Source of the DNA: Phascolomyces articulosus
Lineage: Eukaryota > Mucoromycota > Mucoromycetes > Mucorales > Lichtheimiaceae
Length of the DNA: 64,000 nt
Assembly: GCA_025677815.1 (NCBI GenBank)
Contig: JAIXMP010000001.1
Location: forward strand, 124,001-188,000
Direction of reading: 5' to 3'
Under the pieces are notes generated by a model. The model saw only the letters and a program-made list of their open reading frames with translations. It was not told the origin of the DNA and did no database searches. How positions within the stretch are numbered: the first letter of the stretch is position 1; every line of letters starts with the position of its first letter. Shown here piece by piece: positions 1 to 64,000 of this stretch. The translations under genes and the position numbers were made by a program.

Positions 1-529
1 TCCAACGTGCATTAAGATTTATTTATATGTGAAAAAAAAAGTTTTTGTCTGCTCATCTATCCGTAAATGAGCATCTTTTTGGATTCGGAGAAACCATCGT
101 TGCAAAAAGAAGATGAGATATATATATATATATATATAAACACGTGCAGTAAATGATATTAAAACGGATATGCTATGTGAATTAAATATGATGGGAGAGA
201 GAGAATGAAATGATTCGTACTACCACTTAATCCATTTAATAAACTTTTTTTTGTTCTTTATGTACACAAGTATATTTATGATAATTTAGTTTATTTTTGG
301 GATAAATGTACAAGTTACAAAATAAAAAATTGAGTGAGTGAGTGAGTACGTGATGATGATGATGATGATAAATTGGATGATGAGAATGAAGAACTTGTTA
401 ATAATAATAGAAGACGAAGGCGGGAATAATATAAGTTATCTACATTTTTTTTGGTTGGTTTTTTTTCGTAATAATACTTTTTATGCAATATAAAAAGGAT
501 AGTGTTGGAATTCGATAGTGTCTTTAGAG
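1..529. other. intergenic, no gene seen
   Basis: AT-rich sequence with a (TA)n run near 118-138, short GAGT and GAT repeats near 330-370, and no ORF with a recognisable product. The last part is probably the 3' UTR of the phosphodiesterase gene that ends at 530 on the minus strand. Confidence 0.6.
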
Positions 530-1700
530 TTACATAAATGTCATGACAATACCGACCAACATTAAAGAGAAAGGCGTCATGATCAAGAGAGAATTGGCAG
601 CCGAGTCAGAATTATCATTGGCAGTATTAGGATCCACCTTATCACATTCAAGTTCCTTGGAGTTATAAGTGACATTATTCAATTGAGCAGCAATTTCCAG
701 TGTTTGTCCACGATTATAAAAATCAACAATCAAAAAGTTGGGTCGCTTGCCAAAAGCTTGATCACAGTCGTTGGCTTGTTTCAAAAGTGAACCTTCAGAA
801 TTGGTGACATTGGCAGATCCACTTTGAGGAATTTGAATGACATTATCTCCCCATGGTAATTGACCATAAAGGAAATGGTTCATGCCATACATCATTTGTT
901 CTTGATTAGCAGGATTTGGAGGTCGGTCAACGGTACATGAAAATGAAGTTTCGTTACGGTTATCATAAGGTGTCTCAAACACATAATCATATTGTGAGTG
1001 TAACCTATATAAACGACAAGTTTTGATGAGTTACACAAATAGACAATTCGCTTTTTTTATTTTTTAATCCGGTCTCATTTTGTTCTTTCTTATATGCCCC
1101 CACCCGATTTAACCGTGGCCAATGAAAGAAAACTTACCATGGGATGGAATTTTGGTCAGCATTGATATCCAAAAAGTTCACTACACGTTTACCAGAAGAA
1201 ATCATTTCTTGCAAAGTAGGCCATGTCAAGTTTTGTTGTGGTTGAACATGAGCATAATCAAGAATACCACTGGCTTCATAAGGTCCCTGAATATCGGAAG
1301 CACTCAAGTCATTGTTGGGAATATTCCACATGATCGTCAAGACTTCATTGGGGTTGTCCTTGAGCCAGGTAGCGATTTTCGTTAATGTATCTTGAGCCTT
1401 GCCAGAGTCAAGAATGGAACAAGATGTATGACATAAATGAATGTCGGTTGAATTTTCACTTCTGACTGCGGATAATTTCAAAGCACGGACACCATCGGCC
1501 AATTGGGCACTGATAGGACATTGTTGATTGGCAGCAGGACTTGCTACATAGGCATATGAATTGTGAGTCAAGACATAAGTCAAGTCGTTATAAGGTCTTG
1601 AACAAAATTCAGTATATCCATTACAAGCATCTTGTGCGGATGCATTCATGGCAAATAAACTGGCAATGACAGTGGTTGCTGTCAATAATCGTTTAAACAT
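530..1700 (-). CDS. secreted PLC-like phosphodiesterase, probably GPI-anchored
   Basis: Two exons on the minus strand, 1700-1138 and 1004-530 (345 aa). The intron has a GTAAGT donor and an ATATAG acceptor, and the join is in frame. I chose the ATG at 1700 because it is followed directly by a signal peptide (residues 1 to about 22, ending NASA-Q). A longer in-frame ORF upstream starts in low-complexity sequence. The body resembles the PI-PLC X / PLC-like phosphodiesterase fold: THNSY with His46, a QL-DGVRALKL stretch, LCHTSC with His91, then LKDNPNEVLTIMW. These are the two catalytic-type histidines and the NP-EV strand of the family. The C-terminus ends in a hydrophobic tail (LLIMTPFSLMLVGIVMTFM) without later charges, as expected for a GPI signal. 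Family members hydrolyse or bind phosphoinositide-like substrates outside the cell; the real substrate is unknown. In fungi these are usually annotated only as PLC-like phosphodiesterases. Confidence 0.85.
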
Positions 1701-1805
1701 TGGGATATTTGTGTATATAGATAAATAAATAAGTTGATATATAAAGGTGTAAAGTGTAAAAAAAAAAAAAATGAAAGAAGAAGAGAAAGAAGTGGTTCTA
1801 GGCAA

Positions 1806-2157
1806 AGAGGGTTTTTGGAGGCCAATGCTATTTATGGTTCGTGTCCTAGTCCAGAAAAAGGAAACTGTTGCTGAATTTGAATTTGAGTTTTGTTTATTTC
1901 ATTTGGTAATTGTTTCTGTCAACCTATTTTTACAACTATTTCATGAGACCAAACAGCATCATCATCATTCAATCACTATATTTCATCAGCCGTCCTAAAT
2001 TAGAAATATCATCGAGTTTTTTTTTAAAATATATAAAAACATGCCGATTTACCTCATCACCAAAGGATGGAAATTTATTTTGGTCCCTGTACCTTTTTAT
2101 ACAAATTTCTCATGATCAAAAGTATTTTTTCATATGGTCTGTACTGTCTACTCTCCG

Positions 2158-2189
<32 letters not shown>

Positions 2190-3857
2190 GGTGTTTCTAT
2201 TTAGTCAGAACCTATAGACTGTTTAGTCTATGGTATATAAAGAAAAACTACACCATAACAAGCATGGTATTATTATTTTATTTGGAAATTCGTTTTTTTT
2301 GCAAAGCCAAAAAAGATACTATCACTTTTGGTAGGAATACTAAAAGGTCTTACTACGCAACCTACAGTTACGTTTATGTAGTAGTGAGTTGCTTAGCAAT
2401 CGCATAAAGTGGAGTTGTTATTCTATGCAAGATACTACATTTTTTACGATGATAATGATGATGATGTTCCATTTTAATTAAGAGAGTCTTCTCTTATCAT
2501 CGGACTTGGCAAATTGTAAATTACTTCACGTTTTTTTTTTATATTCATTTATTTCTTTTTTAATAATCATCAAGAAGTATATATAAAAGTCGCTGCCATT
2601 TTTCATTCAACAACTAAAACACGTTTTTTTCCTTTTTATATATAAAAAGTGTCTGATAAAAAAAGGGGTGAGAAGTATTTTTTTGTTGTAATCAATGAAG
2701 AAAAAAAAAATAAAGTTTCGTAATAATCAGTGTTTTTGTTTTCTTATGGGCTTGGCGCGTTCTACTAGAGGTAACTAGTATATCTTTAATGATCATCATT
2801 AATTCATTCTTAAGGTGTATTTTTATAGACAAGTATAAATAAATAAACAAATAAAAACTTTATTATGATAATGATGATGTGGGGTGAGTATCAATGAAGA
2901 TCGGAAAATCCTGGTCCAAATAGTAATCATATGGTATCCCTTCCATCACCAAGAGAATGGATATATATAACATGAATTATTTTAGTTGATCAATGTATTT
3001 TTATTTGGACTGATTTAAACATATTTTACTGCAAAATGCGAGATAGTCTATTACTAGTACTAGTATTTCACTAGCTAATAATAGTCCCACTTCCCTTGTA
3101 ATTAAAATGCCAATTTTTTTTTAGGTCGGTTCTATGATATGAACTAAAAAAAAAAATCAAAATTCAAAGGAGTCATTGCCATCTCCTTCCCCCCTCATAG
3201 TAATAACAATAAACAAAAAAAAAATATTCTGTAAATAAAAAATTCTGTAAAGATATCTTGTTGGGACCCAACAACAACTCGTTTGAAGTTTACTATACAC
3301 CTCAATCTAGTTTAGTTCAACTTGTCGGATAAATCGGGACCATGTTTACCATCCTTTTTTTTTTATAAACATGTTTTTTTTTCCTTCTATTGTATATGTG
3401 GAATGTCAAGCGGAATTAATAATAACAAATCACCATAAATGTATGTCTGTTATTGTTAGGTTATATACTAGCTAGATAGATTATTATTTCAAGAGTGACA
3501 CATTCAAAAAAGACTTTGATAAGGGGTTCTCTTAAATAGAGTTAGAACAATCAGTCATCATGGTGATGGACGGAGATTATATACAAACGATCCAGGCATC
3601 TTTGTAATAGTTAATTTTTTATGCTAAAATGATACTATTTGTTTCCTAATTTTTCATATAAAAAAACATCAGGTCCCAGTGTGGAAGTGTTCCATTTAAT
3701 TACGTTATTGAAATCAATATATATACTAGATGTGCTTTATTATTGATATTAGCAATAAATTTAGCATATTTATCTATCGTTCATATATTTATATACTGAA
3801 TCAATTCTTCCTCGAATGAACTAAGAAACACTAAACAAGTAAATATAACTATATATA
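1806..3857. other. intergenic, no gene seen
   Basis: About 2 kb of AT-rich DNA. It holds a (TTG)n/(GTT)n microsatellite at about 2156-2190 and many A/T homopolymers. The only ORFs are low-complexity (Cys- or Phe-runs translated from the repeats), so I do not call a gene. Confidence 0.55.
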
Positions 3858-4097
3858 TTAATAAATAGCTCTTATCACCATACGTTTATTTATACATAAA
3901 TGACCAAGTGATTGACTTGCCAATAGGACAAGGAGAGTGCCAAAATAAAAGAACAAATACAATGGCTTGACAAGGTCAACGTGTCTTTTAAACCTATTTT
4001 CCCGTTTGTTTCCAGCCAAACGAGCATGATGCATTTCGTGTTTCACTCCGATTCCTATCTGTATACAACACACCAACCTACTCTTTTTTTTTCTCAC
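3858..4097 (-). CDS. doubtful small membrane-protein ORF
   Basis: A 79-codon minus-strand ORF. Its central part (KHEMHHARLAGNKRENRFKR) is basic and followed by one hydrophobic segment (PLYLFFYFGTLLVLLASQSL), so it could be a single-pass tail-anchored or ER protein. The first 20 codons are poly-Lys and Cys from homopolymer DNA, so the true start, if any, may be the internal Met at KHEM. It would be transcribed divergently from the epimerase gene, with only about 42 bp between start codons, which is tight. I do not recognise the family. Confidence 0.25.
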   Translation of the reverse strand: MRKKKSRLVCCIQIGIGVKHEMHHARLAGNKRENRFKRHVDLVKPLYLFFYFGTLLVLLASQSLGHLCINKRMVIRAIY

Positions 4098-4139
4098 TTC
4101 TTTTTTTCCTTTAAGTAAAATAAAAATAAAAGTTTCCTA

Positions 4140-5582
<1,443 letters not shown>

Positions 5583-5982
5583 ATTATATAATAAAATAAA
5601 ATAAAATAGTTCTTATATATTTATATCTATATAATCAATACGTAATAACCAAATCGAAAGCCAAAGGCAAAGGCAATTGAATAAGAATAAGGATGTTGTT
5701 GATGGGGTGTGCATACCTAATTTATGAGTGTGTTGAAGTCTGATTGGATTATTTGCATGTCATTTAAAAGTACGAATATGCAAGCTGGGGGACTACTCTA
5801 TCAAACCAACCTTTTATATATATATAAATTCATACTAAACCAACCCAACACAACCCAACCGTATCATTCACTTGTCACCCCCTTTCACTCTCTTTTTTCT
5901 TTATTTTCTTCACCCCCTTTTTTTTCTTGAACGCCTCTTTTTCTTTTTCTTTCTCTCTTTTTTTTTCATTAAAAAAACAAAA
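5583..5982. promoter_or_regulatory. promoter and leader of the SURF4 gene
   Basis: The 400 bp between the epimerase stop and the SURF4 ATG hold a TATA-like run at about 5812-5830. A strongly pyrimidine-rich (C/T) stretch follows at about 5866-5970, just before the start codon. Such CT-rich leaders are common in highly expressed fungal genes. This is position and composition only; no transcription start can be seen. Confidence 0.45.
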
Positions 5983-6962
5983 ATGTCCAATATCAAAGAT
6001 CAAGTAGAATCATTCAGTTCAAAAGCTGAAGATATTGTTGACAAGATTGGTCAACCTTTGAAACCTTACATTCCTGCCATTGGTCGATTCTTGATTGTAG
6101 CCACGTTTTTGGAAGATGCTTTGCGAATCTCAACACAATGGTCTGATCAAGTTTCTTATATGCAAGACTATCGTCATTTCCCAAGAGGTCTTAGTCACCT
6201 TTTCCTTGGTTTAAATGTTTTGGTAAATAAAAAAGTTATATTAAAAATACGTGTTGGATGGGGGGTTACACCAACAACAAAAAAATAGAAGGACAAGATT
6301 ATTTTACGATGAGACTAGCATGAATTCTATTACTTGATAATGAACACACTTCTTTCCCCTCAAATGAAAAATAGGTCATGTTGGTAGGATCAGGATGTGT
6401 GATTGCAAAAAGATATCAAGACTATGCAGTGTATGGATTATTAGGTGTTGTCGTGGCACAAGCCCTTGGTTATGGATTAATCTTTGACCTCTCCTTTTTC
6501 TTGCGTAACCTGTCTGTCATTGGTGGTCTTGTCATGGTCTTGTCAGATTCCATGGCCAAACAACGACGTATGTTTGCTGCTTTACCCCAATTATCCGAAA
6601 GCAATCGTCGAACCTATTTACAATTGGCAGGTCGTATCTTGTTGATCTTTTTGTTTATTGGTTCTGCTTTCCATGGTGAATGGTCTGTGATTCGTATTGT
6701 CACTTCATTACTTGGATTAACGGCTTGTGTCATGGTCGCTGTGGGTTTCAAGGCTAAATGGTCTGCCATGTTTTTGGTCTTGTTTTTATCCGTGTTTAAT
6801 GTCATTATCAATAACTTTTGGTCGGTGTCCCATAATCATTTCAAACGTGATTTCCTCAAGTATGATTTCTTTCAAACTTTATCGATTGTAGGTGGTTTCT
6901 TATTGCTTGTCAATATGGGTCCTGGTGGTTATTCAATTGATGAAAAGAAAAAGGAATTTTAA
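5983..6962 (+). CDS. SURF4/Erv29 family ER cargo receptor
   Basis: Two exons, 5983-6222 and 6375-6962, giving 275 aa, the usual SURF4/Erv29 length. The intron is GTAAAT...ATAG and is phase 0. The protein starts MSNIKDQVESFSSKAEDIVD and has the family's conserved first block (PYIPAIGRFLIVATFLEDALRI, then QW-DQ, Y-RHFPRG). Several hydrophobic membrane segments follow. The C-terminus ends KKEF, a KKXX dilysine signal for COPI retrieval to the ER, as in Erv29 and SURF4. The protein packs soluble secretory cargo into COPII vesicles at the ER. The gene is complete. Confidence 0.95.
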
Positions 6963-8189
6963 AAGTGATTTGGAGGACATTGTGTTATTATCGTATGATC
7001 ATACTCTCTTCTTTTGATCCAATTACTTTTTCTCTTTTTTTTTTATAAAAAAAAAACTTATTGTTGTTGTTACTGTTGCTTATTCTTTTCTTGTGTTTGC
7101 TTAATTCTATTCTATAAAATTATATATATATCAATATCACTTTTCTTTTCTTGTCTTTTTTGCTTTTATTACTCCACGCATATTATATTTGGATAAAGAG
7201 AGAGTTTTTTGGAAAAAGGAAAGTAAGGGGAAATTCGACTAAGGGGATGTGGAAGGGGTGAAAAAAGGTGCCCTTTTTTTCGCGTGGCGCGATTGAAATG
7301 AAAGATAGGTAAGGGCTTGTTAAGAAACGTGTCAAGTTTTTTTTAAGGGAATCATGAATTTATATTCAAAGCGTAATATAGACGATCAGTTATGTATTTC
7401 AATACAACATCTATTATAAAGTGGGTCAGAAATCCATATAATTCTGTCATACACCAAGCAAACCCCATAGAGTTAAATTAGTATATATTGCACGCATGAT
7501 ACAGAATCATTTACGCGTTATTATAGGTTTACGTACCCACTAATATGTAATGAATCTGCGCATTTTTCTTGAACTCAAGGAATTCACATTAAGCTATTTT
7601 GTAATTATATAATAAAATAACTATCAACGTATCCATAATCAAATCAAATTCTCGTTCTACGGAGAAAAACCTTTGAACGATAAGCACTGCCATCCAGTCG
7701 GGAAAAAGAGTTCGGATGATGCACTTTTGTTGTAGAAACGACAAGAGCATCGACCAACTTGGAGTTACTTCCACCTTTACGTCCAGCCAAGCAAAAGTTA
7801 TGACTTGAGATAAAAAATAATGGACAACGTCGTTCATTGAATGCACCTTTTTTTTTCCTAGGTTGGATATACATATATCTTTCCAATGCTATCTATACCC
7901 CTTGTTGAATTCGCTCTGAAAAAGCAATCAATTGATTGGCCTTGAAATTATGCTGCAGCATGTGTATAACTTATTCATAACATGAAATTAAGAAAAAAAT
8001 TAGTCTATTTTAAAATACAAATACATCCACTGGTTGCTGCTGAATCAGATAGTACTAGAGAATAATAACCAATTTGTTCACCTTTAAATCTATGACCATA
8101 ACAAACATCCTGCACTCAATGAGCTGGAAGAAGCTTGCAATGAGGTACATGAAAGTTGAACAATATCACGTTTTGATCTACTTCAAGGA
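6963..8189. other. gene-poor region, weak coding relics
   Basis: Low-complexity T-rich sequence up to about 7200, then unannotated DNA. Minus-strand ORF fragments around 7590-7890 and a stretch near 8000-8120 look like old coding sequence broken by frame changes and stops. One of them reads FISSHNFCLAGRKGG, and the Cys-x-x-Gly-Arg could be a worn P450 haem loop. I could not align it well enough to call it. Confidence 0.35.
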
Positions 8190-8457
8190 TTAATTTTCCT
8201 GTAAGTACATAAAGTCCTTGACTCCATAGAGTGATACGAAATGCAGGTCCTTATTTAGCTTTGCATGTTTGATAAATGCTGCAGAATTTCGCGATGATTC
8301 CAATACATGCCCCAGAAAAGGAAGACTGCTGGAAATAAGTCTCACTTCTTGATTGGATGTAATACCATGTTGTCGCCGTACGAACTGTTGCGTTCCATAA
8401 CATGTAAGAACCAAACACAACAGAGAAGATAGAGATAACAACTTGTCGCTTGTCCAT
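8190..8457 (-). pseudogene. cytochrome P450-like N-terminal relic
   Basis: From the ATG at 8457 the minus strand encodes MDKRQVVISIFSVVFGSYML, a plausible membrane anchor. The similarity then moves to another frame, which reads SSSLPFLGHVLESSRNSAAF followed by IKHAKLNKDLHFVSLYG. This matches the start of microsomal P450s (P-x-x-LPFLGH-x-L, then the F-x-L-x-x-G strand). The frame change and the stop at 8190 mean the gene is broken. No convincing I-helix or haem-binding region follows in the next 600 bp. I base this on the N-terminal pattern only. Confidence 0.4.
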
Positions 8458-9314
8458 TTGGTTTATGAAAAAAAGTACAAGATTAAATAAAATTTTCTGG
8501 TGTTTTAGTAATTTTGCTGATGTCGATACGAGGATATCTGTACTTTGGTACCAGAATGAATAAGTAGCTTCCATCATCATAGCCATGTATTGACTAAAAA
8601 AGTCTATATACGTTTCTTTTACGTGAAAAAAAGAAACGAAAAAAAAAGCCAATTAAATAAATTCAGGTGCTCTAGTAAATACTGTTCTTCACGTGATCCT
8701 TACATACTTGTTCCAAGTTAGACTTGCTCTTTTGTCACCTTGATAGTATCTACATTTTGCACGTGAAGCAATCGAAAAAGTCCTTCAATAGTTTTTTTCA
8801 AGCTATCACAAGATGAATTATTAATTGAACACCAGGAACAACAGCAGCATTGGTTTTTTTTTTTTTTTTTTTTTTTTTGCTTGAAAACATACATGCAAGC
8901 AGATGATGATATAATGTAACTAGAAAATGATATAACAATTAAAAAGATGATGTTATTGAATAAATTTTGGGAAAGGCATAAATATATCTAATTATGCGCA
9001 TCTTGATATTTTTTTTTATATTTTTATATACCCATAGTATACCTTGTTGTACATTGACCTTCATTATTGGATAAGTTTATTATTGCTATTGTGTCTTGGC
9101 TATTTTATTACTTTTAATTAGTTTATAATGTCATTCCTTGATGAAAGAGGCAACAGCACTTTAAATAATATAATGATTGAGTCCACTATTGTAATAATTG
9201 CATGCTTCTTAATACAATATTATTTTGTTTCTAACATATGTTGTTAAGAAATGAGTTATACGCGATTACTTTTATAATAATACAATGCTTTGATTTTATA
9301 AGTGGTGATAAAAA
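8458..9314. other. intergenic, no gene seen
   Basis: AT-rich DNA with a T run of about 22 near 8858-8879. No ORF with recognisable content. Confidence 0.5.
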
Positions 9315-9536
9315 AGCATATTTTTCAGTAATACGTAAAGTTAGAATTTTAGTTATAAAGGCAGAAATTTTAAGTTATGAATGGAAAAGATGTTGAGTTA
9401 TCAAGGGATGGGGTTTCGTTATTGAGAGCAAAAATTTGAGTATCTACGTAAGTACGTATGTGACAATAATTTTCAGTACTGTCCATTACTATAAAATTGA
9501 AAGGTAGGTTTTCATATTTGATAACACTGATTTTTC
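9315..9536 (-). repeat. inverted repeat, copy 1
   Basis: Read on the minus strand, this segment matches 14057-14280 on the plus strand over about 222 bp with only scattered differences. Both include an open stretch reading FIVMDSTENYCHIRTYVDTQ followed by IFALNNE. The copies face each other about 4.5 kb apart. The conserved frame suggests a fragment of a repeated coding element, but I do not recognise it. Confidence 0.7.
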
Positions 9537-11478
9537 GTTTATTTTCGCCTCTGATCAGTCGAATAAAAATACCCATTTCGTACATCCCATCGGAAATTTT
9601 ATATAATAAAACGAGTGGCATTCTAAATTATTTTACAACAAAATAAAGTTGATCTATTCAATTAAGAAGACTTAAACCATATTAAGTAATGTCAGTAATG
9701 TGTCAATAATAACATTGGCGTTTAATTGCCTACTATTATTGTGTCGTCCATAAAGTACATGAAACTATAAAATATTCTATTTTACTACTCCACGATATGC
9801 TGAGAATATTACAAAAAGGCACTATCCAATCAAAAGATAAAAACATTGTGTTCGTGAAAGAAATGTGATGTTTACAATTTGTACATTATTGCAACGGGAT
9901 ATTACTGTAAAAAAACCTATTGTCCTCCATTCGTATGATTGTGGAATGAACAATGACTTTTCAAAAACTACAAACTAGCCCTGATAATGAATCGGCGCTA
10001 CGGAGATATATTTCTTAATGCAGATCCTTAGTTTGTGACCAGGTGAAACAAAAATTAAGCTTGGTTACGGAGTGAACCAGGTACCACTTTTAACTCGCAT
10101 AAAAATTTCCATGGCGAAGAACGTCTTTTTTTTTGACATTCACTCCATTTACTTTTCCCCCCCCCATATGACTTATACACGCTTACAAGCATATAGAAAG
10201 TAGGAGAAAGAAAAATAACGACTGCGCCATAAGCAAGGAACTTAATCGAGAAATAAAAAAAAGTATAAAAAGACATGCTGTTTTCCTTCTTTCTCCCCTT
10301 TTTTTTTCATCAGGTCACATGCTCATCATGTAACTTCAGGTTGGAAGAAATTTTTCCAGATTGATTATTACTAGGGTTGCTTTCGGATGTTCCCAGATGA
10401 TGAAAGCATAGCGTAGGCCAACATAATCCCAGGTTCATCATTCCACGATTGTACAACTGGAGCGGTTGACAGTTGTGGGTGCACCTTGGCATCATCATCT
10501 TACACTTGTGAAAAAGTATGGCGCCACTGCTTTTTCATAAGTGTAAGGTGATGATGCCCTGGCAAATCTGGGCAAGTGTGTTTGGTTGAGGCACGAGGAG
10601 GCGATGAGTACTGTCGTGGCCGGTTTTTTTTAAATAATATATCATATAAAAAAAATCAATTAGTTCTTCATGTAAAATAAAACACTTTATTGTTTATCCT
10701 TTTTATCTTAATGAATTGATCTTCAACATTTTCTACTATATTAAAGTGTCTGCCTTTTTTTATGTTGTTACATATCCTAGCCAATTGCTTCGGAATACTT
10801 CTAGATGCACAGACCATACCAATAAAATAAAGAATACGTTGCCATGTATTTGCTTTAAATTAATCCATCGTAATGTACATTGCAATTTATGAAAAAAGAT
10901 TGTTTTATATGCCTTTTTTTTAGTATAGTTTTTGGAATGCTCAAACTTTATTATATATGAGGCTTGATATTACTATACAACTTCAATAAAAATAGTGGCG
11001 TTACAAAACTGTTTATATATAAAACCTAACAATGGTATGAAAACGATTGTCAAAAGTGCTTGACACATATGAATCAGGACTTATATCTCGCATAAAAAAA
11101 TTATTAACCACTGTTTGTTCTATATATGAATATGCTTCTATTATTATCAATGCAAAAAAAAGAATACGCGTATACCTTTTGGCAAGTTCCTCTTTTCTTT
11201 TGAATAAAAACTATATATACATGATGAAGGAAAAAATACCACCAATTATTGATCAATAACTATTTGAACAGTGTACTCGCCCACCCAATGACTACATTCA
11301 AGTTTGTGCATTCCAAAAAAAAACCCATTCAGGATGCCATTGATCACCTTTCCCAATCTTCAGCCACTTAGTTTTTTTTTTTTTTTGGACATTTGTGTGC
11401 GTGTCTATTCTTTATACTGTCGACTTGAAACAATGCGTGTCGATATTACATAGAAAATGATCAAATTTGTTCGTTCTG

Positions 11479-11515
<37 letters not shown>

Positions 11516-12239
11516 AGAGCTTTCGCTCATTATCAGTCTTTCTCATTTAATAATATGGAACAGTGAAAATAACCATCATCGAAAAATATAAAAGGACATC
11601 ATCATTATATATTTTGTAAATATTCTCAGTAAATAAATATAAGTTCTTTATCCTGCTCGATTACAGCCTGTTGCATATTTTCCATTTTTCAATCGAATAC
11701 GTATTTAGATAAATAAAATCTGAAGTGTGCATAGGTGTACCATAGTCAATCTTACTATTATAAGTTTCAATTTTATTCTTTGCAAGAATAGAAAGAAGTA
11801 CTTAATAAAATAAAAGGAAGAACGAGAAGAACATAAACTGCCATGTACATAATCATGAAAAACTGTTTACTCGCTGAAGCTTTATAATTAACCATTAAAG
11901 GAGTGATCGTTTGCTAGACATTCTTTTGTGTATAAAGGAGTTTCATATTTGTATTACTGAGCAATCATTATTATACTCAAGCGAGTTAAAAAAACCCAAC
12001 GTTCCAGTTTGTCTCTTTAATGAAATGATACATGTAAATCATGATTTTTTTAATAAACATTCATAGAAAATGATGTAATTAACTGTAACAAGTAAAGCTT
12101 TAGTTTGTTATCAATAGCTTATTATATTTACTTCTTACAACAGATTTTCGCTTGCAAAAAGTAGTGTGTAATTTAGTATAACAAAAAGTGGGGTCAATTA
12201 CCAATGCAGAAATAATTTAATGGTAACCCAGACTTTGCG

Positions 12240-12270
<31 letters not shown>

Positions 12271-12300
12271 GAGAGAATGGCAATTGTTAAAAGAAAAAAA
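9537..12300. other. gene-poor region between the inverted repeats
   Basis: No convincing gene. Noticeable items are a long imperfect hairpin at 10490-10557 (separate entry), an (AT)n run at about 11480-11510 and an A run of about 28 at 12241-12268. Short minus-strand ORFs at 10055-10498 have no recognisable domain. Confidence 0.5.
10490..10557. repeat. imperfect inverted repeat (hairpin)
   Basis: CATCATCTTACACTTGTGAA on the left pairs with the complement of TTCATAAGTGTAAGGTGATG on the right. The arms are about 30 nt around a short GC-containing centre, with a few mismatches and one small bulge. It could be a tiny foldback element or an RNA hairpin. Confidence 0.6.
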
Positions 12301-13430
12301 AACTAGACTTTATGTAAAAATAACAAAAACGTGTCAGCACGTGTTCTTTCAAGGATATGTCGCGATATTATATTTCCATGACAATGTTGCCTCACAGCTT
12401 TTATCTTGCATCTATGGATAATTACGCTTTTACCACGCTTGAAGAAGCATGTCGCGTAAATATGCAAAAAAAAAACGGGATTTGAATTACCAAGAACAAT
12501 GATAAAATGAACTGTCTCGCAGCAACGAACAAGATCTCTGCTCTTGCCCCCTTTTTTTACATTCCCCTTGAAGATGTTACCCACCCGATTTTCTCTCTTA
12601 CGCTTTCATTGTACAAGCTAAACAATGCCGTCAATGACACGCTTTTGAAGCAGCAGCAAATTCGTGGTCATTTACCTTCCCCCCTCCGCCACTCTGGCCT
12701 GCAACTCTATTTTGTAGCAGCATTGCCCAAGTGTTTCCATGGACCAACCCAACTCGGCGTGCATTCTCCCTGATCAGGTAATAAATGGCTAACATGAAAA
12801 AATTGTAAGGGTCCATGGGGTAGTTCGTGGCATTTGCAAGTGGTGAATCGTGGCAGGCTTGTTTCGGCAGGTACATCCTCGAATGACTGCGAACTTTCTT
12901 TTCTTTTTCTTTAATGGTGCATTTGTCCAGTGCATCTTGGAAGGTTACTCTTACAGCGGGGTAATCGAAATGCCACAGCCTAATGCAGTTTCGGGTATGC
13001 ACCAAAAAAAACTTCTCTCCTTCTATTTTTACGAATAAACTTGGGGAGATGCACGGACGGGAATGACACCATTCATTTGGGGTTGTTTTCGTTACGATAC
13101 GGTACGATCTTATATAGGCGGGGTTGTGGTAAGTGACCCTTGAGAGATGCTAAGGAGACTCTCTCTGCCTCAAGTCGGACAGATATTTCGCTATCGCGAC
13201 TGGGTAAGTAGTCTAGCTGTCGAGCTGCATGGAGGCGAGTGATGTCTGCGAATCTCCCAATGCCGAGACCTACAACAGTCGGCGGGGGTGGACCATTCAT
13301 TGCGACTTTCTCCTTCGCTGTTTTGGACTACCGTTTGAACCTGATCTTTCGCCTGAAAGTACAGGGAGGTGGAAGCTGATGTAATGCCACCTCCTCGTGG
13401 TAGCTTCTGGAAACCATTACTGTATTATTT
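12300..13430. other. GC-richer block of unknown nature
   Basis: About 1.1 kb with clearly more G+C than its surroundings and almost no homopolymers between 12950 and 13430. Minus-strand ORFs at 13073-13300 (75 codons) and 12631-13005 (124 codons) have balanced composition, unlike most chance ORFs here. Neither shows a domain I recognise, and stops separate them. It may be a foreign or old coding fragment. Confidence 0.35.
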
Positions 13431-14056
13431 TTATAATAATGCAACTCTAAACATGGGCTAGGCGCATTACATTTGAATGAAATCATTATTATTGTGTTTG
13501 GTACGTGTTTCTTTTTAGTGCCGTGTTATATATATGGTTTTCATTATCATCGTTATTGTCGTTCTTAAATATTAATATGATTATTGTTTTTTTTCTATTG
13601 TATGTTATTGATCACGCGAGGAACACATACATTCAAGAGATGCAATCAATGTACGATGGGTACATTTGGACGATAAAAGCAAAGTAGCCAAAGGTATCTC
13701 TCTTGGGTGATAGATTGGGCGTGACATGGTGTACCAGGACAACAAACCCAAACAGATGATTGACATTTGATCAAGCAATTGAACCAACGAGGGATACATT
13801 GAATGATGGATGGGATAAAACCGAAAAAATGGTTGTCCCTTGGATCTGAATAATAAAATACGCGAATAGTAATATTGGAGCCGAGATTTATTGGCTTACT
13901 TCTCCATATGTATAATATATTTCTTGAAATTTTCACTTTATTTTTGTTGCATATAAGAACAAATAACACCAAAAGGTTATAAATTGTTGATTGGTTTTGA
14001 AATAACTCAATATTGGATTTGAATGACGCATATACTTCGAGTTTTCGTTTTGCTGA
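13431..14056. other. intergenic, no gene seen
   Basis: AT-rich sequence leading to the second inverted-repeat copy. ORFs on both strands are short and have no recognisable content. Confidence 0.45.
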
Positions 14057-14280
14057 CGAAAAATCAGCGTTATCAAATACGAAAAGGTTACCTTTCATTT
14101 TTATAGTAATGGACAGTACTGAAAATTATTGTCACATACGCACGTACGTAGATACTCAAATTTTTGCTCTCAATAACGAAAACCCCATCCCTTGATAACT
14201 CAACATCATCTCCTTTCATAACTTGAAATTTCTGCCTTTATAACTAAAATTCTAACTTCACGTATTTCTGAAAAGTACTG
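14057..14280 (+). repeat. inverted repeat, copy 2
   Basis: This is the plus-strand partner of 9315-9536. Similarity begins at CGAAAAATCAG and runs past the end of the shared ORF to CGTATTTCTGAAAA. Flanking sequences differ, so the similarity has defined ends. Confidence 0.7.
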
Positions 14281-16035
14281 TTTTATTAACACCTCTATTG
14301 CTTTGCTACAACACGTTAGGTGGTGGGCTATTTTCTACTTTTTTTTTCTTTTTATTACGTTGGGTAGTAATGAATGATTTTTTATCAAGTCTTCTTTCAA
14401 TTCATTTCTATGCTTATTTTTACTACCAGATGGCCTATCAAGACCACAGTTCTTCTCTGATAATGACACATCGTTTTTAACCATATTACAAACCAGAAAA
14501 AAAGGAAACTCTCACACAAATTACCACTGTATTAGCAGTTCTAAATAATGATTTTATTGACCGAGAGTTGCTTCCTAAATTTTAATATGGTTGGTGTCAG
14601 GCACAAGCAGGGCAGAGACTTGTGCTTATTCTGTGTATGGTCAAAATAATACACCTATATATGTGCCATCAATTTTTACGCTTGAAGATTTAATGGCGGT
14701 GATTGAACCTGTCTGGTCCCTATTGTTCAAAACATGGAACTCTCAAAAGTGCATAAAGAACAAAGCATACTATTAAAACTTGAAATGTTATATGGAAAAA
14801 AATATATATAAAAGTATTGAATAGTTGCCAAATATCAAGTGGTAAGAAGAATCATGGAAATTGCCCTATCGTTGAATTAAAGATATCATAGCGTAGTCTA
14901 CCTACTTACCACACAATAGATCTCACTTGTAATCAACTTGTACATTCATTTTATCAAGGTCTATATATTTGTCCAAAACTGAAAAAACATGACACGGCCT
15001 TCTACCAAATATGATTTGGAAAAAAATTATGTGATGACTCGATACTAGGTCAGTATTTTTTTTTTACTTGTGCGGGTGAATTGGGCAATTGTGATCAAAA
15101 GTAAATAATTGAATTATTGTGTCTTTTGGAAAGTGGATAAATTATATCGAACAGATAGTATAACTTATATATATTACGGTGGCCATTTACTGGTGTTTTT
15201 AACCTTGGATTTTCTTCCTTACCTTATCTGGTATGTTACGTATTCTTTTCCACATCGTATTGTTAAAGTGTAATCATAAGCATTAAGGAACCATATATGC
15301 ACACAAGTGTCAATGTCCTTGCATATGATCTTATGACTTGCGAAATCTATCACAGTTGTGATCTTCATTAGTAATAAAAACATTTCATCAGCTGGATTTA
15401 TACCATGTGAATAGATTTATTATTTTACGTAGAATCTGTATATACGTAGAAACTATAAGGTTATTACTTTTTCCTATTTATGCAAAAGAAATAACCATTC
15501 ATTAATACACCGAAAGAGAATAATCTTTCATGTAACTACAGTAGTAGAATTGATAGGTTATGATCACATGCAAACTTTTTGATCCTATTTTGCCTTTTTG
15601 GAACATTTACACAACAACAAGAATTTTGATTTTTATGCTCCCCCCCCTTGTCAAAATGCATTTCGATTCAAATAGTAATGTAATTCATCGTACACTAATA
15701 GACAGGCTTTCTATTAAAAATGTTACAAAGGGAAGACGTGAACATCTATTTACCTACTGATATATAAACTTGATTTTAAGCATATCATTAAGAACAAAAA
15801 AAGTTGCCCTTGGCATTACTGCTAATAACTTGTATGCGGAGCCCAATCTAACTAAATCTTTCAAATAAGGAACCAACATTATTTTTTTTTCTTTGTTTCG
15901 AACAAACACGAAGAAAAAATGTCTTCTTCCAACTTTATTGGTAAATAAGCAATTCTTTCTCACTAACGATCTTTATAAAAATATAAACAATCTTTGTTTG
16001 GATTCCATTATACTACCTCCGATCGTGTTGCTTAT
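14281..16035. other. gene-poor region upstream of the nucleoplasmin-like gene
   Basis: Short ORFs at 14591-14776 and 15560-15760 have some coding-like composition but no recognisable domain and no splice partners I could find. The last few hundred bases should contain the promoter of the gene at 16036. Confidence 0.45.
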
Positions 16036-17266
16036 ATGAATCTATTTTTTATAGGTTTAATAATACAACCCAATGAACCTTTGACACTTTCCATCGATGA
16101 AGGAATCCATTTTACCTTGGCAAGTTATTATGTTTATTTTTACTCTTGGAAATCATGTACTTTTTGTATTTTTTAATGGAGAAACAAGTTCCAGCCCTCT
16201 CCATTATTACAACGATTTTGTAAAATACATTGTTCTAATACGTATATTATAACAATAATAGGCATCACTATTAGACAATGCAAAACCAGGTCGATCTACT
16301 CTTAAAGTTCGGGTAAGAGATGCTGAATATGCATTATGTTCCCTCACGCATAACAAGGTAACTAAAGGATAGAGGGTATAAATGGTATATTTCTTTCCGT
16401 ATCCCCAAAAATAATAACATACTGTTTTTTTGGGTTATTTATAGACTGAGCAACAGTCTCTCGATGTGTACTTTAAAGATGTAGATGAACCTACTTTATT
16501 ATTAACGGGAGTCAAGTAATGTATTGGACCACCCGTACTTTTTTTTATTCGATTACAAATATTGATTATATGGACTTGTGATTGGATAGGATGGAAAGGA
16601 AGATATAAAAGGGAAAGGGTATTAGATACTAATAGAAACAACGATGACAATATTAGTCCTATTAATATCACTGGTAACATCATACAAGAAGATGACGAAT
16701 ATATTCCCGATGGAGAGGATGAAGAGGATGAAGAGGATGGTTATGGACCTATTCAATTTCGTGATCCGTCCGATCAAAATTTCTTGGGTGGATTTGAGCT
16801 GCGACATTTTGGTTTAGAACCTCAATATTCATTTTATCCGGATAAGATTGATTTACGTAAAGAAGAAGAGGATGAGGAAGATGTCAGATTACAGTAAGTT
16901 GTTTCTTTATAAATAAATGGAGGATTGATTGTCTTAAAAACATACATATTTATATATGTCTCTCTCACACACACACACTCTATTTTTTAGTGATAATATC
17001 GCCATGGGTTTAATTAATAGCATGATGAATAGTGGAGATGATACAAAAGCCAAAAAAGCAAAAGCTATATTAGGTAAATTGAGTGGATCAATTTGGGAGG
17101 CCAATCATGTTGTTTGGATGTAGAATTGAAATCAACATTTTATTTATTATCATGATTAGAGAAATTGAATGAATCAAGGAAAAATTATAAATCACAAGAA
17201 AAAGGTGTGTTTAAAAAACAATCACGAAAAAAAGACAAGAGAAAGAAGGGTAAATCAAGTTTATAA
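16036..17266 (+). CDS. nucleoplasmin-like (NPL) domain acidic protein
   Basis: Six exons: 16036-16119, 16262-16357, 16445-16515, 16657-16893, 16991-17073, 17160-17266 (225 aa). Residues 1 to about 92 match the N-terminal nucleoplasmin-like domain of Fpr3/Fpr4/FKBP39 histone chaperones: FIGLIIQPNEPLTL, GIHFTLASL, EYALCSL, EQQSLDVYF, LLLTGVNPINITGNI. An Asp/Glu-rich tract follows (EDDEYIPDGEDEEDEEDGYG), and the C-terminus is Lys/Arg-rich (KKQSRKKDKRKKGKSSL). No FKBP prolyl-isomerase domain is present. A nuclear histone-binding role is inferred from the family. The first intron is GC-AG (GCAAGT donor), needed to join FTL to ASLLDN in frame. The third intron has a TACTAAT branch-point-like site at 16627-16633. 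The acceptor at 16657 was chosen because it restores the VNPxxxTGN strand of the domain. Confidence 0.8.
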
Positions 17267-17409
17267 ATGATAATAAAAGAGAAGAACACTCGTATACCAA
17301 AAAAACTATGTATATTTTCTTTATTATATGTCTTATTTATAATAATAATATGAATCATCATCATGGAATCTGTTCAAGGGAGGGGATAGAGAATGAATGA
17401 GCGGTGATA

Positions 17410-17464
<55 letters not shown>

Positions 17465-17716
17465 AAAAGGGAAGTAAAGTTATAACAAAAAAGTTGAGAG
17501 TGTTTAAAAATGATGGGAATTTGTATAATGTACAAAGAGAAAGAGAGGATATATGTATATATAAAAACAAGGGTTTTGGTTTATTTCAGCTTATTATTTT
17601 TTTGAGGGGGGAATTGTATATTATATGGAAAATGGGATGAATGTTGTTGTTTGTTTCATGGTATATACGGGTATATGAAAGATGATAGGTGTTGTTGTTG
17701 CTGTATATATTTACCA
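17267..17716. repeat. convergent intergenic region with compound microsatellite
   Basis: Lies between the 3' ends of two convergent genes. It contains (TA)n followed directly by (GA)n, about 17410-17462, and otherwise AT-rich UTR-like sequence. No gene seen. Confidence 0.7.
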
Positions 17717-19923
17717 TTAGCAAAGACGAGCACTTGCAAAAGCACGAGCACCAGAATAACCAATGATAGCAACATATTGTAAATCAATGTTTTCCGATTC
17801 TCCTTCAATTCTAGCTTCTGCTCTAAGTAATTTGATCAACACATATTTGCCGACCCTAATTTAATATCGATTTATGTTAGTATTTTTTCTCTCTCTTATC
17901 AATTTGTAATGGAAAAAAAAGGAGGGAGCAAAAATCAACAAAGTCTGTTATGTACCTGTCATTAATATGAACGATATCTTGAAAATCACTGGACATACTA
18001 AACCATGCAACCGGATCGGAATCATCCAATCGATCTGGACCACCTTTTAATCGTACATAATGTTCATAGTCACTTTTTGTATAATTGTCAAATTTTGCTG
18101 TGCCTATATATTTATATTTATATATATTAATGAAACACATTTCCTTTTAATATAATATATAATAATAACAACATAATAATAAACTTACTGTCCACGTCTA
18201 TAGGATTATAGGAAACGAAAAATAGACCTTCTTTACCTAATTATAAATAAAAATATGAAAATGTCAGACCAAAATAAAAGAATGAAGGGGGTGCTCTGCC
18301 TTTTTTTTTGCCTCAAAGGATCGTCCAATTTAACTTACATGGTGCAGTGTACCTATAATAAAGATAATCAAACAATTTAGTATTTAGTATACATATATAT
18401 AAGAGTGATAACGATGAATAGATGATAAATCATATTTACCCTCTTTGTGGTGATTTGATTATAATCTGAGAAATCACGCAGCTCTTGTCATTCATCAGCG
18501 GATTATTCATGGATGAACCACAATACTGCATAAGGATATTAATCGTACCACTTCTTCCGGAACTACATATTTATATGTTTATAAATAAATAATTAAAAAC
18601 CTAATTCCATTTTCATCTCATTCCAATCCATCCTCATTCAGCTACTTTTTTTCTTACCAATAGACAGTGTCATCATTTTGCAAGATATTTTCAACGCCGA
18701 ATAGTGAACTATTTTATATAAACGGAGTTATAAATCTATTAGCATTATGCATATGCAAACCTGTTGGTTGTGCGTCTCTCTCTTTCTCTTTTTTTTTTTT
18801 AAAAAAAAAACCTCACGCCTGGCATACACAAGTTGAACCATTACCTTCCGTCATCATCTTCATCTTCATCATCATAGCTATATCTATATTGTCCACCGTC
18901 ATCCATAACAATATCAAAATCCAATACTTGATGATCTGAAACTGACCGTTGTTCGGACTTCTTGTTATATCTTGATAAATCAACTGCCGTTTCACCAGCA
19001 CAATAATTATCATTCACACCATCGTTATTATTGTTAGAAGTACTACTACTTCTACGACGATGATAATAATAATGATGAAAATGATGATTATGTTGATGAT
19101 GACGTACCCAGGGGCTATTTAATCTTGAACGTGCTCTTCTTAATAATCGCGGGTCTCGACTACTATTGCTATTGCTATTGATGTTTGTTGCTGCTGCTCC
19201 TTGCTCTGGTTGTTGATGACGATGATAATAATCTTGCGGTAGTTGCAGCAGATCATCCACATCTTCATTATAAGAATTATTGTTGTCATCATAAGATCGT
19301 ATTCCAATATTATTATTATTATTGTTACTATTGTTACCATGACGATTCATATCGGTAATACTGCGGCGCCGACGTGTGGTTCGTAAAAGCCATGGAGGAA
19401 TATCCAATTGATAAAATCCACGTTGACGGCGTAAAGGAGCGCCACCTCCAACAATACCACCTGTTCCTGCTGCTGATACAACAACTCCATGGTTACTATT
19501 GTTACTGTTGTTGTTGTTACTACTACCACTACGTGCACGACGACGACGTACTCTAGCTGCGGATTGTTGTTGTTGAGACTGCGCCACGGATGCAATTTGA
19601 CCAAGTGATGAAGAATAAGAAGTGTTATTTGAATCACCATCGTCGTCATCATTATCACTTTCTTGATCCATATTTACGTCTTGATCATTATTTTCTTGTT
19701 GTATCATTCTACTGGATGTTGTTGCTGTTGTTGTATTTTCAGAAGATGACATTGGATGAACTTCATGAAAGACCATAGAATCTTCTACCATTGGTGATAG
19801 GTCGTTAAAAGAAACTGTAAAAGTATCATAGGTCATATCATCTTCTTCCTCTTCATCCTCATCGTCGTTATGATGATAGTTGTTGCTGATATTTGCATGA
19901 TGTGTTGATAAAGCAATAGGCAT
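17717..19923 (-). CDS. low-complexity protein with conserved C-terminal domain
   Basis: Seven minus-strand exons: 19923-18845, 18708-18658, 18562-18440, 18352-18339, 18236-18189, 18103-17956, 17855-17717 (533 aa). The first 350 residues are low complexity: acidic runs, Asn/Gln/His runs, Arg-rich patches. The remaining exons form a compact conserved-looking domain: LFGVENILQNDDTVYCSGRS, INILMQYCGSS, FFVSYNPIDVDS, DFQDIVHINDRVGKYVLIKL, NIDLQYVAIIGYSGARAFAS. The pattern (loss-of-cover loop, YVLIKLLR strand, QYVAIIGYSG strand) resembles galactose-binding-like/DOC-type beta-sandwich domains of fungal F-box and ubiquitin-ligase proteins, but this is fold-level impression only. Exon 4 is just 14 nt. 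Function not assigned. Confidence 0.75.
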
Positions 19924-22329
19924 CTTGTTGTTGCTTTTATAGGATATTAAGTTGATATATTATTATATATGTATGAATGAAAAAGAAGAAAAAGATGCAA
20001 AGGCAAAAAAGGCTTCCCCTTTTTTTATATAGTTTTTGGAAGAAAAAAAAAAGAAAAAGAAGGGAAGAAACTCAGCACCAGCCTTTTTCGGTTTTTAGTC
20101 TTTTTTTCTTTCTTTTCGGGATGGTAATTCAATAAACCCAACCCTTTTAAAAGAACCCCCCACACATAATCCACATCACATCACTTCCGATCACACGACC
20201 TTTAAAATACTTAATATGGGTTGTTGCTTATTGTTGGCTGAGTGTTCATTCCTTTTCCTTTATTTTAAAAATACAAACAATTGGCCCCACCATGACCATT
20301 CCTTTTTGCCATGGTGAATGAAGTTTCTTCCAGAACAGTTTTATTGTTTTTTGCAAATGGCTAAGGAGAAGAATAGTCTAGACACGAAAAGAGCAAGATA
20401 TGCAACATTCTTTGTTTAAAAGCCTATTTAGTTATTTCAACACGAGGGTAAAAAAAAAGAAAAGAGATATCCTTAATGATGATGGAAATCCATGTTCTTG
20501 GATTTGATACTATCTAACTATTATTTAATTCCACTGCGCGACATTTTTTTTAATCATATATGATCTGACTCATTGAAACGATCATGTTACCATACTAATT
20601 TTTATTCTTTCAATGACTCATATTTTTAAAGAAGCTTAATGATGTTCATGATATAACCCTATTCTACGTATTTGAATCATTGATCGTATTATTTCTACTT
20701 ATTCAAGTAATAAATGTTAATCTTTGTAAAACATTATGACGATGGAAACTTCTTGACACGTTTTTTTTTATCTTTAAAGTTATTATAAAATCATCTGTGC
20801 TACAAAGAAAAATGGATAATGGTAAACACCCATTTCCATAGTATTAAAAACGTGTTATTAGTACGATCAATATATTATACAATGGGCCGATGGTGTTATG
20901 ATTTGTTCATCTTTTATTTTTATTTAATAATCACCTATTCCAAAGTTCGACCGATTTTCTATTAAAAAAAAAGGGAAATACTTACCATTTTTAGATACGC
21001 AGAAATTTTGTTATTTATGACAGAATTGCGTTGTTCAATCGAGCAATAAATTTCTAAATCTAGGAGTTGTTAGGTAAAATTCATTATAAAAATATGCATC
21101 TTAATCACCTTTGATGAGGGAAAATGTAAGAATTTTATATATAATAAAAATAAAACCTATTTATTTGGAATATATCATTTATTACTGCCATGGCTAAAAA
21201 ACGAGCTTTTAGTGGTAGTATGCCTAGGTAACATACCAACAAGAAAGATGTATACCAGAGAGCATGAATTATAACTATATTAAATGTTGTTGTTTATAAA
21301 AAGTATTAATTAGTATAAATAAACACGTTTGACATGTAAAACAATAATAAAGATCGTCACCAATCATGGTCTCATATCTACGGGTTACTTTGTTTTTTTT
21401 TTCTGCATAAAATTTGAATGATCCACACTTATATATTTTTCCTATTATAGCAAATGTTTCTATTTCTCTTTAAAAAATGTAAGATAGCGATTTATTATCT
21501 TTGTGCGTTGTTGAACAACTTTTACATATGATATTCATGATGCTGGTGGCTCATAATAGGATATAATTAGATACACTCCTCTGAGAGGGCAGTACCTATA
21601 CTATTAGGCTGGTGATGATAGTCTGTATTCTTCTCATGAGTACATTGCCCATGAAAAGAATAAAAGCCCATTATAAATAATAAAACATACTTTTCTTCAA
21701 TAACCACAAATGATCTCCTGGTTGTCACGTAAAGGTAAGGCATGACGATATCAACTATAGACCATAATTTGAAAATAAAAATAGATAGCAGTTTATTCGA
21801 CAAGGAGAAAGAAAAAAATTAGGACAATATCCATTATTTCTTTGAAGTGTTGGCAACAATGTGTGTTCATTATTTATAGACGTGAATTCTAATTTTTGAT
21901 TCTATATAATTATTGCCAATATTCTTAACAACACCACCAGTAGCAACAGTAAACAACACAATATCATAAATCCAAGCAGTAGCTATTTACTTTTTAACAC
22001 TACCACAGTACCACTATTATTATTACACTACATTTCTTCTTTTCACGACTTCTACTACATCTTTCAACTCCAACGAGGAAATAATTGAATAAAAGGTTGA
22101 AGAATAAAATTATTAACGTTTGTTGCAACAACGATTGTTGCATGGGTGGTACTTCGAGCTGCATGGAATCTTGGAATTTTTACAATGGCATATATTACTC
22201 GTGCATCTTGCCTTGCATTTACATACAGCTTTAAAAATAACACCAGAATCGTCTCGTAATTTTTTTTAAAACAGAGAAAAGCATGATTCCATCACAAGAG
22301 CTAGTAATATCAACAAGATTCAACTGAGG
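19924..22329. other. intergenic, no intact gene
   Basis: The first 300 bp hold CT/AG-rich promoter-like sequence for the minus-strand gene ending its 5' side at 19923. The rest is AT-rich without recognisable ORFs. Ser/Thr-codon-rich sequence near 21930-22080 could be the tail of another decayed member of the array that follows, but cysteines are not convincing. Confidence 0.45.
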
Positions 22330-22660
22330 GAAGTTCATTCCACGGAAGACTGTAATCCATCAAATATTCTGTATTACCCATTATCGATGTTATAAGGACT
22401 AAATACTGGTGTGTTTTACGAAGCATGCAACGAAGGATTGCAATATAACAAAGATACATGAAAATGCAAAGAGAAAGGTTTTAAAAAGGATGCTAAAGCA
22501 ATAAGTACTACTGATAAATTAATTCTGATACAACATCTACTTTCCATTCTTCTTCTACTACTATGATTACTCCTCCACCTTCTTTCATTTCCTCATCATA
22601 AGCACCAAATGATACCACATTCTTATCCATGTTAATTTCTCTTTCTCGGACTGTCATTAT
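22330..22660 (+). pseudogene. decayed CBM14-like cysteine-domain gene
   Basis: One frame reads FCITHYRCYKD, matching the C2-x5-C3 block of the four downstream paralogues. After a frame change, another reads VFYEACNEGLQYNKDT, stop, KCKEKG, matching their W/F-x-C4-NEG-Q-Y/F block and C5. Ser/Thr/Pro-rich codons follow, as in the anchored tails. In-frame stops and the frameshift show it is not functional. It sits upstream of, and in the same orientation as, the intact family members. Confidence 0.6.
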
Positions 22661-23955
22661 GTTTTTTGTATTATCTTCCTTACCTATTTATTAAGAAAGT
22701 ATCAATATACACGCTACATATGTTAATACCTTTTTTACTTGCATTTTGAGTTAAGCATATATCATTTTCTTCATATATATATAGAAATAAATAATCATTT
22801 TGTATAAACCATATTGTTATAGTGTGATATATTGTGTATTTGTCATTTGTGTCGAAAAAGTTATCTATTTGTATACTTTTAACTCTATAGAGTTGCAGTT
22901 GTTTGACTTTGGGAGGAAAAAGAAAAGATGATATAAAAAATGTAATATATGTATTATTTGAGATAATATCGATAATAAAAAAAACATGGTGTTGATAGAT
23001 ATTAAGGTTTTTGAATGTTTATTATTTGGTAATAAATAATTTTCATGATTGTCGCTATACATATTTACATATAACAGATATCAATCAGGATCCTCAATGC
23101 ATAAGTCGAAAGGCCAGCAGTAGTAGTTGAAACTAGCTAACGTATAAAAATAGAAAACAAGGACATAGAAGATCATATCATATAATAAAATATTCGACTT
23201 TACGTATTTAAATATTGATAAACATTTTGACATGATAAATAAGTGTCTGCTATTTATTTTCTGAGTATAATGTATAAAGTAAATTATGCATAACAAAAAG
23301 AATAGCTTTTACAGTTTGATCCCAGTAGCAATTATGATCCATTCTTTAAGCAAAACTCAATTTTTGGCATTTCAGAGTATAATGAACATCTGGTATAAAT
23401 AGACATGTAGTATCGTTACCTAATTTTAATAATCGCGCTTATCTTTTTATACGAAAACGTAACCCATTACTGACACTGCAAAATTTGGATGATTATTAAA
23501 GCACCTGTGGTCACTATGAGTAGCAGTGATCGTCTTTTATAATAATGGATCGTGTTTCTCCTATTCATCAATTGACATAAACATAAGCCATTATCATACA
23601 CTTTACATTTTACAATAGTAACACACAAATGTTTAATATTTTGTAGTGATACGACTTCAGTTCCGCCAAAATTCAAGAGATGATACAATAGAATATCACT
23701 TTAACATCCTTTTTGTGCTGTTATGGTACAAGTAGCAACACGAGAAAGCACAACAATTTTTACTCTACAGTATTTCGTGTGATGATTGCCGAGTCATTAA
23801 AAATATATGTACCATTGTTCAATAATTTCAGAAAAAATAAATAAATATATAAAAAGCAGTATACAATAAATTTATATCTAAATAATCTTTTATCTCAAAT
23901 ATATACAAGCTTTTAATATTATATCTATCATTAAAACACACCGCATCATTTAACA
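22661..23955. other. intergenic, no gene seen
   Basis: AT-rich sequence. Two minus-strand ORFs (23081-23296 and 23467-23688) have no recognisable domain. A TATATAAAAA box at 23846-23855 lies about 100 nt upstream of the next gene's start. Confidence 0.45.
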
Positions 23956-24525
23956 ATGCATCTTGATTATTAAAATATTTCGCTTTTTTATATTATTGTC
24001 ATCACCACGCTTAGCATTGACGAGACGTTGGCCAATTCACATTCTACCAATTCAACTATAAATCACCACTACAAAAGTGTCCATAATAACAAGAACTCAA
24101 CCACCAGTAAAATCCTTACTCCAATACCGAACTCTCACATGTTATTCAAAACAAATGGTAAAGAGGATCACAGAAGAATCTCTGAAGAAGGGCCAGAGAA
24201 AATATGTACGGAATATTTTAATAATGGTAGTAGGCCTTATGCCAGAGTTCAAACTTCATGTACAAAATTTTACAAATGTATGCGAGATGGTTTTGATAAA
24301 AATACGGTCAGTACAGTTTGGTTTCAATGCAATAACGAAACTCAATTTGATGAGCACAGCGTAAAATGTGTCGATGCAAATAAACTTCAATGCAATGAGG
24401 AAGAATTGAAAAGAGAAGCGGCCGAGGCAAGAGAAAAATCTGCCAGTACTGCAGTTATTATTCCTTCTTCGATTGTATTTTCATTTATTGTCCACGTTAT
24501 ACCTCCATTATTCTCTTATTACTGA
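23956..24525 (+). pseudogene. CBM14-like cysteine-domain gene with stop in signal peptide
   Basis: From the ATG at 23956 the frame is MHLDY, then TAA at 23971-23973, then NISLFYIIVITTLSI and an open frame to 24525. The beginning matches the signal peptide of the neighbour (MHRFNLVFIIAF), so the stop interrupts a former signal sequence. The domain is otherwise intact, with spacing C-x17-C-x5-C-x16-C-x12-C-x7-C, the CBM14/peritrophin-A arrangement. It is followed by an acidic/basic linker and a hydrophobic tail (AVIIPSSIVFSFIVHVIPPL). No ATG follows the stop that would restore a signal peptide, so it is probably a recent pseudogene, or there is a sequence error at one base. Confidence 0.65.
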
Positions 24526-25169
24526 TTTCTTTTTATACAAGAATATGACATCCTTTATTGTATTTTTTTCGTACTTTTGGTAATTTGGTGGTAATCACAA
24601 AATAAAAATTATATATAGTACCATATACTGATCTTTCATCAGACTATACAATAATGGTTCGAATACTGCTGATTATGTTTTCACATAGGTATCATACTTA
24701 GTTAAGTAAAAATCATCTTAACACAATGATGTCACTGCTTAATTTCTTTTTTTTTTTCTGATTGTGGTCAGCATATCAATGATTTTCTTTTACTCGTTAG
24801 TCAGTCCACAGCATTTGAATAGAATGTTTTCATGCAATTTAAATAATCACGATTGGCAACAATTTTTTTTTGAATGAATGAAATTCTTTCAGTTAGAGAT
24901 AGTATATTGTGGTAATGAAAGACATGTCACTGGAATAATAAAGGTATCTATTATAGTAAATATGTATAAAAAATGTTCAATTGTAGTGGTCATTGATGAA
25001 TGAAGTATTTTACAGAAATTGTTGTTAATAATTAAGGATTTAGCATATATAAATGGGGTGAATTATTAAATTTTTAGTATGTACATTTATATCATATTTT
25101 TTTTGTATTACTTATCAATCTCTCCATTACAAAGCAACGGGAACAAGAATAAAAAAAAATATAAATATT

Positions 25170-25754
25170 ATGCATCGCTTTAATCTGGTTTTTATTATTG
25201 CCTTTGCTACTCTTACCATTACTACATTTGGAGTTAACAAGTCTTCATTTGTCGTATTAGCAATCAATGGACCGATTCAACAAAACCAACAAGATAACGA
25301 TAGCGGAAATTCTAACTCATCATCATCATACACACTTCGATCCAGAATGGGTGATGAAAATAGTAACAGATTAAACGCTAGAGAAGAATCCCTCGATGAA
25401 AATTTATGTAACAAATTATATTTAACTGATAACATACCATCTGGCAAAAAATATCCAGTAACGTGCTCAGTGTATTATCAGTGCAGTCGCAATTCTAAAG
25501 GCATTTCGTCAGCTCCATACGATACACTTTGGTATAAATGTGCCTCAGGGTATCAGTTTGAAAAAGAAAAAGAACAATGTCAATTGGCAAGTAAAGTTCA
25601 ATGCAACGCAATAGATAATGAAATAGACAATTATGATGACAACAATAATCCTGTTAAGAAAATATCTTTTACTACTTCAATTTCTCCCCTTCCGGCTTCT
25701 TCGTTTGTAATTGTCATTCTCACTGCCACATCATTCATCCAGCGTCATTATTGA
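25170..25754 (+). CDS. secreted CBM14-like six-cysteine protein, GPI-type tail
   Basis: Single-exon gene of 194 aa. An N-terminal signal peptide (MHRFNLVFIIAFATLTITTF) is followed by a Ser/Asn-rich stretch. Residues about 77-145 form a domain with spacing C-x18-C-x5-C-x18-C-x12-C-x7-C, including SVYYQC and LWYKCASGYQFEKE. This is the spacing of chitin-binding type-2/peritrophin-A (CBM14) domains. After a short Asp/Asn linker the C-terminus is hydrophobic (SFVIVILTATSFI), fitting a GPI signal. A TATATAAAT box lies at 25046-25054. Probable role: chitin-associated cell-surface protein; binding is inferred, not shown. Confidence 0.72.
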   Translation: MHRFNLVFIIAFATLTITTFGVNKSSFVVLAINGPIQQNQQDNDSGNSNSSSSYTLRSRMGDENSNRLNAREESLDENLCNKLYLTDNIPSGKKYPVTCSVYYQCSRNSKGISSAPYDTLWYKCASGYQFEKEKEQCQLASKVQCNAIDNEIDNYDDNNNPVKKISFTTSISPLPASSFVIVILTATSFIQRHY

Positions 25755-26674
25755 TAAAACTTGAATTATTCCAAATAATAGTTTTCAGCATATATGTATG
25801 TCATGTAGTATATTTTCGGTGGTTACATCAAGAAATAGTGTTAAATCCAGTTCTTGTGCTCAATGTTTTATCCCCTCCTCCCATTTAACATATCACACCT
25901 CATCTAAACAATACGCTATTTCAAATCCTACTTCAAAGCATAAAATCCTTTTAATTCCCTTATTCGAAGAATAAAAAAATTATCGGCCATAAAAACTAGC
26001 CACTGTTGCCAAATATAACTGAATTGGTGACAATTTGAAACGTTCCGTTATTGCACTTAAGTCTCAAGATAGGATTTATCCAGTATATAATAATTTATTA
26101 TACATACGTACATACTACAGTGATAATAATAAAGCACAAAGAAGATAATAATAAAGAACAATTTGATTTTTTGTTTATCAACAAATTTGCTTGCTATCCC
26201 AACAAAAATAACAATCAGCAACTTCTAGGAAAGATCCGTAGCTCTCCCCATCATTATTGAATATAATGGCCAAGCAACAGCTATTCTACTACGTATTAGT
26301 ATTATTTAGTACAACACTACTAAACGTTGTCAGCAGCACATATTTACTAAAAATATAGCTCCAATAATAACATAAAAAAAAACATTATAATGAACCACTA
26401 GCCAAACGATAGCGAATGAGAAAAAAAAGAATTAACAACAGATTGTTTCCTTTTTATGAAGCATTGTTTATTGCTTGCAAAGATTTAAAAATATATAAAT
26501 ACTGTACGTAGTAGAAAGATAATTACTGTATTTAAAAAACGATACTCTTCTTTATCGACCTTATTGCACCATTTTCTTTGAATTATTTTTTTTGTATATT
26601 ATAATTACCATCAAGCTACAAGTAGACATCTATTTTTCCATATTTTATATATATATCACAAACTACACGCAATT
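25755..26674. other. intergenic upstream of the third CBM14-like gene
   Basis: About 0.9 kb without a real gene. From about 26250 it resembles 28540-28939 upstream of the next paralogue (shared motifs AATGGCCAAG, CATTGYTYATTG, TTTAAAAAACRMTA), showing a duplicated promoter. It includes a TATATAAAT box at 26492-26500. Confidence 0.6.
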
Positions 26675-27400
26675 ATGTCAGAAAAACTACCTAACCAAGG
26701 GAAGATCATTTTTGTTGCTTTTATCACACTTACTTTTCTTTCAACTCTATGCTCTGCTACTGCTGTATATTCATATAGAAATAAGAATAACAGCCACGTG
26801 GATGAAATTCCAGGTTACTCATCAACTTCTACCACATATAATTATGATTATGGTCTATCAGAACACATGCCAATCAATGACGACCCAGGTACTTTATCAA
26901 AAAAGCATTTTCTTTACAAGAGATGTACAACATCAAAAAACTCGAATGATTCAGATGACGATTCTGATTATGATGACTACGATAATAATTACGATGATGA
27001 TGACAATTACTATGATGATGATTATGATAACATGTCGCATTCAAATGGTTCTAAAGAAAGTGCGTTGTGTACTCAAAAACAAGAGAGGGGTAAAATACTT
27101 TCTTATGGCAAAGCATCAGATTCATGTACTGTGTACTATCATTGTATGCAATGCTCAGATCAAGGTGAAGGAGCTAGATACAGACCAATCTGGTTTAAAT
27201 GTAACGAAGGATTCCAATTTAATGAAAAAAACGGAAAATGTTCACCAGAATGGGTGGTTCAATGCAAGGACGATAAAGCAACATCAACTGAAGAAGAGGA
27301 TTCATCAAAATCCTCTGCAAACAATACCTTAAATTCCCTTCTATCTTATCACTATTTTTTGATTCCAACATTTCTTGTCATAATATGTGCTTCTTCTTAG
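26675..27400 (+). CDS. secreted CBM14-like six-cysteine protein with acidic Asp/Tyr tract
   Basis: Single exon, 241 aa. A hydrophobic segment (IIFVAFITLTFLSTLCSATA) acts as signal or anchor. A pro-region follows and ends in a dibasic Lys-Arg (HFLYKR). Next comes an Asp/Tyr/Asn-rich acidic tract, then the domain with spacing C-x18-C-x5-C-x18-C-x12-C-x7-C (TVYYHC, IWFKCNEGFQFNEKNGKC). The C-terminus is hydrophobic (YHYFLIPTFLVIICASS), fitting GPI addition. The acidic tract is unique to this copy. An overlapping long ORF in another frame is a shadow. Chitin binding at the cell surface is inferred from the cysteine pattern only. Confidence 0.72.
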   Translation: MSEKLPNQGKIIFVAFITLTFLSTLCSATAVYSYRNKNNSHVDEIPGYSSTSTTYNYDYGLSEHMPINDDPGTLSKKHFLYKRCTTSKNSNDSDDDSDYDDYDNNYDDDDNYYDDDYDNMSHSNGSKESALCTQKQERGKILSYGKASDSCTVYYHCMQCSDQGEGARYRPIWFKCNEGFQFNEKNGKCSPEWVVQCKDDKATSTEEEDSSKSSANNTLNSLLSYHYFLIPTFLVIICASS

Positions 27401-28939
27401 CATCACCATTTCATTTAATTTGTAAACCAAATAATATATATATTTACGTGATTATTGCCGCACATTACAATATCTACTTTCTCTTTTGAATCGACACTCT
27501 TCTCCTACGGATCTTTTTCGTTTTCCTTTTTTTTCATATACGTAAAATAAAATAAAAATTTTGATGAGTTATTCACCAATATCTTGAAAATCACGTTGAT
27601 TTTTCAATGATATTGCTATATCTCATTGACTGGATTGTTTATGATTATATTGCGATCGGTTTAAAAAATGATATGTATAGTAAAGGTTTAATACCAGGAA
27701 TACAAAATTATGAAGAAATAAAAAGTGCCTGTTAGCGATTGGCATATATTTTCTGGGTTGACATGATAGGCATGGTACACACTTCAAAGACCCTTATATT
27801 TTAACCATCCGAAGATTAGGAAGGAGGTTGAAGTTTTTGTAATGAGACTTTTCTGGAAAAGGATATAAATCATTGTTGGGTACTAATTATTATCTATGAT
27901 ATACATCTTTAGTGAAGAATGGCGCTCGTCAACTGTCAAAATAGTAGTACTGAGTCAAAATTCAATTTCTTGTCTGAAACTATGGGCTGTGCTTAGAATT
28001 GAAGTCATGAAGGACGATAGGATAAAGCACAACATACTTGTGGACCAATATTGTTGTAATAATCTTCGATGTATTACTCTCACCCCCTCTTTAATGAGAA
28101 TTTGTTGGCTTTACCATCAATTACCGAACATTTTATGTCCTTCAAAACACATTTTCCAATCAATGCTTCTTTCTCATATTGATAATATTTCTTTTTGTTT
28201 ACGAGAAAAATATAAAGTTGGCCACTTCTACCAAATTTATTAACTGGATCGACAATAAATTACAAAGTTGTAGGTGTCAGGGAAAAAAATTAAATACATA
28301 AAATTTCAAAATAAGCAGCAACCGTTACTTGATTATATATACGTATTATTATGACATTATATTTTTATATATATCTAATGGTAATACTAGTAACTCAAAG
28401 AAGTTTATAATAAAGAATAGTATAATACATTTATTCATCACCAACAAATTTAACTGTTGTCACAACAGTCAGCTACAATGGTAACAATCAACTGCTCATA
28501 ATATTAAAAATCTATGATCCTTGCCTCCATAATATTTGAATACAATGGCCAAGAAGTAATTTTTTTAGTGTCATCACTGCATATATGTTGCCAACGCATA
28601 CTTACAATAAAAATGATTTCAATCAATGATAACAACAAAAAAATAAGTATAATGGATCAAATCAAACAATAATAAGAAAAAGAACAAAAATAGTATCAAC
28701 AGAATATTATTGTATACCTTTTTTTACCAAGCATTGCTCATTGTGTACTGGTAAAACTAAATTAAAGATATATAAATGCGATCGTAGTATATAAGGTCAA
28801 ATAGTGAATTTAAAAAACACTATATCCTTCTTTATCAAGTTTATTGCATTCTTTTAACAATTATTTCGTATATCATCAATCAACAAGCATCTCTGATTCA
28901 AAATTTTCGACATATACACATCGCAAACCACAACTCATC
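27401..28939. other. intergenic inside the tandem duplication
   Basis: Contains the 3' flank of one unit and the 5' flank of the next. A 115-codon ORF at 27896-28243 has no recognisable domain. A stretch near 28000-28035 has a similar partner near 30240-30275, so part of this flank was duplicated along with the genes. A TATATAAAT box lies at 28769-28777. Confidence 0.5.
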
Positions 28940-29611
28940 ATGCCAGAAAAAGCCTCTATTCCATGGAAGGATATACGTGGTACATTTGCCGTTCTTGCTG
29001 CTCTTGGCATTTTATTAATTGGTACGATTGAAATTATAAGACAAAAGTATACGAATGACGGCAATAGCATTGTCAAACCTACCTACAAGAAAGATTATGA
29101 CTTATCATTAGGTGATTTATCAGTCAACGACTACTACCATGATGCAAACCTTCCGCTAGAAAAACATTCTTTTGACATGAGGTCCTTTTTCTCCGATACG
29201 CAGGACTCAGAAGATAATAATAACATATCGCTGTCAAAACGTTTGGTAGACGAAAGTGAGTTGTGTTCTGAGGCACGAAGGGAAGAGTGTAACTATGGCA
29301 TAGCACCAGGTTCATGTATTTGGCATTATGAATGTATGCTATCCAAGGATCAAGTTAATGGAGATGTACATATACCTATCTGGTATAAATGTACTAAAGG
29401 GTATCAATTTGATGAAAAAAGTGGAAAATGTTTACCAGAAGAAAAAGTTCAATGCGTTCCCAATGACAAATCAACTGATGAAAAAGGTGACCCACCAATA
29501 TCAAGTTCTTCCGCTAGCATCAATACTTTGGGTTCTTCACTTTTATATCACTATTTTTTGATCTCAACATTTCTTGACATGATATATACTTTTTATTATC
29601 AATTTATTTAA
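28940..29611 (+). CDS. secreted CBM14-like six-cysteine protein
   Basis: Single exon, 223 aa from the ATG at 28940; upstream in-frame codons lack an ATG. The N-terminus (MPEKASIPWKDIRG) is followed by a hydrophobic segment (TFAVLAALGILLIGTIEII), so it may be a signal-anchor. A Lys-Arg dibasic site (SLSKR) lies a few residues before the first cysteine. Domain spacing is C-x16-C-x5-C-x18-C-x12-C-x7-C, with IWHYEC and IWYKCTKGYQFDEKSGKC. The Ser-rich linker and hydrophobic tail match the neighbour at 26675, its closest relative by sequence and by flanks. Role as for the other copies. Confidence 0.7.
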   Translation: MPEKASIPWKDIRGTFAVLAALGILLIGTIEIIRQKYTNDGNSIVKPTYKKDYDLSLGDLSVNDYYHDANLPLEKHSFDMRSFFSDTQDSEDNNNISLSKRLVDESELCSEARREECNYGIAPGSCIWHYECMLSKDQVNGDVHIPIWYKCTKGYQFDEKSGKCLPEEKVQCVPNDKSTDEKGDPPISSSSASINTLGSSLLYHYFLISTFLDMIYTFYYQFI

Positions 29612-31136
29612 CCTGTAAAAACGATACCTTTTTTTTACGTGACAATATTATATTTATTGCCATTATTTTCTTCTAAATCGATAATATATATATATATATA
29701 TATATACTTCTTCCTTATCATTGTTGTTTCTCATTGTTTTTCATACCTACGTATAAAAAATAAAAATCCTGAACGGAATATTCATTCTATATAATATCAC
29801 TTAGATATTTACTGAGGATAGATAATTGTATAAATAAAGTGATATAAAAAAAACACGAACAGCAATATTTATGAGAGGTATTCAGGTATCGATGCCAAAA
29901 TTACCAGGGATTTATATATTCAACAAGAATACAAAGGTATAAAAAAGAGGCATTATAAAACATGTACATTTTCTGGGCAAGGATTTTGTGGACACTTCCA
30001 GATTTTTTTTCTATTTTTGCTGTGTTAATCATTTGGTAATTAAGTAGTAGACTATTTCATTTATGTATAGGAAACCTTTCCTGAAAAAGTATAATATAAT
30101 CATTTGGCACAGATAATCATATATACCTAAATTTTAGACTTTTATCTCTTTTAATTGCGATCCGTTGTTGAAGCTGTTACATCCTGGCTACTAGGCTTTA
30201 ATTTTTTTTTCCATTTGCTTCAAACGCCGTGGAATTACTGAAGTAATGGATGATGATAGGATAAAATACATATCTACATATGAATTGGCCCCATTGATTA
30301 TTGCATTTGAAATAAACTTATATTTTCACATAAGAACTGCTTCTATGTCAATATTTACAAACAAATATACCCAAAGAAGGATATTTTTATTTATTTATGT
30401 AGTATAATAGATACCCATAAACTAAACCGGTTTTTTATGATAGTTAACAGTATAAAGTATTTTAATAAATTGTACCTGCGTTACTATGATGTGATACGAA
30501 AGAACGATTTTTTTGCTTGGGTTACTTTAGAAAGGTGTGTGATCCAAACCTGACAAGTGCTTCAGAAGAATGCTATGACGAGGCACTTTTTTCCCAGTTG
30601 CATACTTATATTATGATCGATGATGTGTGTCGATTTTTATTTAAAATACAATACCTTATCGATTACTAATAACAAATTTGTTGATTTGATTCGTTTACGT
30701 ATTTTTATATATAGTCAAAGGGATAAAAGAAACATGGTAAAAAAAGGTATGATGTCATAATAAACAACTCGGTTAACTGGATTTACTAAAACTGCTCTTT
30801 GGGGTTAAAATAGTGAAAAATGTACATATGTGTGTGTGAGAAAGAATAAGTGTGGGGTTTATGAGTAATTTTTGTTGGTGAAGATGATGATTTGATGAGG
30901 CAGAGAAAGAGATTGCTTGAATTCATTTGCGGAAAGTGAAGTTCCAATCATCAAGTGTTAAAATTGGATTCGCGGTATAATGTTTTACCATTTGAGGAAA
31001 TTGAGAAAGGGTAAAAATTCAATTGTACTTGGACCATAGAATCCGTCCCTTTTTTTTGCGATAATCCATCCATCCGCATCCTCACTACTAACGAGGCCAT
31101 CCATCGCAAAGAATCAGTTTCTAAGGTCGTATAGTC
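29612..31136. other. intergenic with duplicated flank
   Basis: From 29612 to about 30280 the sequence is a worn copy of the region after 27400 (shared TTTTCTGGG and GATAGGATAAA segments). An (AT)n run lies at about 29683-29706. From 30300 to 31136 nothing is recognised until the promoter of the STM1 gene. Confidence 0.5.
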
Positions 31137-32725
31137 ATGTCCAACGCCACGTTCTCCAAGAACCTCTTCGATATCCTCGGTGAGGATAACGAGGTCCGTC
31201 AACCCGCTACTGCTCCTGTCAAGGAGGATAAGAAGGTTGATGAATCCAAGGCTAACGGCGAGAAGCGTGCCAATGGCAAGCCCGCTGGTGGTAATTAATT
31301 ACGTTCCAAAATAACTTTTATTCTCTTTCTCTCTCTCCCTTGCCTACTCTCTCTATTCTACTTATTCTTGAGCTACAACAAAAAGACGACATGCCAGAAA
31401 AATAAACGAATAACGACACAAACGAAGCATTGGGAAATTTATATTTTAGTTTTCAATTTTTCTTCCAGGGGAAAATTGAATTGAATTAGAATTTCCTTGT
31501 TTTGTTTTTATTTCGACATTTTTTTGTATACAAGAAACAAATTCCCCTCGAGAAAATTTAAAAAGAAAAACCATGACTGACTCTGACAACAAATTTTACT
31601 TTTTTTATATGTATATATAGCCCGTGGTGGCGCCCGTGGTGGTCGCCGTGGTGGTCGTCAACAAAACGGTCGTCAACGTGGTCGTCAATTTGATCGTCAT
31701 AGCGGTACCGGCATTGCGTAAGTTTTCTCATTTTTTAATACAGGGATAGATATACACCCTTATTCTCAAGTGTACTTTTTTTTATTTGTTTACTAATATA
31801 TTATAATTTATATAGCGACAGTGAAAAGAAGGAAAAGCAAGGTTGGGGTCACCCCGAAACCGCCGAAGCTGAAGCGCAAGTATTCATTTTATTACTTTTA
31901 TTGGAGGATGTGGTGATGGGAAAACTATTTGGAGGCAGCAATAACAAATACGATAGAAAGAGGAAAGAAAGATATATATATGATTTCTAAATGATATCAG
32001 GGTTATGTTTATATAGTGCTCGTGACACTGTCTCTTCCAAGGACCCTGCTGGTGAAGAACAAGCTGCTGAAGCTGCTGAACCCGAAGAGCAAGTCAAGAC
32101 TTTGGAAGAATACTTGGCCGAAAAGGCTGGTAAGTCTTTAAAGGTCTCTCTTCCCGAAGCCCGTAAGGCTAACGAAGGTTCCGAACCCGATAAGAAGTTC
32201 GAAAACGCCGTTGCTTTCGTCAAGGAAGAAGAACCCGATTTCTTCACCAAGGTACAAAAAAGTTTTTTTTTTATTTTATGGAGAGAGGGAGCAAATAGGA
32301 AAACAGGATGGGGATAAGAGTTAAAAGTACTACTACTGGTAGTAACCCTAGTAATGGAAAGGGAAACCATTCCTGTTTCTCTCTCGCATGTATCCATGGA
32401 TTTGGAGGAAAGGGCGAACAAAGTTGAAAATAACAATGTTTACTAATCACGGTAATTGTAATGATTTAAAATGATATAGGAATCCAAGCCTGCTGCTAAG
32501 AAGGAAAAGCAACAACGCAAGGATAAGGTCGTTATTGAAATCGAACAACGCTTCCAGGAGAAGCCTCGTGGTGGTTTCCGTGGCGGTGACAACCGTCGTG
32601 GTGGCGATAACCGTCGTGGCGAACGTCGTGGTCGTGGCAATGGTCGCCGTGGTCGTCAATCTGCTGGTCCCTCTATCAACATTCAAGATGACGCTGCTTT
32701 CCCTTCCTTGGGTGCCACTGCTTAA
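31137..32725 (+). CDS. STM1: STM1/SERBP1 (HABP4 family) ribosome-associated RNA-binding protein
   Basis: Five exons: 31137-31290, 31621-31717, 31816-31875, 32017-32251, 32480-32725 (263 aa). The N-terminus matches the Stm1 motif (FSKNLFDILGEDNEV). RGG-type runs follow (GGARGGRRGGRQQNGRQRGR), then RHSGTG and KQGWGHP as in the HABP4/PAI-RBP1 domain, a TLEEYLAEKAG helix, and a second Arg/Gly-rich tail ending SINIQDDAAFPSLGATA. These proteins sit in the mRNA channel of idle 80S ribosomes and preserve them during starvation. Codon use is C-rich and strongly biased, unlike its neighbours, which suits high expression. Intron 3 must be GC-AG (GCAAGT donor at 31876); a GT donor three nt later would put a stop in frame. 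Confidence 0.9.
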
Positions 32726-33435
32726 TTAAATAATATCATTGACATCTATCTCTATTAAGCATTTTCATTTTACTTTTTTTTCTCTGTAATGAACTGTGTG
32801 CTGATAATGTAAAACGACCTTTTGACTGGACATATTTCAACAACTTTTAAAAAAAATCACTTCCTCAATTTTTATTATTCTACAATAAAAATTTGTCATT
32901 TTGTTTCTCGTATAAATTATTAGAAAGTTAAACAACTAAAAAAAATATTATTATTGTACTATATAAAGTTTGTGTTATTTGGAAGAGAGAGATGAAGAGG
33001 GAAAGGGGAAATGAAGAAGTAGTAGTAGTTATAGTGTAATATAATAATATATAAAGTAAAGTACGTAGAAGGGAAAGGGATATCAAATAGTAGCTGAATG
33101 AAGGAATGGATTGTTTTTATATAATTTATGGTTTATGCATTTCATATATTATCATCATATACTCCTTCCCTTCAATATACATATAAGACTTTACTCCAGT
33201 AGCTGATTCAAGTTAATTTTTTTTTGCTCTCCTACTTATCCTCCTTTCTTCAATGTAAGGTTTTTTCACAAAAAAACTATATAAAAAAAAGGCCCTTTTT
33301 TTTCCTAATCTCTTCTCCTTATCAAATTTATCTTTCCCCTTTTTTTATTATATATATTTCTATACAATTATCCACCTCTTTCTTTCTTTCTTCTCTCTCT
33401 TTTTATTTTTCACCCTATTTTCTTCTACATTTTGT
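32726..33435. promoter_or_regulatory. intergenic; CT-rich leader of the phosphatase gene
   Basis: 3' flank of the STM1 gene, followed from about 33224 to 33430 by a C/T-rich stretch with T runs immediately before the phosphatase ATG. That part is likely its 5' leader. No gene seen. Confidence 0.45.
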
Positions 33436-34863
33436 ATGGTTACTCTGCATCGACTTGGTACGAATACCGCTAGTGATAAGCGAAAGAACCACAAAAATCT
33501 ATCATTGAATTTATCATCACGTCGTCAGCCTCCTCCTTCTACTCTTACACTGACCACCACCGTAGCCACAAAGGCATCCACACCGTCTTCCATTCTTCAT
33601 ACACCTGCCCGTATAAAAATATACGATCCACCTTCTCAAGAACCACAACAGCTATCTCATTATGAACATGGACCAGCACAAATTCTACCCAATCTTTTCT
33701 TGGGAGCATGTCATACTGCTGAAGACAAGGAGATATTGGAACGCCACGGCATTTCGTGTATCGTAAATGTAGCGCATGAAATCCATAGTGATATTGCACC
33801 TCATTATGTATCCTCTTATCATCACTTAAAATGGACCCATACACAAAATAACTTGGCTCGACGCGAATTCCAACGGGCGATTCGTTATATTGAAACAGCT
33901 CATCGGGCGAATATGAATGTGCTTGTTCATTGTCAGTCGGGCGTAGAACGTTCGGCTGCTTTGATGATTGCTTATATTCTTTATTTATCCCGCCATTCGA
34001 AGCAACAGGCATTTCTTGCATCACCATCATCTAACACAAATACATATACAAATGCATCCACTGTAGGATTAGTAGGAAAGAAATTCTCACTTTCTGAAGC
34101 CTATGATTTTGTTCGTACCCGTGCACCTGCCATTAAACCGAATATGGAACTTATGTACCAATTGAATGAATTTGAATTATTGTCATTTTCAAAGAAAACG
34201 ACAACAGTGGTTCGACCGCGTGCCAGCTCAATGCATCATCATCGGTACCATCAACAACATCATCAGCAACAACATGATCATGGAGCAACAACAACAGCAG
34301 CAGCGGTTACAAGTCCAAAGCAGCCACAGCATCAACGATTACGGCGCAGAGCGGTAAGTTCTGCATCTTCTACTACAGCAACAATAACAACTCGTCGTTC
34401 TGGTGGTATGTATCATTCACATCAGCATCATTCACCCGAAAAGGAACAACAATCATTGTCAGTGCCATCACCTGCTTCTACTCCTTATGTCGCTATTGCA
34501 GAGAATCCCCCTTCACCCCTTTCTTTTGCTTCGAATATTATTATTACTACCACAACTAAGCCTACTCGTACGAGCACACCCCCTGCTTTTTTAGATGACG
34601 AATTACATATTTTATTGATCGCTATGGTGATTATATTTCATATTATTATGGTTGCTCGACATTCTAATAATAATACAACTATGCGTCATTTACCACCCTC
34701 CTCATTACAACAACAACAGTCCATCATCATTCCAAAATCCAATACACCATCAACAAGTGTGGGACGAGGCCAAGCATTAGAACGTAGAGCATCATGGATT
34801 GGAGAACCTCCATCCACACCTTTTAGTCCAATGTTTTTACATAGACTATTTCCTATTTACTAA
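33436..34863 (+). CDS. dual-specificity protein phosphatase, Msg5/Sdp1-like
   Basis: Single-exon ORF of 475 aa. Residues about 76-250 form a dual-specificity phosphatase domain: AQILPNLFLGACHTAEDKEI, GISCIVNVAHEI, and the signature HCQSGVERS with catalytic Cys166 and Arg172, followed by AALMIAYIL. An insert of about 25 residues rich in Ser/Asn/Thr follows the P-loop helix, before FSLSEAYDFVRTRAPAIKPN. The N-terminus is Ser/Thr/Pro-rich, and the C-terminal half is low complexity (His/Gln/Thr). A hydrophobic stretch near residues 393-412 (ILLIAMVIIFHIIMVA) could be a membrane segment, unusual for this family. Msg5-type enzymes dephosphorylate MAP kinases. The STE11-type MAPKKK gene lies next door, convergently. 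Confidence 0.88.
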   Translation: MVTLHRLGTNTASDKRKNHKNLSLNLSSRRQPPPSTLTLTTTVATKASTPSSILHTPARIKIYDPPSQEPQQLSHYEHGPAQILPNLFLGACHTAEDKEILERHGISCIVNVAHEIHSDIAPHYVSSYHHLKWTHTQNNLARREFQRAIRYIETAHRANMNVLVHCQSGVERSAALMIAYILYLSRHSKQQAFLASPSSNTNTYTNASTVGLVGKKFSLSEAYDFVRTRAPAIKPNMELMYQLNEFELLSFSKKTTTVVRPRASSMHHHRYHQQHHQQQHDHGATTTAAAVTSPKQPQHQRLRRRAVSSASSTTATITTRRSGGMYHSHQHHSPEKEQQSLSVPSPASTPYVAIAENPPSPLSFASNIIITTTTKPTRTSTPPAFLDDELHILLIAMVIIFHIIMVARHSNNNTTMRHLPPSSLQQQQSIIIPKSNTPSTSVGRGQALERRASWIGEPPSTPFSPMFLHRLFPIY

Positions 34864-35150
34864 AAAAAGTGATTGTGTGCGTTGTGTATATGTGAAGAGA
34901 GTGACATGTAGAACGGTACTAGTTAATAATAATAATAGTAATAAATTGTTTTTCGCTATAAAAATATATATAAAAAAGGAGGGGAACAAGAGAGAGAATA
35001 TATATATAAATATATATAAATATAAAATATAATAAAATAAAAAAATTATAAACATGATGTTCTTTTTGTTTTAGTAGCTTGGGGAATACAGAGAGAAGAG
35101 AGAGTGTGTGTATGTGTGTATGTGTGTATGTGTGTATGTTATATTAAGGG
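34864..35150. other. convergent intergenic region
   Basis: AT-rich 3' flanks of the phosphatase gene and the STE11 gene. It includes a GTGTAT repeat at about 35106-35139. No gene seen. Confidence 0.6.
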
Positions 35151-38100
35151 TCAACATTCGTCCGGAGATGAAGATCGGGAGGTGACAAACGCATGATCTA
35201 ATAGTTCCTTGGCTGTAGGTCTTTCTTCATGTTTTCTATATTTATTATCATTAATTATTATTGTTATTATCAAATTAGTAAACATGTGGGTTAATCAATA
35301 ATAATAATAATAAATATTTATATTTCTTTCTAGGATATAAACAATAACAATAATAAACAAACAAAAACTTACAATTTAAAAGTACATCGTAAGAAATCGC
35401 GGGCATCTTCACTGATATTATCTGGAATGCTAGGCGCAGTATAACTGCCGATCTATTTTATTTGATTGATTATTATAGTTATTAGTTACCTAAACGTAAT
35501 TAACTATTCACTCTCTCTTTATCTACTCCCTCCCCCCTGTTGTCACTTTTATGATAAATGTTTCTCTTTCTCTTTTCTCTTTCTCTTTTCTCCTTGAAGA
35601 ATTTTAACTTTTTTTACCTTGAATATAGCTTGCATTTGTGAAAATTCAGGGAACGGATGATCACCTGTAAACATTTCAACAACCATACAACCTAATGACC
35701 AAATATCGGCTTTACGGGTATAATGTGTTTGCTTTACAACTTCTGGTGCCATCCTATTATCATTATTTGTATTAGAAATAGGTTAAATATATCATACGCA
35801 CATAGATAAAAGAAAAATGCTTGATAACATACCAGAATATAGACCCTTGCAGACTAGGTCTGTGAGGAGTAGATGACACTTGCATCATATCTAAACAAAC
35901 GAAAAATGGTTAAGATTTTTGCCAAACTTGTCATTTCATCTTTTAAAAAGAAAAAAACTTGTTTTTTTTTTTTGATTTTTGATTTTACCTTCTTCTACCT
36001 TTTTCGAAATACCAAAATCACTAATTTTTACACCACCCTTATTATCCACTAATCATCCGTATAATCACCATAAAATAAGGAGTATGAGTAAGTAATCAAT
36101 TATTTTAGTATAAACTAAAGAAAAAAGAGTAGTATGACATATACCTAATACATTAGCACCTTTAATATCTCTGTGCACAATATCTTTTCCATGTAAATAA
36201 TTCAATCCCTTTAGAATTTGTCGAACAAAACTAGTGACCAATGGTTCCTGGAATGCACCATAACTTGCTAGTAGACCAGCTACTGAACCACCTGGTACAT
36301 ATTCTAGGAAAATACTGAAATGGGCAGGATCCGTTTGAGATCCTATTATTATTATAATATATATTAGTCTGTGTTTGTTTCCATCAATTAAAAAAAAAAT
36401 AGGAGAAGGAAAATGAATGGCATCAAACTTTACCAAGATATTGGACAATATTTTCATGTTGTAAATCTTTAAGTAATTCAATTTCACGCTGTAATGCGAC
36501 CACCTAACATTTATAGAACTTAGGTTAGCTCCCATCCCAACCTATATACAAGAGAGGATCGGTCATAAAAAGAAAATATAGTATTACTTTACCATTCCCT
36601 TTTTCCGTTCTTCAGTAGCAGAATTTTCTACTGGTAATTCCACTTGTTTAACCGCCATCAATTCACCACTTAATGGATTTAATCCCAAATATACATCACC
36701 AAAGGTGCCTCGTCCAATAAGCGATCCCTTCATCCAAGCAACAGGAGATTCGTTTGCTATTTTTGGTGTTATTAAAATAAAATAAACAAAGAGAGGGGAC
36801 TGGGGCATGTACATCATTTCCCATCAAAGAAGAATAAAAAAAATTGACTTACAAATGGTAGGCTGAACTTTGGTAGGTGTCGGTGGCTCTGCTTGAATCG
36901 TAAGATTGATCGATTTTGATTCTTCTGCAATGATAGATTGTGGTTGTTGCTGTTCTTGTTTTCCAGAAAGGTGTAATAAACTGGAAGATCGATTTTGAAT
37001 ATGATAGGTATTGGTTGCAAAAGGTTGTTGGTTATTATTAGAAGTAAGAGTGGCTGATTCTGTATTATTCAGTTCTATGGATGCACTACTATCATAAGAA
37101 ACTACACTTTCATTTCCTGGTGGAAGAGACATGGCAACTGCTGTTTGTTCATCATCGTCGTCCTCATCACTGGAAGTTGATAAATGTCTATCCTCATCCT
37201 GTTCATCCAAACGATCTTTTCCTTTTTCATCCAATTCTTCCTCATCCTCATCTTCATCCTCCTCTTCCAAAAATTTGCCCAAATCCACACCTAAGACAGA
37301 CACCAATTCTGGAAGCACACTATTTCTGAAACTGGTGGTACTTTCATGACGTCCTGCAGCTGATGAGCTTCGTGCCATGGAAAGTCGTTTTGCATTGACC
37401 CCGGCTGTTTCAAGGACTTCTCGTTTATGATTGGGAAAGAAAGAGGGTAAATTGGAAGAGATTACTTCGGAAGGAGGACGTTCACCAAAGAAACGTCGTA
37501 CGCGTGCTTGTTGTTGACTATGGGGGCGAAGGGAGAGTCGTGGATCATCCAAGACGGAAAGATGTTTTGAATGTTGTTGGTATGGATGGATAGGTTCTGT
37601 GGCTGAACTGAAATTACTATCGTTATTGACAGGGGATCCTGTGATGATATCGAGTGTCATTTGTTTATCGGGGAATCCATTCGTTGTTGTAGTAAAAGAA
37701 GAAGAGAGGGGTGGCACGACGGTAGAGGCTGTGATGGGTGTAGATGTAATAGGCGAATTGGTATATGAAGGATGTTGTTTATAAGTCGTTGTTCCTTTTC
37801 GTTTGAATTCTTCATGGGTTGGATATTGATGTCGTTTTCTTAAGATTAATCGTTCTTTTTCTGGTCGATCGGCCGATCTACAAATTTCAGTGAGCTCTGT
37901 ATCTGATAAAGCACGAGCTATATTTATATATTTTGTTAAAGGAAATGGGTGAGTCGTTCATTATGTTGTATGTATATCCAAGTTATAGCAACAATTTATC
38001 ATTTTCTGATGATCAAACCTGATAAGATAGTAATGATCTTTTTTTTTTTCTCCAACACTCCCTCCCCCCGCCTTTTCCCCCATTTATTTTTTACCTTCAC

Positions 38101-39350
38101 CGTTGGTACTTGAGCCAACAAATATACAATATTTATCAGCATTACTTTCATCGATGCCAAATTTATGCAAGACTTTGGCCATGATGGCTTTGGCATCGGA
38201 TGCATTATGTACATTCACAATACGAGTTTGACCCTCTTCTCCAAATACTTTGACACATGTCTAATTTCCCCACCCGAAATAAATGATGAGCATCTACTAT
38301 CCTTTTGTCCAATTCGCGTCATGTGTTGTAAAAATAAAAGAAATAAATCTCCATCGATATATATACCTGTTTGACACGTTCCATTGACATGATTCCCTTT
38401 TCCAATGATTTTCGCTAAGCAAAATAAAAAAAAAACTTATATCAGTATATGATTTGGATCCACTAATCGATTTCTCCCAAATAAACCTTTTTTTCTCTCA
38501 AAAACCAACCTTTTGTACAGCTCTTGGACTAGGTGGCATAGGAGGAGCATCTTGACCATTCGCAGCTGACCTTAATGATTTTTTCGAATCGGATCGTCCC
38601 AAGAAACGTGAAAATGAATTGGATCGATTCAATAAACTTTTGGATTCAGCTGATTTCGAGGTTTTTTCAGGGTGAGGTGTTGTAACGTTGAATCCTTCGT
38701 GTTTTCCATGACCGTCCAAATGAAATCCCCATGAAGACCCTGCTAATGTGTGTGAACTCGCTACTGATGTACTTGATTGATTATGTAAAAGATAATTGGA
38801 TCGTTGATCGTTATTATTATCATTGCCCGTATGCGTGTTCTGTATAAAATAGAGTATGCATTAGATCGTTTCCTTGTGTTATGGAGTGAAAAAGAAAAAA
38901 AAAGTTTCGTTTTTTACGTTAAGTCGTGCTGCTCTAGCTGCCGTTGCTGCAGAAGCATAACATTCTTGTCGTAATGATTTAACAGCCACCAATAATTTGA
39001 CCCGTTCACCCACTGTTTTTATATCCATTGCTTTTAATGCCTCATTGTCGAGATCCAACAATACTGGTCCCGTAATATTATGCTCTATATATACGTATAT
39101 AACATGTTTTGGTTTAATAAAACTTATCACCACCGCTTTCGAAAAGTCCATAATGTGTGAGTGTGTGTGTTTTACCAATAAACTTGCTCCTATAACGATT
39201 ATAGTTATGATGCGACAACCATTCTGCTACTTTATTCTCTTGCCAACCATGCACTTCTTCTAAGCTATGTGGCTTTCGTGAATTATCGAAATGAGTAGGT
39301 GTTGTTGGAGAGTTATTATGAAATATATGAAGTGGTTGTTGAGATGCCAT
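35151..39350 (-). CDS. STE11: STE11-type MAP kinase kinase kinase
   Basis: Fourteen minus-strand exons: 39350-39176, 39084-38918, 38839-38510, 38414-38367, 38260-38095, 37917-36853, 36756-36593, 36503-36434, 36342-36145, 36048-35989, 35890-35833, 35753-35618, 35452-35373, 35235-35151 (933 aa, all GT-AG). Residues about 28-115 are a SAM domain ([34 protein letters not shown]), which in yeast binds Ste50. Residues about 240-297 are the Ras-binding-type domain ([20 protein letters not shown]). A long linker with acidic and Ser-rich parts follows. The kinase domain covers about 657-925: [57 protein letters not shown]. It acts on MAPKKs of the mating, filamentation and osmotic routes. All catalytic motifs are present. 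Confidence 0.95.
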
Positions 39351-40683
39351 GGTGAAGAGGGAAGAAGATAAAATAATAAAAATGAAAAAAAAAGAAGGGC
39401 GTGAGAGAAGAAGAAAAAAGGGGGAGAAAGTGAGAAAGGTTTGAGGCACAACACCACAACAGCAAATACAATACAAAACTAAACCTAACAAAAACAGAAG
39501 AAGTTAAGCACGATTCTCCACTCCACTCTCCACTTTTCCACTTTCCACACCACACGTTCGGGTTTAGTTAGCTCTTTTGTTTTTTTCGGGGAACGAGTTT
39601 TTTTTTTACACGGCTTTACCATGTATGGTGAAAAAACGAGTTTTACTTGGACTCCAATGAAAAATACTGACTCTATACACCATACTTGTTATGATGTTAG
39701 TAATTTGTATACTGTAAATAATAAGCAGTTTGAATTGGTTTTTTTAATCTAGTTTATAGTAATCTTGATTCTTCTTTCTATCTTATTGACTATTTTTTTT
39801 TTTTTTCATTTTATAACTTTTTTGATCGCCCTCCTTTCATCATTGGAGTCCAGCGGAGGGGGCGGATTACTAATAGTTTTAGACTATTATTTTTATATGA
39901 AAATATCTCACTTCTCTGTCCCACTCATAACAATGTTTACTATGTAGCATTTTTCAAATCATATATAAAATAAATTTAATACTAAATAAATTCTTTTCTT
40001 ATCCCGGGATAGCTTTTTTAAATCCTTTTACCGTATCTCTTGTGAACCATATACAACGTAATAAATGAAGAAGAGCTTGTTACTATTGTATTTTATAGCC
40101 AATGGATCATGTTTTTGTTCCTAGCGGCGATTGACAATTAAAAAAACAGACTAAGCGAAGTCTTATTCTTATTATCTTCTATATAATTTTGTATAAATGA
40201 ATGATACGCTACAAGTAACTCAAAAAAAAAAAAGAAAAAAAACGATGACTACTACTCTTGGATATTATTACGATTTATAGTATTCCGATGTTGTGTTTTC
40301 AGGTACCTGGTGGTGGTGATGGTGGTATCACACAATTCAACAAGGTTCCGAGGATGGAGGACCGGTCCGTTAGCCCGATATGTATTTTTTTTCCTGTCCT
40401 CCAAACATGCTTTTTTTTGGGCACGGGCCAAAATTCATGGTACCCATACTCTATAGATAAACGTATATTATTAAGTCTCCTATAATCCAGCGTCTGTTAA
40501 GACATATTGATTGAGACGGCTCAAAAAGTAAATGGGTAAATATAAAAACCTGTTGGGACAGGGAAAAGACTTTAGAGGGAGAGACAATAGTATATATTGG
40601 GGTTTATAGAATTGAATTAATGTACACTGTAGAGAAAGGAAGTTAGAAAAAAAATAGATGAATTAGCTGAAAGGAAGATCTAC
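39351..40683. other. intergenic, no gene seen
   Basis: The first 250 bp are the promoter/leader side of STE11 (AG/CT-rich). The rest is AT-rich. The ORF at 40258-40485 has no recognisable domain. Confidence 0.5.
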
Positions 40684-40869
40684 TTATTTATTTGGTTGTT
40701 GTTCTGAAGGGGAATGATCAATCCATGTTATAAATGTCGCACCAGGACTTGGGCCGTAGTCTTGTTGCTGGTTGCTATCGGGATGTTGATGGGTGTCAAC
40801 CTCAGCAGTATCATACAAATCTTGGGCCATATATTCAATTTTCCTTTTCGATGTTGGTTTGGAAAGAGG
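40684..40869 (-). pseudogene. unassigned coding-like fragment
   Basis: The minus strand has an open stretch reading LPLSKPTSKRKIEYMAQDLY then DTAEVDTHQHPDS, ending at a stop at 40684. The composition (Gln/Asp/His/Ser mixture, no homopolymer origin) looks like the last exon of a gene. No upstream exon could be joined to it, and a stop lies close upstream. It may be the remnant of a lost gene or mobile element. Confidence 0.35.
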
Positions 40870-41522
40870 TAGTAGGTTCTTTTTTACTTAACCCGATTTC
40901 ATGATTTATTAAAATTGGTGGGGTTCGTGCTGCATAGGAGTTCCAAAAAAATCGTGGGTGAGATTCTGAAATTTTGGAGAAACTGTTCGAAAATTATAAT
41001 CATATAGTAAGATAAGAAATGAAAACTTACACGCTTTTGAGCATTGGGACTCTCCCCCTTACAAACCGAAGCTCATAAGAAGGATACCTGATAACTGCGC
41101 CTATCTAAGACAGACGGTGCGCCCTACAGAGCATGGGCCAAAGCCCATGCTCATGAATAAAAAGAAACAACATTAATGCTCTTGGTTTTCGAGCGCTGTA
41201 ACTGAAATGTGTCTAATAAAAAAATGGAGTAGGTCACCCACCCAATGAAAAGAAGAAAAAAAAAGAAATGGTTATAGTTATTCCTTTGATTCGTCAAGAC
41301 AAGACACAAATTGTAAAGGTTTACATAGCATGAATGATAAACATACACGTTTGTCAGAGCACGAAAAAAGATACCGCAGCTTGCTGGATTGTCAAGTAAG
41401 GATGGATTGATGCAACATCATGGATGAACAAAAGAGTATAGCATATCGCGGCAGAAAAGAAAGACCATGGACAGAAACATCAAGGATGGATGACTTGGCA
41501 TGGCAAAGGAATATTGTATATA
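40870..41522. other. intergenic with a perfect hairpin
   Basis: No gene. A perfect 10-bp inverted repeat (GAGCATGGGC, CAAA loop, GCCCATGCTC) lies at 41129-41152 in otherwise ordinary sequence. Confidence 0.6.
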
Positions 41523-42534
41523 CAGTACCCGCTCGCTAAACCAGTATTCGTTAAATCGGTATTTCGCTAAACCGGTACGTTGAAATTATATTTTATTTTT
41601 AATGACGAAATTAAATGAACACACGCTGATTTCAGCTTATTGCTCTCGTCTGATCAAATAGTTACAAAGTAAGGGGAGCGCACAAGAGAAAGCATTTTCA
41701 GTATAAACAATTTTAACAGGGATAGAACATTGTAAGTCAGAGGTGGATTTGATTGAGATACCAACAGGCGAGGGGAGCAACCACGGGAATAACTAGTAAT
41801 GCACAACCTTGTATAAACAATAAATAGAGACTGCATCAAAACTCTTGCAGTTTCGAACCACGGAGCTCTTGAATCCGGAGCAAACGCTCTAGCAACATGG
41901 ACTATGGGGGCGAGCCCCGCTAAACCGGTACAATCTCTCAATTATTTTTTATATACATAGTAAAATACTGGTGATTCGTTAAACCAGTATCCGGTAGACT
42001 GGTCCAAATATTTACTGGTGCTATAATATATATATATATTATTTTTAGGTATTTTTATGTAGTTAGCAAGTATTCTACATAACTCTGGAAGTGCAGGTTT
42101 CGAAGCTTTTTAGAATCAAGATTGTGCTCTGTCCTGCCATAAGTTCATTTTTTTTTCTTCAATATATCGCTGATAGTCTGCTGATGAGGAACCTTTTCCA
42201 ATTTGAGCTCGTCTTTGGCCCATTTGGCAAGTTCGGATTTAGTAATCTTTGGCTCTTTTTCTTTCTTAATACAAATAGCAAGCTTTTAACGTATTGTCAA
42301 TGTACTTTTTTTGCCCATATCGACGAAAATAAAAGATAATGAAATAAAATAAGAATATCATATTATTTACAATAAGCATTTTCGATTCTTTTATATTATG
42401 CAACCTAGTTCAATCTTCCAGCATATGCTGTCAACAGGGTTTCAAAAGTTAATCGGTATTCACTAAACCGGTATTTCGCTAAACCGGTACAGTTCCTCAC
42501 ATATTTTGGGTACCGGTTTAGCGAGCGGGTACTG
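41523..42534 (-). mobile_element. degenerate pogo/Tc1-mariner DNA transposon
   Basis: The element begins CAGTACCCGCTCGCTAAACC and ends with the inverse (GGTTTAGCGAGCGGGTACTG), flanked by TA on both sides, the target duplication of Tc1/mariner-pogo elements. Near both ends the motif CGCTAAACCGGTA is repeated, probably transposase-binding sites. On the minus strand near 42250-42150 an open stretch reads EPKITKSELAKWAKDELKLE then KVPHQQTISDILK. This matches the N-terminal psq/CENP-B-type helix-turn-helix of pogo transposases. The catalytic DDE region is missing, so this 1.0-kb copy is a deletion derivative. The interior also holds more internal CGCTAAACCGGTA-like motifs and a tRNA-derived fragment. 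Confidence 0.85.
41840..41925 (-). repeat. tRNA-derived (SINE-like) fragment inside the transposon
   Basis: The minus strand contains TTGCTAGAGCGTTTGCTCC followed about 15 nt later by GTGGTTCGAAAC. This resembles the D-arm and the T-arm/B-box (GGTTCGAAAC) of a tRNA at roughly the right spacing. The acceptor ends do not pair properly, so it is not a working tRNA. Confidence 0.4.
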
Positions 42535-43572
42535 TAGAAGGATGACATGACCCGAAGAAGTACCAAAGTAATTCGATGATATGGAGAACCAATGAAACAG
42601 CAACTTTAACGGCTAAAAAATATGGATGATAAATAAGTATTACCAAAAGATGAATGACAAGGTACAAAAAGCACGACACGAAAAAAGTGCGATATCATAT
42701 CAAAAAAAGAAAAAGAAAAATACATACCGCCTTATGGATAAAAAACAGATACGAGATGACACGATGTCACGACAGAAATCAATATGCATGATCAGATAAG
42801 ATGATTGACATAAACGCCCCAGCATGGATGGATGGATGGATGACACGGTCAACAATGCGGGGAGAACTAGAGCGGTGACCAAAGTATATGTAACAGCAGT
42901 AGCATCAGGACCAAGACCAGGATGACCATGAGAGCATTACCAGAAGGACCAGGGCCAGAGAACCATGGATGAAGAAAGGTCTTCTTGTTTGTTGGGTGAT
43001 GATGGTAGAGAATAGTGAATGGCGATTGATAAAAAAAAAGGGATTTGAAGATAATAATAAAAAAAAGAAAAAAAGTATATCACACAGATTACTACATGTT
43101 ATACTTGGTTGTACTACACCTTGTGGATATGGTACAGATCCTGTATCACATATCAGTTGCACTTGCATGAATAAAAAGAAGAAGAAAAAAATAAAATTTA
43201 CAATTTTTGGCGAGAAGGGGAGTATGAATAGGATGAGAGAAAACGGAATATAATGGAAGTATTTATTATTACACCAGAGAAGGTGTCTGTCTCATATTGT
43301 GAAAAGGGAAGTACCGGGCCGATTATAAAAAATAATCAAAAAACCTAAGATAAAATATAGGTTGAATATTATATCTTATTATTATTATTTTCCCTATGTA
43401 ATTTTTTACTACCTAAATAGAAAAAATACACCCTGTTTGAAACCTGTTATTTAATGCAGGTACAAATGGAGAGTAAGTCATTATACTTATATTACTGCTA
43501 TACTAATAAGCACTATTATTTACTTATTATTTTTCCTTTTCACGTAATAAGGAAACATCACTGTAAATAAAA
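42535..43572. other. intergenic, no gene seen
   Basis: Low-complexity sequence rich in short GAT/GAC/AAG repeats. ORFs on both strands are translations of these repeats. Confidence 0.5.
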
Positions 43573-43977
43573 TTGAGTGGATTGAATAGTATACTTAAGC
43601 CATCAAAAAAAAATGCAATACCATCAACATCTTGGCCGCGCCTTCCTACTACCCATCAAGGTACAAGATCACTTAGAACAACAACATCAGCAACATCCCC
43701 TGTTCGTATTCTTTGTTCTGGCGAAGAAGATCAAGAAAACAATAATAGTAATGACGATGACTATTTTCGGCCCATGCAGTAAGCTGCAGAAAGGGAAGCT
43801 GTTGCATACAACAGCTATCGTAATAAATTAGATGAACGTCAACATTTGGTATGGCATGGTGTGATGGAAAATGACTGTGTTGATGAATACATGTATGGCT
43901 ATAGTTGAACAATATCGTAGAAGATGAAAAAGATATCGTACTTGGGCTGATGATCACCCATACGCACGCTACATCTA
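43573..43977 (+). pseudogene. unassigned coding-like remnant
   Basis: An open frame reads LNSILKPSKKNAIPSTSWPR and continues to NNNSNDDDYFRPMQ, then a stop. The same frame continues as REAVAYNSYRNKLDERQHLV then MENDCVDEYMYGY. After a frame change it reads RYRTWADDHPYARYI and a stop. The composition is coding-like over about 400 bp, but stops and a frame change break it and there is no good start codon. Not recognised. Confidence 0.35.
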
Positions 43978-44744
43978 AATTGTACCTTTTCCTTATTAGT
44001 TTAAACTTTCATAGATTTATTTTTTCTTTATATTCTTTCTTTGTCTTTTATTTTATATATTTGAATTACTAAATTCTTAGTATATCTTTATATTAGTCAC
44101 AATATCAAAAAAAAAGAAAAAAAAAAGAATTGACAGCTTTTCGTGACACTGGCTTTTTTATGCAGGGATTGAACTGGAAGAACTATCTCCCCATAATTTC
44201 AGGTTGTGGTTCCGTGAAATTTTGAAAACGGCTAGGGTGTGTGGTTCAAGCTACAGCACGCAAAATACCACATAGAGCTTAGTGCTGTGATGCTGTTCTT
44301 CTAATGTTCCATTCACTAAAGATACTATTGTTAATAACTTATATTCACAACCCGGTAACATTATGTAAAATGTATGATGAGTATGAAAGATTTCCCAGAT
44401 TACTCTCAACCACAACTATATGGTTTTTCGTGGTATTTTTATCACTTAATAGTAACTAAAATAGAAAAACAAACATACTAAATGAACATGAGAGTCCAGT
44501 GGCGAAGGGAACTATATATAATGGTTATAGCTCTTATTTCAGATGATGATTTATATATTAGAATATCTTGTTATTTATACAATTGCTGAATTATTTTCTT
44601 TGGCTTAGCTATTGTAAACTATTACACATATGCTTGTTACCCTTGTTTTTCTGGATAAATATCCTGCTGTTCATTGGACGTAAATATTTCCATGAACTAC
44701 ACTATAACATTGCATTATAACCTGATTTTTGTGATGCAAGGTCG
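43978..44744. other. intergenic, no gene seen
   Basis: AT-rich sequence with short homopolymers. I see no gene. Confidence 0.45.
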
Positions 44745-45730
44745 ATGATGAACTATGGTACTCACGAAGCAAGGATAGACATTTTATTTTTATCCGTAAA
44801 AATGCAGATATTTCTTTGCCAATGGTTCAAATGCTTATGGACTTTAGAAGAAGCAATAAAATCAACGAGATTATTAATTATTGGCAAGAATATTCATTTT
44901 GTGGAGATGAACTAGGTCCCTACTTTGGATTAGACTAACTAAACAAGCTACCATCGCAACTAAGGGTTCATTATATATTATGCCATGCGCATACACAAAT
45001 TAGCGCTAGTACTACCAACCACGACGACCATGCTTTTGCCCTCGTCAACCTTTTTCCAGATATTATTGATCAGATTAAAATTTATGACCAATCAATTGAA
45101 GACTTAAATGATCATTTTTAGAGTCTTTCGGCTAAAAGACAACAGCATATTACTAATGCAAAAACTTCATTTCAAAATTATGATATAAATGGAAAAATCA
45201 TAAATATTACATCTACATATAAAACAAATCACCAAAAAAGCGATAGCGACCCTCTAACTGTTCGTAAAGAAGATTTATTGCCTATTCCAGGCGATTTTGA
45301 TGACAGTGATAAAACAACCTATTGTTCTCTAGGGTTAGTTGTTGTTCAAACGCCCGGAATGAGAACAAGTAAAGCTATACGTATAATAGCATTACCAAAT
45401 ATTAACAACTGAGTATACGTTGATGGCGTTAAAAACAAAGGATGGTACCTCACTACTATAGCTCAGTGCTTTCACAAATTATCTTGGTTTATGGAGATGA
45501 CTAAAGAAAACCTGAGTTGGATGTGTTGTCGTTATGAGGATAAGATTATGTATAATGCTGTTATAAAATTGAAAATATTGTGGTTTACACTCTTTTATCG
45601 AAGATACAGTAATATGGATAGTCCTTTGGCACAATATATAATACTTCCTTGTGAAGAGTCTTTTCAAGGGGACCCTCTTCTGTATCATAGAAATAAAAAT
45701 ACTTACTATTCTTACTATCTTATCCTATCA
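44745..45730 (+). pseudogene. decayed paralogue of the HET-like gene
   Basis: In successive frames the plus strand reads QWFKCLWTLEEAIKSTRLLI, then FALVNLFPDIIDQIKIYDQS, then LTVRKEDLLPIPGDFDDSDK and YCSLGLVVVQTPGM. These match, in order, WFKRLWTLLEALSSSSLLFV, FAVANLFPDILSDLTINYHQ and FWKLGLLARFPGH of the intact gene at 47087. Several in-frame stops (for example after NDHF and after PNINN) and frame changes show it is dead. The N-terminal HET signature part is missing. Confidence 0.7.
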
Positions 45731-47086
45731 TAAAAAAAAGACATGGATATAATATTATAAAGTAATAGGCATTTGTTGCATAAGATATGATCATGAGTAA
45801 TTTACTCAAACAAACATTTTTAATTCAATAAAATTAAGCACCACTTTTTTTTCTCAATAACCACCCAAATATAAAAAACACGGTTTATCTAGTCAAATAG
45901 ATAACCACAATTTGTATCAAAAAAGACTTTAACATTTTAATTATAGGAATCTGGTGTCCTTTTTTTCAACAATAGCAATGGGTAAGAATGTATATAATGT
46001 ATATAATCCTTGTAGATACCAGAAACCACAACTAGTCTTAAGATACTTTTCCCACTGGTTCACATACCCTTATGTGGATTCAATAAACCATTTAACCATT
46101 TCTCCTCAAAAATAATAATAACGTTTCTAATCCTATGTTTTCTTTACTCTTAATACACTTGATATGAGTAACTTACAGAAATAATTAATAATAAATGATA
46201 ATCGGGCTATTTATTATTTATAAGACAGATAATTCAAGTACGAAAACAAAAAGAAAAAGGAAAAGTCTGCATTTCAGCAACTTTACAGAACCCAGTGGTG
46301 GTGTTAACCTGGTCCAACTTACGTAACACTGTTAGCTGCCTCTACAATTATTTAATTGGCTAGCATTATCATACTCACAGTGTGCAAGCAACATTGAGGA
46401 TATTGTGCTATTGTGCCGTAATGATATTTATTTATGGCACAGGCATCACGTTTGTTATTTATGCTAATGCCAGTCATTTGTAAACTTTAATTAAAATAAA
46501 CGTTTCATCGAAAATAACTGACTGCATATGACCCGCTGGGATAGACTGAAAGTTTAATTGTAAGATTTTTCTTAACCGTGCACCGCCAAACCCTTTTTAA
46601 AGATTGTGAAACCTCGGCTTAGCAACTGGGAAAGAGGTGGTACACTAGGTAGCCCATGCGTGACGCACATCCATAATTAGCCAGTTGAGCTCTTTTCGTT
46701 GTTTCTATTCTCCTTTTTCGTTCCTTTTCCTTTTTTTCTTTTTTTTTTTTTTTTTTTTTTTTTTTCGTTGGTATATTTATATTTTGTTGATTCAGTATTT
46801 CGGTGGGATAATATCGAGTCCTCATATCTTATATAATACTCAGAACGGACCTAATAATTAATAGGCAAAAAAATAGTCAATACGGACAAGACAACCCTTG
46901 GTTTACATAGGAGTAAGGGACCAATACTTATATATAATTTTTTTTTTGCAACGTTGGCTGATAATAACGTAAGCAATATTAAGGAAATCTAAAAGGAAGA
47001 AAAAAACAATGATCACCTAGTTATCATAATAAACTAACAAAAGCAATTATTTTACAAAAAAAAAAGCCAAGAGAAAGAAAAAAAGA
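45731..47086. other. intergenic, repeat-like
   Basis: No gene. A T run of about 28 lies near 46738-46765. The 100 bp before it (46610-46710) has imperfect inverted symmetry (TTAGCAACTGGGAAAGAG against a complement of CTCAACTGGCTAA) and could be a small retroposed element. Otherwise AT-rich. Confidence 0.45.
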
Positions 47087-49021
47087 ATGTATATCACTTA
47101 TAATACGATGCAATGGAGCCAGCATGACGAACGTCGTTTTCTCAACCAACATGTACGGCCACCTATAATAATACCTTCCAACCTTTCAAAACCAGCATCC
47201 GATTTTATGCCCCAAAAACTTGTCCGTGTATCCGATATGCAAGTGGTGCCAGGATCAAAGGTGCATGAAGGTTATTGCGCATTATCTTATTCAGCAAATC
47301 AATCAGGAGAAATCATTGTGGATCGAATCACAGGCAAACATAAACGCATTGATCATGGCAAACACAAAATTATTCGAAAAGGACGTGTTCTCTCTGAAAA
47401 AACCCACCATGTAAAATTTGAAGGCATTATTCAACGAATAGCCAAAGATTTTAATATAAAATATATTTGGTATGATCAAATGTGTATGGATCAGCAAGAC
47501 GAAAAAGAAAAAAACCATGAAATTCAACACATGCATCAAATTTACAGTAATGCCTATTGTACTGTTGTATTGGTGCCTGAATTCCATGTGGATGTGATGG
47601 TGCTTCAACTTAATCGTCAGGAGGAGATAAAGTATGGTAAACCTGTAGAACAATCTATATTAGAATCCGCATGGTTTAAACGATTATGGACATTACTAGA
47701 AGCTTTGAGCTCTTCATCACTCCTCTTTGTGGGAACGGATACACATGCTTGGTGGGTGGAAGACGAATGCTTACGTGACATCAACATCATAACGAAACCA
47801 TCATCCTCAGAAAAATGGAACGCTGCTACTATTCTCTTTCATGCCCATATACGGAAATGTAGTAATGAATATGATAGAATATTTGCAGTGGCCAACCTTT
47901 TCCCAGATATTTTAAGCGACCTGACGATTAACTATCATCAACCTCTCATTGATTTGATGATCCAGTTCTATGGGCTTTTGGCTAAAAAAGATATTACCAT
48001 GTTATGTTTTGGTGAACATAACAAATACAAAAATATGGGTCGACAATCTTCTTCTAATACTAAAAGTAGTCGCTTGACACTACCCAACCACATAATTGCT
48101 CGAGATGATAATTATCTTGTCCCAATTCAAAAATACAAGAATGATATGCCATCTTGGACTGGTGTTTCTGGTGAACATATACCCAACAACATGTTAAAAA
48201 CGTTCTTTCAAAATTACACTATTACTGAAAAAATCATGCATGTGACATGCTCTGGAATTACGACAACGACGGCAAGGGGTAGCCATCAACAAGAACAACA
48301 GGAAGAGCAGCGACAACAGCCATTCATAAAAATCAATAATAATCCGTTTATATTGACCTATGACGATTTTTTATCGTTAATACCACCTGAAGATAATGAA
48401 AGTTTCAGTGATGAAGAATCCCACCATTTCTGGAAACTTGGATTATTGGCCCGATTTCCTGGCCATCAAGAAGACAAAATCCTTATTCTGCCTACCATAT
48501 CCATACAAACGATCAAGGAAGAATTATTACTGGATTCTTCCTCTTCCATGCCACCATCCTCTAATCAAAATAATGGCAAAAGCAATATTAACGGTCACCA
48601 AAACAGAAAATTACTCAACCGTCGTGGCAGCAAGAGGAAAAGTAATAAAAATAGACATTATAATCTTAACAATGAGCAGATCATGGATTCAATGGCTCAA
48701 GAACTACGGTTGCTATCCCATTTTATGCCGACCATTCAAAAAGAAGATTTATTCTGGTTTAAAACTACAGGGCTTAGCGTACCTTACTCTGAATTTCGAA
48801 TTGACTTGACAGAACAAATCGATGCTTCCTCTGAATATGTCATTCTTTCAGGTATCCCCTTTATTAATGATAATCCAAGGAATGATTATTACCCGATTCT
48901 CAAAAAGAGAAATGAAAATGAAGAGCATTACAAAGCCATTGGTCTATGCAAAATATCCAATACCAAGTACTTTTTCTCAAATTACACTCCCCCAGAAGAA
49001 CAAGCTTTTAGTATCGAATAA
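47087..49021 (+). CDS. HET (heterokaryon incompatibility-like) domain protein
   Basis: Single exon, 644 aa, with an ATG at 47087 directly after an A-rich leader. The N-terminal third carries the HET landmarks: GYCALSYSANQSGE (residues about 61-74), then HVKFEGIIQRIAKDFNIKYI, WYDQMCMDQ at residues 128-136 (the usual W-I-D-x-x-C-I-D/N-Q), and HQIYSNAYCTVVLVPEF. A central region with WFKRLWTLLEA follows (typically W-x-R-x-W-x-x-Q-E in the family). The C-terminal half has Gln-rich and Arg/Lys-rich linkers. In ascomycetes HET proteins trigger nonself recognition and cell death. In this lineage the role is unknown, since heterokaryon incompatibility of that kind is not established there. A decayed paralogue lies 1.4 kb upstream in the same orientation. 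Confidence 0.82.
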   Translation: MYITYNTMQWSQHDERRFLNQHVRPPIIIPSNLSKPASDFMPQKLVRVSDMQVVPGSKVHEGYCALSYSANQSGEIIVDRITGKHKRIDHGKHKIIRKGRVLSEKTHHVKFEGIIQRIAKDFNIKYIWYDQMCMDQQDEKEKNHEIQHMHQIYSNAYCTVVLVPEFHVDVMVLQLNRQEEIKYGKPVEQSILESAWFKRLWTLLEALSSSSLLFVGTDTHAWWVEDECLRDINIITKPSSSEKWNAATILFHAHIRKCSNEYDRIFAVANLFPDILSDLTINYHQPLIDLMIQFYGLLAKKDITMLCFGEHNKYKNMGRQSSSNTKSSRLTLPNHIIARDDNYLVPIQKYKNDMPSWTGVSGEHIPNNMLKTFFQNYTITEKIMHVTCSGITTTTARGSHQQEQQEEQRQQPFIKINNNPFILTYDDFLSLIPPEDNESFSDEESHHFWKLGLLARFPGHQEDKILILPTISIQTIKEELLLDSSSSMPPSSNQNNGKSNINGHQNRKLLNRRGSKRKSNKNRHYNLNNEQIMDSMAQELRLLSHFMPTIQKEDLFWFKTTGLSVPYSEFRIDLTEQIDASSEYVILSGIPFINDNPRNDYYPILKKRNENEEHYKAIGLCKISNTKYFFSNYTPPEEQAFSIE

Positions 49022-49470
49022 TTTTGTATATTATATATATATATATATATATGTTTTCTCCCCCTTGTATATATGAAAATAAGCATATTGTATATATGGA
49101 AATAAATATTTCGACAGGATAAAAAATAATAAACTGTTATATACATTGTCTAATATAAAAGTGTAAGTTAGATAGAAAAGTAAAATATACATCGATATTA
49201 CATACGTAAATCACACATATAGCATAAAATATATTCTAAACTCAAGATAGAAAAATAAGTTCATAATTATTTTATATATAAAAAAAAATAAACGGACGAT
49301 TTTGGTGTTGGAAGAAGAAAAATATTTGAAGAATATATACAAACAACCAAAAAAAAAATACAGTTATTATCATTAGGAAATGAGAGTAGGGAAGGGGGAT
49401 AATAATAATAATAATAATAGTTGAAGTGGATAATGATTGTGAAATAGTGTAGGAAGCATGAATGGATGTA
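49022..49470. other. convergent intergenic region
   Basis: AT-rich 3' flanks of the HET-like gene and the PKA gene, with a (TA)n run at 49033-49052 and (AAT)n at about 49401-49420. No gene seen. Confidence 0.6.
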
Positions 49471-51662
<2,192 letters not shown>

Positions 51663-52053
51663 AAGTAGAATAATTAAAGAAAAAGTGTAAGGTGTGTTTG
51701 TGTCTGTTTGTGTATTGAAGGGTATTGAGAAAAAGAAAAAAAGAAGGAAAACGAAAAAAAAGCCCGTGTTTCAAATTTTTATTTCTTTTTTTAATGCATA
51801 TTTCTCTCTCTCTCTTGCTATAAACTTTAGTTTTCATTGTTTCTGTTTCACCAGCATACATTAAAATCGCATATAAAAAAAGAAATTTAAAAGTGAGATA
51901 GAATATGGTCATTGTTGTTGTCATGGTGTGTTGCATGTGTGCAGATGCCTCGCGCACAATAGTAACCATGGTAAGATAAAATGTTTTTGTTTATGCATAC
52001 ATAAGATCTTACTCTTTTCCCATCTCATTAAAAATTTGCATTAGTGTGGAAAA

Positions 52054-52086
<33 letters not shown>

Positions 52087-52334
52087 GACATCATTAATAT
52101 TCAAAAACATATAAAAAGCAACCAATGGATTTGAGAAATCTGTCAAAAGAGTTACAAAATAAACAGCTGATCTTCATTTTTGATGATAATGAAATGTTTC
52201 CAAGTTACTGCGTTATATAATAATAATAGTCCAATAGTAATACGATCATTTATCATTCTCTTGTTCATAATCAAGAAGATGTATGTTTTTTTTTTCAACA
52301 ACGATACCTGAAAAAAGTACTTTATTATTGTTTT
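51663..52334. other. PKA upstream region
   Basis: The 5' flank of PKA, with AG-rich leader sequence and a (TA)n run at about 52050-52080, then the 3' flank of the EF-hand gene. No gene seen. Confidence 0.55.
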
Positions 52335-52957
52335 TTAGTTTGCTTTGAATTTATCTGGTACAAAATCGCCTTCTTGATGATGTTGATATTGTGCTTCATG
52401 ACTACTGCTACCACTTTGTTCTTCTTCTTCATGATCGCCTTCACTCCATTCAGGTTGGTCGCTATGATGGAATGCTTTCGGTGTACCCGTTTGTGGCGGA
52501 TGATGATCCATCCATTCTTTTTCTTCTTGTATTTCTTCTGGTGTCCAATCGGGTAATTGACTTTTCATATATTCTTCCAAAGAAATCTTTCCATCCTTGT
52601 CCTTGTCAAGATCTTGTAAAGCTCGATCTACAATCGTTCGTACGTGGTGAGCGTTAGGGTCAATGTCTCTTTCTAATCCATACATTGCTCGAAGATCCGA
52701 TTCATCCCAGAATCCATCACCATTGTCATCATGGATTTTAAAAAAGGCAACTTCATCATTCACTTGAATGCCATGGGTATCTTGCATGTGTCTATATTAT
52801 TATTATTACTATGTTTTCCTGATCTTCCCCCTTTTTTTTCCTGAATGAAAAAAAAAAAGACAACTTACTTGTCTTCAAAATTGGCAAAATGAAACTGTTG
52901 CTGACCAGCAGCAACCAACATGGTAGCGAATGCACTGAGAATAATAAGCCTGCTCAT
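52335..52957 (-). CDS. secretory-pathway EF-hand protein (nucleobindin/calumenin-like)
   Basis: Two minus-strand exons, 52957-52869 and 52791-52335 (181 aa), with a GTAAGT donor and ATATAG acceptor. A signal peptide (MSRLIILSAFATMLVAAG) leads the protein. Two EF-hand loops are visible: DDNGDGFWDESDL and DKDKDGKISLEEY, with good calcium ligands. Between them comes GLERDIDPNAHHVRTIVDRA. The C-terminus is acidic and His-rich and ends DKFKAN, with no HDEL-type retention signal. It fits the small fungal EF-hand proteins of the ER/Golgi or secreted fraction. A calcium-buffer role is inferred. Confidence 0.88.
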
Positions 52958-53531
52958 TGGTGGTAGGTAACAAGTATATAAGAAAAAGAAAGAGTTGATA
53001 TGGTTAAAAATAGAAGTGTTCGAGAGCTGAGAAAATGTATCTTTTATTTTCAGGTTCCTCTTTTGTATTCTTTTTCGTCTTTTATCTTGATACTAATGGA
53101 ATGAACTCAACTCGTTAAATATTAGGATCTATGTAATAGTAAGAAGTATATTTCATTTATTAGTAATTTATTTTATAATCGCGCGTTAGAGCCATAATAG
53201 ATAACATAGAATTCATCATTATATCCACAAAATAATTTAGTAGACTATATGTAGTAATAGAAATGTATTAAAATATGAAAATGATACGAATGATATTAAT
53301 GAGTATACCAAAGATATTTTTTATTTTTTTTGTGGTATTATAATGAAGAATACATCTGTTGATGGGTGATATATATATTTTACACTTGTTTTTTTCACTA
53401 CAGAGTATTTATCAATCAATTTCTTACAGTTCAGCTATTTTTTTTAAAAAAAATCAGAATCCATTTTTTCTTTTGCTTGCGTCATTAGGGTGGACAACAA
53501 TTGGCATTCCCTATCGTATACATTGAATAGT
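52958..53531. other. divergent intergenic region
   Basis: Upstream flanks of the EF-hand gene (minus) and of the plus-strand gene starting at 53532. AT-rich; no gene seen. Confidence 0.55.
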
Positions 53532-56500
53532 ATGGCAAATCCACCAAAGTCTTTTCGAAGCTGGCTGCTCCCGAGTGAATTTGGTAAAACATATCAGTTC
53601 TTCATTGATACGCCTTTATCCGACTTGTGTTTTGAAGGATTCCTAAATAGCAAACCCACCGCACAGAATGGCCACAACCAGTCCCTTAATCAAGATTTAA
53701 TACGAGAGTACAATAATGCAATGATTGCCATTATTAACAACACTCAAAATTTGCATCGTGAAATTAAAAGTTATGTTGGATAGATTCTAAAAAAATCCAA
53801 ACAAAATGTACTATGTTGTGAATATAAAACAGAATTATTATTCTGCTGTGCATCGTCAACTGATATTGATTCCTTTTTTCTTTAGGGTGTCGGTCATGAA
53901 CAGGTCCCACCAGAAGCACAACCAGTGTTTCATATTAATGCACCTAACGGGATTGGTGTTGTTGTCTGTGGAACTGCAGAAGTCAACAATGATGGTGAAC
54001 GTTCTGGTAGAAGTTCACAAGCCCGCGATGATGATCAAGAAAATCAAGCTACAAAACACAGTTATGAAGATGAAGTTCATGAATTACCGGTTATAGATGA
54101 TGATGGTGATGATTTGTGGCCACCTGAAGACTATGAAAATAGCGATGACCCTTCCGTTGCACAAGAAGAAGATGAGAATGATCCAGATCCACGATCCGAT
54201 CTTACCTACGATTATCACCCGACTCGTACTATCGAATACACGTTGGAAAACGTTGAGCTGGACGACAATGCTTATGAAGAATTGTTTACTAATACTGAAT
54301 GTGCATCTTCCCCAACTGATATTGAAGCAACACATTATCAAGATACTTGGATAGTGAATAGATTTAATGTCGTCAATGCACTTAAATCATTTCGAACCTT
54401 ATCATCTTCACTTAATCCAAGAAATTATCTGATTTACGTCTACTGTAATGTTAATACAGTAGCAAAAGTTTACCAAGAAGGCTTTTGTTAACTGGTATGA
54501 CACGTATAGTGCTTTGAATCACATTTACCTTTTTCCTTTGAAAGATTCTCAACCAATCATTCAATATATGAATGTTATAGTGTGAATGATAAAAACGGGT
54601 ACCATATATATCTCTATACTTTTCTTATGAGTGACATGAATTGATTGTTGATGTCATAACTGTTATTCTTACATTTATTTAGTGATCAAGCACAAATTAT
54701 ATTGAAGCAGATAAGAGCGACTTGAATGTACGTGATGGATTGGTGCCGTTAAGCTCAAATGTAGTGTTATGGTCAGATGAATTATCTCAAGTATGTATTC
54801 AATGCAACACAGTTTGGTAGATAAGTTGTTATGCAAAGAGAGGAGCTAAGATTAGTATAACCATTCAGGTCGACATTACCGTGGTTAATTGGAGTGAGAT
54901 ACAAGATATAACAATACCGTTTTTGGTGGAGGCAAGAGAAAATCAGGATGAGGTGGAATTAATTGTTGCCAATATTTTGCACAGACTGTAGGTTGCCTAT
55001 ATTTACATGTTGTTGTATCAGAGGAAATATCACAACTAAAAAGAAATAACAGGAGACGAGATAAGTCAACGAGACTCGAAAATATTGAACTGAAGTTTAT
55101 TAAGATAAAAAATAATCTCTCTATTTATAAAAAAATGCTCATCATGGACTATCACAACTTGCGCATTATGGTGTAATATTGGAATATGGATTGCATCATT
55201 TGGATTGCGTGTTATGAGGACAGTATATTTAAAGTAGACCATGAGTGATATCGTTAGAAGGATTGCGCGATCCAGCATAATTAACAATATGTGAGAGAGA
55301 ACGGCGCAATACTGTGTGTAACATAAGTAATCATCAAATAGAATTACTGCACCAGTGAGGTATAGGGTGAATGACAGTAATAATAATAATAATAATGAAG
55401 AATTATTATTTATTGTGAAGCCATTGTATGTTGGATACAACACATGCGTTAAATATGATAGAAATTTTCTTACATACTCGTTAATATTTGAAATAGGGCC
55501 ATGAGCTTTTGGAAAGGACCTCCATATGTAAAGTTAGACGATTCTTATGTACACAGTGTTGTTTCCGTTATATTCAAATCTGTATTTCAATCAGATCCAG
55601 TATTGTCATATCAATGGTACGTTGCATAGCGTTTTAATATATTTGAACAAACAGGAATGTCAATCTAAATTTATATGGTTAAAAGCTACATCTCCAGGGC
55701 GAACGGCCGTTCGGGTGGTGATAATAATAAACATAAAACTATAGATAATGACGGCCCTAGCGCCAAAACTGACTTTGTTATGTTTATGGTGCACAGCCAA
55801 TCGCGTGCAGACCTTGCAGTTTCGGAAGTCAAGTCACCGTCAAATGCTGGAAGTAACAATGTCACGGAGCCAGATATGGTCAAGATGGAAGAGAAATGCA
55901 GTGGATGGTGAATAATTTGATGAAAAAAGGTGTGCGTGATCCAGTAGTTGGCGGAATTCTATTGGAAGGGTATACGATGATAATCTACAAAATGGACTTA
56001 AAGTATCTTCAGGTATATCTATATCGTATGATAGAACTATCATCAACTGAACTATTAAAAACCATTGAAGATGTTTCCGTATTGCCATCCATTTTAAGAG
56101 GAATATTGCAGATTAAGGTAGGAAAGAAGAGAATGTTAATGGTACGTACGACCTTGGGAAGATGCACTTACCCATTGATAAATATATATATATATATATA
56201 TAGTATAGTTCGACAAACACCCATCGTCGCAAAAGAAGTGCAGTGGCAAAGCCCAATGGTGACCCTTTGATGTATTCCCCGCGGCATTCGTATATGGCCA
56301 AAGAGTCATTCTACTTGAAAAGGGATAGCAGGAAAACAACAAAATTACTACGGGCGCAGCAAGATCCACACTAGGGGCACAGCAGACCAGGGGTCATTTT
56401 AGTATCACGCTATGCCAATGGTCTTCTACTAGTGCTAGGCTGCGCCCTTGATCAGTATAATGGCAATAATGAAAAGATACATCATCATCGGTTAACACTG

Positions 56501-57443
56501 AAGATTTACAGTTATTCTCATAATGCTAGTATAGCTCATTTTCTAATTAGCAGTATCACTAAAACACAAGAGTATATTTATATAATATAAATGTGTATAA
56601 TAATTTAAAAAGAAAAACAGAAATAAACTTATTCTATATATAAGTTATTGCTTTTAAATGTTCGAAGTAACTGTGGTATGTCAGGATGGTTTTTTACTTA
56701 CAATAGTAATGATCATCAAAATAAATAAGGATAATGTGTTTTAAAGGCATCCAACTTACGAAAAGAGGTTTGATAACGGCATCGTCGTCGTTTACGTTGC
56801 CTATACCAATTGGTATTGTGGATAGAATTAACTAAAAATCAATAAACCCTATATGATTGATTGGCTAAAAGGTTTGATCGCCGCATCACCTCGTTAGTTG
56901 TACCATTCATCTAAGCAAACCATAATTCCACAAAACCTCTCCCTAATTATATTAGTAATAAACTTCTATCATTATTATTGCAATATATATGACAATAGTA
57001 GTCATTCAACAATATGAAAATCAGCCAGCACATATCTTATCTATTTACAGAATTAATATAAAGTTACCTGTCAATGGTTGTGGAACTTTTTTCATTATGT
57101 ATGAATGGTACATACAAAAAAGGAATAATTCACAGTGAGCTTTTTTTGTGATGTTTATTTTTTATTTGCAGACTCTTACAACATTTCATGAACAAAAAAA
57201 AAAAAAAAAAAAAAACAGCTTGATCAACGAGCCATTGTTCTCCGTGTGTTGCAGGAAGAGCTTCTTAATACTGGGTTAATAGCAATTGAAGACACTTTCC
57301 CAAGTACTCCAGTTTTGTTTATTCAAACTGACCTTGTACCCGAATGTGTCCTCCGCTTAATACAAGAAGACCGAGGTGGTATTACATATGCAGAGGCAAA
57401 AACAATATTACGTGAAGGTCACGATTTTGGCAAAAGCTACTAG
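53532..57443 (+). pseudogene. PD-(D/E)XK-like family gene with two lesions
   Basis: Exon-like blocks: 53532-53774, 53886 to about 54458, 54683-54790, 54869-54987, 55497-55616, 55698-56117, 57219-57443. Nearly all joins are in frame with GT-AG introns. The protein starts MANPPKSFRSWLLPSEFG and has an acidic middle. Its core contains TDFVMFMVH, an acidic residue, then SEVKSP: a D...E-x-K arrangement as in PD-(D/E)XK nuclease folds. KKGVRDPVVGGILLEG and YKMDLKYLQVYLYRMIEL follow. From memory, this type of protein is greatly expanded in Mucorales; its function is not known to me. Two lesions: the third block opens with TGA (54683-54685) in the required frame, and one base is missing near 55895-55903 where EPDMVKME should run into EMQWMVNN. 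Two introns are unusually long (509 and 1101 nt). The end of block 2 is uncertain. Confidence 0.6.
56352..56447. mobile_element. short TIR element (MITE-like) within an intron
   Basis: GGGCGCAGC at the left is matched by GCTGCGCCC at the right. CTAG-containing inner parts (ACACTAG and CTAGTGCTAG) are also inverted, giving about 96 bp with terminal inverted repeats. It lies inside the 1.1-kb last intron of the PD-(D/E)XK-like gene. No clear target duplication was identified. Confidence 0.5.
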
Positions 57444-57531
57444 CTATTATATCTATTGTATCTTTCATACATTCCTCCGCTCTGTTATGCTCGTATTTTC
57501 TATCTAGTAACTTTCTTGAATAATCTAGGTA
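57444..57531. other. 3' flank of the PD-(D/E)XK-like gene
   Basis: Short AT-rich stretch between the stop codon at 57443 and the MITE. Confidence 0.5.
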
Positions 57532-57631
57532 CAGTACTCGCTCGCTAAACCGGTATTCGTTAAACCGGTATTTCGCTAAACCGGTACAGTTCCTCGCATA
57601 TTTTGGGTACCAGTTTAGCGAGCGGGTACTG
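57532..57631. mobile_element. 100-bp pogo-type MITE
   Basis: Begins CAGTACTCGCTCGCTAAACC and ends GTTTAGCGAGCGGGTACTG, preceded by TA. Three tandem CGYTAAACCGGTA units lie in the left half. The whole unit is nearly identical to the last 90 bp of the pogo element at 41523-42534 (about 42450-42534), so it is a non-autonomous relative of that family. The right-hand TA is not preserved (TC). Confidence 0.85.
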
Positions 57632-57961
57632 TCTGTATTTATATTCCTCCTTCTCTATATTAACATATGAATGAATGGTACATATTGCTGACAGTATTTT
57701 TTTTTTGTTGTATCATACATCATATATACTGCATCCTCTGTTCTGCCTTATTACTACATAACACATAGCACATTGAATTATGTAATCTAGTTTAAATAAA
57801 TATTACTGTATGTTTCTCTATGATATCCATTTTTATTTCATACTCTATTTTTCCATCGACTCTTTATGCTCATATCTAAAAACCATCATTGTTTTGACCA
57901 AATTTGATGAATTACTTGATGATAATAAACAAAAAGTACACGTTTATTCTTATAATTATAT

Positions 57962-60900
57962 CTAACGCATATCAGCATAAAGTTTACGCACTTTGGGATC
58001 AACCCACTTTCTTCTCCGTCTTTTCCCATGATGTTTTCGTCGAACGCTTTTTCTTGCAAAACGAGTCGCTAACAATGCTTCCATTTCTTCATCGCACATG
58101 ACACATCCAATGACAGGTTGTTTGTTTTGATTTTCTCTAAATTCTGCTTTAAGAATCACTGTACCACAATCTTCACATATTTCATCTTTTACAATGTTGA
58201 CATCTATAAATAAATAAATAAAAAAGAGGGTGAGCCTGCCGAAAATGCATATGTGAAAGGATGGATTTGGAAAAAAAAAAGAATAGTGTAATTTACGTTT
58301 AATGGTATCCAAGAAGGTAGAAACAATGTTACACTCATTACAACTGAGTTTCCATCGTGGAGCAGATGTTGCATCTAAAATAAGTCTACCTTGACATGGG
58401 TCTACCTCCTGTTCAGATTCGGGACAAGGACAAATTGCATTGCGTACCATGGAATGTGCACATGTTGGATGCAGGCAATGATTACATCCCATGCCTATAC
58501 ATATATAAAAATATTTATAAAGGTTTTTTTTTGGTATGTTAATTAGTGATGCATATTCCCATCTCTTCTGTTTTTGCTTTGTGTGTATGCTACTACTGCT
58601 ATATACTAGTCACCAAATAATATCTGTACCTTTTTTGATGTCCTCAAAGGGCGGATGATTATAACAATAAGGACATATGGGAAACCCTGTGCCTTTGGAT
58701 CCAGTTGAATAGAGGACTAATTCAAAGTCATCCAAAGGCTTTTTAAAGCAAAAATCTTTTTTTAGTTCTTCTTTTCCCCTTTTTGGTATAACTATCCAAT
58801 AAACAATAAAAAAAGTCCTTACACAACGAAGTTCACGATATAATTTGATATTTCCATTCATTGGAAGTGAATACGTTTCATCACAAGTAGGACAATGTAA
58901 TCGATTTGGTTTTAATGCAATATATTTCATATACCTATAAATAAATATATATTCAATCAATAAAACGAGGTTCATTCCGATCATGTAATGAAAATAATCC
59001 TTCCCCCAAATGCATTGAACTACCATTTACCTTTTACATTTACCACACTTGGACAATGGCTTTCCAGAAGCTGCTAATGTTGAAAATGTTGCTTCAAATA
59101 ATTCATCCATAGACTCAACCTAGCATACAATAGAGTGACTCCATGAGACGAACGGATATGTCTTTTTATACGCTTCACCCATCGATAAAGTATACTTACA
59201 TGTTTGACAAAGTAGGCAAACTTGCTTTCAAACATATCCAAAAAGTATTGCAGTACTTCTTTTTGTGGCGCTTTACCAGAAGCAATCAGGTTAAGCTGTT
59301 GTTCCATGTCTGATCGCATTGTTGGAAGTGATAATTCTGGATCGATTTTTTCTAATTGTACCAAAAAAAAAAAAAGATCGTTGTCAGTTAATTTTTCCTT
59401 CCCATCCAAACTACCCAGTCATCGATAATAATATATTTCCTCCTTGCTGTTTTTATACATCTTTAATAAAATGAAAAACATACGATATCTAACAAAATAA
59501 AAAAATAAGCGAGCACCTGCCATTAGAATGATACACACTTTTTGTTTTCTCAAAGTTTCTTCATCTTACCCATGAATAAGAACAATACCAAGGTTCGTTG
59601 GTACAAGTCGCCTTGCTCCACCGTTGACATTGACATAATTACGTTGACAAATGTTATTGATATGCGTAGGAATACTGGCATCAGTTCCAATTCCATTTTG
59701 TTCCATCAACCCAATTAATTCTGCTTCTGTCAAATAATCTGGTGGACTTGTCTTCCCTTCACGTAAAGTAAGTGATACAATAGGAAGTGTTTCACCCTTT
59801 GTAAATTCGGGAATAGGTTCATCTGGTGTTTTTAGCCAATGCATCACAGCCGAAAATCCAGGTGCTACCGTTTGAGATCCTATTTTTTTTTCAATATATA
59901 TATATATAGCGTTAATTTTTTTTTTTCTGATATAATCGAGTGCATCGTTTTGCATAAGACATTGAATAAAATTGTTATATATATATATCACCTTTACATT
60001 CAAAACGTTCGTCACCAATAGCAATCTTTGCTGTTGTGCTTGCATATTGCAAGTTGGAGCTAATGGAACCAATAAAAGTTCTGGCAATAAAATCATAGAT
60101 ACGCCAGGTATCACCATATAATTCTCCTTCATCTGCAACACGCATGGGTGTACTATGATATTCATAAAGTAAGAGTTTAGCGTAAACCACTTTGATAAGT
60201 GTAAAATAATATATATAACAAGAAGATGAAATTCTTTACATAGGAGGATGGTCACCAACATCTGTACCACCTGTAGGTCTCTGGAATCCATTTTGTAATA
60301 ATTCATCACAATATTGGCCCCTAGGATAGATCGTTATTACTATGTTTTTTCTCCTCTTTTCTAATACTTTATATTATTTTACCAATTGGCTTGTTTTGAT
60401 TGTTCTTGTAAAACACTTTTTAAATCAAAACTTTCAGGGTATCTTGATGTCTCCGTACGTGGATATGAAATATAACCTTGTGTATAAAGTCGTTCAGCGA
60501 TACTCATCTATTGCATATAACAAAAGAACACAATTTTTTACATGTCAATATCTTATCCATCCCGTGCAGCTTATTTTCTCGCTCATTCCAGTTTCTAGTT
60601 ACACACACACACTAGAAAAAAAAAAGAATTTACTTTACACTTTCACTAGGACTGATGCCTAAACCAGATGAACAGTGCTTCAATAATTCAACCTAGTAGA
60701 AATAGTTTTGCATAATTTACTATAGCATTGTTGACAGTAAAAAAAAAGCACTACACACTCCTACACAATCCACATTATTCTATATTTTTTTTTACCGTAT
60801 TCAAGGCATGAGGTCGTTGTCTCGATTTCTTTTTCGTTTCCACGCTCAACACAGTTGCATTTTTCGACTCAATTGAATTCAAAAACAAGTGAGCCACTTG

Positions 60901-62214
60901 TCGATCAAAGATCCGTTCTCGATCCCAAGCAAGAGGTACAGGTTGATTATCTTTTTGGATCGTAGCTGCAATGGCCCAAAAAGGTTCTGGCTGAAAACTC
61001 TGGATTCGATCGTGACGTTCCACACAAAAGGATAGAGTAGGTGTTTGGCAGGGTCCATAACTGATGACGGTCGAATCTAAATTGCCATATTTTCCTTGAA
61101 AGAAACGGGTTTGGAATCGTGTAAATGCTACACCTACTTTAAGATCGAGTTCTTGACGTGCATCTACGGCTAATACATATAAGATAAGATATGAGTGGTG
61201 ACCCTAATAAATTCTCTTGGGGTGTAAAAAAAAAAAGTGAGAGAGAGAGAGAAACCTTTGGCTTCATTTTCATTGGGCGTTCCCAGATTATGCATGGCTC
61301 GTCGTACTTCTTCAGCGGTAATAGCTATCATCATCATTCAATAGTGTCAATATCACCCTACTATTTTTCTTTATGGATTCCTTTTTCTTTCTCGAAATGT
61401 TTTTTACCAGAAAACTTTGCACGTAAAATCTGAGCTGGTTTGTTCATAAAAGGTTTACAATTGCCTATCACATAAATATATCAAAGCTCAGATCAGTTAA
61501 ACTATCTTTTTTGCATGATGTTGCTTTTGGATATCTTATACACCTCTTCCTTTGGACCACATGGAGAGAGAGAGAGAGATAAATAAATTACCTATCACTT
61601 CAAAACAAATATTTTCACCTTCACGATCACAATCGAGCCACAAGATCAAGACATCAACGTTTTTCGCTTCATTGGCCAAATGTTGGGTCAATTTCATTTT
61701 AGGATTGGATTCCATTTTACGCACATTGCCACTGAACAAAAGTTGCGGTTCAATAGCCCATGAATTGTATTCAGAGGTGAAATCCATGGTATAGACATGA
61801 CCCGTCACTGAAGTGAATCGAAATTTAGCGTCTGGATCACTACGAAAAGGACCTGTCCATTCATGAACAGGTGTGGTACGCCGATGGGTTTCGTACTGTT
61901 TTTTCTTTTAGTAAACGTTTTAACTCACCCCCCACAAGTTCACGTCGTCTCTCTCTATGCTATGTGTATCGATAGGTTCCTATGTAACGAGGCTACGAAG
62001 GGAGGAAAAACGTAAAACTTTTTACTTACGTGACCACCTGGTGCCAATAGTTTACTTAGTGATTCAGCTAATGATGGCTTTTCAGCCACCTAATGATAAT
62101 AAAATAATAATAAAAATAAGGTTAATACCAAAAACTTCATGTCTAAAAAAAACGCATTTGGCATTGAATGGAGAACTATACCATGAGCACTCTTGTTTTT
62201 CCTGCTTCTGGCAT
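57962..62214 (-). CDS. TOP3B: DNA topoisomerase III beta (type IA)
   Basis: Eighteen minus-strand exons: 62214-62182, 62089-62030, 61895-61592, 61464-61408, 61324-61256, 61169-60796, 60692-60639, 60507-60383, 60320-60240, 60152-59992, 59879-59570, 59488-59484, 59351-59200, 59119-59031, 58934-58823, 58738-58630, 58494-58297, 58203-57962. Total 844 aa, close to human TOP3B. The Toprim domain begins [20 protein letters not shown] and includes [12 protein letters not shown]. The type IA core holds the active-site Tyr332 in [10 protein letters not shown]. The C-terminus carries the beta-type cysteine clusters ([46 protein letters not shown]) and ends with a basic tail ([13 protein letters not shown]). 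The enzyme relaxes negative supercoils and decatenates by single-strand passage; TOP3B also acts on RNA. One exon is only 5 nt, needed to encode HGYQKIDPEL. The start gives [11 protein letters not shown] with no spare N-terminus. Confidence 0.95.
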
Positions 62215-62716
62215 AAAAAACAAAGGTTCTGAATAAAGAGTGTAACACAGACTCAGTTGGATTCCTGGTTTATATATAAAATTTCAAAAAAAAAAGTTGG
62301 ATATAGATAGATATATATATTGTTCTAATATATTTTTATTATTGAATAATATCACAAGAAGAGAAAGAGAAAAAGAAAGGGAGAATAAGAATAGTATAGA
62401 AAAAAGATAATTTTTTTCTTTTTTTTTTTTTGCAAATGCTAAAAATGAAGTGAGTATAAAAAGTAAAAAAGAAGAAAACGATATTTTTGGGAGTGTGATG
62501 TTTTTATCGTAAACGTGTATATTTTTGTAGGGTTCGTAAAAAACAAGGGAGAGAGAGAGAAAATATATAGAAGAGTAAAAGAGTAGAGAGGTAGAGAGAG
62601 AATGACTATGTAATAACTAAAAAGTAATAAGAGATGATGGGATGAAAGAGGAATAAAAAGAATTATTATTATCATGGATTGGAGTGGGGTGGGCTGGATG
62701 AATTATTACTGGTTTT
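62215..62716. other. intergenic, TOP3B upstream / chitin synthase 3' flank
   Basis: AT- and AG-rich sequence holding the promoter of the topoisomerase gene and the 3' UTR of the chitin synthase gene, both on the minus strand. No gene seen. Confidence 0.55.
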
Positions 62717-64000
62717 TTAATGTGGGTATTGGCCCCATTGTTGATTGGAAGGTGGCATAAAACTACCTCTTTGATCCATGGGTGGCATAAAACTTCCTCG
62801 TTGATCCATACCAGGCGGAGGCATACCGCCTCCCATAGGCGGCATAAAACTGCCTCGTTGATCCATGGGTGGCATGAAGCTTCCACGTTGATCCATACCT
62901 GGAGGTGGCATACCGCCGGCAGCCATTTGTTGTTGTTGCATCATCATGTCCGGACTACCAAAGCTATTTACAGAAAGTGTACGGGAGCCACGGTTCATTT
63001 GAGGCGTCATTAAGAAATTATCTCCTGGAGGCACGCCACCATATTCTGATCCTGCAATGACAGAACCAGCATAACCAGGACCACCTCCTCCCATCATGGG
63101 GCTCTTGGAACGAGGTCGTTTGGTTGGATCCGAAGCAACTTGAGTATCTCGATAATAATCAAAATCACCGGCTTGAGAACCATACATGGTACGATTATCG
63201 TAAATAACCGAACCGCCGGAACCAGGGACACCAGGCATACCACCACCACCTTGAGAATAATAACCACTATGATAACTATGACCAGTGACACCGGTTTCAC
63301 GCGATCCAGTGGATCCCATTTCCCATAATTCTTGTTCATAGACACTCCATTTCTTGAGAGGAATCATCTTTTCATCAAACTTTTCATCATCATTTACAAT
63401 AATCTTCTTTTGTTTCTTGCCACCGGCAACGACACGAGTATTACCCCAAGAGAAATCATCAAAATGCCAGAAGGAATAGACAGGCAAGAAGAAAGAAAAG
63501 ACGGGAATAGCCAAAATGTAAAAGATCATCCAACCAATATGTTGCCATTCACGTTTCAAAATAAACAACAAGGCTTGTAAACCATACACACCTGCCAACA
63601 TGGCCAAGGCCAAAATAGGAATAGGACCGGTTCCAGAAGCAATAATGTAAATCAAATAGACCAAATAGACAACAGAGACAGGTAAAGTCAAGGTACCGAT
63701 CAAATCAATCAAGACAACGAAACGCATGGAGAAACAACAGAAACCACAAAGATCAGGTAATAAGATCAATTCAAACAAGTTGTGAATGGTTGAATTAATC
63801 CAACGACGACGTTGAGAAAGCAAGACTTTCCATTGTTCGGGAGCCACGGTTTTACATTGAGCATAAGGTGTAAATTTCATTTTGTATTGTGGGAAATGCT
63901 TCATCATCAAGGTGGTCAAGTAACGATCTTCACCCAAATGCAACAAATTCTTTTTGTGAAGTGTATCAACGTTATTATCAGAATAATCGGTAATCACCTT
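62717..64000 (-). CDS. chitin synthase, Chs3/class IV-like, 3' part only
   Basis: The reading frame is open to the window edge at 64000, so the N-terminal part lies outside. Visible residues begin [20 protein letters not shown], followed by [12 protein letters not shown] (the ED of the active site), then [12 protein letters not shown] with the QRRRW product-binding motif. Several membrane segments follow ([60 protein letters not shown]). The cytosolic tail is Gly/Pro-rich and has four copies of [10 protein letters not shown] before the end at QQWGQYPH. There is no DEK-type C-terminal domain, which argues against the myosin-containing class V and for class IV. The enzyme makes chitin from UDP-GlcNAc at the plasma membrane. 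Confidence 0.93.

Follow-up and report, generated by a model that had tools for sequence, protein, structure and literature searches.

A tandem array of CBM14-domain genes in the Mucorales mould Phascolomyces articulosus

Genes and termini at the array locus

The window analysed here, a stretch of 64,000 nucleotides from the genome of Phascolomyces articulosus (Mucorales), carries on its forward strand four open reading frames with a shared six-cysteine spacing and, upstream of them, a broken fifth copy. The features of the locus, including the two units of a duplication that spans ORF3 and ORF4, are as follows.

22345..22501, + strand: relic CBM14 copy, with two in-frame stops and an incomplete cysteine set
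23956..24525, + strand: ORF1, CBM14 gene (reading frame listed as 24028-24525; stop codon 24523-24525)
24205..24393, + strand: CBM14 domain of ORF1, C1 to C6
25170..25754, + strand: ORF2, with hydrophobic N-terminus, Asn/Ser/acidic linker, CBM14 domain and hydrophobic C-terminal tail
25407..25604, + strand: CBM14 domain of ORF2, C1 to C6, from the cysteine spacing
26074..27604, + strand: duplicated unit A, ORF3 with its 5' and 3' flanks
26675..27400, + strand: ORF3, in which a hydrophobic N-terminus is followed by a linker rich in Asp, Tyr and Asn, then the CBM14 domain, a Ser/Asn stalk and a hydrophobic C-terminal tail
27068..27265, + strand: CBM14 domain of ORF3, C1 to C6, from the cysteine spacing and an AF2 model
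28335..29810, + strand: duplicated unit B, ORF4 with its 5' and 3' flanks
28940..29611, + strand: ORF4, starting with a hydrophobic signal or signal-anchor, followed by a linker, the CBM14 domain, a stalk rich in Ser and a weakly hydrophobic C-terminal tail
29264..29455, + strand: CBM14 domain of ORF4, C1 to C6, from the cysteine spacing

The original prediction, made from the sequence, had described four same-strand frames with the spacing C-x16..18-C-x5-C-x16..18-C-x12-C-x7-C. A regular-expression scan of all 261 stop-to-stop segments of 60 residues or more in the window matched exactly four, ORF1 to ORF4, whereas with the residues shuffled, over 200 rounds, there were 0.0 strict matches per window and 0.03 loose ones. 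All four frames thus carry the six conserved cysteines in CBM14 order and spacing; the domains of ORF3 and ORF4 contain a single additional cysteine apiece, those of ORF1 and ORF2 none. The predicted relic is also real, its segment 22425-22501 being 69.9% identical to part of ORF3 (27199-27281; E 5e-5) in a frame broken by two stops.

Hydropathy analysis found a hydrophobic stretch behind an ATG in ORF2, ORF3 and ORF4. An N-terminal signal or anchor had been claimed for every frame, and in the assembly this holds from an ATG for three of the four, because in ORF1 the ATG at 23956 is parted by an in-frame TAA (23971-23973) from the hydrophobic stretch (23974 to about 24018), after which the frame is open. 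The ORF4 reading frame spans 28844-29611, and the public protein P0003 begins at the ATG at 28940 rather than at the upstream TTG. The locus draws attention to faulty-looking public annotation, at least two of its gene models appearing to be wrong. The hydrophobic C-terminal tail was found, as predicted, in all four frames, weakest in ORF4; the last residues of ORF2 form a short basic stretch.

Profile matches and predicted fold

CBM_14 (PF01607) was the best credible Pfam match for all four frames. Against the curated cut-off of 22.1 bits for whole proteins, however, the full-length products of ORF1 to ORF4 scored 20.3, 20.5, 18.1 and 15.2 bits (ORF4 taken from 28844), and none exceeded it. 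The domains alone gave 21.6, 23.7, 19.6 and 18.5 bits; of these only the isolated ORF2 domain exceeded it, and a six-frame search also placed ORF2 over the cut-off (23.9 bits with its neighbours). Three paralogues elsewhere in the genome pass it as proteins (C23a, 29.4 bits; C45, 30.1; C19, 27.3). The C23a domain used as query found ORF1 at E 2e-5; the C45 protein found no gene of the window. Among 14 control genomes, none had a CBM_14 match at E <= 0.001, two had one at E <= 10 and one had a match over the cut-off. A profile search of the PDB returned CBM14-type chains at E 0.023-0.11 only, and the same search with A1 returned nothing.

Structure prediction, proposed at the outset, was run for ORF1 and for the ORF3 domain (AF2 model, pLDDT 72.4). 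VIA-align placed CBM14 entries in all nine best positions for the ORF1 model and nine CBM14 entries on top for the ORF3-domain model, every Z lying below 8. With Foldseek, the best match of the ORF3 domain was Avr4 (6bn0_B; probability 1.00, E 0.034) and CBM14 chains took ranks 1-11, while the ORF1 model had unrelated chains at ranks 2 and 4; neither model had a Foldseek match with E < 0.001. The models also contain a predicted N-terminal helix. These data predict, with moderate scores, that the array domains adopt the CBM14 beta-sandwich fold, and profile, fold, cysteine spacing and paralogues together make the CBM14 membership first suggested for these frames well supported.

Duplication and decay across the genome

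P. articulosus has at least 11 genes with an open frame across the domain, arranged as two arrays, two tailed singles and two tail-less genes. The hydrophobic C-terminal tail is present in all nine array genes and tailed singles by hydropathy, and in neither of the other two. Local duplication is visible in units A and B, which are 61.6% identical over 1623 columns (E 5e-85), with 65.6% identity in the 5' flank and 67.6% in the domain. Decay is also visible: three copies are broken over both arrays, the relic at 22.4 kb and two in the C23 array, and C23b and C23c lack C1 and C3, respectively. We read the family as one that expands and decays by local duplication. Eight genes (ORF2, ORF3, ORF4, C23a-c, C54 and C63) nonetheless keep open frames of 158-241 codons, six of them with all six domain cysteines, despite domain identities of 37-66% across the five pairs measured and an AT-rich genome.

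The dN/dS values, each from 71 codons or fewer, were about 0.74 for the domain, about 1.08 for the tail and 0.36 for the linker of ORF3 against ORF4. For the domains of other pairs they were 0.60 (ORF1/C23c), 0.56 (ORF2/C54), 0.33 (C23b/ORF4) and 0.26 (C54/C63). Protein searches with a word-based tool found no relatives beyond P. articulosus, which is weak evidence of absence because the search requires shared exact words.

Proposed role and known systems

We favour, at a probability of roughly 0.45, a tandem array of secreted, GPI-tethered CBM14 proteins that bind the fungus's own chitin or chitosan in a wall role. The product of each intact array gene would be secreted and would carry a single CBM14 domain, borne on a flexible linker that is acidic or rich in Asn and Ser. 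The tails of the nine genes resemble GPI signals, and the hydrophobic C-terminus most likely directs GPI attachment, which would place the protein in the wall or at the outer membrane; the hydropathy of the two termini is the whole of the support for the predicted surface location. Once tethered, it might tie wall to membrane or cover the polymer. Solid-state NMR of Mucorales walls has indicated that the rigid chitin/chitosan core contains embedded or bound proteins, their identity being left open in the cited text (PMC11437000), and a family whose members join a CBM14 domain to a probable tether in membrane or wall supplies concrete candidates for them. Counting against this reading are the sub-cut-off Pfam scores, the weak PDB and Foldseek E values, the weak tail of ORF4 and the ligand face. 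Of seven ligand positions mapped from Avr4 and CHIT1, those of Avr4 K84, P87, L90, W100, D102 and Y103 keep their residue in none of the four frames, and Q69 is kept in one. The CHIT1 set (Pro, Leu and the aromatic after C5) is not kept either, an aromatic replacing Leu in three of four. With six of seven positions lost throughout, chitin binding is something we infer; the loss nevertheless does not settle whether the predicted domains bind chitin.

The altered face favours a family for recognition or adhesion that keeps the CBM14 fold as scaffold with a changed sugar face. Its tethered domains would bind a target other than self chitin, such as another glycan, a second hypha or the surface of a different microbe, and turnover would reflect selection for variety. 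Such a family is possible, though we consider it unlikely. It would accommodate the Trp found three residues before C4 in eight of 11 family members (absent in C23a, C45 and C19), the ORF3/ORF4 ratios for domain and tail, the broken copies and the missing relatives. The other domain ratios are lower, however, as is that of the ORF3/ORF4 linker, all on few codons; the missing relatives carry little weight, and CHIT1, according to the cited structural account, binds chitin without Avr4's Trp100 and Asp102 (PMC6128652). That the arrays form a fast-turning repertoire of membrane-tethered lectins with a new CBM14 ligand face, marked by the Trp ahead of C4 and the missing Avr4 and CHIT1 contact residues and recognizing other glycans or organisms rather than holding own chitin, seems to us distinctly doubtful.

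A further alternative is an Avr4-like shield, which would cover the fungus's chitin and guard it when chitinases from competing organisms, animals or plants attack. The Avr4 entries among the best structural matches and the predicted helix point this way, and protection against soil microbes was proposed for CBM_14 proteins of Pyronema in the cited passage (PMC3778014). Avr4 is described as a secreted effector, however, whereas the array proteins look tethered and lack the residues essential for Avr4 binding, and we regard the shield as unlikely. The ORF1 stop, the relic, the two broken C23-array copies and the lost cysteines of C23b and C23c would also suit a decaying, largely non-functional family, its arrays left over from an earlier expansion and its frames surviving by chance. 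The eight long open frames, six with complete cysteines despite their divergence, make this very improbable. Another cysteine-rich fold mimicking the CBM14 spacing would explain the sub-threshold profile scores and moderate fold scores, but is scarcely credible when CBM14 entries lead both VIA lists and paralogues exceed the cut-off. The first interpretation of the locus is partly supported.

CBM14 has been studied best in animals and in Avr4-type effectors. Avr4 of Cladosporium fulvum and Pseudocercospora fuligena (6BN0, 4Z4A) has the beta-sandwich and N-terminal helix in common with the array models and is among their best Foldseek matches. It also resembles them, as the cited account sets out its cysteines, in the order of the six shared ones (Cys40/64/70/86/101/109) and in C2-x5-C3 and C5-x7-C6 (PMC6128652). 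That account describes a secreted protein with four disulphides (PMC6128652), whereas the array proteins have six core cysteines and a hydrophobic tail. The array proteins do not show the marks of the Avr4 effector family: no frame keeps W100, D102 or Y103, and against the Cys50-Cys56 disulphide of Avr4 there is at most one extra domain cysteine per frame.

Animal peritrophin-A/CBM14 proteins (tachycitin, the CHIT1 domain, Der p 23) share the fold of the array models. Blo t 12 and EHEP belong to this animal group too, and we know of no array-type linker or tail in it. According to the cited comparison, the N-terminal helix predicted in the array proteins is absent from tachycitin, Der p 23 and CHIT1 (PMC6128652).

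The claim that no system of this layout had been described proved too strong. Pyronema confluens, as described in the cited text, has 13 CBM_14 proteins, some clustered (PMC3778014), and so offers a fungal single-CBM14 family enlarged by local duplication. Its proteins are given there as extracellular and mostly of 80-140 residues, one of 351, in contrast to the array type of 158-241 residues with linker and tail; it belongs to a different phylum, and the description cited mentions no C-terminal tail (PMC3778014). Within the Mucorales, 'putative peritrophin-A' proteins of Mucor circinelloides (PMC5955452) and an orphan CBM14 gene of Choanephora (PMC5238444) carry the same domain call and, on the cited descriptions, are also lineage-restricted. 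According to a survey, Umbelopsis is without CBM14 in comparison with Mucorales, and UniRef names proteins of the array locus 'Chitin-binding type-2'. In conclusion, the protein family and clustered fungal CBM14 genes are known; what the expansion of CBM14 in this Mucorales mould adds is an apparently tethered layout, an altered sugar-binding face and fast evolution.

Organization of the CBM14 array

The array is real, and homology of its proteins to the CBM14 family is close to certain. Four plus-strand ORFs at 24.0–29.6 kb have the cysteine spacing originally claimed for four ORFs in one orientation: a strict regular expression matched four of 261 stop-to-stop segments (≥60 aa) in the window, exactly ORF1–ORF4, and 0.0 per window in 200 shuffles (looser form, 0.03). 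Aligning the four domains shows as invariant the six cysteines (C1–C6), the Tyr at two positions ahead of C3, the Trp at three positions ahead of C4, QF following C4 and Q preceding C6. The predicted relic was also recovered.

CBM14 genes and copies
Window, 22.4 kb: broken copy; DNA match to ORF3, frame interrupted by two stops
Window, 23956–24525, plus: ORF1
Window, 25170–25754, plus: ORF2
Window, 26675–27400, plus: ORF3
Window, 28940–29611, plus: ORF4
Contig C23, 476142–488487: second array; three open-frame genes, C23a, C23b and C23c (482.9, 485.8 and 488.3 kb), and two broken copies (476.1 and 484.5 kb)
Contigs C54 and C63: one single gene each
Contigs C45 and C19: one tail-less gene each

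Two public NCBI protein models from Phascolomyces articulosus, which include the ORF sequences of the window array, appear mispredicted. BDA99DRAFT_553893 fuses ORF2 to ORF3 (25170–27400), which costs the ORF2 domain its last two cysteines and ORF3 its hydrophobic N-terminus; BDA99DRAFT_531005 (28940–29611) exits ORF4 past the domain and lacks its hydrophobic tail. We judged both wrong because the plain ORFs 2 and 3 each hold a whole domain, and because the ORF3 and ORF4 tails are similar and lie within one duplicated unit. The ORF3 and ORF4 copies of this unit are 61.6% identical over 1623 columns. Conservation of the 5′ flank (65.6%) almost equals that of the domain (67.6%) and the tail (67.7%); it is lower in the 3′ flank (59.3%) and in the signal and linker taken together (57.4%).

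Elsewhere in the window lie a HET-domain protein (47087–49021, plus; PF06985, E 2.4e-16), here in a Mucorales genome, the HET domain being mainly an ascomycete family, and, at the window edge, the C-terminal part of a chitin synthase (62717–63997, minus; PF03142 profile positions 306–527, E 3e-106). The latter is ∼33 kb from the array, and we saw no evidence linking the two.

The family across the genome

Pfam and single-domain searches of the Phascolomyces articulosus genome (Mucorales, Lichtheimiaceae; 47.4 Mb, 110 contigs) gave at least 11 genes, counting ORF1, in which the domain is read through without a stop. At the protein level C23a, C45 and C19 exceed the Pfam cut-off (PF01607, 22.1 bits); C23b falls 0.1 bit short and passes in six-frame search (24.2), C54 and C63 lie under it, and C23c had no Pfam match at E≤0.1. 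Cross-matches between groups were uneven: the C23a domain found ORF1 (E 2e-5) and C19 (7e-5), the ORF3 domain reached C23a and C19 at no better than E 0.016 and 0.04, and the C45 protein matched C19 and C23a and none of the window genes. C23b lacks C1 and C23c lacks C3, which by analogy with Cys40–Cys70 of Avr4 (PMC6128652) would be two halves of one disulphide.

In the domain tree C54 with C63 was the sole well-supported grouping. Domain dN/dS was ∼0.74 for ORF3/ORF4 and 0.26 for C54/C63, with 0.60, 0.56 and 0.33 in three further pairs; these values point mostly to constraint, and ORF3/ORF4 gives a hint of fast change. Comparing the window with a 56.5-kb region around the C23 array gave no ORF matches other than those among CBM14 genes (E≤1e-4). 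The C23 array also contains a direct repeat pair (478712–479081 and 481519–481885; 59.4% identity, E 2e-15), located between its first and second CBM14 copies.

Probable surface attachment and ligand face

By hydropathy, the products of the seven array genes and the two singles finish in a hydrophobic segment that reaches the final residue or stops close to it; C45 and C19 have none at the C-terminus. The ORF4 tail is weaker (best 11-residue mean 1.62 versus 2.45–3.79 in the other eight). The C19 protein (1208–2473 of locus L037, minus; 422 residues, one domain) carries a tail of 323 residues that is 36% Ser/Thr/Asn and does not end in a hydrophobic segment. An N-terminal signal or anchor was originally predicted for all. 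A hydrophobic start lies behind an ATG in ORF2, ORF3 and ORF4, and in ORF4 this segment could be a signal-anchor; in ORF1 a stop (23971–23973) separates the ATG (23956) from the hydrophobic stretch. ORF1 may be a decaying copy, use an alternative start or contain a sequence error. Judged from sequence, surface tethering is likely. Because the tails are followed by hardly any basic cytosolic sequence, or by none, GPI attachment is presumably a better fit than a type I membrane anchor, given the general features of GPI signals.

According to PMC6128652, Avr4 Trp100 and Asp102 are essential for binding, Gln69 and Lys84 affect it strongly, Tyr103 is one of the contacts, and changing Pro87 leaves it unaffected; the crucial CHIT1 residues Pro451, Leu454 and Trp465 correspond to Avr4 Pro87, Leu90 and Tyr103. 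Mapped by offset from the cysteines rather than superposition, the Lys84, Pro87, Leu90, Trp100, Asp102 and Tyr103 positions are kept in none of the four window ORFs and Gln69 in ORF2 only; the Leu90 position is aromatic in three. The ORFs therefore lack both the Avr4 and the CHIT1 sets. The Trp three before C4 is present in 8 of 11 family members.

Chitin is a plausible candidate ligand, and we favour, at a probability of about 0.45, CBM14 proteins, likely GPI-attached, that would bind the fungus's own chitin or chitosan. The Avr4/CHIT1 ligand positions lower our rating of this reading and raise that of two competitors: that the scaffold is kept with an altered sugar face for a target other than self chitin, which we consider unlikely, and, less probable again, that these are fast-turning tethered lectins with a new ligand face for other glycans or organisms.

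Comparison with known fungal CBM14 proteins

Earlier reports describe 13 CBM_14 proteins in Pyronema confluens, part clustered and all predicted extracellular, in a 2013 study that otherwise found the fungal domain just in Avr4, Aspergilli and other Eurotiales (PMC3778014); three Mucor circinelloides genes annotated 'Chitin binding protein, putative peritrophin-A', which are among those that the virulent member of a strain pair has and the other lacks (PMC5955452); one orphan gene in Choanephora (PMC5238444); and Umbelopsis without the module (PMC7928374). Beside these, the array is a tandem set from the known CBM14 family, in a variant that looks tethered and fast-evolving.
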